From contig JAHHHZ010000011.1 in the NCBI GenBank assembly GCA_019359095.1, positions 186,001 through 250,000 of the forward strand: a DNA stretch of 64,000 nt. Direction: 5' to 3'. The DNA comes from Pleurocapsa minor HA4230-MV1 (GTDB lineage Bacteria > Cyanobacteriota > Cyanobacteriia > Cyanobacteriales > Xenococcaceae). How positions within the stretch are numbered: position 1 is the first letter of the stretch; every line of letters begins with the position of its first letter. The position numbers were made by a program, and so were the translations under genes. Below are positions 1 through 64,000 of the stretch, piece by piece. Under the pieces are notes generated by a model that was given only the letters and a program-made list of their open reading frames with translations, was not told the origin of the DNA and searched no databases.

Positions 1-1144
1 CATTATCTAGGCAAGCTAAAGCCTTTTGGGACAACGGGTCAATTTTGACAAACCACTGGGTTGATAATAAAGGTTCTATGGGTACTTTACCGCGATCGCT
101 ATAGGGAACGCTATGGCGATAGTCTTCAATCTTAACTAGATTGCCAAGTTCATCTAGTTTTTTAACTACATTCTTACGGGCAAGAAAACGATCCTGTCCC
201 TGAAACTCCCCTGCATTTTCATTGAGACTGCCATCTTTATTCATGATGTTAATCATGGGCAGGTTATGCCGTTTACCCATCTCAAAGTCATTAGGATCGT
301 GGGCTGGTGTTACCTTAACGCAGCCTGTGCCAAACTCCTGTTCCACAAACTCATCACCAATGATGGGAATCTCACGCCCAACTATGGGTAGAGTAACAGT
401 CTTACCAATATAAGCTTGATACCTTTCATCTTCAGGATTAACCGCCACTCCCGTATCCCCTAACATCGTCTCAGGGCGAGTAGTAGCCACTTCCAAATAA
501 CCACTGCCATCCGTCAAAGGATAACGGAAGTGCCAAAGATGCCCATCTACTTCTTGATTCTCCGCTTCTAAATCCGATACGGCTGAAAGCGACTCAGGAC
601 ACCAGTTAACTAAATAATTACCACGATAAATCAACCCTTCCTTGTAAAGCTTAACAAAGGCTGTCTTCACCGCCTGAGACAACCCCTCATCCATGGTAAA
701 TCTTTCCCTTGTCCAGTCTGCCGATACCCCCAGACTCTTTAACTGATTAATAATCGTCGTGCCAGACTCCTCTTTCCAAGCCCAAGCCCGTTTTAAATAC
801 TCTTCCCTTCCCAAATCCTGACGGCTTTTACCTTCCGCTTTAATCTGCTTATCAACAATCGTACTCACCGCAATACTGGCGTGATCCGTCCCAGGCAACC
901 ACAGCGTATTCCGTCCAATCATCCGATGATACCGAATCAAAGTATCGATCAACGCACTCTCAAAAGCATGTCCCATATGCAGACTCCCTGTAACATTCGG
1001 TGGGGGAATAACAATGCAATAGGGTTCACCAGGATGGTTAGGATCGGCTTTAAATACTTCCTTTTCCGCCCAGTATTGCTGCCACTTGGCTTCGGTTTGC
1101 TTAGGATCGTATTGAGTAGAGAGGTTCGTTTCGGTTGCGGTCAT
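1..1144 (-). CDS. valS: Valine--tRNA ligase, N-terminal part (cut by window edge)
   Basis: The first 381 codons of a class I aminoacyl-tRNA synthetase that charges tRNA-Val in the cytoplasm. The start is the ATG at 1144-1142, and the frame stays open to base 1. The HIGH-type signature is seen as [12 protein letters not shown] (HMGH at about residues 56-59). The CP1 editing domain is recognisable from [12 protein letters not shown] and [13 protein letters not shown], which are typical of ValS. The KMSKS loop and anticodon-binding part lie beyond the left edge. No partner gene is visible. The family identity is secure from these motifs; only completeness cannot be judged. Confidence 0.95.
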
Positions 1145-1291
1145 GTGACTAGCAGAGGTGTGAGTAGTTAAAGCAATTATTTATTGTATATTCATTGCCG
1201 TCACTCTTGCTAATTGGTTATTGGGACGAAGTAGTTAGGCAGGTAGGGCGATCAAAAGAATTGTAAATATTTACAGAAAAGTTCTTAAAAT

Positions 1292-2005
1292 TTAATAGGC
1301 TGATTCCGCTGGATTAACCCTTTCTATCTGCGCCTCTTTTAAAATCAATAAAAACTCTTGGTAATGTCTTACTGTTGTTTTTGGAGAATTTATCAGTAAA
1401 ACTTTGCTTACCATTACAACTGAAGCAGCTAAGCCTAATCCTCCAGTAATAGAAGCAATATTTTTCCCTAAAATACCTATATCAAATCCAATTATATATC
1501 TCATAGAGAAAACTAAGAATACAACAAATAAAGGTAGATATAAATCTAAGTCTTTTATATTTTCACTTAAATTGTCTATTTTGAATTTCAACTTTTCTTC
1601 AAAACGAGCAACTGACTTTTGGGATATTTTGTTAATTTCTTCTATTATCATATCACTTTGATCTATTTCTGATATCTGGATTATTTTATTTGTATTTTTA
1701 AATTTCCAAAAAAAAGAGGAAGTTTTTATTTCTTTATATACTCGATATATATACAGTATTAGGAAACATATTGGTAAAATTTCAATTGCTCCTGTTAAAA
1801 ATAGTTTAAAATATTTTGAAGTTAATAATATTGATGCTGTTTTAGCAACAAAGCCAATAAATACACCAACTTCCCTAGTAACGTGAGAGTAATTTTCATA
1901 AGGTAACCGAAATATTATTATGTAAACAGCACAAGATATTATATACATTAATCCAAACCATTGTAGTGCTTTGCTAGATAATAGTGAGCGAAAGTATTTT
2001 TCCAT
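1292..2005 (-). CDS. Unrecognised multi-pass membrane protein
   Basis: I do not recognise this family. From the ATG at 2005-2003 the protein has 237 residues and about five hydrophobic segments: near residues 15-33, 45-62, 65-87, and two close to the C-terminus after a charged, probably coiled-coil stretch containing EEINKISQKSVARFEEKL. The frame is open back to an ATG at 2110 (272 aa), but that start has no ribosome-binding site and adds a very basic N-terminus. The ATG at 2005 is preceded at good spacing by AAGGAGT, which decides the start. The gene is AT-rich and opens the toxin-antitoxin island. An antitoxin relic lies just upstream, so a role in stress or defence is possible but only suggested by location. 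Confidence 0.6.
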   Translation of the reverse strand: MEKYFRSLLSSKALQWFGLMYIISCAVYIIIFRLPYENYSHVTREVGVFIGFVAKTASILLTSKYFKLFLTGAIEILPICFLILYIYRVYKEIKTSSFFWKFKNTNKIIQISEIDQSDMIIEEINKISQKSVARFEEKLKFKIDNLSENIKDLDLYLPLFVVFLVFSMRYIIGFDIGILGKNIASITGGLGLAASVVMVSKVLLINSPKTTVRHYQEFLLILKEAQIERVNPAESAY

Positions 2006-2012
2006 ATTTTGT

Positions 2013-2019
2013 ACTCCTT
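2013..2019 (-). promoter_or_regulatory. Ribosome-binding site that sets the start at 2005
   Basis: AAGGAGT on the minus strand, 7 nt before the ATG at 2005-2003. The more upstream ATG at 2110 has no purine-rich site, so translation most likely starts here. Confidence 0.6.
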
Positions 2020-2127
2020 TTTTTTGCTTGTTTTTTTTACTTTTATATATAAAATCATTTAATAATTTTTCGAGAGCTAGCATTTCTTGCTTTCTTTTTG
2101 AAGAATACATTGTTTATTTTAAAACGT

Positions 2128-2223
2128 ACTAGATGTAAATAACTTTTGCTCTAAGAGAGATCGTACTTTTATTGAAGAAGAGATTGAATAGCTTGATATA
2201 GATCCAACAAGTTGGGTATTCAT
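2128..2223 (-). pseudogene. Frameshifted relic of a MazE-like antitoxin
   Basis: Reading the minus strand from the ATG at 2223 gives MNTQLVGSI, almost the N-terminus of the antitoxin at 5412-5618 (MNTQLVESI). Two bases are missing after that point. Further on, another frame gives RSLLEQKLFT against RLLLEQKLFT in the intact copy, and then the similarity stops. The sequence upstream of the start also matches that of the intact gene. This is a truncated, frameshifted duplicate of the 5' half of that antitoxin gene, and no functional product is expected. Nothing resembling its toxin follows; the 237-aa membrane protein gene lies there instead. Confidence 0.75.
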
Positions 2224-2362
2224 TTCATCATTACACTGTAACTAATTCATTTTAAGTGTAAATGTTTTTTGTGTAAGTGTTCAAATGAGCGAAAAGATAA
2301 AAAGAGCGATGCCTAAGGCTAGCTGCGCAATCGCACTGACATGTAGATAAGCGATCGCCTTA
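2221..2362. repeat. Diverged intergenic repeat, copy A (TA island)
   Basis: Upstream region shared with copies B (3636-3722) and C (5616-5735). A and C share the antitoxin start, the run TTTAAGTGTAAATGTTTTTTG and the end GATGTAGATAAGCGATCGCC. A and B share TTTTTTGTGTAA and GCTAGCTG(C/T)GC. The copy lies between the antitoxin relic (minus) and hicA (plus). It contains GTGTAA twice, so it may hold an operator; that role is inferred. Confidence 0.6.
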
Positions 2363-2417
2363 AAAATTATTTTATAGATTATCCTGAGAATGTCCAGTTC
2401 ATAAATAGAGAACAAAT

Positions 2418-2627
2418 TTGCCTCAGAAAATACGAGAATTAAAAGCAATACTACTTAAAGCAGGTTTTGAGTTGATGCCTAAACGCGGTAAAGGCAGTCA
2501 TGCCATATATCAATATCCAGGAACTACAATAAGAGTAAACTTACCTGGAAAAGATGGAGCGGATGCCAAAGCATATTCAGAAAAGCAAGTGAAAGAAGCT
2601 ATTAAAAGAATACAAAATGAATCATAA
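2418..2627 (+). CDS. hicA: HicA family mRNA-interferase toxin
   Basis: A 69-residue type II toxin. HicA proteins are small double-stranded-RNA-binding-fold ribonucleases that cleave mRNA and are held inactive by HicB. The sequence shows the family pattern: KIRELKAILLKAGFE at the N-terminus, then KRGKGSHAIYQYP with the catalytic His (GSH at about residues 26-28), then VNLPGKDG and a C-terminal helix ending KQVKEAIKRI. The frame starts at TTG (2418), since no ATG is available at the conserved N-terminus. The last 11 bases overlap hicB, so the pair is translationally coupled in the usual toxin-first order. Autoregulation by the HicAB complex is known for the family, but no operator is certain here. 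Confidence 0.9.
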   Translation: MPQKIRELKAILLKAGFELMPKRGKGSHAIYQYPGTTIRVNLPGKDGADAKAYSEKQVKEAIKRIQNES

Positions 2628-2835
2628 GTATCAAATTACCATTGCTTGGAGTCAAGAAGATGAATGTTATTTAGCTTATCTCCCCGATTTTGCTGAAGAA
2701 GTTATGCAGCCTGTTAGTCATGGAGATACTTATCAGGAAGCTTTGCAACATGGCTTAGAAGTCATGGAAGAATTAATTTTACATTTACAAGCAGAAGGTA
2801 AATCTTTGCCAGTCGCTAAGTTAGTTTTAGCCTAA
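2617..2835 (+). CDS. hicB: HicB family antitoxin (short form)
   Basis: A 72-residue antitoxin that should bind and block the HicA toxin encoded just upstream. It has the HicB partial RNase-H-like fold pattern: ITIAWSQEDECYLAYLPDFAE, then HGDTYQEALQHGLEVMEELI. It lacks the extra C-terminal ribbon-helix-helix or HTH DNA-binding domain of long HicB proteins, so it may neutralise HicA without strong autoregulation. The start ATG at 2617 overlaps hicA by 11 bases. Family assignment rests on sequence pattern and on the pairing. Confidence 0.88.
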   Translation: MNHKYQITIAWSQEDECYLAYLPDFAEEVMQPVSHGDTYQEALQHGLEVMEELILHLQAEGKSLPVAKLVLA

Positions 2836-2877
2836 TCTAGTTTCATTATGATGGGTTTAGTTTAAGTGCGATCGCCT

Positions 2878-3237
2878 TTACAATGGAATCCAAATCAGTT
2901 GGTTTTTCCATTCCTCTGCTTCTGTAGTTTCCCAAATTAACACTACATCTTCGGCTAACTCTCTAATTGTTGCTTGAGGTTTAAGCCAAAACAAGCCCCA
3001 AATAAAACTACCATTATCCCAATGTGCTTCTAAATGCTCAGGCATACTTTTACGATTATCAGTCAACAATATACGTTGCGATCGCTGTAAATAGATTAAT
3101 ATATCTGGATCTAATGTCCCCGAAGTTGGTGCGCCTGCATCTCCTACACGCAAGATATCAATTTGAGGATTTAGACGTAATATTGCTAACTTAAACCTTG
3201 GTGCTAGGTTTTCATCCAACAAAAAGCGTACTTTCAT
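2878..3237 (-). CDS. DUF5615 PIN-like protein, probable toxin
   Basis: A 119-residue protein beginning MKVRFLLDENLAPRF, the first acidic motif of the PIN-like DUF5615 family. A second acidic site appears as DPDILIYLQ and a third as LLTDNRKSMPEH, consistent with a metal-dependent ribonuclease fold. These proteins are usually encoded immediately after a DUF433 protein and are regarded as toxin candidates. Here the start codon overlaps the stop of the DUF433 gene by 4 bases (ATGA), implying coupled translation. Target RNA and activity are not deducible. Confidence 0.75.
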   Translation of the reverse strand: MKVRFLLDENLAPRFKLAILRLNPQIDILRVGDAGAPTSGTLDPDILIYLQRSQRILLTDNRKSMPEHLEAHWDNGSFIWGLFWLKPQATIRELAEDVVLIWETTEAEEWKNQLIWIPL

Positions 3238-3578
3238 TCTTTCTCTAAGTTTGTGGCAGTACGTCTAATTTTTTCAGCTTGCAATTTTTGTATGATGGCT
3301 GGAGGGTTATCTTTAAATTTTTGATAGCGTTTTGCTTGGTATTCTCTTAACCGAGTTAAATACTTATTAACCTGTGATCTTTTGTGTAAATAATAAGTAA
3401 TAGTTGCGTGTATTTCTTCCAAACTTAATGTAGGTAAATTAGCTTGAATTTCTTCTGGAGTAAATCCTTCTAAATAATAATTAAGTACATCTTCAATACC
3501 AATTCGATGTCCTTTGATGCGAATATCATCAGCAGACTGAAAATCAAAATAATCTTCTAGTTTAATTGTCGAGAACAT
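3234..3578 (-). CDS. DUF433 protein, probable antitoxin partner
   Basis: A 114-residue protein with the DUF433 signature: IRIKGHRIGIEDVLNYYLEGFTPEEI followed by LSLEEIHATITYYLHKR. DUF433 is a helix-turn-helix-like fold that commonly precedes a DUF5615 PIN-like gene, and the pair behaves as a candidate type II toxin-antitoxin module. The C-terminal third is charged and helical, as expected for a toxin-wrapping segment. It overlaps the downstream toxin gene by 4 bases. Copy B of the island's intergenic repeat lies just upstream. Confidence 0.75.
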   Translation of the reverse strand: MFSTIKLEDYFDFQSADDIRIKGHRIGIEDVLNYYLEGFTPEEIQANLPTLSLEEIHATITYYLHKRSQVNKYLTRLREYQAKRYQKFKDNPPAIIQKLQAEKIRRTATNLEKE

Positions 3579-3635
3579 ATAACCTTAGCTTGGTTGTAAG
3601 CTTTCAAATATTCTAATACTTAGACCCTATATCTT

Positions 3636-3722
3636 AAGTTTAAATATTTTTTGTGTAAACGTTCAGATGATTGAAAAGAAAAAAAGAACGATGCATATAG
3701 CTAGCTGTGCGATCGCGCTTAC
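3636..3722. repeat. Diverged intergenic repeat, copy B (TA island)
   Basis: Matches copy A over TTTTTTGTGTAA, GTTCA(A/G)ATGA and GATGC..A..GCTAGCTG(C/T)GC. It lies in the divergent gap between the DUF433 gene and prlF. No antitoxin start is left beside it. From 3723 to 3870 I see nothing further definable. Confidence 0.5.
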
Positions 3723-3870
3723 GCAAGTCAAACACTACAATTAATGTTGTCATCAAATATAAAAAGCGATCTCGTTATCTTAAAGACACTGAAAGTAGAG
3801 CGACTTTACCACACAATGCAACTGCATTACTAATTGAGCTAAAATCGGTTTAGCCCTCATAAAATAGACT

Positions 3871-4197
3871 ATGACTAAAATATTACAAGCAGAATCTACT
3901 CTAACTGATCGATATCAAACCACCATTCCAGATATAGTTAGAAAAACTTTAGGTTTAAGCAAGAAAGATAAAATTGCTTACGTTATTAACTCCGATGGAA
4001 CAGTAACTATTTCCCGCAGCGAAGTATTCGAGGAAGATCCAGTATTAAGCAAATTTCTTGATTTTCTCGCTCAAGACATGGAAAAAAATTCACAACAAAT
4101 ACAACCTATTACGACACAAACTTTAGAGAGAGTTCAATCTTTAGTAGCCGATCTCGATATCGATCTAGATGCACCTTTATCTGATGAGGATGAGTAA
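3871..4197 (+). CDS. prlF: PrlF/SohA antitoxin (AbrB-type)
   Basis: A 108-residue antitoxin with an N-terminal swapped-hairpin AbrB domain: ESTLTDRYQTTIPDIVRKTLGLSKKDKIAY, then GTVTISR. The C-terminal half is acidic (DLDIDLDAPLSDEDE), as expected for the disordered toxin-binding tail. PrlF binds DNA and represses its own operon together with the YhaV toxin in the well-studied E. coli system. The stop is 2 bases before the yhaV start. The acidic tail and the partner gene make the assignment strong. Confidence 0.88.
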   Translation: MTKILQAESTLTDRYQTTIPDIVRKTLGLSKKDKIAYVINSDGTVTISRSEVFEEDPVLSKFLDFLAQDMEKNSQQIQPITTQTLERVQSLVADLDIDLDAPLSDEDE

Positions 4198-4199
4198 CT

Positions 4200-4667
4200 T
4201 TGTCAGCAGGTCAAGCCTTAATTATTAACGGATGGTGTATTTATGCTCATCCATTATTTATCAGTCAGGTAGAAGAATTAACTGAGCAAGTAGAACGTTT
4301 ACGCCAGAAATACCCGCAAGACTATCACCAGAAAAATGCAACTAAACGATTGGCAGCAATAAATAAACTGGCTTTTGAAATCATCCCTCAAGATCCAACT
4401 CGTCCAGAATATCGTCAGGGAAATACTCTTGGCAGTGAATATAAACATTGGTTTCGAGCCAAGTTTTTTCAGCAATATCGTTTGTTCTTTCGATATCATC
4501 AGCAACAAAAAATTATTGTCTATGCTTGGGTTAATGATGAAAAGTCTAAGCGTGCGTATGAAAGTAAGACTGATGCTTATCAAGTATTTAAAAAGATCCT
4601 AGAAAGTGGGAATCCTCCTAATGATTGGAAAATTTTATTAGAACAATCAAGAGATTTAACTGAGTAG
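4200..4667 (+). CDS. yhaV: YhaV family ribonuclease toxin
   Basis: A 155-residue toxin of the RelE-like YhaV family, a ribosome-dependent or free mRNA endoribonuclease in E. coli. Family features seen are INGWCIYAHPLF at the N-terminus, the central GSEYKHWFRAKFFQQYRLFFRY, and VYAWVNDEKSKRAYESKTDAYQVF with the Arg/Lys-rich catalytic surface. It starts at TTG (4200), two bases after the prlF stop; homologues begin near the same residue. Full length for the family, so likely active. It is the third intact toxin-antitoxin pair of the island. Confidence 0.88.
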   Translation: MSAGQALIINGWCIYAHPLFISQVEELTEQVERLRQKYPQDYHQKNATKRLAAINKLAFEIIPQDPTRPEYRQGNTLGSEYKHWFRAKFFQQYRLFFRYHQQQKIIVYAWVNDEKSKRAYESKTDAYQVFKKILESGNPPNDWKILLEQSRDLTE

Positions 4668-4719
4668 AAAGATTTGTTTCAGTTGCGATCATAAAACTAG
4701 CAAAAGAGTTATCTAGCTT

Positions 4720-5268
4720 TCAATAAATGGCTTTGCTTACACCATAAGCAGCTAAACCTCCGATTGTTCCTAAAGCAGTTAAACCCAAAGCTCCAATTCC
4801 TAAAGCACTTCCAGAAGCAACTATACCCACTCCGCCAATGGCACTATATGTTAATGCACCAGCCATTGCGCCACCAGCAACAGGAACAAAGACAAATTTA
4901 TCAAAATTCTGTTTATTTGGTTGAGAATTATATGAATTTGTCCAAGAAGATAAAGCTTTATTATACATTTTTAGATCATAATCTGTAATTTTCATCCATT
5001 CATTATTCGACATAATTCTTTTAAATTCTTGCTCTATGTAAACTGCTTTTATTCCTTCTATTTCAGGATTAAAACACTTAACTTTATGCCATATTTCTTC
5101 AGCATTAATTATTAATTCATAGTATTTGTACTGAAATAACATCATTAAAGAGTCAGCAGCAGCTTCTTGTAAAAAACTAACTAATACTTGCTTATATTCA
5201 TTAGTTAAAAGATTAGTAACTAATACTTGATTGTCAGATTTCAATTCTAATTTTAAAGTTAAAGACAT
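4720..5268 (-). CDS. Unrecognised protein with Gly/Ala-rich hydrophobic C-terminus
   Basis: 182 residues, not assigned to a known family. Residues 1-125 are soluble, helical and charged, with several aromatic residues. The last 55 residues are hydrophobic and rich in Gly and Ala (AGGAMAGALTY, IGGVGIVASG, LGIGALGLTALG), like glycine-zipper membrane or pore-forming segments. There is no signal peptide. It lies alone between yhaV (convergent) and the truncated mazF. In a toxin-antitoxin island a membrane-acting effector is one possibility, but nothing in the sequence proves it. Confidence 0.5.
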   Translation of the reverse strand: MSLTLKLELKSDNQVLVTNLLTNEYKQVLVSFLQEAAADSLMMLFQYKYYELIINAEEIWHKVKCFNPEIEGIKAVYIEQEFKRIMSNNEWMKITDYDLKMYNKALSSWTNSYNSQPNKQNFDKFVFVPVAGGAMAGALTYSAIGGVGIVASGSALGIGALGLTALGTIGGLAAYGVSKAIY

Positions 5269-5349
5269 AGCTCATAATAAATAGGATATTACTATGATAA
5301 TTTTTTGAATATTAAATATAGTGATAGATATCACTTTGTATTAACAATT

Positions 5350-5412
5350 TTATTGACTAAGATCGCTAAATGGAAGCTGAAGCAACACAATATCTCCTTT
5401 ACTCAAAGCCAT
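5350..5412 (-). pseudogene. Truncated mazF/pemK toxin start
   Basis: An ATG overlapping the antitoxin stop (TAATG) opens a frame reading MALSKGDIVLLQLPFSDLSQ and then stop. This is the standard N-terminus of the PemK/MazF ribonuclease family, which continues for about 90 more residues in intact toxins. After the stop the DNA is AT-rich and unrelated to mazF in any frame. The toxin has been deleted from about base 5350 on, leaving the antitoxin without its partner. Confidence 0.75.
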
Positions 5413-5618
5413 TAGACAGGTTCTCCATCCTCTAAGCTATAAATATCTGGTTCATCATTGAGAAAATCAAAAACATTACTTGCTTCAGCTAAACTAATAA
5501 TTTCTTTCTGAGAAGGATAAGGCAAATCGGTAAATAACTTTTGTTCTAAAAGCAATCTTTCCTCATCGGAGAGAGATTGAATAACTTGATATATAGATTC
5601 AACAAGTTGAGTATTCAT
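5412..5618 (-). CDS. Orphan antitoxin of a MazEF-like pair
   Basis: A 68-residue acidic protein. Its N-terminal helix (QSLSDEERLLLEQKL) and acidic C-terminal tail (DEPDIYSLEDGEPV) resemble small cyanobacterial antitoxins encoded just before PemK/MazF toxins. Its stop codon overlaps the start of a 20-codon mazF remnant, so the toxin is gone. A frameshifted duplicate of its 5' half lies at 2128-2223. It could still bind MazF proteins encoded elsewhere. The class assignment comes mainly from the recognisable toxin start. Confidence 0.7.
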   Translation of the reverse strand: MNTQLVESIYQVIQSLSDEERLLLEQKLFTDLPYPSQKEIISLAEASNVFDFLNDEPDIYSLEDGEPV

Positions 5619-5735
5619 TTCATCATTAAACTGTAGCTAATTCATTTTAAGTGTAAATGTTTTTTGTATAACTGTTCAGATGATCGAGAAGATATAATGA
5701 GAGATCGCACCAAGATGTAGATAAGCGATCGCCTT
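5616..5735. repeat. Diverged intergenic repeat, copy C (TA island)
   Basis: Upstream region of the orphan antitoxin. It shares with copy A the start-codon context, CATTTTAAGTGTAAATG, TGTTCA(A/G)ATGA and GATGTAGATAAGCGATCGCC. It lies between the antitoxin start and the 3' end of the Fic gene. Confidence 0.65.
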
Positions 5736-5777
5736 CCATCCATAAGCAATGTTATCCTAAATAATATATTTACTAAC

Positions 5778-6920
5778 TTAATTGCGATCGCTACTATCGA
5801 AAAGAGTTAAGTAGGGTTCATATCGATAAAGACGATTACGTTGCCAGCCTGTGATTTCCCTGATTAAACTTAATTTTTCTAATTGTTTGACAGTTTTATT
5901 AGCTGTTCCATAGGAGCATTCCAGATATTCCTCTACCAATGGAATATTAATTATCGGTTTTTCAAACAGTAAATCTAGTAACCGTAACCCATAGCCACTG
6001 TTATTAATTTCTCTACCAATTAACTCTCGATGTTGTTCTCGCAGATTAAGAATAGATCTAGCTGTAGAGGTGGCTGACTTACTTACCTCAAAAATCCCTT
6101 TGAGAAAAAACTTTAACCATCCTTCCCAGTTACCTTCTGTTCGTACTGCCATCAATCTGTCATAGTATTCTGCACGATGAAACTTAAGGTAATGACTGAG
6201 ATAAAGTAATGGTTTCTGTAATATTTCTCTTTGACATAGTAAGAATGTAATTAACAGTCTACCAATGCGACCATTTCCATCTAAGAAAGGGTGAATCGTT
6301 TCAAATTGAGCATGAGCTAAACCACAGTGGATTAATGCAGGAAGCGAGTCCTGTTGATGCAAAAATTGCTCTAAATTATTAAGAGCATTATGCATTTCCA
6401 CAACTGGCGGAGGAACAAAAGTTGCTTGTGCCAAGGTGCTACCTGATGAACCAATCCAGTTTTGCGTTTTACGAAATTCTCCAGGAGTGCGATCGCTTCC
6501 TCTAACTCCATCAAGCAGTTTCTCATGAATTTCTCGAATCAGACGTAAACATAACGGTAATTCTTTGAGACGCTCTAAACCATATTGCAAAGCATTAACA
6601 TAATTGACAACCTCTTCTATGTCTTTTGGTCGTTCTTGTCCTTTAACATCGATTTCATACTGTAATACATCTTCAAGAGTGCTTTGAGTACCTTCAATTT
6701 GAGAACTCAATACTGCCTCTTGACGAACATACATGGCGACAAATAAATCGGGATTGGGCAAAATGGAGGTAGCACCATCCAATCTCCCAAGAGAACGATC
6801 TGCTTGAGAAAGTAAACGAGTCAGTTCTGCATCCATCTTTACTTCTGGTTTTGGTGGCAGTGGTGCAGGAATAAATGCAGTGTAACCTTCAACTTGTTTT
6901 ACAAACTGACCAGATCGCAT
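5778..6920 (-). CDS. Fic family protein (probable AMP-transferase) with winged helix
   Basis: A 380-residue Fic enzyme, expected to transfer AMP from ATP to a protein hydroxyl group. The active motif HPFLDGNGRIGR is complete, with catalytic His at about residue 210. An inhibitory-helix motif SSQIEGT (about 72-78) precedes the Fic core, so this is the self-inhibited class in which the helix lies N-terminal to the Fic fold. The C-terminal 80 residues (LLFEKPIINIPLVEEYL, YGTANKTVKQLEKLSLI) look like a winged HTH, common in this Fic subfamily. It ends the toxin-antitoxin island. Upstream are repeated TTATTT/AAATAA motifs that could be its own operator. Confidence 0.88.
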   Translation of the reverse strand: MRSGQFVKQVEGYTAFIPAPLPPKPEVKMDAELTRLLSQADRSLGRLDGATSILPNPDLFVAMYVRQEAVLSSQIEGTQSTLEDVLQYEIDVKGQERPKDIEEVVNYVNALQYGLERLKELPLCLRLIREIHEKLLDGVRGSDRTPGEFRKTQNWIGSSGSTLAQATFVPPPVVEMHNALNNLEQFLHQQDSLPALIHCGLAHAQFETIHPFLDGNGRIGRLLITFLLCQREILQKPLLYLSHYLKFHRAEYYDRLMAVRTEGNWEGWLKFFLKGIFEVSKSATSTARSILNLREQHRELIGREINNSGYGLRLLDLLFEKPIINIPLVEEYLECSYGTANKTVKQLEKLSLIREITGWQRNRLYRYEPYLTLFDSSDRN

Positions 6921-6941
6921 AATAAGACTCGAGGAATAATT

Positions 6942-7019
6942 ATCTTATTTCATACAAGTAAAATAAAACTATAATTTTAAGTTTTTATTTCACATATAGT
7001 CTATTTGGTAAAATAAGAT
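6942..7019. promoter_or_regulatory. Candidate operator array upstream of fic
   Basis: TTATTT at 6945 and 6985, and GTAAAATAA at 6958 and 7008, form two inverted pairs. ATCTTATTT (6942-6950) and AAATAAGAT (7011-7019) are perfect inverted copies at the edges. The Fic protein carries a winged-helix C-terminus, so autoregulation is plausible. This is inference from symmetry only. Confidence 0.35.
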
Positions 7020-7037
7020 TTGTCAAATATCAACTAC

Positions 7038-7064
7038 AAAGCAAGTGAAAGAGGCTATTAATTA
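7038..7064 (+). pseudogene. Relic of the 3' end of a hicA gene
   Basis: Bases 7038-7060 match the hicA 3' end (around 2582-2604) at 22 of 23 positions and read KQVKEAIN before a stop. The rest of hicA is missing. A chance match of this length within a few kilobases is very unlikely. Confidence 0.6.
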
Positions 7065-7070
7065 GCTCTC

Positions 7071-7107
7071 AAAAAAAATCTCGCTTAGTAAAAAATACTA
7101 AACGAGA
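7071..7107 (-). terminator. Rho-independent terminator of the EF-G gene
   Basis: A 12-base stem (TCTCG-TTAGTA on one arm, with one mismatched pair) around a five-base loop, followed on the minus strand by eight T residues. It lies about 70 bases after the EF-G stop. Confidence 0.85.
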
Positions 7108-7175
7108 CTAGATTTTATAACTTACAGCTTGAGCTAAAACAATGCTCAAGATAATCTTTAGCTTGTAACTATTAC

Positions 7176-9260
7176 TTACTTAGCTGCTTGACGTTCTTTG
7201 GCTTCAGCAATAACTTCTTCTGCCACATTCTTCGGACAAGGTGAGTAGTAATTAAATTCCATCGAAAACTGACCACGGCCAGAAGTCATCGTACGTAAGT
7301 CACCGATATAACCAAACATTTCACTTAAAGGTACGTCAGCTTTGATGCGAACCCCCATCGGCGTTGAGTTTTGCGATTTAATCATGCCACGACGACGATT
7401 CAAGTCCCCAATAACATCACCCATATGATCGTCAGGAGTAAATACATCCACGTTCATAATAGGCTCTAGAATTTGTGGGCCAGCTTTAGGTAGTGTTTGA
7501 CGATAACCAGATTTAGCGGCAATTTCAAAAGCGATCGCACTAGAATCGACAGGGTGGAAAGAACCGTCAGTGAGGGTTACTTTTAAATCCACACAAGGGA
7601 AACCTGCTAAGACACCTTTTTCAATACTGCTGGCAAAACCTTTTTCGACTGCGGGCCAGAATTCACGAGGAACGTTACCACCAGTAACTTTGGACTCAAA
7701 CTCAAAGCCAGAACCTGGTTCTCCAGGCTCGATCGTGTAGTCAATTTTGCCAAACTGACCAGAACCACCAGACTGTTTCTTATGGGTATAACTATCAGTA
7801 ACGGCTTTAGTGATCGACTCTCGATAAGCTACTTGAGGCTTACCTACTTCAACTTCCACACCATGAGTACGCTTGAGGATGTCTACCTTAATGTCTAAGT
7901 GTAGTTCTCCCATTCCTTTGATGATAGTTTCGCCGCTTTCAAAATCAGTTTCTACATAGAAAGAAGGATCTTCTTGCACCATCTTACTTAAAGCAATACC
8001 CATTTTCTCTGACGCACCCTTATTCATCGGTGTTACGGCGATCGAGATTACAGGATCGGGGAAGACCATCGGCTCAAGAGTCGCTGGGTTTTTAGGATCG
8101 CAGAGAGTATGTCCAGTTTGAATGTTTTTCAGACCAACGATCGCAATAATATCTCCTGCTTGAGCAAAATCAATTTCTTCACGAGAATCGGCGTGCATTT
8201 CAACCATCCGTCCTACACGCTCAGTTTTACCTGTAGCAGTATCCAGCACAGATTCGCCTTTGTTTAACGTACCTGAGTAGATTCGAGTAAAGGTTAATGC
8301 ACCATAGCGGTCATCCATGATTTTAAAAGCTAAAGCACGGAAAGGCCCTTCTGGGTCAACGATCGCATATTTACCAGTTTCATTACCATCCAAGTCAACT
8401 TCAGGCTGGGGTGGAACTTCAGTAGGGTTAGGTAGATAGTCAACTACCGCATCCAATACTAACTGAACCCCTTTATTTTTAAAGGAAGAACCACAGTAAG
8501 TAGGGAAGAAAGCTAATTCGCGCGTACCTTTACGGATACAACCCTTGATTTCATCGATGGAAAGCTCTTCACCCTCAAGGTATTTTTCCATCAATTCATC
8601 ATCTTGTTCTACCGCAGTTTCAATTAGCTGTTCGCGGTAAGTTTCCACGTCGTCAACCATATCCGCAGGAACATCTTGGATTTCATAATTTTCTGGTAGA
8701 CCAGAATCATCCCAGATCCAAGCTTTGCGAGTCAATAAATCGACTACGCCTTTAAAATCATTTTCCACCCCGATAGGTAAAACCATAACTAGAGGAGTCG
8801 CCGCCAGAATTTCTTTAACTTGCTTAACTACACTAAAAAAGTCGGCTCCAGTACGGTCTAGTTTATTAACGTAGATTACCCGAGCAACCTTAGAATCGTT
8901 AGCGTAACGCCAGTTAGTTTCAGACTGAGGTTCAACCCCACCCGAACCACAGAACACACCAATCCCACCGTCAAGAACTTTGAGAGAACGGTAAACTTCA
9001 ATTGTAAAATCAACGTGACCAGGAGTATCAATGATATTTAGCTGATGATCTTTCCAGAAACAGCTAGTGGCAGCCGACTGGATCGTAATACCACGTTCTT
9101 TTTCCTGATCCATGAAGTCAGTTGTTGCTTCTCCATCATGTACCTCACCGATCTTGTGACTTTTACCAGTAAGCTTGAGGATTCTTTCTGTAGTGGTTGT
9201 TTTACCAGCATCCACGTGAGCGAAGATGCCTATGTTCCGATATCGAGAAAGGTCTTTCAT
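7176..9260 (-). CDS. fusA: Elongation factor G paralogue
   Basis: A 694-residue translational GTPase with the full five-domain EF-G layout, which moves tRNAs and mRNA on the ribosome using GTP. G1 is AHVDAGKT (14-21), G2 lies around GITI (57-60), G3 is DTPGH (78-82) and G4 is NKLD (132-135). Domain IV and V features are present to the end. It stands alone instead of in the rpsL-rpsG-fusA-tuf operon. G4 reads NKLD rather than the NKMD usual in canonical EF-G, and the N-terminus is [19 protein letters not shown]. These match the second EF-G lineage of cyanobacteria as I remember it. So this may be a paralogue rather than the main EF-G. A strong terminator follows. Confidence 0.9.
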
Positions 9261-9868
9261 TTTTGTCTATATTTTGATGATTAATACTTGACCTCACGTT
9301 CGCGGAGTTTACCGACGGGTAATTATCTTTTAGATAGCTAGGTGGTGAGGTCATTGATTGTTGCAGATCTAATCCGTCTTAGGTTTAGATTTCAATCGTC
9401 TGTTAAACGTTATGCAGCCAATCTAATTTCTGATGGCAACGATGCTTATTATAATGCCAATTGTTAATTAATGATAAGATATATCGCGCTATGTATGGCT
9501 AGAGATTACCCATACTGACATTGGTAATTACCGAATTTAACTGCAAAGATACCAGCGATTTATTGCTTAATGAATCATTAAAAACAAGCTTGTAGAAATC
9601 AGACAGCCGTTAATTGTTACAGAGAAAATAGATACAATCGATCGCTTTTGCCTAAATTAGACTGTTTGCTTAAAATCTAGCCTAGAGAATTATTGTAGGC
9701 GATTCATAACAAACGGCTGGAGCTAGATATTCATTGTTCCTTGCTTCTGAAGAGAGAGGCTGTTTCTAAATACTCATTTTATTATAGCTTGCCACTGGGA
9801 AAAAAGCGATCGCCTGGAAATGCGATCGCTCGTAACCAAAAACTTAAACTGCAAGCGATTATCCTTGT
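9261..9868. other. Non-coding leader region of the EF-G gene
   Basis: About 600 bases with no convincing reading frame on either strand. It holds the inverted repeat at 9289-9353 near the EF-G start and two HIP1 octamers near 9805-9830. No tRNA or recognisable riboswitch is visible. It presumably contains the EF-G promoter and a long 5' leader. Confidence 0.5.
9289..9353 (-). promoter_or_regulatory. Inverted repeat in the EF-G mRNA leader
   Basis: TGACCTCAC (9289-9297) and GTGAGGTCA (9345-9353) can pair perfectly over 9 bp, enclosing 47 bases. It begins about 28 bases before the EF-G start codon. A regulatory stem is possible; function unknown. Confidence 0.4.
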
Positions 9869-10606
9869 GTAGGGTGGGCATCGGCAAAAAATATATTTAA
9901 GATAGTGATGTTCTGACTATGCCCACCGAATTCAGTTTCAATGCCTAATTATCGACGAGTTTATCTTCCAGGTGGTATTTATTTTTTTACCTTGGTTACA
10001 TATTGCCGTCGTCCTTTGTTTAAAGATCCAGCTAATGTTGAGCTTTTGCGTGCTGCTACTGCCCAAATTAAAGCCAAAAAACCATTTGAGATTCTGGCTG
10101 CTGTAGTTTTGCCAGACCATATTCATTTTGTGTGGCAATTATCTCCTAATGACTCTGATTATTCTCAAAAGATATCGAGATTAAAAGTTTTATTTACTCG
10201 TGCTTTTAAGGCTAATTATCCTTTATCTAATCAGGTTTCTGCTTCACGGCTTAAACATAGGGAGAGCGATGTTTGGCAACGACGTTTTTGGGAACACACC
10301 ATTAAAGAGGAAGCCGCTTTGCACCAGTATTTGGATTATGTTCATTACAATCCCGTTAAGCATGGATTAGTTTCTTGCCCTCATCTATGGGAGTATTCGA
10401 GTTTTTCTAAATGGGTTAGCCAAGGCAGATATGCTCAAGATTGTGGTTGTATATGTGGTGGAAAATCTTTGAATTTATTGGATTTTAAAAGAATATCGCA
10501 GCAGGTGGGAGAGTGATTTGTGGTGGGCAACATTACTCTTGCTGAAATGTTTTTTTGTCTTTTTAATTTTTGCACTAAAGTACTAGCTTCGCGTCGCCCA
10601 CCCTAC
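9869..10606 (+). mobile_element. REP-associated transposase unit with inverted ends
   Basis: A 738-bp unit with GTAGGGTGGGC at the left and GCCCACCCTAC at the right, an 11-bp perfect inverted pair. Inside each end is a hairpin built on GGTGGGCA (left partner ATGCCCACC at 9919-9927; right pair 10522-10530 and 10595-10602). It encloses one Y1-type transposase gene. This is the typical arrangement of a RAYT gene with its own REP sequences. A short related copy without the gene lies at 39086-39168. Confidence 0.75.
9941..10516 (+). CDS. REP-associated tyrosine transposase (IS200-like Y1 family)
   Basis: A 191-residue Y1 HUH-type single-strand transposase. The metal-binding HUH motif is DHIHFVW (His-Ile-His), and the catalytic Tyr lies in LDYVHYNPVKHG, both diagnostic of the RAYT/TnpA-REP branch. 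The N-terminus (YRRVYLPGGIYFFTLVTYCRRPLF) is also typical. Members nick and join single-stranded REP hairpins. Start ATG at 9941, directly after the left hairpin. The gene is full length without internal stops, so it may be active. Confidence 0.9.
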   Translation: MPNYRRVYLPGGIYFFTLVTYCRRPLFKDPANVELLRAATAQIKAKKPFEILAAVVLPDHIHFVWQLSPNDSDYSQKISRLKVLFTRAFKANYPLSNQVSASRLKHRESDVWQRRFWEHTIKEEAALHQYLDYVHYNPVKHGLVSCPHLWEYSSFSKWVSQGRYAQDCGCICGGKSLNLLDFKRISQQVGE

Positions 10607-10663
10607 GAAGGCGCGATCGCACTATATTTCTCAACGCGATCGCCCTTCAGATATCTAAACAGT

Positions 10664-11647
10664 TTATTCAGCTAACCAACGTACTGCATCTTTGGCATGG
10701 TAAGTCAAAATCAAATCCGCACCAGCTCGTTTAAAGCTAGTTAGGGTTTCTAAAGTTACCTTTTTCTCATCAATCCAGCCATTTAAAGCAGCAGCTTTAA
10801 CCATGGAATATTCCCCAGAAACATTATAAGCAGCTACAGGTAAATTAGTCGCTTCCTTGACGCGCCAAATAATATCCATATATGACAAGGCGGGTTTCAC
10901 CATCAGCATATCTGCACCTTCGGCGATATCTAATTCAATCTCCTTAAGGGCTTCTGTACCGTTGGCAGGATCCATTTGATAGGTACGGCGATCGCCAAAA
11001 CTAGGAGCAGAATCGGCTGCGTCACGAAAAGGGCCATAATAAGCCGAGGCATATTTAGCAGCATAGGAAAGAATAGGAGTATCTTGAAACCCAGCTGCAT
11101 CTAACCCTTCTCTAATTGCCTTGACAAAACCATCCATCATGCCTGAAGGAGCAATAATATCCGCCCCCGCTTGCGCTTGAGCTACGGCAGTTTTCTTGAG
11201 TAATTCTAAAGTTGGATCGTTGAGTACTCTTCCTGTTAGATCGCCTGTTTCCAAATATCCACAGTGTCCGTGGGTAGTGTATTCACAAAGACAGGTATCG
11301 GCAATTACTAGTAAGTCAGGTACAGCTTGCTTAATGGCAGTGGCGGCCTTTTGTACTATCCCGCAATCGTGCCATGCACCAGTGGCTTCAAGATCCTTAT
11401 CTTCGGGAATGCCGAATAAAATTACCGCAGGAATACCCAAGCCATAAACTTCTTTGGCTTCTTCCACAATTTTATCTACCGAAAGTTGGTAAACTCCAGG
11501 CATCGATCTCACTTCGTTAGCCACAGATGTTCCAGGCACGGCGAATAGAGGATAGATCAAATCATTAGCCGTAACTAGAGTTTCCTGCACCATCCGACGT
11601 AGTTGGGGATGTTGGCGCAAGCGGCGAGGGCGATTAGTGGGGAACAT
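10664..11647 (-). CDS. hemB: Delta-aminolevulinic acid dehydratase (porphobilinogen synthase)
   Basis: 327 residues. It condenses two 5-aminolevulinate molecules to porphobilinogen, the second step of the shared haem, chlorophyll and bilin pathway, in the cytoplasm. [14 protein letters not shown] (Cys 119, 121, 129) is the catalytic zinc site, so this is the zinc-type and not the Mg-only plant type. The Schiff-base Lys lies in [11 protein letters not shown], and SGMMDG is conserved. The start ATG at 11647 gives the family N-terminus [10 protein letters not shown]. It is monocistronic here, with ssrA oriented away upstream. Confidence 0.96.
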
Positions 11648-11953
11648 AGGATTTTTTATACTAAAGTACTAAAGTTGGGAGTTCTGTTTTATAGGGCAAT
11701 GCACTAATCTAAATATTTTTTTTTCCTCAAGATTTAACTATCTAGATTAGGTATGATTTACTAGTTTAAAATGAATATCGCCGTCAAAGTATTAGCTAGT
11801 AGACAACTCAATGTTTTGTAATGTTTAAGCTTTGGTACTTTATAGCTATCTAACTCAAAGTTAGCTAGAATAATCATGTAAAGCATAGTTATTAACTGCG
11901 CTTTTCAAAAGCTAAGAGCTAACAGCTAAAAGCTAACAGCTTTTAAAAAACAT
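11648..11953. other. Gap between hemB and ssrA
   Basis: About 300 AT-rich bases without a reading frame, carrying the divergent promoters of hemB and ssrA. A heptamer-like array of AGCTAA(A/C/G) units occupies 11918-11945, right where the ssrA promoter should be. No clear -35/-10 pair can be named. Confidence 0.5.
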
Positions 11954-12391
11954 GGGGCCGTAAAGGTTTCGACAGGTTAGTAAAAACTAATCCGTGATTC
12001 AGGTCGAGAGTGAGTACCATCTCGTAAATCAGACTCAAACTAAATATAGATGCAAATAACATCGTAAAATTTGAGCGTCAGGCAGTAGCTGCCTAAATCT
12101 AGAAAAACTTCTTGCGACATTTGCTCTTTGCTGCAAGGCAACAAGACCGCAATGTCGCGCTTTCAGATTTGCTCGTCTCTAGTTTGACTCCGTTAAGGAC
12201 TAAAGACAAAACCCCAACGGATGCTCTGAATAATTTTCTTTGGTAGATTATTCAGAAAAGACTTTATCAAAGAATCCTGCCATCAGGGATAATTGATGAC
12301 CCCCGCTCTAAGGGTAAAAAGAGCTAAACCTGTGAACGAATGGGCAAGTGAATAGCTGGCTTGGACAGCAGTTCGACTCTGCTCGGCTCCA
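11954..12391 (+). ncRNA. ssrA: Transfer-messenger RNA, one-piece
   Basis: The 5' end GGGGCCG pairs with CGGCTCC at the 3' end to form the tRNA-like acceptor stem, and GTTCGACTC gives the T-loop. CCA is not encoded. The 5' part has the conserved GTTTCGACAGG. The tag frame, 12052-12096, starts at the resume codon GCA and reads ANNIVKFERQAVAA then TAA. It ends in the usual AA degradation signal and begins with the cyanobacterial ANNIV core. The RNA rescues stalled ribosomes together with SmpB. Unlike some picocyanobacterial genes it is not split in two pieces. Confidence 0.95.
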
Positions 12392-12396
12392 CTTTA

Positions 12397-12424
12397 TCAA
12401 TGATCAGTGAACATTGATCATTGA
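12397..12424 (+). terminator. Hairpin after ssrA
   Basis: TCAATGATCA (12397-12406) and TGATCATTGA (12415-12424) form a perfect 10-bp stem with an 8-base loop just after the tmRNA. There is no T-tract, so it may be a processing or stabilising structure or just a repeat. Confidence 0.4.
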
Positions 12425-12525
12425 ACAATTGATAACGAAGTGTATCCTTTAGTGTTGAAAATCAATGAAATACCCTGATTGACTCAAACTATCTCAAACT
12501 ATTTAATTATTGATGGTTTGTTACT

Positions 12526-13023
12526 TCAGGCTTGCCAGACTTGCTGAACCTTTGTCCAGACAGTAGCGACGGTTTGCTTGACCTCATTTTGAAAGCTCCA
12601 TCTTTGAAAAGCTCGTTCGTATTCTTCACCACTAGATTGATAGGCTTTCCATCCATTCAACGCTACTCCCAATCCCCAAAATAGCAGGATATACAACGAC
12701 CAAGACAGCGTCCCTACTAAAATGAAGTTGAAGGAAACTAAGAAAGTATTGACGATCGCATATTTAGTCAGTTTCCGCTGAAATTTTTGACGGCGGACTA
12801 GATTAAAGGCACTACGCTGACGGTCAATCGTCTTTTGTTCTAACCAGCTTTTCTCAGCAGCTTGAATCATGCTATTGCTGATGTCTAACTCCGCAGCAAT
12901 TTCCCACAGTTGTTGTCGGCTCAGTTCTTCGTCAGTATGGTGATTGGCGATCGCCAAATTTAAAATTGCTTGAATATCTTCTTGACGATAGGAATCGGGA
13001 TAGTTAGGGGTTATATCTGGCAT
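12526..13023 (-). CDS. 2TM domain-containing protein
   Basis: 165 residues. The N-terminal 60 residues (SYRQEDIQAILNLAIA, LSRQQLWEIAAELDIS) form a small helical domain that is common in front of 2TM domains in cyanobacteria. Residues about 75-125 hold two transmembrane helices (YAIVNTFLVSFNFILV and WSLYILLFWGLGVALNG) joined by a short turn, the 2TM pattern. The rest is a cytoplasmic helical tail. Function is unknown; membrane location is the only firm inference. It points away from the S2P gene, with 212 bases between the two start codons. Confidence 0.75.
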   Translation of the reverse strand: MPDITPNYPDSYRQEDIQAILNLAIANHHTDEELSRQQLWEIAAELDISNSMIQAAEKSWLEQKTIDRQRSAFNLVRRQKFQRKLTKYAIVNTFLVSFNFILVGTLSWSLYILLFWGLGVALNGWKAYQSSGEEYERAFQRWSFQNEVKQTVATVWTKVQQVWQA

Positions 13024-13235
13024 GGCATATTATTTCAGCAACTCTCTATTATTATTATGCTCAAAATGTGATGAGTTGCTACCGTAAACTTGGGGACGGT
13101 TTTTACTGTAGGTCAGATAGATGTTTTGTGGTTTACTGTTCGTTACAATTTTAATAATTAAAAAGCCTAAAAATAACCATAATTCCCTTTAATAATATTG
13201 GAATTATGATCTCGTAATTCAAACAGGAGCGTGCC

Positions 13236-14402
13236 ATGAACGGCAACATTCGCGTCGGTAACTTATTCGGTATACCTTTTTTTATTAACCCTTCTTGGTT
13301 TTTTGTTTTAGCTTTAGTTACCTGGAGCTATGGCTCGGGACTAACTCAATTTCCTGAATTAACTGGGGTCACACCTTGGCTGCTAGGTTTAGTTACTGCC
13401 TTGTTGCTGTTCTCTTCCGTATTAGCCCATGAATTAGGACATAGCTTTGTCGCTATTTCTCAGGGAATCTCCGTTAAGTCAATCACCCTCTTTATCTTTG
13501 GTGGTTTAGCTACCCTCGAAAAAGAATCGGAAACCCCTTTACAGGCATTTTCAGTAGCGATCGCTGGGCCATTAGTTAGCCTGCTATTATTTGGTCTGTT
13601 TACCTTCGTTGCCACAACAGCACCTTTGACTACACCGATGCAGGCAATTATTTCTTTAGTCGCTTATATCAACTTAGTCTTGGCAGTATTTAACATGATC
13701 CCTGGCTTACCCCTGGATGGTGGGAATGTCTTAAAAGCGATTGTTTGGAAGATTACAGGTAATCCTAACAAGGGCGTAATTATTGCAGGTCGAGTTGGTC
13801 AGGTAATCGGCTGGATCGCGATCGCTCTAGGTATACTTTCCGTAATTGGTGTTAGTCAAGTAGGGAGCATTTGGACTCTCTTAATTGGTACTTTCTTATT
13901 ACAAAATGCTGGTTTTGCTGCTCAATCTGCCACTGTACAGGACAAGTTAAGTCAATATACAGCAGAAGATGCGGTGATTGCTGATAGCCCGATTGTCAGC
14001 AGCAGTCTTTCAATTCGAGAGTTCGTGAACAACTACGTGATTGGTAAAGAGCGCTGGAAAAAGTTTTTAGTGGTGGATGAAAATCAACAGTTACTTGGTT
14101 TTATTACTACTGAAGATTTGAAACAGATCCACACCTCTGATTGGAACGATATTTATCTGACTGAGTTAGTTAAACCTGTTCCCGAAGTCGATACTATTGC
14201 TGCGGATACTTCTTTATTGGAAGTAGCAAAGCTGTTTGAGACTACCGAAGCTCGTGAGCTAGTGGTCATTGGTGCAGCGGGCAAAGTTCTGGGGTTGCTA
14301 GAAAAAGCTTCAATCATTAAATTAATGACTGAACAAGAAGATATCAAAGACAAAGCTGCCATTAAATCGGCTCAAGAACAGGAAAAAGCGATCATTAACT
14401 AG
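13236..14402 (+). CDS. Site-2 protease family metalloprotease with CBS domains
   Basis: A 388-residue M50B intramembrane zinc protease. The zinc motif HELGH is at residues 65-69, and the third ligand region is NMIPGLPLDGG at about 151-161. Six or so transmembrane segments fill residues 10-230. The C-terminal 150 residues form a CBS pair (FLVVDENQQLLGFITTEDL; LVVIGAAGKVLGLLEKASI), which usually binds adenine nucleotides and may gate the protease. Substrates in cyanobacteria are unknown; anti-sigma factors or membrane signal proteins are candidates. The start ATG has GGAG (CAGGAGCGTGCC) upstream. All catalytic residues are present. Confidence 0.9.
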   Translation: MNGNIRVGNLFGIPFFINPSWFFVLALVTWSYGSGLTQFPELTGVTPWLLGLVTALLLFSSVLAHELGHSFVAISQGISVKSITLFIFGGLATLEKESETPLQAFSVAIAGPLVSLLLFGLFTFVATTAPLTTPMQAIISLVAYINLVLAVFNMIPGLPLDGGNVLKAIVWKITGNPNKGVIIAGRVGQVIGWIAIALGILSVIGVSQVGSIWTLLIGTFLLQNAGFAAQSATVQDKLSQYTAEDAVIADSPIVSSSLSIREFVNNYVIGKERWKKFLVVDENQQLLGFITTEDLKQIHTSDWNDIYLTELVKPVPEVDTIAADTSLLEVAKLFETTEARELVVIGAAGKVLGLLEKASIIKLMTEQEDIKDKAAIKSAQEQEKAIIN

Positions 14403-14421
14403 AACTAAAAAGTTTTCCCCT

Positions 14422-14540
14422 TAAAGATTTGGGGTTTGGGGACTTGGGGATTTGGGGACTTAGGGACTAGCTTCGCGTCGGGGATAAATTAACTTTATAC
14501 ACCCAACTTCCCTATTTCCCTATTTCCCTATTTCCCTATT
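14422..14540. repeat. Octamer tandem arrays and REP-like core after the S2P gene
   Basis: GGGGACTT/GGGGATTT units at about 14436-14465 run into GGGACTAGCTTCGCGTCGGGG, then CCCTATTT units at about 14508-14540. They fill the convergent gap between the protease gene and guaA. Confidence 0.7.
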
Positions 14541-14574
14541 GCTGACAAATTAATTCACATCAGCAATAACTCTA

Positions 14575-16206
14575 TTATTCCCACTCAATTGTTCCAGGGG
14601 GTTTGGAGGTAATATCGTACACTACCCGATTGACTCCCTTAACCTCATTAACAATACGGTTCGAGATGGTTTCTAACATATCGTAAGGAACTCTTGCCCA
14701 ATCTGCGGTCATGCCATCTTCACTGTTAATAAAACGCAGGACAATTGGATGAGCATAGGTGCGCTTGTCTCCCATCACCCCAACACTACGAATGGGTAAC
14801 AAGACGGCAAAAGCCTGCCAGTAGTCGTGGTATACTCCCTGCTTGCTAATTTCATCCCGCACAATAAAATCAGCATCCCGCAGGATATTTAATCTTTCGG
14901 CGGTAACTTCTCCCACAATTCTGATGGCTAAACCAGGGCCAGGGAAAGGATGGCGACGGACAATTTCTTCTGGTAGCCCAATCGCGCGAGCCACGTTGCG
15001 TACCTCATCTTTAAAGAGTTTTCTTAAAGGCTCTACTAGTTTGAAACGTAGATCTTTTGGTAAACCACCAACATTGTGATGACTCTTGATTTTTACCGCT
15101 ACTCGTTCTCCAGTTTGAGGATCGACGTTACTATCTGCGGACTCAATTACGTCAGGATATAAAGTTCCTTGAGCTAGATAGTCAAAAGGGCCTAGTTTCT
15201 TAGATTCTGCTTCAAAAACCTGAATAAACTCATGTCCGATCCGACGGCGTTTCAATTCAGGATCGATTACTCCCTCCACCTGCTTTAAAAAGCGATCGCG
15301 CGCCATGACATATTCAACAGGGATATGAAATTGATTTTTAAATATTTCTACCAGTTTTTCTGGTTCACCCTTGCGCATGAACCCCTGATCGATAAACATA
15401 CAGGTCAATTGATTGCCGATGGCTCGATGGAGCAGAAAAGCTAGAGTCGAGGAATCTACACCTCCTGAAAGAGCCAGCAGAACACGTTTATCACCAACTT
15501 TCGCTCGAATATCGCGAATCGACTCTTCCACAAAAGCTTCGGTTGTCCAGGTGGGTTCACATTGGCAAACATGGTAAACAAAATTGCGAATTAAGGCAAT
15601 TCCGCCTTCTGAGTGAACTACTTCGGGATGAAACTGTACCCCAAATAGTTTTCGTTCGGGATTAGATATTGCTGCACAGGGAGTATTTTTGGTGTAGGCT
15701 AAGATCGAAAAACCCTCTGGTAAATCGGTGCAGGAGTCTCCATGACTCATCCACATGGTTGCACCATTTTCGACGTTGGTTAGTAAGTCTGTGGGATCTT
15801 CAATAAATAGCTGTGCTTTACCGTATTCTCCTAGCTTAACTTTTTCGACCGTTCCCCCAAGCTGCTTCACCATTAACTGCATCCCGTAGCACACACCTAA
15901 AATCGGAATACCCAGATTCCAAATTTCAGGATCGCATTTGGGTGCCTGGTCATCGTATACCGAGTTAGGCCCGCCAGAAAGAATAATCCCGCGAGGATCT
16001 ATTTTCCGCAGTTCTTCAGCACTCGTTCTGTAAGATAAGACTTCTGAATATACTTGAGTTTCTCGAATTCTACGAGCAATTAACTCGGAGTACTGAGAAC
16101 CAAAATCGATGATAATAATTGTTTGACGATTGACTTGATTGACTAAAGAGTCAGAAGCGAAAGTATCGCTGCTGGGAGAAGAGATTGGTTGTGTTTGAAT
16201 AGTCAC
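14575..16206 (-). CDS. guaA: GMP synthase (glutamine-hydrolysing)
   Basis: 543 residues. It converts XMP to GMP with ATP and glutamine, the last step of guanine nucleotide synthesis. The N-terminal class I amidotransferase has the nucleophile in GVCYGMQ (Cys 106) and the His/Glu site in FGVQFHPEV. The ATP pyrophosphatase domain has the P-loop [10 protein letters not shown]. The C-terminal dimerisation domain ends in [11 protein letters not shown], the universal C-terminus of the family. The first 28 residues are an extension before [11 protein letters not shown]. cbiD lies 143 bases upstream on the same strand. Confidence 0.97.
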
Positions 16207-16349
16207 TATACTCTAGGAAGTCTATGTAAGTAATTAGGTAACAAAGTGTAAAGAAACTTGAGTTTTTGATACCAAATTTATATTTGGAGAGTTATGATTT
16301 TAGCGGGAAACCCTTTATTAAGAGAAATTACGGTAAATATCTTCATAGG

Positions 16350-17465
16350 TTAACATAATTTAGGCAGTAACAAAAGAGCATTATCGCTTCTTTTGATCAC
16401 TTCTCTACTGCGGTCAAATAGTATTGAACCCACACAAAGTTTCTGTTCTGTATACTTGTAAATATAGTCCTGGCATTTGGTGTCGATCGCCTGAGTTAGT
16501 TCTTGATAAACTAAGTCTACCCAATGAGAATTATCTACTTCTGTTACATCAAATTCTCGTAATAAATTTAGGGCAGCTTCGGTAGTGGCACAGTTAAAAA
16601 TTTGTTGAGTTTGAGAAGTTGCTAATCCCAGCTTGGCGCAATAGGCGGTCAGGATCTCTAATCTGCCATCAGCAAGATGATTGTGGGTATGAAAAATTCC
16701 TCCCGCTAGCTTAATTAATTTGCCGTGATAACCAAACAGTAAGATTGATTTAACCTCAGCAGCAGCAGCAGTAACTAACATTGAGCCGAGCCAGTTGGCA
16801 GTTTTAATAATTCTTTGGGGATCTATGCCCGATTTTTGCGCTAAATCGATGCCGTTCTCGCCAATACAAAATACTAGAGCATCAAACAGCTTTGCTTTGG
16901 TTTTAATCTCTGCTTGATATGCTGATAGTTGACTAGGTGCTGTTAGTGGCTGGACTATGCCTGTAGTTCCTAATAGAGAAAGCCCTTCAACTACGCCAAA
17001 AGCTTCATTAGAGGTGCGTTTAGCTAATTGCACTCCTGCGGGTAAAATTATGGTTACGGTGATGTTTTGATTTTGCTCTAATAAAGGTTGCAGATTTGCC
17101 TGAATTAATTCTTGAGCATAACTATAGATTGCTGCTTGGTTTTGGTTATCTTGTTGCTTGCCAATACCTTCTCCTCCTTGGATGGTGACTTGTTTAGGGT
17201 CATCTGAATTAAAACTTAGACTTACTTTTGCCCAAATAGGAGTATTGCGAGTCAAATCTAAATGATCGCCAGGATCGCTGCGGGTAATGGCGATCGCACA
17301 GTTACGATCGATTGTGGCTACCTGTTCAATGTCAATTATTGCTTGTTCTGCTGGCTTAATTAGATTGACTGTCACCTGCGCAGGGGAACATTGCTGCTGA
17401 AGATGGCGCAAAGCTGCGATCGCACTGGCACAGGCGAAGACAGGAAGAGTATATCCAGGGGACAT
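16350..17465 (-). CDS. cbiD: Cobalt-precorrin-5B C1-methyltransferase
   Basis: 371 residues. CbiD methylates C1 of cobalt-precorrin-5B with SAM in the anaerobic cobalamin or pseudocobalamin route used by cyanobacteria. Family motifs visible are SGYTLPVF-like PGYTLPVFACASAIAAL at the N-terminus, QGGEGIGK, FGVVEGLSLLGTTGIV, and GYHGKLIKLAGGIFHTHNH with the conserved His cluster. It starts 13 bases after the stop of the diguanylate cyclase gene and precedes guaA, so the three may be co-transcribed. No cobalamin riboswitch is seen. Confidence 0.93.
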   Translation of the reverse strand: MSPGYTLPVFACASAIAALRHLQQQCSPAQVTVNLIKPAEQAIIDIEQVATIDRNCAIAITRSDPGDHLDLTRNTPIWAKVSLSFNSDDPKQVTIQGGEGIGKQQDNQNQAAIYSYAQELIQANLQPLLEQNQNITVTIILPAGVQLAKRTSNEAFGVVEGLSLLGTTGIVQPLTAPSQLSAYQAEIKTKAKLFDALVFCIGENGIDLAQKSGIDPQRIIKTANWLGSMLVTAAAAEVKSILLFGYHGKLIKLAGGIFHTHNHLADGRLEILTAYCAKLGLATSQTQQIFNCATTEAALNLLREFDVTEVDNSHWVDLVYQELTQAIDTKCQDYIYKYTEQKLCVGSILFDRSREVIKRSDNALLLLPKLC

Positions 17466-17478
17466 AGATTGGTTCTAG

Positions 17479-19356
17479 TTAATAGAGCTTAATCTCACAT
17501 TCTACAGCTTGGTTACGGCCCATTTCTTTTGCTTGATATAAACCTTGATCCGCTGCTGCAATCAATACCTCAAAATTAAAGTCAGGATGCGGAATACAGG
17601 AGGATACGCCTAAAGAGATGGTGACATAAAGATCGACAGACGAACGCAGGTGAGGAATTTTGAGGGCTTCAACCTGCAAACGAATCTGTTGGGCTAAATA
17701 TTTTGCTCCTGCCATGGAAGTTCCAGGTAGTACCAAGACAAATTCTTCTCCTCCATAACGAGCAACTAGATCGCTAGGACGTTTAATCACTTTGCTAATT
17801 GCTTGAGCGACTTCGATTAAACAGCGATCGCCTGCGGGATGACCATAGGTATCGTTATAAAGCTTGAAATGGTCAATATCACAAAGAATTAACGCTAAAG
17901 GACTTTGTTCTCTAGATAGTCTAGTCCACTCTTGGGCAATATAGCGATCGAATTTACGACGGTTAGCAATTTGAGTCAAACTATCCATGACAGATAGTTG
18001 TTCTAGCTCTTGATTGGCTTGTTCTAGCTGTTGATAAAGTTTTGCCTGTTTAATCGCTACGGAAAGCTCCAGGGCAACTCGCTCTAAAAGATTGATTTCT
18101 TCAGGATTCCACTGTCTAGCTATCGAACAATTCTCAATACAGATTAGTCCCCAGAGATCTTTTTCAGCAGTAATTGGGATCAGTAATGTCGAACAGGATC
18201 TAGGAAAATGAGGCGATGATTCAACAAAATCTTGAGTAACACTTTCACCAGAAGACAACTGAGGCAGATTATTTTGAAACAGGGTTTCGGGGACTTGTTT
18301 CGGCTCAGAAATGTCACAGCTTAAGGGTGAATCAACTAGCCTAGATTCAACTAATAAAGTTAACTTTTCTGTCTCCTCCACTCGATTTATTTGAATTTTT
18401 TCAGCCAAAAGAAATTGCTTAACTTCATCTACCGTAGTCTGTAAAATTTGCTCTAGCTCTAGAGATGCATGAATTTTTTGCGTAATCTGAGTTAAAAGGC
18501 GATCGCTTGCTGCTCGCTGAATTAATTTTTGTTCAGTTTTTTTGAGTGAGGTGATATCAAAACAATAGCCAACTAATCCTTGAAATTCTCCCTTTAAAGA
18601 AAATTGTGGCACAGCATAATTAGAGATCCAACGAGATTTTTGATTGACTATTTTTAAGCGATAATTAATCGTAAATCCTTTGGCTTCAGCTAAGGCTTGA
18701 TTAAACTTAGATTGACAATCAGCTAAATCTTGAGGATGAATATTTAGCATCCAATTGTTATTTAATCTAATATTATTCTCTTGACCTAAAACCCGACTCC
18801 AAGCTTGATTAAAAAAGGTAGTATTGCCAATTGCATCGCACATCCAAACTAAAGTAGAGGTATTATCTATGATAGTTTGGAATAAATTTTTAGTCGCTAT
18901 GAGCTGAGAACTAAGTTCGGCATTTTCTTGTCTAAGAGAATTTAGCTCTTGATTTTGTTTTGATTTTTCGAGTGCCAAGAAAATAGTTTTAGCTAATAAA
19001 GTAGGAGAAATCTTAGACAGGATCAAGCAATTATTACATACAACTGGTAAACATGCTAAATCTATACTTGTTTTAGTAGTACAAAATATAATCGGAATAT
19101 CATATATATTTACTTCTTTAATTCTTGATAAAAAAATCAAATGACTAGTTTCTGGCTGATTAAAAATAAAAAAGATTAGATCGGGATGCTCTAGTTGAAT
19201 TAAATTTGCAATATCATCAAGATCTGTAATTTTAGTTAATTGCATCATCAAGTCAGATTTAATCTGAGCTAGGTGACGTTCGATTTGCACGCTACCAGCT
19301 TGGTGATTGTCTATCAATAAAATTTTGACAGTCGAATTAATAGCTTGCACAAACAA
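17479..19356 (-). CDS. Diguanylate cyclase with degenerate receiver, PAS and GAF domains
   Basis: 625 residues. Order: receiver-like domain (about 10-130), PAS with PAC (about 155-275), GAF (about 290-445), GGDEF (about 455-620). The GGDEF active site reads ARYGGEEFVLVLPG, complete for c-di-GMP synthesis, and RPSD five residues before it is the product-inhibition I-site. The receiver lacks the phosphorylatable Asp: strand 3 reads PDLIFFIFN, and the acidic pair is reduced to IDN. It is therefore probably a pseudo-receiver for protein contacts. The protein lacks membrane helices. The frame opens with TTG, with GTG two codons later, so the exact start is uncertain. Confidence 0.88.
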   Translation of the reverse strand: MFVQAINSTVKILLIDNHQAGSVQIERHLAQIKSDLMMQLTKITDLDDIANLIQLEHPDLIFFIFNQPETSHLIFLSRIKEVNIYDIPIIFCTTKTSIDLACLPVVCNNCLILSKISPTLLAKTIFLALEKSKQNQELNSLRQENAELSSQLIATKNLFQTIIDNTSTLVWMCDAIGNTTFFNQAWSRVLGQENNIRLNNNWMLNIHPQDLADCQSKFNQALAEAKGFTINYRLKIVNQKSRWISNYAVPQFSLKGEFQGLVGYCFDITSLKKTEQKLIQRAASDRLLTQITQKIHASLELEQILQTTVDEVKQFLLAEKIQINRVEETEKLTLLVESRLVDSPLSCDISEPKQVPETLFQNNLPQLSSGESVTQDFVESSPHFPRSCSTLLIPITAEKDLWGLICIENCSIARQWNPEEINLLERVALELSVAIKQAKLYQQLEQANQELEQLSVMDSLTQIANRRKFDRYIAQEWTRLSREQSPLALILCDIDHFKLYNDTYGHPAGDRCLIEVAQAISKVIKRPSDLVARYGGEEFVLVLPGTSMAGAKYLAQQIRLQVEALKIPHLRSSVDLYVTISLGVSSCIPHPDFNFEVLIAAADQGLYQAKEMGRNQAVECEIKLY

Positions 19357-19764
19357 TAAAAATAACTTTATCCTCTAATTTTCTCATATAATTTAATTTT
19401 TAGATGACTTTGATTTAAGATTATTTACTTATTTACGTAAAAATTACTATATTCATAATGAAGATAAAATAAGAAATAATTTAACTTTAAATATTTATCT
19501 TAATTAAGAATTTATTAAGTCATTTGTAGAAAATGATAGCGAAAACAGACAAGTAAGCTATTAAAATTTAGTTTAACTATGGAAGGAAATAGGTAAATAG
19601 GGAGATAGGGAGATAATTTGACGGTTTATTTCCTAATTAAACAATCTGCAATTTAAATACACATTAGCTTAGTCAAGCTTAATTGATCTTAGATAGATAT
19701 AGCTCTATGTAAAAACACGAGGATATCTTTGAAATACTACTTCCTACTTCCTACTTCCTACTTC
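19357..19764. other. Gap between the diguanylate cyclase gene and mutS
   Basis: An AT-rich region with no reading frame. It holds a short GGGAGATA array near 19590-19612. A block at 19701-19745 is shared with 36069-36113 and leads into a CTTCCTA array. Confidence 0.6.
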
Positions 19765-19768
19765 CTAT
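19735..19768. repeat. Heptamer array CTTCCTA at the mutS stop
   Basis: Four to five CTTCCTA units directly abut the mutS stop codon. On the coding strand the TAG stop is part of the first unit. Confidence 0.85.
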
Positions 19769-22410
19769 TTCTCAAAAATATCAAGCTGTTCCATATTCCC
19801 GTCAGGATCTTTCTGAGGCTGCACCTGTTCGATTCCTTGGCGTAAACCCAAGGCAATTTTGCTGTGCTTTTCAATTTGTCCCATCACCTGTCTAGCTCTA
19901 GATATCACCGAAGAAGGCAAACCAGCTAGTCTCCCTGCTTCAATACCGTAGGATTTGCTAGCACCACCCGCACACACCTGATGGAGAAAGATAATTTTGT
20001 CTGCCATTTCTTTAACGGTTACTTGGTAGTTAGCTACGTTAGTTAAGATGGAAGCTAGTTCATTTAATTCATGGTAGTGAGTGGCAAAAATAGTTCTCCC
20101 TTGAATATCTGTGGCTAAATATTCCGCTACCGCCCAAGCTATAGAAAGTCCATCAAAAGTTGCGGTACCTCGACCAATTTCATCCAGGAGAATCAGCGAT
20201 TTAGGAGTAGCATGATTGAGGATATTCGCGGTTTCGTTCATCTCCACCATAAAAGTAGATTGTCCTGTGGCAAGATCGTCTACTGCACCCACGCGGGTAA
20301 AAATGCGATCGCAAATTGCCAATCTCGCCTCTGTGGCTGGAACAAAACTCCCAATTTGAGCAATTAACTGAATCAAACCAATCTGACGTAAATAACAGCT
20401 TTTACCACTAGCATTAGGGCCAGTCAAAATAATCAAATCTGGATATTCTCCCCCCTTGTCTAAGGGAGGTTGGGGGGGATTACCCATTTGCGCAGAATTA
20501 GGGACAAAAAACCCTTCTCCCAAAGACTGCTCTACTACAGGATGTCTACCCTCAACTATGTCAATTTCTCGTCCTTGAATCATTTCAGGACAGCAATAGT
20601 TTTGATAAACAGCGATTTCTGCCAATCCTGCTAAAACATCGATCGCCGCCACAGCTTTGGAGATACTACGAATTAACTGGGATTTTTCGGCAACAGTGGC
20701 TCTTAATTCGGTAAAAATATCGTATTCGAGGTTGCTTAAATCATCTTTCGCCGTCAGGATTCTCGTTTCCCGCTCTTTTAACTCCGAGGTAATATACCTT
20801 TCTTCATTGGTTAAAGTCTGCTTCCGCTGATAGTTGTCGGGAGCTTGACTAGCTTTAGAACGGGGCATACTAATATAGTAGCCAAAGGTTTTGTTGTAGC
20901 CCACCTTAATATTAGCTACTCCCACTCGTTCTCTTTCTGTTACCTCTAAATTCGTCAGCCACTGTTTATCATCTTCTAACCGCTGGCGAATTTCATCTAG
21001 TCGAGTATCAACACCGTCTTTAATCATCCCCCCTTCCTTAAGCAGCTGAGGGGGAGATTCTACTAAACGCTCGGTGACATATACCCCTAACTGTTCCAAC
21101 TCTGGTGGCATCTTATGCAGGGCTTTCAAAAAAGGTGCGTTACCATAGGAAGCGATCGCCGATAAGTCGCTTAATTTGAGCAAAGATTCCGCTAGAGCTA
21201 GTAAATCTCGCGCATTTGCCGTACCAGAAGCCACTCTACCCGATAATCTTTCCAGATCGTATATTTTACGCAGCATTGAGCGTAAATCCTGGCGTAGAGA
21301 AATATTGGCTACTAGCTCCGCGATCGTCTCTTGTCTGGCTGCAATACCTTTAAGATCGATTAATGGTTGCAATACCCAGCGTCGTAAGGCTCTACCTCCC
21401 ATTGCCGTACTGGTGCGATCTAATGCCCAGAGTAGTGAACCGTGAAACGTACCGTCGCGTATTGTTTGCGTAATTTCTAAATTGCGTCGAGTCTGATGAT
21501 CGAGAACCAAATAATCAGCCAAACTATAGGTGCGTAGCGGTTGCAATGGCACTTGATAGGCTTTTTGAGTATCTGCGACATATTCTAACAAACCTCCCGC
21601 TGCTCGAACTCCCAGAGGAATATCCCCACAACCCATTCCTTCTAAGGAACTGACATCAAAGGTATCCCTAAGTCTTTGACTGGCTTCGACTAAAGTAAAA
21701 GGTTGTTGCGATCGCAAAGAATAACAAAAGCTATCGGGCAAATAATCGGCTAAATACTCAGATTTCTCTCCTGGACGAAGTAAACCGTTAACATCTGGTG
21801 CATTAGCAGGAATTAAGACTTCAGAAGGCTGTAAACGCAATAATTCTAAAGTTAAAGAGCTAAGTTCACTAGACTGAGTGGTAAAAAATTCCCCTGTAGA
21901 GATATCTGCATAAGCCAATCCCCAATGCTCCCCCGCAACGACAATAGCAGCCAGGAAGTTATTCTGACGCGATCGCAGCATCCCATCATCGGTTAAAGTA
22001 CCAGGGGTAAGCAGCTTTTGAATTTCTCTTTTAACTAAGTTGCGTTTTTCCGCACTAGCAGTAGCAGCATCCTCAACCTGATCGCAGATTGCCACCGCAT
22101 AGCCTTTTTCTACCAGCATCGTACTATAGCGCTCTAAAGCATGGTGAGGCACACCAGTCATCGCCACTCGCCCTAATTCTTTGCCCCCCTCTTTACTAGT
22201 TTGCACCAGTTCGAGTTCTCTAGCGATCGTCACAGCATCCTGAAAAAAGCATTCAAAAAAATCCCCTACCCGATAGAGCAACAGCGCATTAGGATATTGT
22301 TCTTTCACTTCCACATAATGTTGATACATCGGTGAAAGCTTTGATTTATCAATGTTGCGACAATCAGTAATGATGTTTCGCTCTGTTTTATGATGCTTCT
22401 CAGATGACAT
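19765..22410 (-). CDS. mutS: DNA mismatch repair protein MutS
   Basis: 881 residues. MutS recognises base mismatches with its N-terminal domain ([14 protein letters not shown] holds the conserved Phe/Glu mismatch-reading motif) and signals through its C-terminal ATPase. Walker A is [13 protein letters not shown], the signature is [12 protein letters not shown], and Walker B is [16 protein letters not shown]. Eleven residues, [11 protein letters not shown], just before the ATPase core are encoded by a 33-base hairpin repeat at 20449-20481 and are not part of the family sequence. The frame is intact, so the protein is probably functional. The stop codon touches a heptamer array. Confidence 0.96.
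20449..20481 (-). repeat. 33-bp palindromic repeat inserted in mutS
   Basis: C-rich and G-rich arms (TCCCCCC and GGGGGGGATT) around TTGTCTAAGGGAGGT, exactly 33 bases long. It encodes [11 protein letters not shown] in frame. The sequence is of a type scattered through many cyanobacterial genomes. Confidence 0.75.
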
Positions 22411-22594
22411 GAATCTCTATCAATCAGGATTTATTACTACTATGACTTTATCGCACAAGATTAGGTTCTTTAAATGTAATCTTGACCTGCTTACGGAAAT
22501 GGCGATCGCTAGATCATTTTACCCAACCAAAAAAGACGAGCTTTAACACCCGCCTTTAATCTCTACTTATAAGGGCAAACGGCAGTTAACTCCT

Positions 22595-22641
22595 TGACTT
22601 TTGACTTTTGACTTTTGACTTTTGACTTTTGACTTTTGACT
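22595..22641. repeat. Heptamer array GACTTTT after the PRC-barrel gene
   Basis: About six and a half units of GACTTTT. The array begins within a few bases of the stop codon of the PRC-barrel gene (22646). Confidence 0.9.
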
Positions 22642-22645
22642 TCTA

Positions 22646-23611
22646 TTAACCTGGCTCTTCCTCGTATTCAGGCGCTTTTTGCTTTTCAGGAATATTTACG
22701 GGAGGAGGATTATAAGCTTTTGGTTCAGTATCATCATCCCAAACATCATCATTAGAGATTTCTTCATATTCATATTTTTTCACTGGTGGCGCTTCATATA
22801 CTTGCGCATCGTAGACTTCAGGATCAGCGTCTTCCCAGTTATTCTCTTCGTCATCATCCTCATAAGGAATTGCTTCGGCTTGTTGTCTCATAGGCGGGGG
22901 TGCAGTACGAGATTCCTGCCATTCATCTTCATCCCAGCGTTCTTCCATGACTGGTTCTCTAGTGTCTAGGTTTGTTGGGATGGGAGTGCGCAGAGGAGTA
23001 CCTGTAGGTAACTGGTTTTCCGCCTTAATAGTTTGAGGATAATAACCCACATCGTCTTTTTCCCAAGGAGGACGACCAATTCCTAAACGCTCAAGTAGTC
23101 CGACGGAAATCTGCTCGATCCGCTCTTCCGAACCTTCAAAAACAATTAGACGATTAGGGCCACTGCTAACAACTTCTTCGATGGATAGCTCATAGGTACT
23201 AATAAACTGCTCAGGAATTTGGGGAATGCCCAAAGAAGCAATCACAATGGAATTAACTGCACCATTTTCCGCGTCAAACTGAAAATCTCTAACTTTACCC
23301 AAAGGTTCGCCAGCTTCGGTAATGACCTCACAGTTGACTAACTTACTATAAATTTCAACGTCAATATCTTCAATGACGTTTTCGTCTTCCACTAGAATTA
23401 CATCTCCAGTTTGACGAATACTATCAAGATACATATATTTTGGTATCCCAGAGACTGACAAGAAATTGTCTCGTAGTCCCAAAGCCACTATTTCTCTGCG
23501 GTCTATATCTACCAAGACCTCTTTTACCACTCCTAATCTTTTACCTGTGTTACGGGCAATGACTTGAGTGTTAATAAATTCAGAGCGTAAATGTATGTTT
23601 TCAGTTGTCAT
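22646..23611 (-). CDS. PRC-barrel domain protein with acidic disordered tail
   Basis: 321 residues. Two PRC-barrel units lie in the first 175 residues (STEFINTQ-like SEFINTQVIARNTGKRLGVV and LVNCEVITEAGEPLGKVRDF), a fold also found in photosynthetic reaction centre subunit H and RimM. The remaining 145 residues are rich in Pro, Asp and Glu (YEDDDEENNWEDADPEV) and are probably disordered. There is no signal peptide or membrane segment. Such two-barrel proteins are common in cyanobacteria but their role is not established. A single gene with its own promoter region. Confidence 0.8.
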   Translation of the reverse strand: MTTENIHLRSEFINTQVIARNTGKRLGVVKEVLVDIDRREIVALGLRDNFLSVSGIPKYMYLDSIRQTGDVILVEDENVIEDIDVEIYSKLVNCEVITEAGEPLGKVRDFQFDAENGAVNSIVIASLGIPQIPEQFISTYELSIEEVVSSGPNRLIVFEGSEERIEQISVGLLERLGIGRPPWEKDDVGYYPQTIKAENQLPTGTPLRTPIPTNLDTREPVMEERWDEDEWQESRTAPPPMRQQAEAIPYEDDDEENNWEDADPEVYDAQVYEAPPVKKYEYEEISNDDVWDDDTEPKAYNPPPVNIPEKQKAPEYEEEPG

Positions 23612-23911
23612 GTTGCTGTTTGGTTAATGTAAGCTACTGCTCGCACCTGCTATTTATCTAGTATTTTTATTAAATAAGCCTTTGTTTCAAAATAATGCCA
23701 TAAAAGCTGCCAAGCTTATAATTTTATAATTGCTGAGATTAGCATTAAGTAATTTCTCTAAATTTATTCTAGCTAATCCCTAGATATTATTTGCCCTATT
23801 GGAGCATGAATACTAACTTTTGGCAATGGAAAGTTATTTAATCTATTTCACTGAGCTACTTTTGCTTTTTGCCTTTTTCCACCCTCAGCAGAATAATTTG
23901 TTTTTTGAAAG
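23612..23911. other. AT-rich gap, nothing recognisable
   Basis: 300 bases between the ribokinase stop and the PRC-barrel start. I see no gene, RNA or repeat array here. Confidence 0.5.
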
Positions 23912-24841
23912 TTAATCTAATAATGTTTGTTGGTCTAATAGCTGCTGAAAACTTTTCTTATTGGGTAGAGAAGACTGAGCGCCATTTTTAGTTACGGATA
24001 AAGCAGCTCCTACTGTTGCCCACTGTACCGCTTCCTTGATTTTTTTCCCTGATGCTAACCCTGCGGCTAAAGCTCCATTGAAAGCATCTCCCGCAGCTAC
24101 TGTATCTACCACAGGAACATCAATTGGTTTGAGCCAATAGCTCTCAAGTTCATTACTGTAAAGAGAGCCTTGACTTCCCAAAGTGATAATGACATTTTTG
24201 ATGCCCATTTGATGTAGAGAAGAGGCTGCTTGTCTGGCGGTAGTAACTCCATCCACTGTAAAGCCTACTAGCTGACTAGCTTCGATTTCATTGGGAGTAA
24301 TGATATCTACCAGGCTGTATAGTTCTTCGGGTAAATTGGCGGTGACTGGAGCAGGATCTAAAATTAGCAGGCAATCATGGGCTTTTGCTTCTCGGGCTGC
24401 GGTCAAGACTGTGGCTAGAGGAATACCTAGTTCTAACAACACAATTTTAGCCTGGGGTAGTAGTTTGATAAACTGCTTAATTTCTGCCTCACGCACTAAG
24501 TTATTAGCACCGCCAGCACAAGCAATAGTATTGGCACCGTATCGATCCACCACAATGGAAGCGATGCCTGAATAGGTATGGGAATTGATGTTAATGCCGT
24601 CTGTATTGACCCCAGAAGATTGCAAACTGTTGATTAAAGTTTGACCAAAAGTATCATTTCCTACCTGACCAACTAAAGATACAGGAATGCCTAATTTAGC
24701 GATCGCCACTGCTTGATTTGCTCCTTTCCCTCCAGCTGAGGAAAAAAAGCGATCGCCAATCACTGTTTCTCCCTTTGCTGGTAAATGAGGTACTTCAACT
24801 ACTAAATCTAAATTGATACTGCCAAAGACAACTACGGTCAT
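23912..24841 (-). CDS. rbsK: Ribokinase (PfkB family)
   Basis: 309 residues. A PfkB-family sugar kinase, most like ribokinase, phosphorylating ribose to ribose 5-phosphate. The N-terminal motif GSINLDLVVEVPHLPAKGET and the substrate motif GGKGANQAVAIAKLG are typical. The C-terminal anion-hole motif is DTVAAGDAFNGALAAGL, with catalytic Asp in GDAF. No ribose transporter or rbsD is adjacent, so substrate specificity is inferred from sequence only. Confidence 0.87.
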   Translation of the reverse strand: MTVVVFGSINLDLVVEVPHLPAKGETVIGDRFFSSAGGKGANQAVAIAKLGIPVSLVGQVGNDTFGQTLINSLQSSGVNTDGININSHTYSGIASIVVDRYGANTIACAGGANNLVREAEIKQFIKLLPQAKIVLLELGIPLATVLTAAREAKAHDCLLILDPAPVTANLPEELYSLVDIITPNEIEASQLVGFTVDGVTTARQAASSLHQMGIKNVIITLGSQGSLYSNELESYWLKPIDVPVVDTVAAGDAFNGALAAGLASGKKIKEAVQWATVGAALSVTKNGAQSSLPNKKSFQQLLDQQTLLD

Positions 24842-24937
24842 TATTTGTTTATATCTAACTTTAATCTTGCCTATGTACTGATTATAAGTGACTGGCGACT
24901 AGCAACTAGGGAAAGTCCGAACTCACCTAAACTAAAC

Positions 24938-27900
24938 CTAAACTAAGATTTCTGCTAATTGTTGTAATAGCTCTTGTTCGTTATAAGGTTTGGAGAAATA
25001 AGCTGATGCGCCTAGATCCATTGCTAGTTTACGATGTTTATCATTATTGCGAGAGGTCAGCATCGCCACGGGTAAATTAGCCAGTTCTGGTTTTTCCTTG
25101 ACTGCTATCAAGAACCCATAACCATCTAGTCGAGGCATTTCCACATCCGAAATAACCCCCTGAACCACTAATCCACTCGTCAATTTATCCAGAGCCTCTA
25201 AACCATCTTTTGCTTGTTCTACACGATAGCCAGCTTTTTCTAAAGTCAAACTTAGATAACGACGGACATTGATGGAATCATCTACTATTAGAATAGTTTT
25301 GGTGACAGGAAGATCATTAGCAGCACCCAAATCTACATCAGCTGAATTAGGGTTGAGGCGATCGCTGGCATAACGTTCCGCCAAGGCGAGAGGATCGATC
25401 AAAGGAATAACTTTTCCATCCCCAAACACTACAGAACTAATGACCCCAGGCGGTAAAGGAACAGGACTATCAATTGCTCGAATCGTGGATTCTTGTTCGT
25501 CCCAGAAACGGCTAATTTTCAAGGCGGCGAAAAATTGATCATCCCCCACCACTAGAGTCATAGTTTGATTAATAGTCGGCGTACCAGTTAAACCGACCGC
25601 ATTATACAAACGGTTATAAACTAAAATCTTTTCTATTTCGATTAAAGGAATTTTTGTTTGCTGCCAAGGGACGATCTTGGTGTCTTCTGGCGTTAATTCT
25701 TCTTGTGGCTCACCAGATATTAATTCTCTAATGCTATTGGCAGGAATGGCAAAAACAATCCCCCCTTGTTCCACGATCGCTACCCGCAAAATCGACAAAG
25801 TAAAGGGAATTCTAAGTTTAAACGTAGTACCTTGACCTAGTTTGGTATCCACCCGAATATCACCGCGAATCTCTTGGAGATTAGTTCGCACCACGTCCAT
25901 ACCCACTCCTCGACCCGATAGTTCCGTAACTTGACTTGCCGTACTAAAGCCAGGTTCAAAAATAAAGTTGAGTAATTCGGCTTCGCTGATTCGGGACACT
26001 TCTGCTTGGGAAAAACCCATTTGATGAACGCGATCGCGAATTTTTTCGAGGGGAATTCCCCCACCATCATCACTGATGGTAATGACACTATAAGTACCTT
26101 GATTATTAGCTTGGATCGTAATAGTACCTGCCTCTGGTTTCCCCGCAGCAATACGAGCTTGAGGAGTTTCAATCCCGTGGTCAAAGGAGTTACGCAACAA
26201 GTGCATCAAAGGATCGCTTAAGGTTTCAATTACCAAACGATCCAAGAGAGTTCTTTCGCCAATAATCTTTAGCTCTACTTTTTTAGCAAACTGAAGATTG
26301 AGGTCACGAATTACCCTGGGGAATCGTTTTACAGCATCGGCAAAAGGCAACATTTGAGTGCGGGTCACGTTCCCCTGCATCGATCTGGTGGTGTAGTGGA
26401 GATCTCTGGCGGATTGATGAACCTGTTGTAATCCCAGTTCAATATCCGTTGCTACCTCTTGCAGCTGAACGATGGTTTCAATTTGTTCTTGACAGATGAG
26501 ATGAATGTCACTGTAGCGATCCATTTCTAAACTGTCAAAGCCAGGATGTTTATTGCTAGTTAATGTTCCACCGCTAGCAACTAACTGTTCTTTATCGCTC
26601 AATAGTCCTTCCACAGACGCTCGGTCATACCATTGTTTGAGTTGAGTATTAGAACGTTCCATCTGAGACATTCGCTGACTCATCAGGGCAATTACTCCTT
26701 GCAATTGTTCGAGTCGCAAGGTGATACTATTTCGGTTTAAAACTAACTGCTCGAACAGGTTGTTGAACTGTTTAAGTTGAGATGCAGGAACTCTGACCAT
26801 CTTGTCAACCTGCTCCACGGATGGAGTTGGATTTGACGGGGTTTTGAGGGAACTAAAAGCTGATGATTTTTGAGCTTGGTTTTGAGCTTGTAATTGAATT
26901 TCCGTTACTGTCTGTTTAATATTAGTTAACTCAACAGTTGGGGTTAAGCCACTGAGATTTGTTAATCCAGTATTTAACTCAGTATTTAAAGCTTCAGGTG
27001 TTGATTCTGCTGTTGATTCTACTTCGGGACTATCTAATTCAAAGACGGACTGTAATTTACTTAATTCAACAGAATTCTCCCCAAAAAGTTCGGGTTTTGA
27101 TGAGTCTTCAGGAACTTCTAATTCAAAGGCGGACTGTAATTTACTTAATTCAACAGAATTCTCCCCAAAAAGTTCGGGTTTTGATGAGTCTTCAGGAACT
27201 TCTAATTCAAAGGCAGACTGTAATCCGCTCAATTCTAGAGCATCTAGATCAAAAGGCTCGACTTCCTCCTCGAATTCCTCAATAAAACTAGCCTGATTAA
27301 CAGTCTCATAACCTTCTAAATAAGAGGGAATTTTTTCGACACTACCTAAAAGAACCAATGCGTGAGATTTCTTCCAAGTTTTGAGAGCTTGGTTAGCTAA
27401 AGCTGTAATTTCTGGCTCAGAAACACTTGCTGCCTGGTGTTGAATTGATTCACAAAGTTGAATAAATGGATCGAGGCTTGCCATGTTGCCAAAGCCAATC
27501 AATTCTTGAGCTGTGACCGAGAGCTTTTCCGCCAGTTCAGTCAGATCTAAGTTTGATAATTCCTCTTCAAAGCGGGTTAAAATTTCCTCCACCCCTTCTT
27601 CAAAAATCAAGAGAGCAGGGTCGCTATCTTCATCTTGTGCCAGTAGAGCATTTTCATCTGCTACTTCCAAATCCCCCAAAAGCGATCGCAATTCTTCAAA
27701 AACTGGTTGCAGGCGATCGATAGTTACGACCATCTGTGCTTCAGTTTGAGGATCGCCCCCCGCTACGGCTAAACGGTTTAAACTACCAAGATGACGTAGA
27801 GAATCAACACTTTGCAGCAGCAGGGTTTCCACCGCAATATCAATCATGCTGGAAGCATAGCGCACCCGTAGAATTTTCAAGAAATCTTCTAGACGATGGG

Positions 27901-28093
27901 CAACTTGACTTAAGTTAGTAAAGCTCATCATGCCTGCGCCACCCTTAATTGAGTGAGCAGAACGCAAAACATTATCGATCTTGGCAGGATCAACTTCAGC
28001 ATTAGCTAATCCGACCAGATTAGATTCCATAAGATCGAAGTATTCCTCTGCCTCATCCAGAAAATTCAGGCGAATCTGTTGTTCTGTATCCAT
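24938..28093 (-). CDS. CheA-type hybrid histidine kinase with C-terminal receiver
   Basis: 1051 residues. HPt domain with phosphorylatable His 47 (RSAHSIKGGAGM), a linker, a dimerisation helix pair, a HATPase domain (HLLRNSFDHGIE, GRGVGMDVVRTN), a CheW-like domain, and a receiver with Asp in VISDVEMPRLDGY. It is the kinase of the chemotaxis-like operon 24938-32765, matching the Tax3/Hmp systems that control type IV pilus motility in cyanobacteria. The linker contains a perfect 28-residue tandem duplication (LQSAFELEVPEDSS through ENSVELSK) from an 84-bp DNA repeat at about 27043-27210. It lies downstream of the MCP gene by 87 bases. Confidence 0.93.
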   Translation of the reverse strand: MDTEQQIRLNFLDEAEEYFDLMESNLVGLANAEVDPAKIDNVLRSAHSIKGGAGMMSFTNLSQVAHRLEDFLKILRVRYASSMIDIAVETLLLQSVDSLRHLGSLNRLAVAGGDPQTEAQMVVTIDRLQPVFEELRSLLGDLEVADENALLAQDEDSDPALLIFEEGVEEILTRFEEELSNLDLTELAEKLSVTAQELIGFGNMASLDPFIQLCESIQHQAASVSEPEITALANQALKTWKKSHALVLLGSVEKIPSYLEGYETVNQASFIEEFEEEVEPFDLDALELSGLQSAFELEVPEDSSKPELFGENSVELSKLQSAFELEVPEDSSKPELFGENSVELSKLQSVFELDSPEVESTAESTPEALNTELNTGLTNLSGLTPTVELTNIKQTVTEIQLQAQNQAQKSSAFSSLKTPSNPTPSVEQVDKMVRVPASQLKQFNNLFEQLVLNRNSITLRLEQLQGVIALMSQRMSQMERSNTQLKQWYDRASVEGLLSDKEQLVASGGTLTSNKHPGFDSLEMDRYSDIHLICQEQIETIVQLQEVATDIELGLQQVHQSARDLHYTTRSMQGNVTRTQMLPFADAVKRFPRVIRDLNLQFAKKVELKIIGERTLLDRLVIETLSDPLMHLLRNSFDHGIETPQARIAAGKPEAGTITIQANNQGTYSVITISDDGGGIPLEKIRDRVHQMGFSQAEVSRISEAELLNFIFEPGFSTASQVTELSGRGVGMDVVRTNLQEIRGDIRVDTKLGQGTTFKLRIPFTLSILRVAIVEQGGIVFAIPANSIRELISGEPQEELTPEDTKIVPWQQTKIPLIEIEKILVYNRLYNAVGLTGTPTINQTMTLVVGDDQFFAALKISRFWDEQESTIRAIDSPVPLPPGVISSVVFGDGKVIPLIDPLALAERYASDRLNPNSADVDLGAANDLPVTKTILIVDDSINVRRYLSLTLEKAGYRVEQAKDGLEALDKLTSGLVVQGVISDVEMPRLDGYGFLIAVKEKPELANLPVAMLTSRNNDKHRKLAMDLGASAYFSKPYNEQELLQQLAEILV
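27043..27210 (-). repeat. 84-bp tandem duplication inside cheA
   Basis: Two adjacent 84-base units differing at about one position, in frame (28 codons each), in the acidic linker after the HPt domain. A third, diverged partial unit follows. Confidence 0.85.
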
Positions 28094-28149
28094 CTTGGTT
28101 GCAGTTTAGTAAGTAATATCGTTTTAGTTTTTAGGTAAGACAGATCGAT

Positions 28150-28177
28150 GTAGGGGCGTTTCGCGAAACGCCCCTAC
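28150..28177. repeat. 28-bp perfect palindrome
   Basis: GTAGGGGCGTTTCG followed by its exact reverse complement, in the gap between the MCP and cheA genes. It may act as an intra-operon hairpin. A related copy is at 32995-33022. Confidence 0.9.
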
Positions 28178-28180
28178 CTA

Positions 28181-30364
28181 TTAGCCAGCCACCTTAAACT
28201 GTCCTACAGTAGCTTCCAATCTTTGAGCTACCTCGGCTGTTTCCACAATGGATTGGGCTACCTTACTGGAAGACTCGGAGGTATTGGCTGATAATTCAGC
28301 AATTTTTTGCATCAGGTTGGTAATGGTTTGAGACGTACTGGCTTGAGATACGGTACTTTGAGAAATTGACCCCATTAGTTGGTTAACTTCTTGGGATTTT
28401 TCCAGTACTAGACCCAAACTTTGCTTGGTGGATTCCACTAGACGAGTGGTTTCTACTACCTGGCTTGTCCCTGATTCCATGGCTTGGTTAACTTCTTGGG
28501 TTTCTGCTTGAATCGCTGCCACAATATTGGCGATTTCTTTGGTCGCTGCGGCGGATTGTTCTGCCAGGGCACCCACTTGTTCCGCTACAATCGTGAAACC
28601 TTGACCATATTCCCCTGCACGTCCCGCCTCAACCGAAGCGTTAATTGCAAGTACGTTGGTTTTAAGGGCAATTTCTTCGATAAAGGATACCACCTGCGAA
28701 ATTTTCTGGGATGATTCCCCTAAACGCTTCATTTTCTTGGCGGTTTCTCCGACAGTAGTCCGTAGTTGGAGAATACTGGCTACCGTTGAATCCATGTTGG
28801 CGGTACTACTAACAATCGTGTTGTAAGTATCATCGGTAATTTTTTCTGCTTGGTTAGCGTTGGCTGCTACTGCCTGAATGGACTGCGACATCTGTTGAAC
28901 AGAGATTAACGTCTCACGGGCTTCTTTGGTTTCAGCGATCGCCTGTTCTGCTAAAGCGCGAATTTCTGACTCATTTGCCTTGAGGGATGAACCTACTTGA
29001 CTGGTGGACTGTTTGGCTTCAATCGCAATGTCTTGGAGGTTACCAATAATCGCGTTAAATAGATCGGCAACCGTACTAATTTCCATCGAATCCAAGCCAG
29101 CTCGGACGGTTAAATCTCCATCGACAGCAGCTCCTACCTCTTCTAACAGGGTATAGATTGCCATTTCTAGCTTTTCTTTTTCTTGGCGCTGTTGTTGCGC
29201 GAATCCTTTTTGTTCTTCCAGGGAGTTTTGAATCTGTGCCGTCATCAAGTTGATATTACTGTTCAATTCTCCCAACTCATCTTGGCTATCCACCGCCAAA
29301 CGAGTATCCAGGTCGCCACTCCCAATTTTCTTCACCGCCTTCACCGCATCTAGTAGGGGCATAGTGGCACGGTTGGCTAGATAAGCAGCGATCGCTGATA
29401 CTAATAGGGTGGTCACACCAATACCAATTGCCAGAGTCAAACCTAAGTTTTTCTGAGCTGCAAAGGCAACATCTGTATCTTTAGCAATCAGGGTTTGCCA
29501 ATTAAGTTCTTTGATTCCTTTTAGCTCAGTTGGGGGCGCAATGGATACTAGCTGTGAAGTTTTGCTGAGTTTATTGGTCGTGGACTTAGTTCTATTTCCG
29601 TCTTTACCAGTGGCTAAGGCTAAATCAGCAAAAACGTCCTTCAGCATTAATCCTTCCTGTTGGTTCTTGCCGGCTTCTTTTTCTCCACCCAGGAAAATTT
29701 CTCCTGTACTATTGACCAGGTAATATTGCTGCCCTTTAGCTTGATAATTTTCCACAATATCCGTAAAAGTACTAACAGGCAAGCGGGCGCGAGCAAAACC
29801 AATGGGCTTACCAGTTCGAGGATCTTTAATTACTGAAGCAGTATAAATACTATAAGTACCCGTAGATTTAGAAATAGTCGGCTGGCTAACCACAATTGCA
29901 TTGGTTTTTAAGGCTTCCTGCACATAAGGACGATCGAGGTGATTCTCAAGTTTTTGCCCTTCGTCGGATTGGGCAATTACATTTCCTTTTAAGTCAAAAG
30001 CAGCGATACTCTCATAAGAACTATAAGCCTCGTAAAAACGTTTCAGAATTTCCGATCTTTCCTCGAAGGTAAATTTTTCGGGGTTAGCAAGAACTTTCAA
30101 ACTCGAAATTACCGTAATATCACCCCGTCGTTCTTGCATGAATCGACCAACTTTATCTTGTAGCTCACTTGCTTGAAGTTCTTCTGTGGCAATAGTTTCT
30201 TTGGTAATCGACTTGTTCGCGAAATAATAAGCCGTTCCCCCTGTAGCTAATACTGGAATTGTACCAAGGGCGATCGCCAATAATGTCGCTTTGGTTTTGA
30301 GGCTTAAGGATTTCCCCATACCAGCGTTGTCTGACTTCGTTTGATTAGATTTATCTATACTCAT
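28181..30364 (-). CDS. Methyl-accepting chemotaxis protein (PilJ/HmpD type)
   Basis: 727 residues. TM1 at about 24-48, a periplasmic Cache-like sensor (about 50-300), TM2 at about 308-330, HAMP (about 331-385), a second HAMP-like stretch (about 415-460), then a methyl-accepting signalling domain. The hairpin tip contains EIALKTNVLAINASVEAGRAGEYGQGF, which is strongly conserved. It senses an unknown stimulus and controls the CheA kinase encoded downstream through the CheW encoded upstream. The gene order CheY, CheW, MCP, CheA is that of the pilus-linked Tax3 and hormogonium Hmp loci. Confidence 0.93.
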   Translation of the reverse strand: MSIDKSNQTKSDNAGMGKSLSLKTKATLLAIALGTIPVLATGGTAYYFANKSITKETIATEELQASELQDKVGRFMQERRGDITVISSLKVLANPEKFTFEERSEILKRFYEAYSSYESIAAFDLKGNVIAQSDEGQKLENHLDRPYVQEALKTNAIVVSQPTISKSTGTYSIYTASVIKDPRTGKPIGFARARLPVSTFTDIVENYQAKGQQYYLVNSTGEIFLGGEKEAGKNQQEGLMLKDVFADLALATGKDGNRTKSTTNKLSKTSQLVSIAPPTELKGIKELNWQTLIAKDTDVAFAAQKNLGLTLAIGIGVTTLLVSAIAAYLANRATMPLLDAVKAVKKIGSGDLDTRLAVDSQDELGELNSNINLMTAQIQNSLEEQKGFAQQQRQEKEKLEMAIYTLLEEVGAAVDGDLTVRAGLDSMEISTVADLFNAIIGNLQDIAIEAKQSTSQVGSSLKANESEIRALAEQAIAETKEARETLISVQQMSQSIQAVAANANQAEKITDDTYNTIVSSTANMDSTVASILQLRTTVGETAKKMKRLGESSQKISQVVSFIEEIALKTNVLAINASVEAGRAGEYGQGFTIVAEQVGALAEQSAAATKEIANIVAAIQAETQEVNQAMESGTSQVVETTRLVESTKQSLGLVLEKSQEVNQLMGSISQSTVSQASTSQTITNLMQKIAELSANTSESSSKVAQSIVETAEVAQRLEATVGQFKVAG

Positions 30365-30421
30365 TTTGGATTCTAATTTAATTTAATAGTTAGAAATAGT
30401 TAGTTAGGTTTAGAAAATTAA

Positions 30422-30946
30422 TTACTTTAAGCTAGCCAAAAGGCGATTTAATTCTAGGATGGGAATCTTATTCCCTTTTTCCAGTGCCATCCCCGCCATA
30501 AAATCGGCAAGATTAGCAGGAGCGTCCTCAAGAGATGATTGAATTTGCTCAATGGGCAAACGGACAATCCCTTGAAGTTGCGTCACCGCCAAGCCAATCA
30601 AAATTGCTGGTTCAGATGGCTGATTCATGGTTTGCAAGACAATTACTTGATATTGCCGAGAATTGATTAACTCCGAAGGCAAGGCTAACAATTGAGCTAA
30701 ATCGAACACACAAAATACGCGATCGCGCGAATTCATCATGCCCACAAACGAGTTGGGCATGGTCGGCAAAGAGGTAATTTGCTCCGCCTCCACGATTAAT
30801 GATTCCTGCACCTGTGCCATCGATAACAAAGCATTAATTTCTGGTGTCAGTTGGAATTTGATATAGGCATCTCCCGATGCGACATTACCTTGAAATAGCT
30901 CTTGTAAGTTGGCTTGAATTCTAGAAGCTGGACTAGATGTAGACAT
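30422..30946 (-). CDS. CheW-like coupling protein
   Basis: 174 residues. A CheW domain with the pattern FQLTPEINALLSMAQVQESLIV, then LPTMPNSFVGMMNSRDRVFCVFDLAQLL, then GLAVTQLQGIVRLP, as in PilI. It should bridge the MCP receptor and the CheA kinase into one signalling array at the membrane. It lies 57 bases before the MCP gene in the same operon. Confidence 0.9.
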   Translation of the reverse strand: MSTSSPASRIQANLQELFQGNVASGDAYIKFQLTPEINALLSMAQVQESLIVEAEQITSLPTMPNSFVGMMNSRDRVFCVFDLAQLLALPSELINSRQYQVIVLQTMNQPSEPAILIGLAVTQLQGIVRLPIEQIQSSLEDAPANLADFMAGMALEKGNKIPILELNRLLASLK

Positions 30947-30974
30947 ACTTGTTTCATTAATGTTAACTATGCTT

Positions 30975-31070
30975 GTCGGTTGGGGAGATAGGGAGATAGG
31001 GAGGTAGGGAGGTAGGGAGGTAGGGAAGTTAAGGCATCACTTGTCCCCAAGTCCCCAAGTCCCTAAACTC
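30975..31070. repeat. Heptamer and octamer arrays between cheY and cheW
   Basis: GGGAGATA and GGGAGGTA units at about 30982-31026, then CCCCAAGT units at about 31042-31062. They follow the cheY stop (31087) on the coding strand. Confidence 0.8.
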
Positions 31071-31086
31071 TTTTATCAATCAAAAG

Positions 31087-31449
31087 TTACATTAAAACTT
31101 CGTGAACGGCTTTGACCAATTCATCTTGGGTACAAGGCTTAGTCACATAAGCATTAATCCCCTGTTTTTTTGCCCACATTTTGTCTACATCGCTACTTTT
31201 GGCAGTACAGGCAATGACGGGAATACCTTGGGTTTCAGGATTTTTTCTGATTTTACGACAGACATCTAATCCACCCATTTCAGGCATCATCCAATCAGTA
31301 ACCACAGCATCAGGTTTTTTGGCTATAGTTTGGGCGATCGCATCTTCTCCGTCTTTGGCAACAATGATGTTATAACCAGCTTTGGTTAAATAGTTTGCCA
31401 TCATATCTAATTCAGATTTTACGTCGTCAACAATTAGGATAGTTTTCAT
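31087..31449 (-). CDS. CheY-like single-domain response regulator (PilH/HmpB type)
   Basis: 120 residues. A complete receiver: acidic pair in LIVDDVKSE, phospho-acceptor Asp 52 in VVTDWMMPEMGG, conserved Thr in IACTAKS and Lys in YVTKPC. It has no output domain, so it acts through protein binding, probably on pilus motors or by competing for phosphate. The second gene of the five-gene chemotaxis operon. Confidence 0.93.
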   Translation of the reverse strand: MKTILIVDDVKSELDMMANYLTKAGYNIIVAKDGEDAIAQTIAKKPDAVVTDWMMPEMGGLDVCRKIRKNPETQGIPVIACTAKSSDVDKMWAKKQGINAYVTKPCTQDELVKAVHEVLM

Positions 31450-31523
31450 GATTTTAGATTTTAGATTTTTTGCAGTGAATATAATTGATTAATTTAGTAG
31501 AACAAGTAATCTTCAAAGATAAA

Positions 31524-32765
31524 TTATTGAAGATACTTATTTACAACTTGATTCAAACCTTCTTTGGTAAAAGGTTTGGTTAGATAATCTGTTGCTCCCG
31601 CAAGTTTTGCTCTAGTTTTGTCAATTATTCCCGTATTTCCAGATACCATGATAATCGGTATATGGTTGCAGTTGCCACTACTTCGTAGTAGTCCACATAG
31701 TTTATAGCCATTAATTTTTGGCATAGTAATATCCAACAAGATTAGATGAGGAATGATGACAAAAATTTGAGATGCAGCTTTTATAGGATCATCAAGGGCT
31801 GTTACTTGAAATTTATTTGGGTCGAGAAAACGTTTGATTTCTTGTAAGATCGTAGGACTATCATCAATACAGACGATTTTCCATGTTTTTGTCGCTTTAT
31901 CTAATTTATTATTTGTTGTTAGTTTTATTTCTCGATCAATATCATCTAATTTTCGAGATATAGAAGGAATTTTATTTAAAGGCTCTTGAGGACAGTGTAA
32001 ATCAATTATTTTTTTGTCAATATATGGAGATAGAATTTGTGCTACTTGAAACTCCTTTTTATTTAATAGTATTGACAGTTGACGAATACTAGTATTACCT
32101 CTTAATATCTTGCTTAGTTCTATTAAAATATCGTGATTTAAGAAACCTGAATCTGGCAGAGTTTTTGTTTCCCAGCCAGGAGTAAAAGAAGGACATTGAT
32201 GAATCGAAAGTAATTCTTCACTGCATTTTTGCCATTGTTTTATCTTAATTTCTGCTTCATTTAAACATTCGGCAATACTCAACGATATAGAGACTTGAAT
32301 TTGTGAAGTAATCCAGGTAGGAACTAAAACATTTTCTTGCCATAAGGAATCGCCTTGCTCGAGCCAGAGACAAGACTGCAATTCGTCTTTAGTGATACTT
32401 TCAATTAGTTTGGAGCTTTCATCTGAGTTAAGCTGTTTTTCCGCTATTAACCAGAGAATAATCTTGCTGTAAATATCTAAATCACTAGACTGTTTCGACT
32501 GATCTAGTTTAGATAATTGTTCTTCCTGCAAGGATTGGGGTAGCTGTTTTAGAGCAGCTAGAGCTTGTCTCAATCCCAAAAAATGTAAATGGTACTTGAG
32601 CTGATCTAGGGATTGTGCCGAGCAGTAAACATATCGTAAACTTCCCATTTGCAAATAAATTTCCCAAACAACCGATTCGCCTCTAAGCTTAAGACAGCCT
32701 GAATTTTTAGCTGCTGCTAGTTGCGATAGTAAATGTTGTGAATTGAGTTTTGAAGTTGTTGTCAT
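31524..32765 (-). CDS. PATAN (DUF4388)-receiver response regulator, PatA/PilG-like
   Basis: 413 residues from ATG 32765; the frame also opens at a TTG at 32780. The N-terminal PATAN domain (HLLSQLAAAKNSGCLKLRGESVVWEIYLQMGS) has a long helical linker behind it. The C-terminal receiver (about 295-413) has Asp in ILLDITMPKINGYKLC, plus IMVSGNTG and YLTKPF. This is the layout of PatA and the TaxP3/PilG group. As the first gene of the operon it is probably the output regulator for type IV pilus assembly and direction of movement. Lower GC than its neighbours in the middle linker. Confidence 0.9.
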   Translation of the reverse strand: MTTTSKLNSQHLLSQLAAAKNSGCLKLRGESVVWEIYLQMGSLRYVYCSAQSLDQLKYHLHFLGLRQALAALKQLPQSLQEEQLSKLDQSKQSSDLDIYSKIILWLIAEKQLNSDESSKLIESITKDELQSCLWLEQGDSLWQENVLVPTWITSQIQVSISLSIAECLNEAEIKIKQWQKCSEELLSIHQCPSFTPGWETKTLPDSGFLNHDILIELSKILRGNTSIRQLSILLNKKEFQVAQILSPYIDKKIIDLHCPQEPLNKIPSISRKLDDIDREIKLTTNNKLDKATKTWKIVCIDDSPTILQEIKRFLDPNKFQVTALDDPIKAASQIFVIIPHLILLDITMPKINGYKLCGLLRSSGNCNHIPIIMVSGNTGIIDKTRAKLAGATDYLTKPFTKEGLNQVVNKYLQ

Positions 32766-32921
32766 AATGATAAAAATCAACTTAACTCATTTATTGTTCC
32801 CAAAATCACTAGCTAATCCATAATCGAGCAATAAATTTGTGTTGACAGTCGTTTTAAATCGAGGTAAAACTCCCCACAGTTAAGGCTAAATTATCTTTAT
32901 GAAGAAGTATTTTTCCATCAA

Positions 32922-32962
32922 AAAAGCGATCGCTCTTTAAAGTGAGAAGAACGATCGCTTTT
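32922..32962. terminator. Bidirectional terminator candidate after secG
   Basis: AAAAGCGATCG (32922-32932) and CGATCGCTTTT (32952-32962) are perfect 11-bp inverted arms with A and T runs at the outside. It lies downstream of secG and upstream of the chemotaxis operon. Confidence 0.55.
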
Positions 32963-33080
32963 ATAGTCATTCCAAATAAAATCCACACGATTATGTAAGG
33001 GCGAATGGCCATTCGCCCCTACGATTAATTGAATTGGATGCGAAATTTTAAAATGCGGAAGCTAATTGGAATGACTATAA
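32961..33080. mobile_element. 120-bp MITE-like element
   Basis: TTATAGTCATTCCAA at the left and its exact reverse complement at the right give 15-bp terminal inverted repeats. The inside holds the palindrome at 32995-33022. No coding capacity. The related transposase is not in this window. The element fills most of the 32766-33126 gap. Confidence 0.6.
32995..33022. repeat. 28-bp near-perfect palindrome
   Basis: GTAAGGGCGAATGG followed by CCATTCGCCCCTAC; one mismatched pair. The same outer arms (GTAGGGGCG/CGCCCCTAC) as the palindrome at 28150-28177, with a different centre. Confidence 0.85.
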
Positions 33081-33126
33081 CTGAAAAAGACTAAAAACTA
33101 TATGCCCTAAAGGACGAACTAAAAAT

Positions 33127-33357
33127 CTAACCGATCCAGCCAGCACTTAACATTACAGTTAAGGTTATAAAACCAATTCCCAAACCCCAGGTAATCCGAT
33201 TCAAGGCATTCTCTGCACTCTTAGTACTCGTAAACATTTGTGATTGTCCGCCAATACCGCCTAAACCGTCACCTTTAGGGCTGTGTAGCAGAATGAAAAC
33301 AATTATGAGAAAGCCACAAGCTGCCCAGATAATCTGTACTATTTGATATAGGTTCAT
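33127..33357 (-). CDS. secG: Preprotein translocase subunit SecG
   Basis: 76 residues with two transmembrane helices (about 4-24 and 53-73) and the conserved loop HSPKGDGLGGIGGQSQMF between them. SecG stimulates protein export through SecYE. It lies 97 bases after gpmI on the same strand, an arrangement common in cyanobacteria, and is probably co-transcribed with it. Confidence 0.93.
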   Translation of the reverse strand: MNLYQIVQIIWAACGFLIIVFILLHSPKGDGLGGIGGQSQMFTSTKSAENALNRITWGLGIGFITLTVMLSAGWIG

Positions 33358-33454
33358 AATAAAAATCTAACTTTTATGCTCTAAAAAATTTAATGATCAC
33401 TATTGTATGCTGCCGACAGAGCTATATTCAAACAAATAAAGTTGCTAGCTATGG

Positions 33455-35053
33455 TCACCTGGAGATTTTAATTGGCGTCCGATTTGGTTTGGCTTCATAA
33501 ATTGCTGGCTCAATCAAAGACTTTCCAGTCATTTCCTCTGGTTGAGGGATTTGCAATATTTCTAAGATAGTGGGGGCAACATCCGCCAAACAGCCATTTT
33601 CTCTTAGAGGAACATCTGCGCCATGTCCAATAATTTTTCTGGCTTCTCCTTCAACTAGGATAAAAGGAACTGGGTTAGTTGTGTGGGCTGTCCAAGGATT
33701 TCCATCTTGATCCCGCATATACTCAGCATTCCCATGATCTGCTGTAATCAGTAAAGTACCGCCTGCTTGGTTAACAGTTTCAATCACTCTACCCAAACAG
33801 CGATCTACAGTTTCGATCGCCTTAACTGCTGCATCTAAATTTCCCGTATGCCCAACCATATCAGGGTTAGCATAGTTAACTACAATTAGAGTATAAACTC
33901 CTTGTTTGACAGCCTTGCAAACCTCGTCAGTTACCGCTTGAGCAGACATTTCGGGCGCGCGATCGTAGGTCGCCACCATCGGGCTTTGAATCAACTTTTG
34001 GTCTTCCCCTTCAAAGGGCAATTCTAAACCACCGTTGAAAAAATAGGTAACATGGGGATATTTTTCGGTTTCGGCGGTACGGAACTGGCGCAAACCTTGG
34101 TTAGCGATTACTTCTCCCAAAATATTAGTTAAATTTTGGGGTTTGAAAACTACCTCGACAGGTGCATTAGGATCGTATTGAGTAAAGGTAACAAAATGTA
34201 GCCGATCAATTTTGTGGCGTTCAAACCCATCAAAATTACTATTAACAAAGGCATAGGTTAGCTGTCTTGAGCGGTCGGGACGGAAGTTAAAGAAAATAAC
34301 TGCATCACCAGGTTCCACAGCCCCTGTGGCGATTCTCGTGGGGATAATAAATTCGTCGGTAATATCTGAACTATAAAAGCTTTCTAAAACTTCGGTGGCG
34401 GAACGAGAATCAATCTTTTCATTGCGAGTCATGACGTTGTAGGCTAACTGGATTCGATCCCAACGGCGATCGCGATCCATGGCGTAATAACGACCACTAA
34501 TGGTCACAATCCGACCAACGCCAACTCGATCGATTGCCTCTTGTATCTTACTTAGTGCCTTGATACCTTCTGTAGTGTAAGTATCTCGTCCATCAGTAAT
34601 TGCATGAATACAAACATCTTGAACATCATTAGCCTTAGCTAAATTCAGTAAGCCAGTTAAGTGTTTGAGGTGAGAATGCACTCCTCCTTCAGAACAAAGT
34701 CCCAATAGGTGTAGCTTGCCCCCCGTAGCGTTAACCTTGGTGCAGGCATCAATTAATACTTGATTGTCGAGCAAAGAGCCATCTTCAACCGCATCAGAAA
34801 TTCTGACTAATTCTTGCGGAACTACTCTTCCCGCGCCCAAGTTCAAATGTCCAACTTCCGAATTCCCCATCTGACCATCGGGTAATCCTACTGCCTTGCC
34901 CGAGGTATTAATTAACGTATGAGGATATGCGTACTGTAAGCTACTAAATATTGGAGTTTTAGCTGTTGCAATAGCATTGGCTTCTGTTGATTCGCGATGA
35001 CCCCAACCATCTAAGATAGCTAACACCACTGGAGATACAGGTAGTTGAACCAT
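33455..35053 (-). CDS. gpmI: 2,3-bisphosphoglycerate-independent phosphoglycerate mutase
   Basis: 532 residues. Interconverts 3- and 2-phosphoglycerate in lower glycolysis, with two metal ions and a phosphoserine intermediate. The N-terminal ILDGWGHRE carries the first metal Asp, and the catalytic Ser is in QMGNSEVGHLNLGAGR. GRDTYT and the C-terminal ITADHGNAEYM and HTTNPVPFI complete the metal sites. Full length for the family. The C-terminus has a short extension (AKPNRTPIKISR). Confidence 0.96.
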   Translation of the reverse strand: MVQLPVSPVVLAILDGWGHRESTEANAIATAKTPIFSSLQYAYPHTLINTSGKAVGLPDGQMGNSEVGHLNLGAGRVVPQELVRISDAVEDGSLLDNQVLIDACTKVNATGGKLHLLGLCSEGGVHSHLKHLTGLLNLAKANDVQDVCIHAITDGRDTYTTEGIKALSKIQEAIDRVGVGRIVTISGRYYAMDRDRRWDRIQLAYNVMTRNEKIDSRSATEVLESFYSSDITDEFIIPTRIATGAVEPGDAVIFFNFRPDRSRQLTYAFVNSNFDGFERHKIDRLHFVTFTQYDPNAPVEVVFKPQNLTNILGEVIANQGLRQFRTAETEKYPHVTYFFNGGLELPFEGEDQKLIQSPMVATYDRAPEMSAQAVTDEVCKAVKQGVYTLIVVNYANPDMVGHTGNLDAAVKAIETVDRCLGRVIETVNQAGGTLLITADHGNAEYMRDQDGNPWTAHTTNPVPFILVEGEARKIIGHGADVPLRENGCLADVAPTILEILQIPQPEEMTGKSLIEPAIYEAKPNRTPIKISR

Positions 35054-35161
35054 AATTGTTACCCTATAATAATCACTGGCACATTGATAATAACATCGAC
35101 AACGGCTTTGATTCGACTGTTATTAATCTTTAACTAATAATTATTGCCAGTTTACTAATCA

Positions 35162-35647
35162 TTAATTTAATTTACATCTGATTGAGTTGACATTGTTGAC
35201 ATTATTAAGCTTTTGTTCTCTTGCAGCAATAATCTTGTCTATCTCTGGTCTTCCCGTGATTTTTAAACGCCAGTCTGCCCAAATTTTATAGAGCCAATCA
35301 GCGATCGCCCCAATAATTTTTATCTTGGTTATAGCATAGACCCAACCCATCCCCAGCTGTTCATAAACTTGTCTGAAAACCTCGACATTCTTAACGATTG
35401 TGCCGTTGGGTAACACTGCATGAATTACTCCCATTGCCGTAGCAAAGTCAATTCCAGCATTATCTTGCGGGTCATAATCGAGACTGGAGATATCGACAAA
35501 TTTCACAATTCCCCTGCCTGCATCTTTTTTGGTGAGAAAGTTGACTTCCCGCACACACAGAGGGCATTCTCCATCGTATAGAAGTTTAATTTTCCAAGTC
35601 GGTTTTACTGATGGACAATCGCTAGATTTAGTGGCAACAGCAGTCAT
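35162..35647 (-). CDS. DCC family (DUF393) thiol-disulfide oxidoreductase-like protein
   Basis: 161 residues. LLYDGECPLCVREVNFL near the N-terminus carries the DxxCxxC motif that defines DUF393, a thioredoxin-like family. The rest (GVIHAVLPNGTIVKNVEVFRQVYEQLGMGWVYA) matches the usual continuation. The substrate is unknown. The first 17 residues precede the domain and may be dispensable. It stands alone, with a small gene following upstream. Confidence 0.85.
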   Translation of the reverse strand: MTAVATKSSDCPSVKPTWKIKLLYDGECPLCVREVNFLTKKDAGRGIVKFVDISSLDYDPQDNAGIDFATAMGVIHAVLPNGTIVKNVEVFRQVYEQLGMGWVYAITKIKIIGAIADWLYKIWADWRLKITGRPEIDKIIAAREQKLNNVNNVNSIRCKLN

Positions 35648-35754
35648 AGTTAAAGGTTATTTTAGATTTAGTTTAGTTACTTTTGCTAGACAAACTTTTG
35701 ATTTACTTTAGCCAATGATCAGTTTCTAACTTTAGACGAAGCTCAATTGTTGCT

Positions 35755-35898
35755 TTAATAACTGGCAGTAATCATAGTGCGATCGAAAACATATTCACTG
35801 TAGTCAGCGATGGTATCTACCCCTACATAACTAAAGAAAACTTCTAGAGCTAACCAAATACCAACTTGAAATATTAATTTCTTCCACTTAATATTCAT
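35755..35898 (-). CDS. Small 47-residue protein, cyanobacterial type
   Basis: A short frame from the ATG at 35898: basic start MNIKWKKL, one hydrophobic stretch (LIFQVGIWLALEVFFSYVG), then an acidic/aromatic tail (DTIADYSEYVFDR). GGAAG lies 2 bases before the ATG. The pattern of Trp/Lys start, hydrophobic helix and ADYSE(Y/F) tail looks like a small conserved cyanobacterial family as I remember it; I cannot name a function. It is probably membrane attached. Confidence 0.55.
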   Translation of the reverse strand: MNIKWKKLIFQVGIWLALEVFFSYVGVDTIADYSEYVFDRTMITASY

Positions 35899-36068
35899 CG
35901 CTTCCAACAAGAATGAAACTCCACCGATCTATCTGTTACCAAAATTAACAAAAAATGTAACGAAATGCAACAAGATCTGTGAAGTTAAAAAATCTCTGGC
36001 TGAATTATATTTATTAAAAAGCTCTAAGCTCTAAGCTAAGGTTTGATCGCCGTTGTCAAATCAGGTAC

Positions 36069-36200
36069 AGCCCTACGTAAAAACGTTAGGACATCTTGGA
36101 AATACTACTTCCTACTTCCTACTTCCTACTTCCTACTTCCTACTTCCTACTTCCTACTTCCTACTTCCTACTTCCTACTTCCTACTTCCTACTTCCTAAT
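36069..36200. repeat. Long CTTCCTA heptamer array with conserved flank
   Basis: About 13 CTTCCTA units (36105-36198) preceded by a 40-base flank (AAAAACGTTAGGACATCTTG and neighbours). That flank is also present, diverged, before the mutS array at 19701-19740. The array supplies the last codons and the stop codon of the desaturase gene. Confidence 0.9.
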
Positions 36201-37162
36201 TTCCTATATATATAGCGGTTATATCCAGCAGGAGCAAAGATGGATTTTGCCCAACGCCACCACCACTGCAAGTAAGAATAGGGATTGTCGTTAGTAAAAT
36301 ATTCAGGAGCAAGACGTTTGATTTTAGGTAGATGGATCCACGGCACTTGGGGAAAGGTATGGTGTTCGTCGTGGTAGCCAGTATTAAAAAAAGGAATATT
36401 AGTCCAGCTGTAGGTAGAGTAGGTTTTTCCTTGGTGATAGATATGATGTTCGGCAATTGATTGCCCACGAAAAGTTATCCCCCAATTGCTTGCCATTATT
36501 GTCAAACTCCAGAAAAGATAAAGTGCAGCTTGCGGTGCGATCGCTAAATAGGCAAGAGCGTAGAGCAGTATACTGGTGACAATTAGTAGCAGATTGAATT
36601 TTGGGTCAATGGTTGCCGACTTTACCTGACGCAGATCAACCTTAACCAAACTAGAGATGATTAGCTCGCTAACAATTAAGCCTCCAGGTAGAAGATGCAG
36701 CAGACTTTCTAAAATGCGCCAAGAGAGATGATTAGTAGCAAATTCGGCACGATTACGATCCCATAGCTCATGATCGTATTGATAATCATTGAGTTGAAGA
36801 TGATGGGTTTTACCATGTACCCCAATGTAGGTTAGAGATTCCCCAAAAGAAAGAGAGCCACAAACGATTAACCAGAGGGCAAACCGAGAACCCAGCTGAG
36901 ATTTAAAAATTAAATTATGGGCAGCTTCGTGAACAAAAATTCCCAAAGAATGAAGAATAAACTGCCCGACCAAAAAAGCGATCGCGCCGACAGCAAACCA
37001 AGGCAAATCTCTAACTAACAAAGCGATCGACCATTGCCCAGCAACTAACAAAGCAATCGGCAAGATCGATAGAGGATAGTTGCCAAAGTATTCTTTAATT
37101 GCAGGATACTGGCGTAATATATCTTGACTTCGTTGAATATGCCACTGGCTATCGATTGACAT
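36182..37162 (-). CDS. Fatty acid desaturase family protein, sphingolipid delta-4-desaturase-like
   Basis: 326 residues, membrane di-iron oxidase fold. Three His boxes: HEAAH, HGKTHH and [13 protein letters not shown]; the last is close to the HNEHHDFP box of DEGS-type sphingolipid desaturases. Four hydrophobic segments are placed as usual (two before box 1 and two before box 3). It may desaturate or hydroxylate a lipid or a carotenoid-like substrate; the exact reaction is open. The final residues GSRK and the stop codon are encoded by a CTTCCTA heptamer array, so the native C-terminus has been replaced. Confidence 0.82.
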
Positions 37163-37191
37163 GGATCATTTTAGAGTCTTGAGGTCTTTTG

Positions 37192-37272
37192 GGGACTTGG
37201 GGACTTGGGGACTTGGGGACTTAGGTCAACTATTATCTCCCTATCTCCCTACTTCCCTATCTCCCCTACTTC
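37192..37272. repeat. GGGGACTT and (A/G)GGGA(G/A) arrays at the S1-protein stop
   Basis: GGGGACTT repeats at about 37194-37226, followed by CCCTATCT/CCCTACTT units at about 37231-37270. The second array contains the stop codon and last seven codons of the S1-domain gene. Confidence 0.85.
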
Positions 37273-38187
37273 CTCAGGGGGTGAAGACACATCAGCACTA
37301 GGGCGCTGTGCTTGCTCCCATCTGGACTCAGCATTTGCCATCACTTCCTCTAACTTTTCGAGATTTTCCCCAGGATATGATTCTAAAGCTTTAATCGATA
37401 AAGACATACGGTTTTGATGCTCGTCAATTTGCTTAATCACAACTTTGATCTTTTGCCCAACTTCAAAGAGATTATTGAGAGATTCAACCCTAGCACCGCT
37501 AATTTCCTTAACGTGGAGCAAACCTGTAGCGCCATCGAGATCGACAAACACACCATAGGGTTTAATATTGACAATTTTCCCTGGCATCAAGACACCTTCT
37601 TCAATGCTATTCATCGCCACTGCGCGCATAGCATCCCGTTGAGAGAGAACTAACTTGCGATTTTCTTGGTTAACTTCCAAAAAAGTAGCGGTCAAAAGCT
37701 GCCCAACTAAAGAATCTAGACTGTCGCGCTGTTGCAAATGCGATCGCGGGATAAAAGCTTTTAAGCCCGCAACTTCACCCATTACTCCGCCTTTGTTAAC
37801 TCCCGTCACCCGTATCTGAGTGGATTTGCCTGTTTCTGCCATTTCCTTAATATCAGCCCAAGCTTCATCTAATGCCAGTTGACGCAGAGAAAGAGTTACC
37901 TGTCCATCATCATCTTGTTCGCGAATGATTAAAAATTCTTTAGTTTCACCGATAGGCAAAATTGCGGCTAAATTATTCACAAAACCCAAAGCTGCTTCGT
38001 TAGTAGGGACAAAAGCAGGAGATTTACCACCAATGTCAACATATGCTCCTTCAGAGGTAATTTCTACTACCGTTCCCTGTATTTTCTGTCCTCTCGTAAA
38101 CTCATAATCATATTCCTGAAGCGCATTCTCAAAATCTGCCATGGAGAAAGCTTGAGATGAGTTGGGAACGGAGGTTGAATCAGACAT
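37249..38187 (-). CDS. S1 domain protein (ribosomal protein S1 paralogue)
   Basis: 312 residues with three S1 OB-fold domains (about 30-105, 115-185, 200-270), e.g. GQKIQGTVVEITSEGAYVDIGGKSPAFVP and GVLMPGKIVNIKPYGVFVDLDGATGLLH. Cyanobacterial S1 proteins have three domains, against six in E. coli, and most species have two paralogues; which one this is remains open. It binds mRNA on the 30S subunit or acts as an RNA-binding accessory. The C-terminal EEVGEIGK and its stop codon come from a heptamer-like array. Confidence 0.85.
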   Translation of the reverse strand: MSDSTSVPNSSQAFSMADFENALQEYDYEFTRGQKIQGTVVEITSEGAYVDIGGKSPAFVPTNEAALGFVNNLAAILPIGETKEFLIIREQDDDGQVTLSLRQLALDEAWADIKEMAETGKSTQIRVTGVNKGGVMGEVAGLKAFIPRSHLQQRDSLDSLVGQLLTATFLEVNQENRKLVLSQRDAMRAVAMNSIEEGVLMPGKIVNIKPYGVFVDLDGATGLLHVKEISGARVESLNNLFEVGQKIKVVIKQIDEHQNRMSLSIKALESYPGENLEKLEEVMANAESRWEQAQRPSADVSSPPEEVGEIGK

Positions 38188-38239
38188 AGTAGTGTATATG
38201 GTGAATATTAACGCACAAACCGAGTAACTTTGATACTAC

Positions 38240-38974
38240 TCACAACTTTTGGCTAAACAAGTCTAGCACTTTTTTCCAGGCATCTTGAGCCGCATCAGAA
38301 TTATAACTTTGAGGACGATAATCGCACATAAATCCGTGAGTTGCCCCTTGATAACGGAACACTTGATGCTCGATCTGCGCTTGAATCAATGCTTGTTCGA
38401 TCTGCTCAGTTTGCTCATTGGGGATCAACGGATCTTCTGTGCCAAAAAAAGCATAAATTGTCCCTTTAATATCTTTGGTACGGTTAATCGTTGGTTCATC
38501 TTCGCCAGGACACCAAGTAGCAATTTGCGCGCCATAAAAAGAGGCGATCGCCGTAACATCTGCCAGGGTAGCTGCTAAATATGCCACATGACCCCCAAAG
38601 CAAAAGCCAATTGCGCCAACTCCCGACTGTTTAACCTGCGGTTGACTATAAAGATAGGCGATACAAGCTTGAATATCGATAAGTAACTCCTTAGCCTGAG
38701 TTTGCATCTTATATTCCCTGCCTTGTTTCACCTCATCATCAGAATAACCCACGGCAAATCCAGGTGCTTGACGCTGATAAATTGCAGGAGCGATCGCAAG
38801 ATAACCTTCACTAGCTAATTTCTCAGTGACTTCTTGAATATGTTTATTTACCCCAAAGATCTCTTGAATAACAATTACCCCTGGATAAATCCCCGCCGTT
38901 TCGGGCATTGCTAAATAAGCATCAATCTCTAAGCCTTGATTATTTATTTTGACCCATTGACTAGATACTTTCAC
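38240..38974 (-). CDS. Dienelactone hydrolase family protein
   Basis: 244 residues, alpha/beta hydrolase. Nucleophile Cys in GAIGFCFGGHVAYLAA, acid region GTEDPLIP, catalytic His in GATHGFMCD. GVIVIQEIFGVNKHIQ near the N-terminus is the dienelactone hydrolase pattern. The native substrate in cyanobacteria is unknown. Full length, with no obvious operon partner. Confidence 0.88.
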   Translation of the reverse strand: MKVSSQWVKINNQGLEIDAYLAMPETAGIYPGVIVIQEIFGVNKHIQEVTEKLASEGYLAIAPAIYQRQAPGFAVGYSDDEVKQGREYKMQTQAKELLIDIQACIAYLYSQPQVKQSGVGAIGFCFGGHVAYLAATLADVTAIASFYGAQIATWCPGEDEPTINRTKDIKGTIYAFFGTEDPLIPNEQTEQIEQALIQAQIEHQVFRYQGATHGFMCDYRPQSYNSDAAQDAWKKVLDLFSQKL

Positions 38975-39001
38975 TGTTTGATTACTGATGACTGTTTATT
39001 T

Positions 39002-39070
39002 GCCCTAAAGGATTCCCTCTGGTCACGAAGCTTATGCTAAAGCACTAGCTACGCGTCGTCCTTTCGGACT
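39002..39070. repeat. Interspersed repeat CTAAAG-ACTAGC-ACGCGTC, short copy
   Basis: About 69 bases reading GCCCTAAAGGATTCC ... GGTCACGAAGCTTATGC ... CTAGCTACGCGTCGTCC. A longer inverted copy is at 47091-47205. Confidence 0.75.
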
Positions 39071-39085
39071 GATTATCGATCAATT

Positions 39086-39168
39086 GGTGGGCATTATTTT
39101 AGGCGATCGGTCTTTATTCTGATTATTGGCGATGCACTAAAGCACTAGCTTCGCGTCGCCCACCCTAC
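39086..39168. mobile_element. Gene-less REP element related to the 9869-10606 unit
   Basis: Begins GGTGGGCAT and ends CGCCCACCCTAC. Its last 35 bases match the right end of the transposase unit at 34 of 35 positions. It can fold as a hairpin. Probably a non-autonomous element moved by that transposase or a relative. Confidence 0.7.
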
Positions 39169-39193
39169 ATTGCTCATTGCTCATTGTTCACTG

Positions 39194-39868
39194 CTAAAGG
39201 ACTCCTTTAGAACTGGGAATATTGCCAGCACGACGGGGGTCTATTTCCGTTGCCATACGCATGGCGCGAGCAAAAGCTTTAAAAGTTGCCTCAATAATAT
39301 GGTGAGAATTAATTCCATCTAACTGACGAATATGTAAGGTCATTTGAGCATGATTAATTACGGCGACAAAAAACTCTCTAACTAGTTGAGTATCATAAGT
39401 ACCAACTCTTTGAGTGGGAATTTCTAAGCCATAACTAAGATGAGGTCTACCAGAAAAGTCTAAGGTTACCTGAACCAGAGCCTCATCTAGAGGCGCGCTA
39501 AAATGACCAAAACGCACAATCCCTTGGCGATCTCCTAAAGCTTGAGCTAACGCCATACCTAAAGTAATTCCTACATCCTCGTTGGTGTGGTGATCGTCGA
39601 TCTCGATATCGCCAGTAGCTTTGACCTGAAGGTCAAACATGCCATGAGAGGAAATTTGGTGCAGCATATGGTCGAGAAAAGGAATCCCTGTATCCGCCTG
39701 ACATTGACCAGTTCCATCGATATTTATGGCGACCTGTACGTCTGTTTCTCCTGTAGTACGGCTGACAGCAGCAGTTCTGGCATTTATTTGCTCTAAAGCA
39801 TTATGCTGATTGTTCTTGAGAGTTTGGCGATTATCTTCCAGATACGCTTCGCGATCGCTAATTTGCAT
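39194..39868 (-). CDS. hisB: Imidazoleglycerol-phosphate dehydratase
   Basis: 224 residues, monofunctional HisB. Dehydrates imidazoleglycerol phosphate in histidine synthesis, using two Mn ions. The His-rich motifs are [27 protein letters not shown] and [33 protein letters not shown]. The first 30 residues are longer than the core family start ([12 protein letters not shown]), so translation may begin further in. fabI lies 79 bases upstream, separated by an AGCTAAAA-type array. Confidence 0.95.
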
Positions 39869-39947
39869 GATTACTCCTAATTAATGTTAATCTACGAGTT
39901 CACTGTCAATCTAGAGCTAAAAGCTAAGAGCTAATAGCTTAAAAAAT

Positions 39948-40724
39948 CTACATCCCCATGATCTCATATCCAGAATCAACATAGATCACTTGTCCCGTAA
40001 TACCGCTAGCAAGATCGCTACACAAAAAGGCTGCGGTGTTGCCAACTTCTGTTTGAGTTACGGTACGGCGTAAAGGAGCAGTCGCTTCAACATGACGGAT
40101 CATATCGAGAATGCCGCCTACCGCCGAAGAAGCTAAAGTGCGAATTGGCCCAGCCGAGATAGCATTAACTCGAATATTGTCTTGACCTAACTCAGCAGCT
40201 AAATAACGTACACTCATTTCTAAAGCTGATTTTGCGACTCCCATTACATTGTAGTTCGGAATCACTTTGACCCCTCCTAAATAAGATAGGGTAACGATCG
40301 CGCCTCCTTCCGTCATTAGAGGTTTAGCCCTCACAGCAAGACAGTTAAGGGAAAAACTACTGATATCTAAAGCTTTGGCAAAACCTGCTCTAGAGGTGGC
40401 AGAGAAATCGCCAGTTAAATCTTCCCGTTCGGCAAATGCTAGACAGTGAACTAAGATATCTAATTTGCCCCACTTCTCTTTGATGGTGTCAAACATGGAA
40501 TCCATCAGTTCATCGTTTTGAACATCACAGGGAACAACAATACTAGGATTGAGAGGTTCAACCAACTCTCTCACCTTTTTTTCAAAACGTCCTCGCTCAT
40601 CAGGAAGATAATTAACCCCAATATTTGCTCCAGCTTTGTGTAGCTGCTGGGCAATTCCCCAGGCGATCGAACGATTATTGGCTATTCCTGTAACCAAAGC
40701 ATTTTTTCCAGTTAAATCTAGCAC
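39948..40724 (-). CDS. fabI: Enoyl-[acyl-carrier-protein] reductase (NADH)
   Basis: 258 residues from a GTG at 40724; the frame also reaches a TTG at 40751. The GTG is preferred because LDLTGKNALVTGIANNRSIAWGIA then matches the family start and a GGGA-rich stretch precedes it. It reduces enoyl-ACP in type II fatty acid synthesis. Family residues: TGIANNRSIAWG nucleotide site; the YLGGVKVIPNYNVMGVAKSALE Tyr...Tyr-x6-Lys site; and the substrate loop ISAGPIRTLA. It may be co-transcribed with hisB. Confidence 0.95.
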   Translation of the reverse strand: MLDLTGKNALVTGIANNRSIAWGIAQQLHKAGANIGVNYLPDERGRFEKKVRELVEPLNPSIVVPCDVQNDELMDSMFDTIKEKWGKLDILVHCLAFAEREDLTGDFSATSRAGFAKALDISSFSLNCLAVRAKPLMTEGGAIVTLSYLGGVKVIPNYNVMGVAKSALEMSVRYLAAELGQDNIRVNAISAGPIRTLASSAVGGILDMIRHVEATAPLRRTVTQTEVGNTAAFLCSDLASGITGQVIYVDSGYEIMGM

Positions 40725-40951
40725 GGTTTTTTCCCAAATTTTTAGCTGCAATTATCTATCCTACAACTGCCTGGGGAAGTGACATAACCGTATTAAAATT
40801 GATTTAGATTAAAAAATAGTACTAATTAAAGTTAGGAGAGTTAAGCATATAAGTAAGACAAAGAATGTATTAATGTATTGTGAGAATAATATGACTATTT
40901 AAGTTAATACAACATTTAACACATCGTAATTTAATCTTAGGCTCAGGCCCT

Positions 40952-41629
40952 ATGGAACTACCATTGACACAAAATCAACCTCTAGCATCCGTCTTTCGCA
41001 AACTTGGTCGTGGTTCTTTTCCTCCCATTGTGGAGAGTTTTGAGCGGGGCAAAACTATCTTCTTTCCTGGAGATCCAGCCGAAAGAGTTTATTTTCTGTT
41101 GAAAGGAGCAGTTAAGCTGTCTCGTGTTTATGAAGCAGGAGAAGAAATTACCGTAGCTTTGCTCAGAGAAAATACCGTATTTGGGGTGCTTTCTTTAATT
41201 ACTGGTCAAAAAAGCGATCGCTTTTATCATGCGGTAGCCTTTACTCCTGTAGAACTCTTATCAGCACCGATTGAACAGGTGGAAAAAGCTCTACAAGAAA
41301 ATCCTGAGTTGTCCATGCTAATGCTACGGGGATTATCTTCCCGCATTTTGCAAACAGAAATGATGATTGAAACCCTCGCTCATCGAGATATGGGTTCTCG
41401 TTTAGTTAGTTTCTTATTGATTCTGTGTCGTGATTTTGGCACACCAACGACCGAAGGAATTAAGATCGATCTCAAGTTATCTCATCAGGCGATCGCTGAA
41501 GCTATTGGCTCGACTAGAGTTACTGTCACCAGACTATTAGGAGATCTGCGGGAAAAAGAATTAGTCTCAATTCATAAAAAGAAAATCACCGTACATAATC
41601 CTGTAGCTTTAAGTCAACAATTTGCTTAA
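40952..41629 (+). CDS. ntcA: Global nitrogen regulator NtcA
   Basis: 225 residues, CRP/FNR family. The N-terminal cyclic-nucleotide-like domain binds 2-oxoglutarate ([29 protein letters not shown]). The dimer helix is followed by a C-terminal HTH with recognition helix [20 protein letters not shown], nearly invariant in NtcA. It activates nitrogen-assimilation genes at GTA-N8-TAC sites under nitrogen limitation. The 200 bases upstream contain no exact GTA-N8-TAC, so autoregulation is not evident. Full length. Confidence 0.96.
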
Positions 41630-41745
41630 ATTTTGTTTAAATTATAAATGACCTAACTAACGGCATTACTGACAACTAAATAGTTAACTAACTCATAACA
41701 GCTTGTCCAAGCTGATTTTTGGACTAAACTACCTAAGTACCTTTC

Positions 41746-43164
41746 ATGACCAGCGGTTATATTCTGATTGCAGCAATTTTTCTTCTAGGCGGTATTGTTG
41801 CAGTATTTGGCGATCGCGTTGGCACTAAAATAGGTAAAGCCAGACTCAGATTATTTAATCTGCGTCCTCGCCAAACAGCCATGATTATCACCTGGATTAC
41901 AGGGATGTCAATTTCAGCTCTTACTTTAGGAATTCTGTTTGGTTTAAGTGGCTCTTTGAGAAGAGGTATCTTTGAGCTTGACGATATTCTCAAGGAGAAA
42001 AGACAAACTGAGGCGGAATTAGCCACGGCACAACAGGAACAACGACAGGTACAAAAACAGCTATTTAAAGTTAAACAACAACAAACTCAAGCAGTAGTTA
42101 ATCTAAATACTACCAATCAAAATTTCGCGCGCTCAAAACAGCAGGTCAAAAAAATTTCGGCTCAAGCCAAAAAACTCCAACAGGAGTTAGACAGTTTGTT
42201 GAGCGAACGTGCAAAACGGCAGGAACAACTAGACCAACTACAGCAGCAAAGCCAGGAATTACAAACCCAGCTACAGCAGCGGGAGCAGAAAATTAGCCAC
42301 CAAGATCAGATTCTCTCGGAAAAAGAAGTTCAGCTTCAAGATTTGGAACAGCAACAGCAATTACTGCAAACCCAAGTACAACAAAGAGATCGCTCCATTG
42401 TGGAATTAGATCGAGCGATCGCCACAGCCGAACTCGGTTTAAAACTTAGAACCAAAAGACTCGAACAGTTGGAATCTCAATTAGCCATATTATCAAACGA
42501 TGTGGCAGCTTTAGAAAAGTCTTATTTTGAATTGAGAGAGAAAAAAATTGCCGTAGTAAAGAACCAAGTACTATCTTCAGCAGTAGTCAGAATTATCGAT
42601 CCTAATGCCGCCAAATCGGCGATCAATAGTTTATTGAGACAGGCAAACACCAACGCCGTTCAAGCAACTCAGTTTAGTGGAGCAAAATCCGAACAAGAAA
42701 TCGTCAAAATCACTAGATCACAGGTAGAACAGCTCGAATCACAGATCCAAGATGGTCGAGACTATGTGATTAGAATTATTTCAGCAGGTAATTATGTTCA
42801 AGGAGAAAAAGAAGTTAGGGTATTTGCTGATGTAGCTCTCAATCAACAAATATTTAAAGCAGGGGCAGAAATTGCTACCGTGTCGATAGACTCTCAAAAT
42901 GTTACTCGTCAAGAAGTGCAGGAAAGATTAAATTGGCTTTTGGCGGTGTCCAAATTTCGCGCTCAACGAGCAGGAACATTAGGCGAAATTGAAATAGGCG
43001 ATGATCAGATCGAAAATCTAGTTGATTTTATCGATCAACTTACTCAATCTCCCGAACCTGTTAGAGAAATTAGAGCTATAGTTGCCGAAAATACCTATAC
43101 TGCTGGGCCATTAAAAATTGATTTTGTGGTGATGCGCAATGGCAAAATTATTTATAGCACTTGA
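41746..43164 (+). CDS. DUF3084 domain protein with long coiled coil
   Basis: 472 residues. Two membrane helices (about 3-20 and 45-68) at the N-terminus with RLRLFNLRPRQTAMIITWITG between them. Then about 160 residues of Gln/Glu-rich coiled coil, then the conserved C-terminal globular part (RIIDPNAAKSAINSLLRQAN through GPLKIDFVVMRNGKIIYST). This is the DUF3084 family, near-universal in cyanobacteria, of unknown function. The YqgF-like gene starts 32 bases downstream, and the two genes are a conserved pair as I recall. Confidence 0.87.
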   Translation: MTSGYILIAAIFLLGGIVAVFGDRVGTKIGKARLRLFNLRPRQTAMIITWITGMSISALTLGILFGLSGSLRRGIFELDDILKEKRQTEAELATAQQEQRQVQKQLFKVKQQQTQAVVNLNTTNQNFARSKQQVKKISAQAKKLQQELDSLLSERAKRQEQLDQLQQQSQELQTQLQQREQKISHQDQILSEKEVQLQDLEQQQQLLQTQVQQRDRSIVELDRAIATAELGLKLRTKRLEQLESQLAILSNDVAALEKSYFELREKKIAVVKNQVLSSAVVRIIDPNAAKSAINSLLRQANTNAVQATQFSGAKSEQEIVKITRSQVEQLESQIQDGRDYVIRIISAGNYVQGEKEVRVFADVALNQQIFKAGAEIATVSIDSQNVTRQEVQERLNWLLAVSKFRAQRAGTLGEIEIGDDQIENLVDFIDQLTQSPEPVREIRAIVAENTYTAGPLKIDFVVMRNGKIIYST

Positions 43165-43196
43165 ACAATGAACAGTACAGTAATCAGTAATCAAAT

Positions 43197-43613
43197 TTGA
43201 ACTCTCAAAACATACTTGGTTTAGATCCTGGTCGGGATAAATGTGGCATAGCTGTAATAAATAGTCAGCAGGCAGTAATTTACCATCAGGTGATTGATTC
43301 AGTTAAAGCGATCGCGACGATTAAACAGCTAGCCCAAAAGTACGCCATCGATCTAATCGTAATGGGCGATGGTACGACTTCTAAAGCTTGGCAGCAGCAG
43401 CTTGAGTCTAATTTATTAAATCTGTCAGTAATTACCGTAAATGAGACCAACAGCACCCTAGAAGCTCGCGATCGCTACTGGATTATGTACCCTCCACAAG
43501 GACTACAGCGTTTAATCCCCCAAGGTTTACGAACACCTCCTCGTCCAGTAGATGATCTTGTGGCAATCATTTTAATTGAACGATATCTTGAATCAGTAAT
43601 CAGTAATCAGTAA
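43197..43613 (+). CDS. YqgF/RuvX-like RNase H-fold protein
   Basis: 138 residues. ILGLDPGRDKCGIAVI at the N-terminus is the first acidic strand of the RNase H fold as in YqgF and RuvC, and LIVMGDGTTSK and ETNSTLEARDRYW match the next two active-site regions. PVDDLVAIILIERYL ends the domain. Its role may be rRNA processing or DNA structure cleavage. It starts at TTG (43197), since the upstream ATG is in another frame. The final SVISNQ and the stop codon fall inside a CAGTAAT heptamer array. Confidence 0.75.
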   Translation: MNSQNILGLDPGRDKCGIAVINSQQAVIYHQVIDSVKAIATIKQLAQKYAIDLIVMGDGTTSKAWQQQLESNLLNLSVITVNETNSTLEARDRYWIMYPPQGLQRLIPQGLRTPPRPVDDLVAIILIERYLESVISNQ

Positions 43614-43628
43614 TCAGTAATTAGTAAT
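43588..43628. repeat. Heptamer array CAGTAAT at a stop codon
   Basis: Five to six units of CAGTAAT run through the stop codon of the YqgF-like gene. A shorter CAGTAAT pair lies just before its start (43175-43192). Confidence 0.85.
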
Positions 43629-43891
43629 CACATCTTTGTCCTAACCGTAAAAGTGTAATCACCACCTGCTTCTAACTGATGATCGCAACGTTCAAGGAAG
43701 CGCTCTAAAGGTTCTTGAATTAAGGCTCTACCAAGGGAAGGTTGCACTGATAACTGTCTGTGACGAAAACGCCATCTAAATTGCCACTCATACTGAGCAG
43801 CTTGGACTTCGCCTTCGATTTTGCCCATTGAGATTGATTGTTGAGTAATACGGACATGGGCGACTGTTTCTGGTAGATAACTACGATTCAC
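43628..43891 (-). CDS. DUF3146-like small protein
   Basis: 87 residues from a GTG. ETVAHVRITQQSISMGKIEGEVQAA, EWQFRWRFRHRQLSVQPSLGRALIQEPLERFL resembles the DUF3146 family of cyanobacteria as I remember it. No catalytic motif or membrane segment is visible. Function unknown. It is convergent with the YqgF-like gene, sharing the heptamer array between their stop codons. Confidence 0.65.
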   Translation of the reverse strand: MNRSYLPETVAHVRITQQSISMGKIEGEVQAAQYEWQFRWRFRHRQLSVQPSLGRALIQEPLERFLERCDHQLEAGGDYTFTVRTKM

Positions 43892-44100
43892 AATTTATGA
43901 CAGGTAAGTTTATTCAGTAAATAAGAGCGAGTTTTATTAAATAATATAGCGACTCTAGAATTGATGAATCAATCTAACTATGGTTGATGATAATGGGGCT
44001 AATTTTTTTAGTTAAGTAAAATACCAAAATTGCACAAATAAGACACACTATAAATAATTAAGGGTCAACAAAAAAAGAGTAAGTCATCAAGAGGTATTCT

Positions 44101-45552
44101 GTGTTGTCAAAAGAAGAAACAGGCGATTGGGCGCAGCCCACGCTGCGCGATCGCTTAGAGCTAGAAGAGGCGCTGATTGGCTTTGAGGAAATTACTGCCG
44201 AGCTAAATTACCGTCAGGCGCAAAATTCTCTTCGCAGTTTAATCAGCAATCTTGACCTAACTGCTGAAGAACAAGAGGGTTTGGAGTCCGAGATCGATCG
44301 CCTGACACAAATGCTGGATAAATTGGAGCAGTCGGTAGTGCAGATTGCTGCTTTTGGTATGGTAGGGCGAGGTAAATCTTCTCTGCTCAATGCTTTAGTG
44401 GGGCAGGATATTTTCCCTACAGGAGCGCTGCATGGTGTTACTCGCACCATCGATCGGGCTAACTGGAAATTGACCCCCGAACAAATTGCTGATACTTCAG
44501 AAAATTTGCAACGTCTGACCATAACAGGTCAAGGTGGAGAAATTCAGCTATTAGATACTCCAGGGATTGACGAAGTTAACGGGGAGGCAAGAGAGGCTTT
44601 GGCTTGTGATTTAGCTCACAGAGTCGATTTGATTTTGTTTATTGTTTCAGGAGACATTACCCAGGTTGAGTATCGCGCTTTGTCTAAACTACGAGAGGCA
44701 GGTAAGCCGATGCTGTTGGTATTCAACAAGATCGACCAGTATCCTGAAGCCGATCGCCTGGCAATTTATCATAAGATCAAGGAAGAAAGAGTCCGAGAAT
44801 TGATTTCTCCTGACGAAATTATTATGGTGGCTGCCTCCCCAGTTGAAGTGCGCGGAGTTAAAGATCGCATGGGAAAACTTAAAGTAGAAAGAGTCAGAGG
44901 AGTAGCTCAGGTAGAAACCCTCAAGCTGAAAATCTTAGAATTATTAGAACGTGAAGGTAAATCTTTGGTGGCACTTAACAGTATGCTGTTTGCCGATGAA
45001 GTTAACGAACAGCTAGTACAGCGTAAGCTGGCGATTCGCGATCGCGCTGCCAATGCCTTAATTAATCAGGGTATGATGCTCAAGGCGATGACGGTGGCAC
45101 TGAATCCTGTAACGGCGATCGACCTATTTTCTGGAGCAGTTATTGATGTCGGTATTATCCTGTCTCTATCCCGTCTTTATGGCATTAATATGACTCAATC
45201 TGGGGCGGTAAAGCTCTTGAAAAATATCGCTCTCAGCATGGGGGGAATTAGTGCCAGCGAATTATTAGCAACTTTGGGTTTAAGCTCGGTTAAAGGACTT
45301 TTGGGCTTGACTATTCCCGCTACAGGCGGTTTATCTTTAGCACCCTATTTATCGGTGGCGATCGCTCAAGGAGCAGTGGCTGGAGTATCTTCCTATGCTA
45401 TTGGGCAAGTAACCAAAACCTATTTGGCTAACGGCGCATCCTGGGGAGAACAAAGCCCTAAAGTAGTAGTGCAGAAAATTCTCGATTCTCTCGACGAAAA
45501 ATCAATCCTCAACCGCCTCAAATCGGAACTCCGCGCTAAACTAACCAACTAA
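44101..45552 (+). CDS. GTPase with C-terminal DUF697 domain
   Basis: 483 residues from a GTG. G1 AAFGMVGRGKSSLLNAL, G3 LLDTPGIDE and G4 FNKIDQ define an Era-like GTPase. The last 170 residues, hydrophobic and Gly-rich (LNPVTAIDLFSGAVIDVGIILSL; ASELLATLGLSSVKGLLGL), are a DUF697 domain that probably associates with membranes. Close to the N-terminus, residues 8-18 (DWAQPTLRDRL) are encoded by a 32-base repeat also found in ackA. The stop codon is the first unit of an AGCTAAA array. Function unknown. Confidence 0.87.
   Translation: MLSKEETGDWAQPTLRDRLELEEALIGFEEITAELNYRQAQNSLRSLISNLDLTAEEQEGLESEIDRLTQMLDKLEQSVVQIAAFGMVGRGKSSLLNALVGQDIFPTGALHGVTRTIDRANWKLTPEQIADTSENLQRLTITGQGGEIQLLDTPGIDEVNGEAREALACDLAHRVDLILFIVSGDITQVEYRALSKLREAGKPMLLVFNKIDQYPEADRLAIYHKIKEERVRELISPDEIIMVAASPVEVRGVKDRMGKLKVERVRGVAQVETLKLKILELLEREGKSLVALNSMLFADEVNEQLVQRKLAIRDRAANALINQGMMLKAMTVALNPVTAIDLFSGAVIDVGIILSLSRLYGINMTQSGAVKLLKNIALSMGGISASELLATLGLSSVKGLLGLTIPATGGLSLAPYLSVAIAQGAVAGVSSYAIGQVTKTYLANGASWGEQSPKVVVQKILDSLDEKSILNRLKSELRAKLTN
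44123..44154. repeat. 32-bp gene-embedded repeat, GTPase copy
   Basis: GCGATTGGGCGCAGCCCACG then CTGCGCGATCGC. It matches the reverse complement of 57364-57395 at 30 of 32 positions, and is read here in a different frame. Confidence 0.9.
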
Positions 45553-45592
45553 AAGCTAAAAGCTAAAAGCTAAAAGCTAAGAGCTAAAAGCT
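45548..45592. repeat. AGCTAAA heptamer array at the GTPase stop
   Basis: Five to six units of AGCTAAA/AGCTAAG starting at the TAA stop codon and running to 46 bases before asnS. Confidence 0.9.
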
Positions 45593-45637
45593 TTATTGAT
45601 AAAATAATCCTGATATCATCCATAAATTTGAGGCTAT

Positions 45638-47029
45638 ATGGTAACTAGACGAGTTGCAGACATTTTAAAAAATGGTCAACCAGATGAACCAGTAACGATC
45701 AAAGGTTGGGTACGCACCAAAAGAGAATTAAAGGGCTTTGCTTTCATTGAGGTTAATGATGGCTCGTCTTTAGCGGGTTTACAAGCGGTTCTCGATGCCG
45801 ATTTACCCGATTATGAGAACGTTCTCAAACAACTTGCTACAGGGGCTTCTGTGGAAATTACGGGCAAGCTAGTGGAGTCGCCAGGGAAAGGACAAAAAAT
45901 TGAGCTAAAAGGGGATTCGGTAATTGTCTACGGTACAGCCGATCCTGAAACTTATCCTCTACAAAAAAAACGTCACTCTTTTGAGTTTTTACGTACTATC
46001 GGTCATTTGCGATCGCGCACTAATACTTTAGGGGCGGTCTTTCGGGTCAGAAATGCCTGTGCCACGGCAATTCATCAGTTTTTTCAAGAGAAAAACTTTC
46101 TTTGGGTTCATAGCCCGATTATTACCGCTAGTGACTGTGAAGGTGCAGGGGAATTATTTACTGTAACTAATTTTGACCTTAACAACTTGCCGAAAAACGA
46201 CCAGGGCGAAGTAGATTATACTCAAGATTTTTTTGGTAAACCAGCCTACCTGACGGTGAGTGGACAGCTACAGGCAGAAGTAATGGCAATGGCGTTTCAA
46301 AATGTCTATACTTTTGGCCCTACTTTTCGCGCGGAAAATTCTAATACTTCCCGTCACTTGGCAGAATTTTGGATGATCGAACCCGAAATGGCTTTTTGCG
46401 ACTTGGAAGGGGATCAAAATCTGGCGGAAGAATTTCTCAAATATATTTTCCAGTATGTCTTAGAACATTGTGCTGACGACTTGGAATTCTTTAACAAGTG
46501 GGTAGATAAATCTGTCTTGGCAAACGCCGATAATATTATTAATAATGAGTTTGAACGAGTCACCTACACCAAAGCGGTGGAATTATTGGAACAAGCAGAT
46601 CGGCAATTTGAATATCCTGTTGAGTGGGGTATCGATCTTCAGTCGGAACATGAACGTTATCTAGCGGAAAAGCTGTTTAAAAAGCCCGTGATCGTGACCA
46701 ACTACCCTAAAGATATTAAAGCCTTTTATATGCGCCTAGATGAAGGCGAAAAAACCGTCTCGGCAATGGATGTCCTCGCCCCTGGGATTGGCGAAATTAT
46801 TGGCGGTTCACAAAGAGAAGAGCGTCTTGATGTCTTAGAAAGGCGAATCAAAGAGATGAATATCGAAGCTGAGGATATTTGGTGGTATTTAGATCTACGC
46901 CGTTATGGCACAGTACCCCATGCGGGATTTGGTTTGGGTTTTGAAAGATTAGTCCAGTTCATGACGGGAATGACTAATATTCGTGATGTAATTCCTTTCC
47001 CCAGAACTCCGTTGAGTGCCGATTTTTAA
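45638..47029 (+). CDS. asnS: Asparagine--tRNA ligase
   Basis: 463 residues, class IIb synthetase. An N-terminal OB anticodon domain ([24 protein letters not shown]) is followed by the catalytic core, with motif 2 around [22 protein letters not shown] and motif 3 [29 protein letters not shown] is diagnostic for AsnRS versus AspRS. It charges tRNA-Asn directly, so this organism does not depend solely on the amidotransferase route. Confidence 0.96.
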
Positions 47030-47090
47030 GTTAGATCAAAATATAGCAGTCCTATTTGATTCATGAAACTACATTGATTGGTTTTTAGGT

Positions 47091-47205
47091 AGTCCTAAAG
47101 GACGACGCGTAGCTAGTCCTAAAGGATAAGCTTCGCAAATGAGACCGAAGGGAATCCTTTAGGGCTTTAGCATAAGCTTCGTGACCGTAGGAAATCCTTT
47201 AGGGC
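47091..47205. repeat. Interspersed repeat, long inverted copy with internal duplication
   Basis: The reverse complement of this stretch follows the 39002-39070 copy but carries about 48 extra bases that repeat CCCTAAAGGATTCCC...GAAGCTTA. Fills part of the 47030-47516 gap. Confidence 0.75.
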
Positions 47206-47319
47206 ATATAGGTAGTAGAAATTTCTCATTTCATTTAGGATTGCTATGTGATATTTATATATAAAATCTTTGCTCTTTTGCTCCTTTGCGCCTTAGCGTC
47301 TTGGCGCGAGTGTAGTAGT

Positions 47320-47394
47320 GTAGGTTGGGTTGAGGCACGAAACCCAACGATTAAAAGATTTTGTTGGGTTTCACTATCGTTCTACCCAACCTAC
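47320..47394. repeat. 75-bp hairpin repeat, copy 1
   Basis: Ends GTAGGTTGGGT and ACCCAACCTAC (11-bp inverted), with inner arms AAACCCAAC and GTTGGGTTT. Same length as copy 2 at 54344-54418. On both sides are tracts like CTTTGCGCCTTAGCGTC and CTTGGCGCGAG, also repeated within the gap. No gene is seen in 47030-47516. Confidence 0.9.
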
Positions 47395-47516
47395 CAAGTC
47401 TAAGCGGGATCAACGCCTTTGCGTCTTTGTCCTAAAGGATTAGCTTCGCGTCCGTCTTGGCGCGAGTTTTAATTAAAATTGTCAAAACGGACTTCATCTG
47501 ACCTATTTCTAGAACA

Positions 47517-50114
47517 CTAACGTTTTTGCGACACAACCAAGCAACGTTTTAATTCTTTAGCTAATGTTTCTACATAAGGTTCTTTTAAAATTCCAAAATG
47601 ATCTCCAGGAATATAAATAATTTCTAATCCTCCAGTCACTAAATTACCCCAGCCGAATTGATCTTCAAAGTCGCCAAATGCTGACATCACCTCATACTCT
47701 TCCATGGCTTTAAATACAGTGACCTTACCTGAATATGTCTGGGGAATATAATTTTGTTGTGCTTCCAAATATATTTGGGGAACATGGTTTAAGCGAGTCT
47801 CTTGTTTCAGCTTGAGAAATTTATTTATCTTGGTCAATTTTGAACATAGATACTTAACAGGAGAGTGGCAAAATTTACGTAAATGAGTCAACAATCTCTT
47901 AGGCAGAGGATATATCGTATAAGCCTTGGGATCCCAAGTATCGAATAAAGCTAGAAGAGCCACTTCTTCACCTTGAGCTTGAAGTTGTTGAGCAGCTTCA
48001 AAAGCTACCATCCCACCAAAAGATAAACCGCCTAGATAGTATGGCCCTTGAGGCTGAAGAGTCTTGATTTCTTGAATGTAGAGAGCTACTAAATCTGCAA
48101 CCTGCTCTAACCAATGCTCAGAATCATCAATCATTTCTATTGCCAAGCCATAGACTGGTTGATCTTCACCTAACTGAGATGATAGAGGATAATAAATACC
48201 AATACCTTGAAATAAGAACAGGGGCGGTTTTGTTCCTTTTGGTTGAATGGGCGCTAATGTAGAGCAAGGTTTTTTATTTTCTTGCTGCTCTAGGAAACTA
48301 GCTTGTTGTTCGATAGTGGACATTTGAAAGACCATGCCAAAAGGTAACTCGATCGCAAAAGTTTGTTCAAGCTGATTAGATAAGGTGACAGCTAATAGGG
48401 AATGTCCGCCTAAATAGAAGAAGTTATCGTTAATACTAATAGACTCAAGACCTAAAACCTCTTGCCAAATAGTAGCTAGTTGCTGTTCAGTCGCTGTTCG
48501 GGGAGCAATCTTTATTTGGTTATCTACTGGAAGTGGGAGAGCAGATAAGGCACGACGATCTACTTTGCCATTGAGGTTGAGAGGAAATTCGGCAACAAAA
48601 GTAAAACAAGACGGAATCATATATTGGGGTAAAGTTGTCTGGAGAAAATTTCGCAACTCCTGGGATGCAATCAGCTCGTTTTGAGCAATTAGATAGGCGA
48701 TTAACTGCTTTTCCCCTAATCGATCTTCTTTGGCTATTACTATACAGTCACTTATAGCTGGATGCAGGCTAAGACAAGATTCAATTTCCCCCAATTCAAC
48801 CCGCATTCCGCGAATTTGGACTTGATTATCCTCCCTTCCTAACATTTGTAAGTCGCCTTGAGGGTTTAAGCGACCAAGATCTCCTGTACGATAAAAACGA
48901 TCGCCATCTAGCAGAATGTATTTTTCTTCAGTTAGGCTGGGTAGATTGAGGTAACCCTGAGTAACACCTTGACCAGAGAAATAAATCTCACCCTTAACGC
49001 CAACAGGTACAATTCTTTGCTGCCGATCTAATACTCGTAGCTGAACGTTATTGAAAGGCTTGCCAACCAGAGTTTGCTCAATCTCAAGATCTTTAGGTAC
49101 AAAATAGCTACAGCCCATACAACTAATTTCACTTGAGCCATAAATAGCGTATACTTGCGCCTGAGTAAATGTTTTATTTAATCGGTTGAGTATTGCAGCG
49201 GGAATCATATCCCCACCAGAAGAAGCGTGCTTGACATGCTTAAATCGCTCCAATTCTTGAACTCGATCGAGATAATCAAGCAACATTTTTAACAGACTAG
49301 GGCTTAAATGAAAGAAACTCGATCGCTCTATTGCTTTTGCTAGTAAGTTTGGCTCAAGTAATTGCTTGAGAGTGATAATATTTACTCGTCCACCACAGAC
49401 TAGAGGTAACAACAGCATCAAAAGGCTGATACTAAAGGTAAATCGCGCAGCAGCTAAAAAACTATCTTCGACACCAAAACAGTATTTTTCTTGGGCTGCA
49501 AAAATATAATGAATTAGATTACTATGAGACGAAACCACACCCTTCGGTGTCCCAGTCGTACCAGAGGTAAAGAAGATGTGGGATACACTATCAGGGGAAC
49601 AAAAATAATCGAGATTAGAGCGATCGCCTGATGATAAATCTAATCTAAACAGATTTATAGTATTAAGATCGAAGTTATCATCAATTTCCCTAAAGCGATC
49701 GCTGGCACAAACAATAGCTACGGGTGCTACTTGTTCGATCATAGTTTTAATTCTGCCTAAAGGATACTCTGTATCTATAGGGACGTATACCGCATTGATT
49801 TTATGAATTGCCAGGATCGCAATTAAAATTTCTAACCCAGGATCGATAAATACCGCCACGCAGTCTTGAGGTTTTACATTCTGCGCAATTAAATAGTTGG
49901 CTAATTGATTCGCTTGAGCATTTAATTCTCCATAGCTGATTTGTACCTCGCCAAAAGTGACAGCTATCGACTCGGGAAACTCTTGGGCATACCGTTCAAA
50001 ATGACGATAGATCGGCAGATTACTATAACCACTAGCAAGAGAAGAGCGATCGCTTTTTATTGGAGTACTTGTAATATGTGTTGAAGCTGATAAAGTTACA
50101 AAACTTTGATTCAC
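47517..50114 (-). CDS. Single-module NRPS-like enzyme: adenylation, carrier, thioesterase
   Basis: 865 residues. The A domain (about 35-530) has FTSGTTGTPKG (182-192), YGSSEIS in place of YGPTE, RTGDLGR, the late LGREDNQVQIRGMRVELGEIE and catalytic Lys 517 (NLNGKVDRR). The carrier domain has its pantetheine Ser 572 in FYLGGHSLL. The thioesterase has nucleophile Ser 698 in GLSFGG and His in PGDHFGIL. There is no condensation domain. Core motif A4 reads RFTFSIS (224-230), with Ser 228 where amino-acid-activating domains have Asp. Enzymes of this A-T-TE plan join two aryl-pyruvates to quinones, furanones or lactones. The HPPD gene lies 76 bases upstream on the same strand. Product unknown. Confidence 0.88.
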   Translation of the reverse strand: MNQSFVTLSASTHITSTPIKSDRSSLASGYSNLPIYRHFERYAQEFPESIAVTFGEVQISYGELNAQANQLANYLIAQNVKPQDCVAVFIDPGLEILIAILAIHKINAVYVPIDTEYPLGRIKTMIEQVAPVAIVCASDRFREIDDNFDLNTINLFRLDLSSGDRSNLDYFCSPDSVSHIFFTSGTTGTPKGVVSSHSNLIHYIFAAQEKYCFGVEDSFLAAARFTFSISLLMLLLPLVCGGRVNIITLKQLLEPNLLAKAIERSSFFHLSPSLLKMLLDYLDRVQELERFKHVKHASSGGDMIPAAILNRLNKTFTQAQVYAIYGSSEISCMGCSYFVPKDLEIEQTLVGKPFNNVQLRVLDRQQRIVPVGVKGEIYFSGQGVTQGYLNLPSLTEEKYILLDGDRFYRTGDLGRLNPQGDLQMLGREDNQVQIRGMRVELGEIESCLSLHPAISDCIVIAKEDRLGEKQLIAYLIAQNELIASQELRNFLQTTLPQYMIPSCFTFVAEFPLNLNGKVDRRALSALPLPVDNQIKIAPRTATEQQLATIWQEVLGLESISINDNFFYLGGHSLLAVTLSNQLEQTFAIELPFGMVFQMSTIEQQASFLEQQENKKPCSTLAPIQPKGTKPPLFLFQGIGIYYPLSSQLGEDQPVYGLAIEMIDDSEHWLEQVADLVALYIQEIKTLQPQGPYYLGGLSFGGMVAFEAAQQLQAQGEEVALLALFDTWDPKAYTIYPLPKRLLTHLRKFCHSPVKYLCSKLTKINKFLKLKQETRLNHVPQIYLEAQQNYIPQTYSGKVTVFKAMEEYEVMSAFGDFEDQFGWGNLVTGGLEIIYIPGDHFGILKEPYVETLAKELKRCLVVSQKR

Positions 50115-50190
50115 GTTAATTAATTCCCAAAAGATTTTTAATAAATGCGATTAGGCTCCCCTAAAGGACTAGGTCCGCTTCGCGATCGCT

Positions 50191-51348
50191 CTAAACAGTG
50201 ATGGGAAATTCTTCTTTGATTGGCAAAGATTCGCTGTCAAATAACATGGGGTGTTTGAGTTTAGTTTTGGCTAACTGTTCAAAATCAGGATCAAATTCTC
50301 CCAGAACACCACGACGTATCTGATCGAGTTCAATAGATTCAAATAAAGCCTGAAAATTACCTTCTCCAAAGCCTTTATTACCCTTTCTTTCAATAAACTC
50401 AAAAAAGATTGGCCCGATAATTTCTTTAGTGAAGATTTGGAGTAAAATACCGTCTTCTTTTTTGCCACCATCAATTAAAACTTTTAGTTTTTTGAGAGCA
50501 ATTACATTTTCTTCGTGGCTGGAAATACGTTTATCTATTAATTCGTAATAGCTTGCAGGAGTGTCTTGAAACAAGATTTTTTCTTCTTTGATTTGACCTA
50601 CTACCGAGTAGATATCATGACAACCCAAAGCAATATGTTGAATACCTTCCCCATTGTATTTTTCTAAGAATTCAGCAATCTGCGAAAAGTCGTCTTGAGA
50701 TTCATTTAACGGAAGCCGAATTTTGCCACAGGGACTAATTAAGGCTTTGCTACGTAAACCTGTTTTTTTACCTTTAATATCAAAGAAACGAATTTCTTGA
50801 AAATTGAAAATACATTCATAAAATTTAGCCCAAGCATCCATGTTTCCCTTAAATACATTTTGAGTAACATGATCGATATAAGTAACTTTAGGTTTAGCCA
50901 AAGGAAGCTGACCAGTAGGTTCAAAAAAGCTATCCAAAAATTGTTTAGAAGTCTGGCGATCGATTAAATAAATCTTCGAGCCTCCAACACCTTCAATTGC
51001 AGGCAAGTTATAATCCGAACAAATTACTGCTTTAGCACCACGCTTCACCGCTTCTTGGAGTGCAAAGTTAGAATCTTTGACTCTAAAACTGATACCACAA
51101 ACACCAGAACCATGAATAGACTCAAAAGCAGCAGCATCCGTATCCGCTTCTGCATTGACAATAAATTTCATATTGCCTTGCTCTAGTAAGAAAATGTTTT
51201 TGAGGTGATGACGACCAGTTAAAATAAATCCAAATTTAGTAAAAATATCAATAATTTCTTGAGGGAATTTAGTAGCAAACTCGATAAAATCAAAGCCATT
51301 GATTTGAATCGGATTTCTTGTTTTAAGTGCCTGCTCTTTTTCAATCAT
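50191..51348 (-). CDS. hppD: 4-hydroxyphenylpyruvate dioxygenase
   Basis: 385 residues. Converts 4-hydroxyphenylpyruvate to homogentisate with non-haem iron. Iron ligands are His 160 (YIDHVTQNV), His 238 (EGIQHIAL) and Glu 317 (IFFEFIER). The C-terminal gate GFGEGNFQALFESIE is intact, which favours HPPD over hydroxymandelate synthase. The sequence, e.g. GNMDAWAKFYECIFNFQEIR, resembles gammaproteobacterial HPPD (Legionella and Pseudomonas type). From memory it is unlike the shorter cyanobacterial HPPD used for tocopherol. It is the first gene of a two-gene unit with the A-T-TE enzyme and follows a long AT-rich region. Lateral transfer is likely. Confidence 0.92.
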   Translation of the reverse strand: MIEKEQALKTRNPIQINGFDFIEFATKFPQEIIDIFTKFGFILTGRHHLKNIFLLEQGNMKFIVNAEADTDAAAFESIHGSGVCGISFRVKDSNFALQEAVKRGAKAVICSDYNLPAIEGVGGSKIYLIDRQTSKQFLDSFFEPTGQLPLAKPKVTYIDHVTQNVFKGNMDAWAKFYECIFNFQEIRFFDIKGKKTGLRSKALISPCGKIRLPLNESQDDFSQIAEFLEKYNGEGIQHIALGCHDIYSVVGQIKEEKILFQDTPASYYELIDKRISSHEENVIALKKLKVLIDGGKKEDGILLQIFTKEIIGPIFFEFIERKGNKGFGEGNFQALFESIELDQIRRGVLGEFDPDFEQLAKTKLKHPMLFDSESLPIKEEFPITV

Positions 51349-52105
51349 GATGTAAGTTATTGTTATTTTATTTAATATTTCTGAAATAAATTAATTTTTA
51401 GAGTATTTATATTTATAGGCAGCAAAAAATTTCCAAGAAAATATTACTTTTCTAGTATTTCAGCCTGACTGCCTGAGACAAGTTTCTCTTATCTTTATTA
51501 TGTTATGTATAAATTTTGTTTTTTATGCAAAAAGGCTATTTTGTTATTATGCGATCGCTTAAAAGCGTTGATGAATTGTATCTTAAAAATTCAATTTTTA
51601 TGAAAATACTAGGGTTTATATAAATACGTCACGCAACCAGTATTTGAGCTTGATTGTACTTTTATAATTATCTTTTATAATTATTATTAGCTCTTGATAT
51701 ATTGAAGTAAAATAATTGCTATAGCAAGTAAAAATAGTGATTTTAAGTATTAATTTTATAAATGCTGAATTTACTTAATTTTGCTTCATATGTAATTAAA
51801 TATAGAGTTTATTTAGAATTTTTCAATAGTTTTCGATCATTAATACTAAAATACTAACTAAATATTTGTATTAGATCCAAAACATATTGTCACATTTTTA
51901 AAAATCTTGCTAGATTAAAATAAGATATTCATCAAAAATTTATATTTAGGTAAAGCTATTGTTCTTAGTTGTTTTTTTATCCTGACAGGCGATCGGGAAG
52001 AAATAGGAAAGATTTTCAATCTGAAATGGTAGAATAATCTTTATCGCTTTTCCTACTTCCTACTTCCTACTTCCTATTTCCTACTTCCTATTTCCTACTT
52101 CCTAT
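51349..52105. other. Very AT-rich 757-bp non-coding region upstream of hppD
   Basis: No reading frame or RNA is recognised. The DNA is clearly richer in A and T than the neighbouring genes, with only isolated HIP1-like octamers. It must hold the hppD promoter. Its far end (52050-52104) is a CTTCCTA/CTTCCTATTT array that touches the sdhA stop codon. Confidence 0.6.
52050..52104. repeat. CTTCCTA array at the sdhA stop
   Basis: About seven CTTCCTA or CTATTTC variants, ending two bases from the sdhA stop codon (52106). Confidence 0.85.
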
Positions 52106-54019
52106 TTACTTATAACTACGTTGGGTCAATTCAACATTGTCAAACTCTAATTTTTCTTGGTGTAAGACAGGAGTTTGTTCATCTCCTTGATATTGCCATG
52201 CAGCAACATAAGCATAATCCTCATCATTGCGTTGGGCTTCTCCTTCTGGAGTCTGACATTCTTCGCGAAAGTGCGCGCCACAGGATTCTTCGCGATCTAG
52301 AGCATCTCGCGCCATTAATTCTCCCAACTCTAAGAAATCAGCAACTCTACCCGCAAACTCCAAGTGCTTATTAAAAGTCTGCTTGTCTTGAGGAATTATC
52401 ACATTTGACCAATATTCCTGTCTTAATTCTGCTATTTGGGCGATCGCCTGTTCTAATCCTGAGCGATCGCGAGACATGCCTACTCGATCCCAGAGGATTT
52501 TACCTAGCTGACGATGAAACTCAGTCGCCGTCTTATTACCGTTGATACTCAACAGTTTATTAACTTTAGTATTGACCGTCGCTTCTGCTTCTTCAAAGGC
52601 AGGATGAGTTAACTTTACAGGTGGTAAATCGCTCGTCGCAATATAGTTACCCAAAGTGTAGGGAATGACAAAATAGCCATCAGATAATCCTTGCATCAAG
52701 GCACTAGCACCGAGACGGTTTGCCCCGTGATCGGAAAAATTGGCTTCGCCTAAAACGTGTAAGCCAGGAATAGTACTCATCAGGTTATAGTCTACCCACA
52801 AGCCACCCATAATATAGTGAACGGCGGGATAAATTCGCATCGGGACTTCGTAGGGGTTTTCTCCCGTGATGCGTTGATACATATCGAACAGATTACCGTA
52901 ACGTTCGGCAATTAATTCTTTGCCTAATTTGGCGATCGCATCCCTAAAGTCTAAATATACTGCTAGTCCAGTTTCACCAACGCCTCGACCTTCATCTGTA
53001 ACCTGCTTGGCGTTACGAGAAGCCACATCACGAGGGACAAGATTACCAAAGCTAGGATATCTGGTTTCTAGATAATAATCTCTTTCTGTTTCAGGAATTT
53101 GACTGGGATGGCGCTGATCGCCAGGCTGTTTTGGCACCCATACCCGCCCATCATTGCGTAAGCCTTCACTCATCAAAGTTAACTTAGACTGATACTCTCC
53201 CGACACAGGAATACAGGTAGGATGAATCTGGGTATAGCAAGGATTGGCAAATAAAGCCCCCCGTTTGTAGCATCGCCAAGCAGCCGTGACGTTAGAGTTG
53301 CGGGCATTAGTCGAAAGATAATAGACATTGCTATAGCCCCCAGTACAAAGTAGCACTGCATCTCCTGCGTAGCGTTCAATTTCCCCCGTAATCAGGTTAC
53401 GAACAATAATACCTCGTGCTTTCCCGTCAACTAAGACCAAATCTAGCATTTCTCGACGAGGAAACATTTCTATCTTCCCTTCAGCAATCTGACGAGACAT
53501 GGCACTATATGCCCCTAGTAAAAGTTGTTGTCCTGTTTGCCCTTGAGCGTAAAAGGTACGGGATACCTGCGCCCCACCAAAAGAACGATTGGCTAATAGT
53601 CCGCCATATTCCCGCGCAAAAGGAACACCCTGCGCCACACATTGATCGATAATCTGATTACTAATCTGCGCCAAGCGATGTACATTAGCCTCACGGGAAC
53701 GATAGTCCCCACCCTTGATCGTGTCGTAAAATAACCGCCAGACAGTATCCCCATCATTAGGATAGTTTTTCGCCCCGTTAATGCCTCCTTGAGCAGCGAT
53801 ACTATGGGCGCGACGAGGAGAATCTTGGATGCAAAAACTTTTGACGTTGTAACCTAATTCCGCTAGGGTAGCTGCTGCGGAAGCCCCTGCTAATCCTGTT
53901 CCGACAATTAAGATGGTGTGCTTTTTCTTATTGGCAGGACTGACTAATTTACAGTGATCTTTATAATTGTCCCATTTGTCTTGTAGTCTACCAGCAGGAA
54001 TTTTAGGATCGAGTTTCAT
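52106..54019 (-). CDS. sdhA: Succinate dehydrogenase/fumarate reductase flavoprotein, Bacteroidetes-like type
   Basis: 637 residues. FAD site [23 protein letters not shown]; covalent-FAD His region [20 protein letters not shown]; substrate-site HPTCIP and REYGGL; C-terminal active-site Arg region [13 protein letters not shown]. The length and the [28 protein letters not shown] start are those of the longer SdhA used with a diheme membrane subunit (Bacteroidetes, Bacillus-like) and not of the approximately 575-residue proteobacterial type. SdhB and SdhC are not adjacent. Oxidises succinate, or reduces fumarate, at the membrane. Confidence 0.9.
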
Positions 54020-54475
54020 TAATCAGAATGGGAAATGAGGGATGAAGGATGAAGGACAACAAAATCGACGAAATATGCTTTAAGTATACTAGTTGGAGAT
54101 AAACAGCCAAATTTTAAGTTGGTTAATTAATCACTATAACATCGGCATTTTTTAACGTCTGATGTGAATTAATTGAATATGAAAATTTAAGAATTGCCAA
54201 GAATGAAATTAAGCTCGATCTTTTCAAAATGCCTCAAAAATATTTTTCGTCGAACTCAGAATTTATAAGGCGATCGCTTTGATCGTTGATTTTATACCAA
54301 TTTTCATGCATTAGCTGGAAAGACGATCTATAAATATAAAATTGTAGGTTGGGTTGAGGTACGAAACCCAACATTAATAACATTTTGTTGGGTTTCACTT
54401 TCGTTCTACCCAACCTACTAGCTACTGGCGCGTCTAGTTTAATTTATTGGGTAAATTGGTGTTGGCAATTAATCA
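54020..54475. other. Gap between xfp and sdhA
   Basis: 456 bases with no reading frame. Holds a GGATGAA heptamer pair (54035-54050) near the sdhA start and the 75-bp hairpin repeat near the xfp stop. Confidence 0.55.
54344..54418. repeat. 75-bp hairpin repeat, copy 2
   Basis: Same ends, inner arms and length as 47320-47394. It lies 58 bases after the xfp stop, where it could also serve as a transcription-end hairpin. Confidence 0.9.
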
Positions 54476-56887
54476 TTAATAAATCCACTTCCAATTCGTT
54501 ACTTCAGGTTTATCCATACCCTCAGAATGAGCATAAGCAAGATTATCGATAATCTCATCTCTCATCCGTTCTCTAACATAAGCAGCACGAGAACCTAAAT
54601 TAGGAACGCGATCGATTACATCAATGACTAAATTAAAGCGATCAATCTGGTTAAGAATTGCTAGTTCTAGAGGCGTATTGATATTGCCCTGTTCCTTGTA
54701 ACCGCGAACGTGAATTCGTTCTTGATTGGTACGGCGATAAGCTAACTTGTGAATCAGCCAGGGATAGCCGTGAAAGTTAAAGATTATAGGTTTATTGGCA
54801 GTAAAAAGAATGTCAAATTCCTTGTTAGATAAACCATGAGGATGTTCACTTTCGCTTTGTAGACGATATAAATCCACTACGTTGATAAAGCGAACTTTTA
54901 AGTCGGGAAACTCTTCTCGTAGAATAGCTGTCGCTGCCAAAGATTCCTTAGTAGGAATGTCACCACAACAAGCCATAATTACGTCAGGCTCATCTGGTTT
55001 TGTCCCACAATCGTCGTTGCTCGCCCATGACCAGATACCAATTCCTTTAGTGCAATGCTTGATGGCTTCTTCCATTGTTAAATATTGCAGGTGCATCTGT
55101 TTGTCAGAAATAATCACATTTACATAGTCCTTGCTGCGCAAACAGTGATCGGCAACTGAAAGCAAACAATTGGCATCGGGGGGAAAATAAACACGGGTAA
55201 CATAAGCACTCTTATTCGTTACCAGATCGACAAAACCTGGATCTTGGTGAGAAAAGCCATTATGATCTTGTCGCCAAACCAAAGAAGACAACAAGATATT
55301 GAGAGAAGAAAGCGAAGTCCGCCAAGGCACATGATGTTTGCAGATATCTAACCATTTAGCGTGTTGGTTAAACATCGAGTCAATAACGTGGACAAAAGCT
55401 TCGTAAGTGTGAAATAAGCCGTGTCTTCCTGTCAATAAATATCCTTCTAGCCATCCTTCGAGGGTATGTTCACTCAACATTTCCATCACTCGACCGTCAG
55501 GAGATAATTGACTACCATCCTCATCTTCAGGTAAATAATCTGCCAACCAAGTTTTTTTAGTGACTTCATAGATAGCAGAGAGACGATTAGAAGCGGTTTC
55601 ATCGGGACCAAAAACACGGAAATTATTCATGTTGTTGCCCATCACATCCCGTAAAAATTGCCCTAATACCGCCGTATTTTCAACCTGCACAGTACCAGGC
55701 TTGTCCATTGCCACGGCATAGTTGCGAAAATCGGGAAGTTGAAGGTCTTTACGCACTAGACCACCGTTAGTGATGGGATTAGCACTCATACGGCGTAACC
55801 CAACAGGAGCGAGTTCTTTTAATTCGGGGATTAAAGTACCATTGTCATCAAAAAGTTCTTCAGGTCGATAACTCTTCATCCATGCTTCTAACAATTTGAC
55901 GTGTTCCAGATTAGAATGCATTTCTCCCATTGGAACTTGGTGCGATCGCCAAAATCCTTCAACTTTATGACCATCGACATCTTTCGGGCCTGTCCAACCT
56001 TTAGGGGTACGCAGGATAATCATGGGCCAACGGGGGCGGAAGGCTTTATTTTGACTACGGGCTTCTTGCTGAATCTCCCGAATTTTGACAATACACTCCT
56101 CCATGGTGGCTGCCATTTGTTGGTGCATTAGTTCTGGATCTGAGCCTTCGACTACATAGGGAGTATAGCCATAACCGCGAAATAAGCTATCGAGTTCTTC
56201 TGGGCTAATGCGAGACAGAATCGTCGGGTTAGCTATTTTATAACCGTTAAGGTTGAGTATAGGTAACACTGCCCCATCACGGACGGGATTGAGGAATTTA
56301 TTGGAATGCCAAGCAGTTGCTAGAGGGCCTGTTTCGGCTTCTCCATCACCCACGACACAAGCTGCAATTAAATCGGGGTTGTCATACACTGCACCGAAGG
56401 CATGGGAAAGACTGTAACCAAGTTCGCCTCCTTCGTGAATTGAGCCTGGAGTTTCAGGAGTACAATGGCTACCAATATGACCAGGGAAGGAAAATTGCTT
56501 GAAGAATTTTTGCATTCCTTCTGTGTCTTCGCTTTTATCGGGATAGATTTCCGAATAAGTACCTTCTAGATAAACGGGCCCTAATACCCCTGGCGCACCA
56601 TGTCCAGGCCCTGCGATATAAAGAGCATTGAGGTCGTATTTTTTAATCAGTCGATTGAGATGAATGTAGGTAAAACTGAGGGCAGGAGACGATCCCCAAT
56701 GTCCTAGTAATCTATGTTTGATATGTTCTGGTTTTAAAGGTTCTTTCAGTAATGGATTATCTCGAAGATAAATCATGCCAATGGCAAGATAGTTACAGGC
56801 ACGCCAATAAGCATGAATTTTTCGGAGTTCTTCGGGAGTTAAAACTGATTCTGAGGCAAGATTATTAGTGATTGGTGTTGTAACCAT
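54476..56887 (-). CDS. xfp: Xylulose-5-phosphate/fructose-6-phosphate phosphoketolase
   Basis: 803 residues, a thiamine-diphosphate enzyme that cleaves xylulose 5-phosphate or fructose 6-phosphate with phosphate to acetyl phosphate plus a triose or tetrose phosphate. Family motifs: [21 protein letters not shown], the GPGHGAPG substrate loop, [34 protein letters not shown], and the ThDP site [21 protein letters not shown]. Full length. It lies downstream of ackA by 165 bases on the same strand, giving a short route from sugar phosphates to acetate and ATP. Confidence 0.96.
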
Positions 56888-56989
56888 AGTAAGTTTCTGG
56901 AGTGAAGAGTTTCAGAGTTACGATGAAATAGAACAAGAAGCAGCGATAGAAATTTTTAACTGCCTTTAATTAATGTTAGTCCGCTTTTC

Positions 56990-57034
56990 AAAAAAGCTAA
57001 GAGCTAAAAGCTAAAAGCTAAAAGCTAAAAACTA
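56990..57034. repeat. AGCTAAA heptamer array after ackA
   Basis: Five to six AGCTAAA/AGCTAAG units starting 19 bases after the ackA stop on the coding strand. Confidence 0.85.
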
Positions 57035-57052
57035 ACTAATTAAAAACGTAGT

Positions 57053-58288
57053 CTATTCAAATGAAACCGACTGTAACTGCCAGCACTGAGTAGCGATCGC
57101 CCAATCTTCTTCTGTATGAATAACTAACACCCTAACTTGAGAATCTTCAGTAGCAATATCTTCATTAATCGGACGAGCATTATTTTTATCTATGTCCAGG
57201 TATAATCCTAAAAAAGTAAATTGCTCACAGGTTTCGGCTCTTAGCTTGGCTGTATTTTCGCCCACACCTGCGGTAAACACCAAAACATCTAATCCTCCCA
57301 AAGATGCGATCATTGCCCCAATACCACTTCTGAGACGATGGATATAAATATCAAAAGCTAGTTGCGATCGCGAAGCGTGGGCTACGCCCAATCGCTTTTG
57401 TCCTTCAGCACTGGCTGCGACAATTGCCCTCATGTCGGCGGATATACCAGAAACTCCCAGTAAACCAGATTCTTTAGTTAATAATTGATTTAATTCATCT
57501 CCATTTAAACCGTATTCTCGCATTAGATACAGCAAAATTTGGGGGTCAATTGAACCGCAGCGCGTCCCCATCATTAAGCCTTCCAAGGGAGAAAAGCCCA
57601 TTGTCGTGTCGATACAGATACCATTAGCAATTGCAGCTAATGAACAACCGTTTCCTAAGTGACAGGTAATTATTTTCAAAGAATCTAGGGATCGCTCGAG
57701 AATTTGAGCTGTTTTGGTGGCGCAATATTGATGACTAATCCCATGAAAACCATAACGTTGAATACCCCGTTCAAACCATTCATAGGGTAGAGGATAAACT
57801 TTAGCAGGTTCGGGGATTTGACTGTGAAAAGCGGTATCGAATACGGCGATTTGTGTAACTTCGGGGAGAATTCTGGCGATCGCTTCTATCCCTTCAAGAT
57901 GAGCAGGATTATGATTAGGAGCTAGAGGAATTAAATCAGCGATCGCATTTTTAACTTCAGTTGTAATTATAGTCGGTTGGCAATATTTCGCGCCTCCATG
58001 AACTACCCGATGACCGACGAGATCTATTTGTTCTAAGCGATCTAAAACTTTAGTTTCTCCCTCAACGAGAGTATTGAGCATTGTCTCTAAAGCTCGATCG
58101 CGGTTGGCTAAATCAGTCTGTTGTTGAACGCCATTACTTTTAATCGTTAGGCTACCCAAATCTGAAGCAGTCCAATCTATATGCCCTAACCATAAAGGTT
58201 CGGGTGGCTGTTGCGGTAATTCTGTTCCTAATCTGTAAAGGGAACTCTTTTGGCTACTTGAGCCAGCGTTGAGGACTAAGAGGTACAT
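57053..58288 (-). CDS. ackA: Acetate kinase
   Basis: 411 residues from the ATG at 58288 (YLLVLNAGSSSQKSS); the frame reaches a TTG two codons earlier. Makes ATP and acetate from acetyl phosphate supplied by Xfp. Family motifs: VLNAGSSS, GHRVVHGG, FDTAFHSQIP, HLGNGCSL, TTMGFSPLEGLMMGTRCGSIDP and VFTAGVGENT, all intact. Residues RLGVAHASRSQ are an in-frame insertion encoded by a 32-base repeat (57364-57395) between two helices, away from the active site. xfp follows downstream. Confidence 0.95.
   Translation of the reverse strand: MYLLVLNAGSSSQKSSLYRLGTELPQQPPEPLWLGHIDWTASDLGSLTIKSNGVQQQTDLANRDRALETMLNTLVEGETKVLDRLEQIDLVGHRVVHGGAKYCQPTIITTEVKNAIADLIPLAPNHNPAHLEGIEAIARILPEVTQIAVFDTAFHSQIPEPAKVYPLPYEWFERGIQRYGFHGISHQYCATKTAQILERSLDSLKIITCHLGNGCSLAAIANGICIDTTMGFSPLEGLMMGTRCGSIDPQILLYLMREYGLNGDELNQLLTKESGLLGVSGISADMRAIVAASAEGQKRLGVAHASRSQLAFDIYIHRLRSGIGAMIASLGGLDVLVFTAGVGENTAKLRAETCEQFTFLGLYLDIDKNNARPINEDIATEDSQVRVLVIHTEEDWAIATQCWQLQSVSFE
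57364..57395. repeat. 32-bp gene-embedded repeat, ackA copy
   Basis: GCGATCGCGAAGCGTGGGCT then ACGCCCAATCGC. The reverse complement matches 44123-44154 at 30 of 32 positions. Read as RLGVAHASRS in ackA. Confidence 0.9.
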
Positions 58289-58335
58289 GAGCAAGTGTTA
58301 TTTTGTTACAAAAGACAGTTTTTAGATTTTTTTAT

Positions 58336-58521
58336 ATGCTGAAACTACTTGAAGAAATACGAGCTATTGCGCACCTAGGTTTAAATTATAGTAATGATGT
58401 TTACGATCGCGAACGTTATGAACGTCTGCTTAATCTTGCTAGTAGCGAATATGCTTGCTTAAGCGATCTTCCTCCACAAATTATTCGCGATCGCTTTCGG
58501 GCTGAATTAGGTTACAGATAA
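58336..58521 (+). CDS. Lone Nudix N-terminal domain, probably truncated
   Basis: 61 residues from ATG 58336; the frame is open from a TTG at 58303. LLEEIRAIAHLGLNYSNDVYDRERYERLLNLASSEY...LPPQIIRDRFRAELGYR matches the helical N-terminal domain that precedes some Nudix hydrolases. In those proteins the Nudix box follows about 60 residues later; here the frame stops right after AELGYR and no Nudix box is seen in the next 140 bases. It is either a gene remnant or a free-standing small protein. Divergent from ackA. Confidence 0.55.
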   Translation: MLKLLEEIRAIAHLGLNYSNDVYDRERYERLLNLASSEYACLSDLPPQIIRDRFRAELGYR

Positions 58522-58663
58522 TATTGCATTACGATTAATCAGAAATTGATAAGTATTTAACGTATTCAGTACCTTCGACTACTAAACTCAAGTGTAATGC
58601 TGAGATTAAATTAACTGGAGTCCATTAATCGTTAACTTATTGAGTTTCAGGTACTAGCCAAAG

Positions 58664-59719
58664 ATGCAAAATTCGTTTAGGCGTATTCTTACAGGAACAA
58701 TCATTCTTGTTTCTACATTTGTAATTGCTGTAATTGGTTATATTTCATTTGGTTGGACGTTATTAGACTCAGTTTACATGGTGGTAATTACCATTTTTGG
58801 TGTGGGCTATGGGGAGGTAAACCCTTTGACAACTCCATCAGAGAAAATTTTTACCATCATGGTAATTATGGCTGGGACAACATCGGCAATCTATATCGTC
58901 GGAGGTTTTGTACAAATGGTTGCAGAAGGGGAAATTCACAAGGCTTTAGATAGTCATCGGTTGGATAGGGAGATCAAAAGCTTAGATAACCACGCTATCA
59001 TCTGCGGTTTTGGACGCATGGGGCAAATAATCGCTCAACAGTTGCTTAAAGATCGCCAAAAGTTTGTCATTATCGATCGAGAAAGCGATCGCGTTGCCCA
59101 AGCTGAACAAATGGGCTTTTTGGCTACCATGGGAAATGCTACTGACGAAAGCTTATTAATCTTGGCGGGGATCGAAAAAGCCAGAGTCTTAGCTACAGTC
59201 TTACCAGATGATGCTGCTAATGTATTTATTACTCTAACAGCCCGTGGTTTGAACCAAGGTTTAATCATTCTCGCACGAGGAGAATTGCCAACTACAGAGA
59301 AGAAATTGAAGTTAGCAGGGGCAGATCGCGTAGTTTTACCAGCGATTATTGGCGGTATGCGGATGGCAAATTTGATTACTCGTCCCGCAGCTACGGAATT
59401 TCTTAAAAGTAAAAGCGATCGCTTTTATCTTGAAGAATTATTGAGTCAAATTAATGTTCAAATTGATGAATTATTGATTAAACAAAGTTCGGCTTTAGCC
59501 AATAAAAGTGTTGGTCAAATAGAAGTACGGGGCAAAGGTACTTTCATTATTGTTGCTATCCGTCGCGCGGATCAAACCGTGGTCAAAAATCCCGATCGCA
59601 GTGTCATCTTACAACCAGGGGATACAGTCATTGTTATGGGACATCATGGTGATATTCCTCAGTTCGCTTTTAATGAGATGAAAGGAAAAATGCGCTATCG
59701 AGGTTCAAATATTGGGTAA
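58664..59719 (+). CDS. Potassium channel protein with RCK (TrkA-N/TrkA-C) domain
   Basis: 351 residues. Two transmembrane helices (about 9-30 and 60-86) enclose a pore loop with filter TIFGVGYGEV, close to the canonical TVGYG. The cytoplasmic RCK domain has HAIICGFGRMGQIIAQQL (nucleotide-binding GxGxxG) and Asp in VIIDRESDR. A TrkA-C domain (about 260-345) ends the chain. It should gate K+ flux in response to nucleotide or cations, as MthK-type channels do. Complete and probably monocistronic. Confidence 0.92.
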   Translation: MQNSFRRILTGTIILVSTFVIAVIGYISFGWTLLDSVYMVVITIFGVGYGEVNPLTTPSEKIFTIMVIMAGTTSAIYIVGGFVQMVAEGEIHKALDSHRLDREIKSLDNHAIICGFGRMGQIIAQQLLKDRQKFVIIDRESDRVAQAEQMGFLATMGNATDESLLILAGIEKARVLATVLPDDAANVFITLTARGLNQGLIILARGELPTTEKKLKLAGADRVVLPAIIGGMRMANLITRPAATEFLKSKSDRFYLEELLSQINVQIDELLIKQSSALANKSVGQIEVRGKGTFIIVAIRRADQTVVKNPDRSVILQPGDTVIVMGHHGDIPQFAFNEMKGKMRYRGSNIG

Positions 59720-59865
59720 TTCAGTCACTAGTTACCAGGAAAAATTACCAAAATAGCGATCGCTATTCTCAAAATCTATATTTTTAGCAGCTGTCGTCAA
59801 TTCTTTCACCCTAAACTATTTAATACGTCTAATGTGGGTTAGCTTCGTTCAAATAAACTAATTCG

Positions 59866-59902
59866 TAGCCGTAAGCTATAAGCTATAAGCCATAAGCTTT
59901 TT
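59866..59902. repeat. AGCTATA heptamer array before the four-helix-bundle gene
   Basis: Four units of the form AAGCTAT/AAGCCAT ending in AAGCTTTTTT. It lies 10 bases before the start codon and is the rough inverse of the array after the gene. Confidence 0.75.
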
Positions 59903-59912
59903 TAAGAAAAAT

Positions 59913-60266
59913 ATGCAAGATTTTACCAAGTTATTAGTCTGGCAAAAAGCTCACAATATAACAATCAATATTTACAAATTAACAGCTAATATGCCTGTCG
60001 AAGAGAAATATGGATTAACAAGTCAGATACGTCGTTCTGCTGTGTCAATAGAAAGTAATTTAGCTGAGGGAGCTGGTAGAGATAGCGATAAGGAAATGGC
60101 AAGATTTGTTGACATAGCAATGGGTAGCTCTTTTGAGTTACGATGCCAAATATTGATAGCTAGAGACTTGGGTTATCTGGAAACTAGTAAATGTGAAATG
60201 TTTGAATCGAAGATTTTAGAAGTAAATCGAATGCTTGGGGGTTTACTTAAAAAGCTTAGAGCTTAG
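59913..60266 (+). CDS. Four-helix-bundle protein (S23/23S rRNA intervening-sequence type)
   Basis: 117 residues. LLVWQKAHNITINIYKLTANMPVEEKYGLTSQIRRSAVSIESNLAEGAGR is the hallmark of the S23/IVS four-helix-bundle family, related to the Avd proteins of diversity-generating retroelements. Homopentamers are known; the cellular role is not. The last codons (LRA) and stop lie within a CTTAGAG heptamer array, and a similar array precedes the start. No reverse transcriptase or template repeat is adjacent, so this is not a retroelement. Confidence 0.88.
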   Translation: MQDFTKLLVWQKAHNITINIYKLTANMPVEEKYGLTSQIRRSAVSIESNLAEGAGRDSDKEMARFVDIAMGSSFELRCQILIARDLGYLETSKCEMFESKILEVNRMLGGLLKKLRA

Positions 60267-60290
60267 AGCTTAGAGCTTAAAGCTAAAAAT
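60248..60290. repeat. CTTAGAG heptamer array over the four-helix-bundle stop codon
   Basis: Four to five units of AGCTTAGAG-type heptamers, with the TAG stop codon inside the second unit. Confidence 0.85.
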
Positions 60291-60435
60291 GAATCACTAT
60301 AATTTTTAATTCACATTAAACGTATTTAATAAACCATTTAATCAAAGCTTAAAATATTCTGTATAACAAATTAATACAAAAAAAATTACGGAATAATTCT
60401 AGATAACATATCTCCTAACATTTTTAGGACTAGCC

Positions 60436-63400
60436 ATGAGTTCGAGTTCTCCTCCGCCTCCTGACTTTGATCGCGTTGAAAAGGGAGTCAATCTGTTCAC
60501 TACTCTTCCTAGCAAGTTATCAACTTTTGTGAGAGATATAGCAGGGTGGATTCGTAAGCGACAGTGGTTGGAACTGTTGATGTTGGTAGTTGCGATCGCA
60601 GTTCTTTTCTTGTTATTTAAAGCTGCGATTGACCATTATTTCAAAAATGGTATTCCTTACTTTGATTATGTTTTCGGTGCAATCGTGTTAGTTTTTTTCC
60701 TTGCTGTAATTATTGAATCGCGGAAAAAACCGCCTCTTAAATTTGTCTCGCGAGATGTTGGCAAGCGCAAGGCAATTAAGTTTTTAAGTTCTTTTGAACA
60801 GGAAGATGCAGAAATTTTTGCTCGTTTGCGAGGATATCGAGATTTGGAGGTGATATTAGAAAATATTGTTCATCCTGACTTTAATTTTGGCATTCTCAAG
60901 GGAAAATCTGGCTGTGGGAAAAGTTCTTATTTAAAAGCAGGACTTTTAGCAGAATTGGCAAAAACAGAAACCCATCGAGGAGTTTATATCAAATTTTCTA
61001 ACCTAGATTCTCTGCAAACAATTCGGGAAGCTTTTATTGATTCATTAAATTTACCGAAACAAGAAATCGAAAGCCTCAATTTTTTAGAACTCCTAAATAA
61101 AGCGATGGAAGCAGCTTCTCAAAGTTGCCAAAATTTTAAATCTCTGATCTTAATCTTCGATCAGTTTGAACAGTTTTTTATCTATACCGATGACCAAGCA
61201 AGGCGAGAAGCATTTATTCAAGATTTAGCTACTTGGTACAACAATGACGAACTAACAGACAAAATCAAAATTTTGATATCGATTCGGGAAGATTGGTTTG
61301 CTCGAATGGACGAAATTCAGCAGAGTTTAGACTATACCCTGAGAACTGGTAGCCACATGGGAGGCAATTCTTTTTATCTCAAAAACTTCTCTGCCGAAGA
61401 AGCAAGCATAATTCTAGCGGTGATGGCAAAAGAAGATTTAGGTATCGAAGAAAATGATGTTGAACGCTTTGATAGTCCCTATATTCAAGAAATACTAGAA
61501 CGAGACTTAGCTAGTCCGACAGATCGCTTAATTTCTCCTGTAGATTTGCAGATTATTGCCGAGACAATTAAACAGCAAAATACTTCGGAAACGCGATCGT
61601 TCAACCGTAAAGCATTGCAAAGATTAGGTGGAATTGAAGGCTTGCGTCGCAGCTTTTTAGAAAGCATTCTCGAAGATTTGGGTACAGAAAGAAAAAAATT
61701 AGCCGTTCAGGTGTTAGTTTCCCTCACCAATTTAGAGCAGCAAACCCGTGCTGAAGTAAAAACTTTGGCACAATTACAGGACAAAGTAAAAGGAATTGTA
61801 TCATCCAATGAAGTAGAAAGTTTAGTCATTTATTTACAAGGAGTGGGATTAATTTCTGCTGTCGAAAGAGATGGAATTAAAGGCTATGAATTAGCACACG
61901 AAGGAATGATTTCTGCTGTTATTCGATCTGGAGAACAAATACAAGACAAAGCATATCGCGCCAATCAGTTATTAGAGCGTCGGGTGAATGAGTGGCTGGG
62001 AAACAATCGCAGTTCTCGCTATCTTTTTAATCTTAAGGAATTGTGGTCGATCGAGCAGCAGAAACCCTATTTAATTTGGGGAAGTAAAAGACAGCAAAAG
62101 CAAAAATTATTAGAACAGAGTAAACGGCGAATTTATGGGAGATATGGAAGTTTTGGCGGGGTTCTGTTGTTGGGGATGGGAATTTGGGGAGGGTTGAACT
62201 ATACGCCTTGGGGACAACTGACGCAAATTCGTTGGAGGTTGGCTGATGTGAGCCAGCAAATCAGTAATGCTGAACACAAAGTTATAGCAGTTGCAGCCTT
62301 TGCCAAAGATGAAAATTTCTCTCAAGCCTCTAAACTTGCCAACCAGATTAAGGATTACTCTGCCTTAAGAGCGATCGCCGAAGCTTATAGCAAGCTTAAC
62401 CAACCAGAAAAAGCGGCTGACTTGCTGGCAAAAGCATTAACCTCTGCCAACCAGATTAAGGATTCCTCTAACAAAGCCTCTGCCTTAAGTGCGATCGCCG
62501 AAGCTTATAGCAAGCTTAACCAACCAGAAAAAGCGGCTGACTTGCTGGCAAAAACACTAACCTCTGCCAACCAGATTGAAAATTCCTATTTCAAAGCCAA
62601 TACCTTAAGTGCGATCGCCGAAGCTATTGGCAAGCTTAAGCAACCAGAAAAAGCGGCTGATTTACTGGCAAAAGCACTAACCTCTGCCAACCAGATTGAA
62701 GATTCCTCTGACAAAGCCGATGCCTTAAGTGCGATCGCCGAAGCTATTGGCAAGCTTAACCAACCAGAAAAAGCGGCTGATTTACTGGCAAAAGCACTAA
62801 CTTCTGCCAACCAGATTGAAGATTCCTCTAACAAAGCCTCTGACAAAGTCTCTGCCTTAAGTGCGATCGCCGAAGCTTATAGCAAGCTTAACCAACCAGA
62901 AAAAGCGGCTGACTTGCTGGCAAAAACACTAACCTCTGCCAACCAGATTGAAAATTCCTATTTCAAAGTCTCTGCCTTAAGTGCGATCGCCGAAGCTATT
63001 GGCAAGCTTAAGCAACCAGAAAAAGCGGCTGATTTACTGGCAAAAGCACTAACCTCTGCCAACCAGATTGAAGATTCCTCTGACAAAACCAATACCTTAA
63101 GTGCGATCGCCGAAGCTATTGGCAAGCTTAAGCAACCAGAAAAAGCGGCTGATTTACTGGCAAAAGCACTAACCTCTGCCAACCAGATTGAAGATTCCTC
63201 TAACAAAGCCTCTGACAAAGCCTCTGCATTAAGAGCGATCGCCGAAGCTATTAGCAAGCTTAACCAACCAGAAAAAGCGGCTGATTTACTGGCAAAAGCA
63301 CTAACCTCTGCCAACCAGATTAAGGATTCCTCTAACAAAGCCTCTGCCTTAAGTGCGATCGCCGAAGCTTATAGCAAGCTTAACCAACCAGAAAAAGCGG

Positions 63401-63975
63401 CTGACTTGCTGGCAAAAGCACTAACCTCTGCCAACCAGATTGAAGATTCCTATTTCAAAGCCAATACCTTAAGTGCGATCGCCGAAGCTATTGGCAAGCT
63501 TAAGCAACCAGAAAAAGCGGCTGATTTACTGGCAAAAGCACTAACCTCTGCCAACCAGATTGAAGATTCCTCTGACAAAGCCGATGCCTTAAGTGCGATC
63601 GCCGAAGCTATTGGCAAGCTTAACCAACCAGAAAAAGCGGCTGATTTACTGGCAAAAGCACTAACTTCTGCCAACCAGATTCAAGATTCCACTAACAAAA
63701 CCTATGCCTTAAGTGCGATCGCCGAAGCTTATAGCAAGCTTAACCAACCAGAAAAAGCGGTTGATTTACTGGCAAAAGCACTAACTTCTGCCAACCAGAT
63801 TCAAGATTCCACTAACAAAACCTATGCCTTAAGTGCGATCGCCGAAGCCGAAGCCAGTCTGAAAAATTGGGGAAAAGTATTGGAAGTGACGCAACAATGT
63901 CCTGGTCAGGATTGTAAGGTTGATTCGCTAGCGAGGGCGTTAACGGTTTATGCAGAGCAAGAACATCCTAAATAA
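60436..63975 (+). CDS. Membrane STAND-like NTPase with tandem TPR-like repeats
   Basis: 1179 residues. Two N-terminal transmembrane helices (about 45-66 and 74-94). A nucleotide-binding domain has Walker A GKSGCGKSS (156-164) and Walker B LILIFDQFEQF (Asp 242), the DQFEQ form of the nSTAND1 group. A helical region follows, then a third membrane helix (about 570-587). Residues 642-1129 are twelve near-identical helical repeats of 40 or 44 residues with the core AIAEAYSKLNQPEKAADLLAKAL, followed by a degenerate cap. STAND proteins are signal-triggered assembly switches in defence, death or regulation. The repeats would be the sensor or ligand surface, and the effector would be the membrane region. 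This role is inferred. Confidence 0.85.
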   Translation: MSSSSPPPPDFDRVEKGVNLFTTLPSKLSTFVRDIAGWIRKRQWLELLMLVVAIAVLFLLFKAAIDHYFKNGIPYFDYVFGAIVLVFFLAVIIESRKKPPLKFVSRDVGKRKAIKFLSSFEQEDAEIFARLRGYRDLEVILENIVHPDFNFGILKGKSGCGKSSYLKAGLLAELAKTETHRGVYIKFSNLDSLQTIREAFIDSLNLPKQEIESLNFLELLNKAMEAASQSCQNFKSLILIFDQFEQFFIYTDDQARREAFIQDLATWYNNDELTDKIKILISIREDWFARMDEIQQSLDYTLRTGSHMGGNSFYLKNFSAEEASIILAVMAKEDLGIEENDVERFDSPYIQEILERDLASPTDRLISPVDLQIIAETIKQQNTSETRSFNRKALQRLGGIEGLRRSFLESILEDLGTERKKLAVQVLVSLTNLEQQTRAEVKTLAQLQDKVKGIVSSNEVESLVIYLQGVGLISAVERDGIKGYELAHEGMISAVIRSGEQIQDKAYRANQLLERRVNEWLGNNRSSRYLFNLKELWSIEQQKPYLIWGSKRQQKQKLLEQSKRRIYGRYGSFGGVLLLGMGIWGGLNYTPWGQLTQIRWRLADVSQQISNAEHKVIAVAAFAKDENFSQASKLANQIKDYSALRAIAEAYSKLNQPEKAADLLAKALTSANQIKDSSNKASALSAIAEAYSKLNQPEKAADLLAKTLTSANQIENSYFKANTLSAIAEAIGKLKQPEKAADLLAKALTSANQIEDSSDKADALSAIAEAIGKLNQPEKAADLLAKALTSANQIEDSSNKASDKVSALSAIAEAYSKLNQPEKAADLLAKTLTSANQIENSYFKVSALSAIAEAIGKLKQPEKAADLLAKALTSANQIEDSSDKTNTLSAIAEAIGKLKQPEKAADLLAKALTSANQIEDSSNKASDKASALRAIAEAISKLNQPEKAADLLAKALTSANQIKDSSNKASALSAIAEAYSKLNQPEKAADLLAKALTSANQIEDSYFKANTLSAIAEAIGKLKQPEKAADLLAKALTSANQIEDSSDKADALSAIAEAIGKLNQPEKAADLLAKALTSANQIQDSTNKTYALSAIAEAYSKLNQPEKAVDLLAKALTSANQIQDSTNKTYALSAIAEAEASLKNWGKVLEVTQQCPGQDCKVDSLARALTVYAEQEHPK
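62359..63822 (+). repeat. Twelve 120/132-bp coding repeats, each with one HIP1 octamer
   Basis: Ten units of 120 bases and two of 132 bases (the extra codons give SDKV or SDKA) add up exactly to 1464 bases. Every unit has GCGATCGC at the same codon position (in S/R-AIAE). Blocks of three units (2-4, 5-7, 9-11) repeat as larger modules, showing recent segmental duplication. Confidence 0.95.
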
Positions 63976-64000
63976 ATCTTAGGTTTCATAGCATACATAC

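Follow-up and report, generated by a model that had tools for sequence, protein, structure and literature searches.

A recurring cyanobacterial gene pair of HPPD and an A-T-TE synthetase, a candidate pathway for a homogentisate-derived metabolite

The stand-alone synthetases AtrA, TdiA, EchA, and RalA consist of an adenylation (A), a carrier (T), and a thioesterase (TE) domain without a condensation (C) domain, and the synthetase described here resembles them at the level of this domain layout. The MysE-type enzyme of shinorine biosynthesis also has the A-T-TE layout; it attaches serine and acts by transfer to a small acceptor. We know of no A domain that loads homogentisate, so there is no precedent against which a code for this substrate could be checked. 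Among quinone synthetases, Val at code position 1 is reported to indicate the activation of an alpha-keto acid, and in the fungal enzymes code position 5 is tied to which of phenylpyruvate and 4-hydroxyphenylpyruvate is selected (PMC10316625).

The window, a stretch of 64,000 nucleotides from Pleurocapsa minor HA4230-MV1, encodes a two-gene unit of HPPD, a dioxygenase acting on 4-hydroxyphenylpyruvate, and an A-T-TE synthetase lacking a C domain (Table 1). An earlier note on this DNA had proposed the unit, and both open reading frames lie exactly where it placed them, with their domains confirmed. The HPPD passes the TIGR01263 cut-off (358.6 bits against 277) and also matches Pfam Glyoxalase_5 and Glyoxalase, and its best solved relative is the HPPD of P. 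fluorescens (1cjx, 308 bits). It keeps the H/H/E metal ligands and the active-site Phe of the GNF motif; this Phe, rather than Ile or Leu, separates HPPD from hydroxymandelate synthase, an identity that was rejected for the window on this rule. The synthetase matches AMP-binding (aa 39–389), AMP-binding_C (aa 443–517), PP-binding, and Thioesterase, and Pfam found no Condensation domain along the protein. The GLSFG elbow of the thioesterase starts at aa 696, and the inspected motifs of both proteins are all intact. On either side of the unit lie genes of housekeeping appearance, named by eye as those of an asparaginyl-tRNA synthetase and of a succinate dehydrogenase-like flavoprotein. Inspection by eye of the open reading frame lists of the window (positions 1–60000; at least 90 or at least 120 aa) revealed no additional pathway gene. 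A second HPPD (302 bits) is encoded on a different contig of the source genome.

Table 1. Features of the two-gene unit, in window coordinates.
Feature	Position	Strand	Basis or remark
HPPD, 385 aa, leading gene of the unit	50191..51348	minus	TIGR01263, Pfam; predicted homogentisate source
Gap between the co-directional HPPD and synthetase genes, 76 bp	50115..50190	minus	
A-T-TE synthetase, 865 aa, GTG start	47517..50114	minus	Pfam domains
Adenylation domain, aa 34-525, code SILHSGICMK	48540..50015	minus	Ser replaces the amino-binding Asp
Carrier domain (Pfam PP-binding), aa 544-608, with GGHS starting at aa 569	48291..48485	minus	
Thioesterase domain, aa 640-853; GLSFG with the nucleophilic Ser, PGDHFG with His	47556..48197	minus	

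Asp at code position 1 is the mark of amino-acid-activating NRPS A domains. In an alignment with LgrA, the A domain of the window has Ser in place of this residue (Asp235), with the code positions assigned by GrsA numbering. Because the code lacks the Asp, an ordinary amino acid is an unlikely substrate, judging from the sequence. A profile built from nine A domains of the window type sets apart a distinct family of cyanobacterial A domains. Of the 388 genomes in the class sample, 30 matched at E values up to 1e-170; 26 of these carry a family member at 709–982 bits (709 belonging to a second, split copy), and the remaining 4 score at most 576 bits. In the order sample, a member was found in 14 of 388 genomes (at least 692.8 bits). 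Three candidates were scored per genome in these two samples, and a low-ranking member could be missed at this setting. Their union comprises 38 genomes, 30 with the code SI[FL]HSGICMK (hereafter HSG) and 8 with SI[FL]HFG(L/M)(S/T)LK (HFG). The phylum sample (3 of 386 genomes) and the order to which genome G415 belongs (13 of 42) yielded only members that had already been found. A first scan of genome contigs from named organisms recovered no relatives, and a second recovered at least 79 loci, two of which were confirmed by their code, in Stenomitos frigidus ULC18 (L092) and an uncultured Xenococcaceae (L093); the other 77 show 32–37% identity, membership having been judged for these two only. 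Among plasmids, 661 records matched, all below 60% identity, with 36.5% the highest among the 15 listed.

The pairing with HPPD extends well beyond the window. An HPPD gene lies within 1.1 kb of the synthetase in 24 of the 30 HSG genomes; of the other six, two are cut by nearby contig ends (G404 and G573) and four (G292, G434, G056, and G234) lack one across the stretch that was fetched. The two genes occur on the same strand with HPPD upstream (window, G268, G198, G098, and G531), on the same strand with HPPD downstream (G273, G193, G187, and G120), or divergently (G415, G435, G535, G520, G462, G562, G389, G427, G491, G359, G557, G502, and G316); in G391 and G417, which fall outside this arrangement listing because it takes a single synthetase from each locus, the distances are 356 and 1075. 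By comparison, none of 33 control HPPD loci, corresponding to 26 distinct places since seven were fetched twice, has an A domain nearby, although the flanks of 24 of the 33 span only about 1.5 kb. The pairing exceeds chance and the adjacency is a conserved trait, which disposes of the concern, raised in the earlier note, that the two genes might be neighbors in this genome only. Recurring in two dozen sampled cyanobacterial genomes, the pair looks like an uncharacterized natural-product pathway, and targeted searches of an open-access library, from which most subscription journals are absent, found no description of a cyanobacterial pathway with this pairing.

The identity of the paired HPPD is less constant than the pairing itself. 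In a quick tree of 51 HPPDs, the cluster copies split into two distant, starred clades. The first (7 rows) holds those of the window, G268, G198, G273, and G193 together with lone copies from G037 and G060, which stand without a synthetase and beside which no clear remnant was found; the second holds 18 others. The window HPPD scores 308 bits against the P. fluorescens enzyme versus 148 against that of S. avermitilis, and the Stenomitos cluster HPPD scores 147 and 365, respectively. In a careful A-domain tree, the five synthetases with a window-type HPPD form a supported group (99/96) inside the HSG clade, adjoining G187 and G120, the latter with a later-found HPPD 77% identical to the G187 copy. 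Since the two HPPD clades are distant and the window type sits in a supported A-domain subgroup, a foreign HPPD seems to have replaced an older copy while the pairing persisted, which we take as the strongest sign of joint function.

The likeliest function, towards which we lean with modest confidence, is the loading of homogentisate by the A domain, within a two-gene unit for a homogentisate-derived metabolite. We infer the substrate, the release chemistry, and the product as follows. The dedicated HPPD would convert 4-hydroxyphenylpyruvate to homogentisate (2,5-dihydroxyphenylacetate), which the A domain, without the amino-binding Asp, would adenylate and load onto the carrier domain. The Ser thioesterase would then free the homogentisate unit, either by hydrolysis or by passing it to an acceptor with a hydroxyl or amine group to give an ester, a lactone, or an amide. 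Relatives combine the same loading unit with other release parts, namely a second module, a C domain at the end of the protein, or a Cys thioesterase beside a glycosyltransferase.

The HFG genomes provide a contrast group. None of the eight has a canonical HPPD beside the synthetase, and seven have none there at all. The eighth, G136, has an HPPD relative with Ile and Val in place of the active-site Phe and Asn, the only paired copy to depart at these sites, although the solved proteins closest to it are still HPPDs (1t47, 314 bits; 2r5v, 211 bits). Counted row by row, with the two contig-edge rows and the split copy of G391 excluded, HPPD is present and absent in 24 and 5 HSG rows and in 1 and 7 HFG rows (Fisher p 5e-4). 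This value makes the evidence look stronger than it is, since one code change suffices on the careful tree and AU tests give no support for two. The correlation between code and HPPD rests on about one evolutionary event. Two independent switches at code position 5, to which the quick tree had pointed, were rejected after the AU test and the careful tree: one clade for the F group was not rejected (p 0.358), and the AU run found a better tree in which the S group is one clade. At position 5, HSG codes have Ser and HFG codes Phe, and the pattern fits an ancestor that loaded 4-hydroxyphenylpyruvate, followed by one switch to homogentisate with recruitment of HPPD; the HFG sister group probably loads 4-hydroxyphenylpyruvate or its reduced form.

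Several relatives encode supply genes for the same precursor. One is a bifunctional chorismate mutase/prephenate dehydrogenase, which scores 279.1 against the NF008400 cut-off of 273 and among solved proteins is closest to the T-protein 2pv7. Judged by its resemblance to the Stenomitos gene, it lies nearby in 10 of 30 HSG and 4 of 8 HFG genomes, with seven occurrences checked by Pfam. A DAHP synthase lies nearby in 4 of 30 HSG and none of 8 HFG genomes. The T-protein reaction ends at 4-hydroxyphenylpyruvate, and the two enzymes point to supply of this compound. A special prephenate dehydrogenase is meaningful here because TyrA of Synechocystis is reported to be an arogenate dehydrogenase (PMC5681985). 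Together with the HPPD, these genes make the supply of 4-hydroxyphenylpyruvate or homogentisate a recurring theme of the clusters, in line with the suggestion in the earlier note that one of these compounds enters the assembly. Like the domains, the intact motifs, and the conserved coupling, the supply genes in relatives are seen directly in the computational results. A family-2 glycosyltransferase lies within 1.2 kb in 14 of the 38 family genomes. The window unit is without the glycosyltransferase and the T-protein of the fuller relatives, and nothing closely similar to either occurs in the window genome (best matches of 32%, and 28% over a short stretch, respectively).

That the window unit consists of two genes only could also mean that the A domain loads another acid, derived from homogentisate or 4-hydroxyphenylpyruvate by an enzyme encoded elsewhere, for instance through methylation, prenylation, or decarboxylation. 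A methyltransferase near the unit of G391 speaks for this explanation; it is the sole such locus among those tested, and no enzyme of this kind recurs among the examined neighbors, which makes a derived acid rather improbable compared with homogentisate itself. Among other neighbors, G268 and G198 have a glycosyltransferase and a lipoprotein without a Pfam match, and G136 has MurJ and a weak Wzy match. A link to exopolysaccharide, considered from these three neighborhoods, was not general.

The family varies in its release parts. Of 40 family proteins, whose domains were read partly by BLAST, 22 are A-T-TE, 15 are A-T-C-A-T-TE, two are A-T-C without a thioesterase (G187 and G120), and one is the split copy; many begin with a partial C domain. 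The second code of the two-module proteins is of the DILQ type, presumably glycine, in nine of 15, and the other six differ. Where the elbow is readable (37 proteins), 22 thioesterases have a Cys nucleophile and 15 a Ser nucleophile. All 14 proteins with an adjacent glycosyltransferase have a Cys thioesterase (Fisher p 7e-5, for related sequences whose events are not independent), and the window combines a Ser thioesterase with the absence of a glycosyltransferase. Because the A domain of the window is 73% identical to that of G268 and the thioesterase only 31%, the release part has been exchanged around a constant loading unit. The same disparity, together with a unit smaller than many related clusters, might be expected of a remnant, a gene pair left side by side from an older cluster without a working pathway. 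We give this explanation very little credence in view of the intact motifs, the conserved coupling with HPPD, and the apparent constraint on HPPD and the A domain, the two parts compared, with dN/dS of 0.08–0.13 against G268 and G198 (at dS of 1.5–3.1, near saturation).

The architectures also bear on an analogy drawn in the earlier note, with A-T-TE enzymes such as AtrA and RalA that dimerize arylpyruvates. If the enzyme worked in this way, the A domain would load 4-hydroxyphenylpyruvate or its reduced form, the thioesterase would couple two units in the style of atromentin or ralfuranone, and HPPD would be a side or tailoring step. The A-T-TE layout without a C domain agrees with this, as do the T-protein of relatives, which stops at 4-hydroxyphenylpyruvate, and the sister HFG group, which has the T-protein supply gene without a canonical HPPD. 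However, code position 1 is Ser and not the Val that is reported to indicate keto-acid activation (PMC10316625), and HPPD would use up the substrate. In addition, 17 of the 40 proteins run on into a C domain (15 two-module, two A-T-C), which suits a starter unit better than a dimerizing enzyme. The analogy is weakened accordingly, and dimerization appears unlikely, though less so than the alternatives above.

Taken jointly, the results allow a broader reading to which we hold only tentatively: homogentisate may be a cyanobacterial NRPS starter, for which a 4-hydroxyphenylpyruvate-loading ancestor recruited HPPD once, had its pocket re-tuned, and then swapped its release parts freely. The ancestral code would be SI[FL]HFG...LK, partly fed by a dedicated chorismate mutase/prephenate dehydrogenase, and the re-tuned code SI[FL]HSGICMK; the swapped parts would be the Ser thioesterase, the Cys thioesterase with its glycosyltransferase, the terminal C domain, and the second module. 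By analogy with scytonemin, the product may be an excreted hydroquinone or quinone pigment or a redox compound of the sheath. A tie to gloeocapsin, the chemistry of which is reportedly disputed (PMC10359912), is only a guess. The analysis defines from sequence a recurring type of cyanobacterial pathway that joins a predicted homogentisate maker to a non-amino-acid A domain, and the HFG contrast group, with its altered code and no canonical HPPD, makes the substrate question tractable with few A domains. If the homogentisate reading is true, this compound joins the NRPS starter units, and the gene pair gives a genome handle on orphan aromatic metabolites of cyanobacteria.

Among the known systems, the scytonemin cluster has an extra aroG and tyrA ending at p-hydroxyphenylpyruvate as well as a glycosyltransferase, as in the fuller relatives, and no NRPS or HPPD appears in the gene table consulted (PMC2726228). 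Unlike that cluster, the window unit has no supply genes beside it, and none of the scyA-F core genes was recognized by eye in the open reading frame lists (positions 1–60000). The MysE-type enzyme is likewise a cyanobacterial NRPS-like enzyme beside few genes (PMC3252866), but it attaches an amino acid, whereas the A domain of the window lacks the amino-binding Asp, and no mycosporine genes were recognized near the unit. AerA of aeruginosin biosynthesis also begins with a cyanobacterial loading A domain, for which an arylpyruvate substrate is predicted (PMC3252866), yet this domain is followed by an integrated ketoreductase, in contrast to the A-T-TE protein of the window. Differences from AtrA, TdiA, EchA, and RalA lie in the Ser at position 1 instead of Val, the HPPD partner, and the two-module and A-T-C relatives. 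As in these enzymes, an aryl acid substrate is likely, and position 5, to which substrate choice in AtrA-type enzymes is attributed (PMC10316625), is the very position that differs between HSG and HFG.

The thioesterase nucleophile is a cysteine rather than a serine in 22 of the 37 synthetase-family proteins with a readable nucleophile elbow (at loci L204, L201, L214 and others), including every one of the 14 family proteins encoded next to a family-2 glycosyltransferase. Downstream of the glycosyltransferase in two related clusters lies a conserved gene for a putative lipoprotein, and the copy from locus L071 had no match in searches against Pfam and NCBIfam. In genome G391, an intact two-module family synthetase adjoins a second, seemingly split one. 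By eye, short stretches of the type CCTAAAGGA...GCTTCGC recur in the gap after the window synthetase gene (window 47070-47470), and a short tandem repeat of about 7 bases (cttccta/ctatttc) precedes the end of the flavoprotein gene (52045-52107).

Features at loci outside the window
Feature	Position	Remarks
Second HPPD of the window genome	G000:C21:196093-197130 (loci L010, L090)	302 bits to TIGR01263
Second family synthetase of G391, seemingly split	L222:4587-7438	A part 530 aa, T-TE part 417 aa
Lone window-type HPPD of G037	L075:8377-9414	
Lone window-type HPPD of G060	L076:8889-9926	
HPPD-family protein of G136	L077:11642-12763	adjoins HFG-code synthetase
Putative lipoprotein, conserved	L071:9933-11582; L072:14697-16394	549-565 aa; downstream of glycosyltransferase

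The second HPPD of the window genome shares about 30% identity with the window HPPD and is probably the ordinary copy of the genome. Genomes G037 and G060 encode HPPDs of the window clade with the same two neighbor genes as in G193; the synthetase is absent, and tblastn found no clear synthetase remnant. The HPPD-family protein of G136 deviates from the usual active-site residues (Phe to Ile and Asn to Val) and may catalyze an oxygenase reaction different from that of HPPD.
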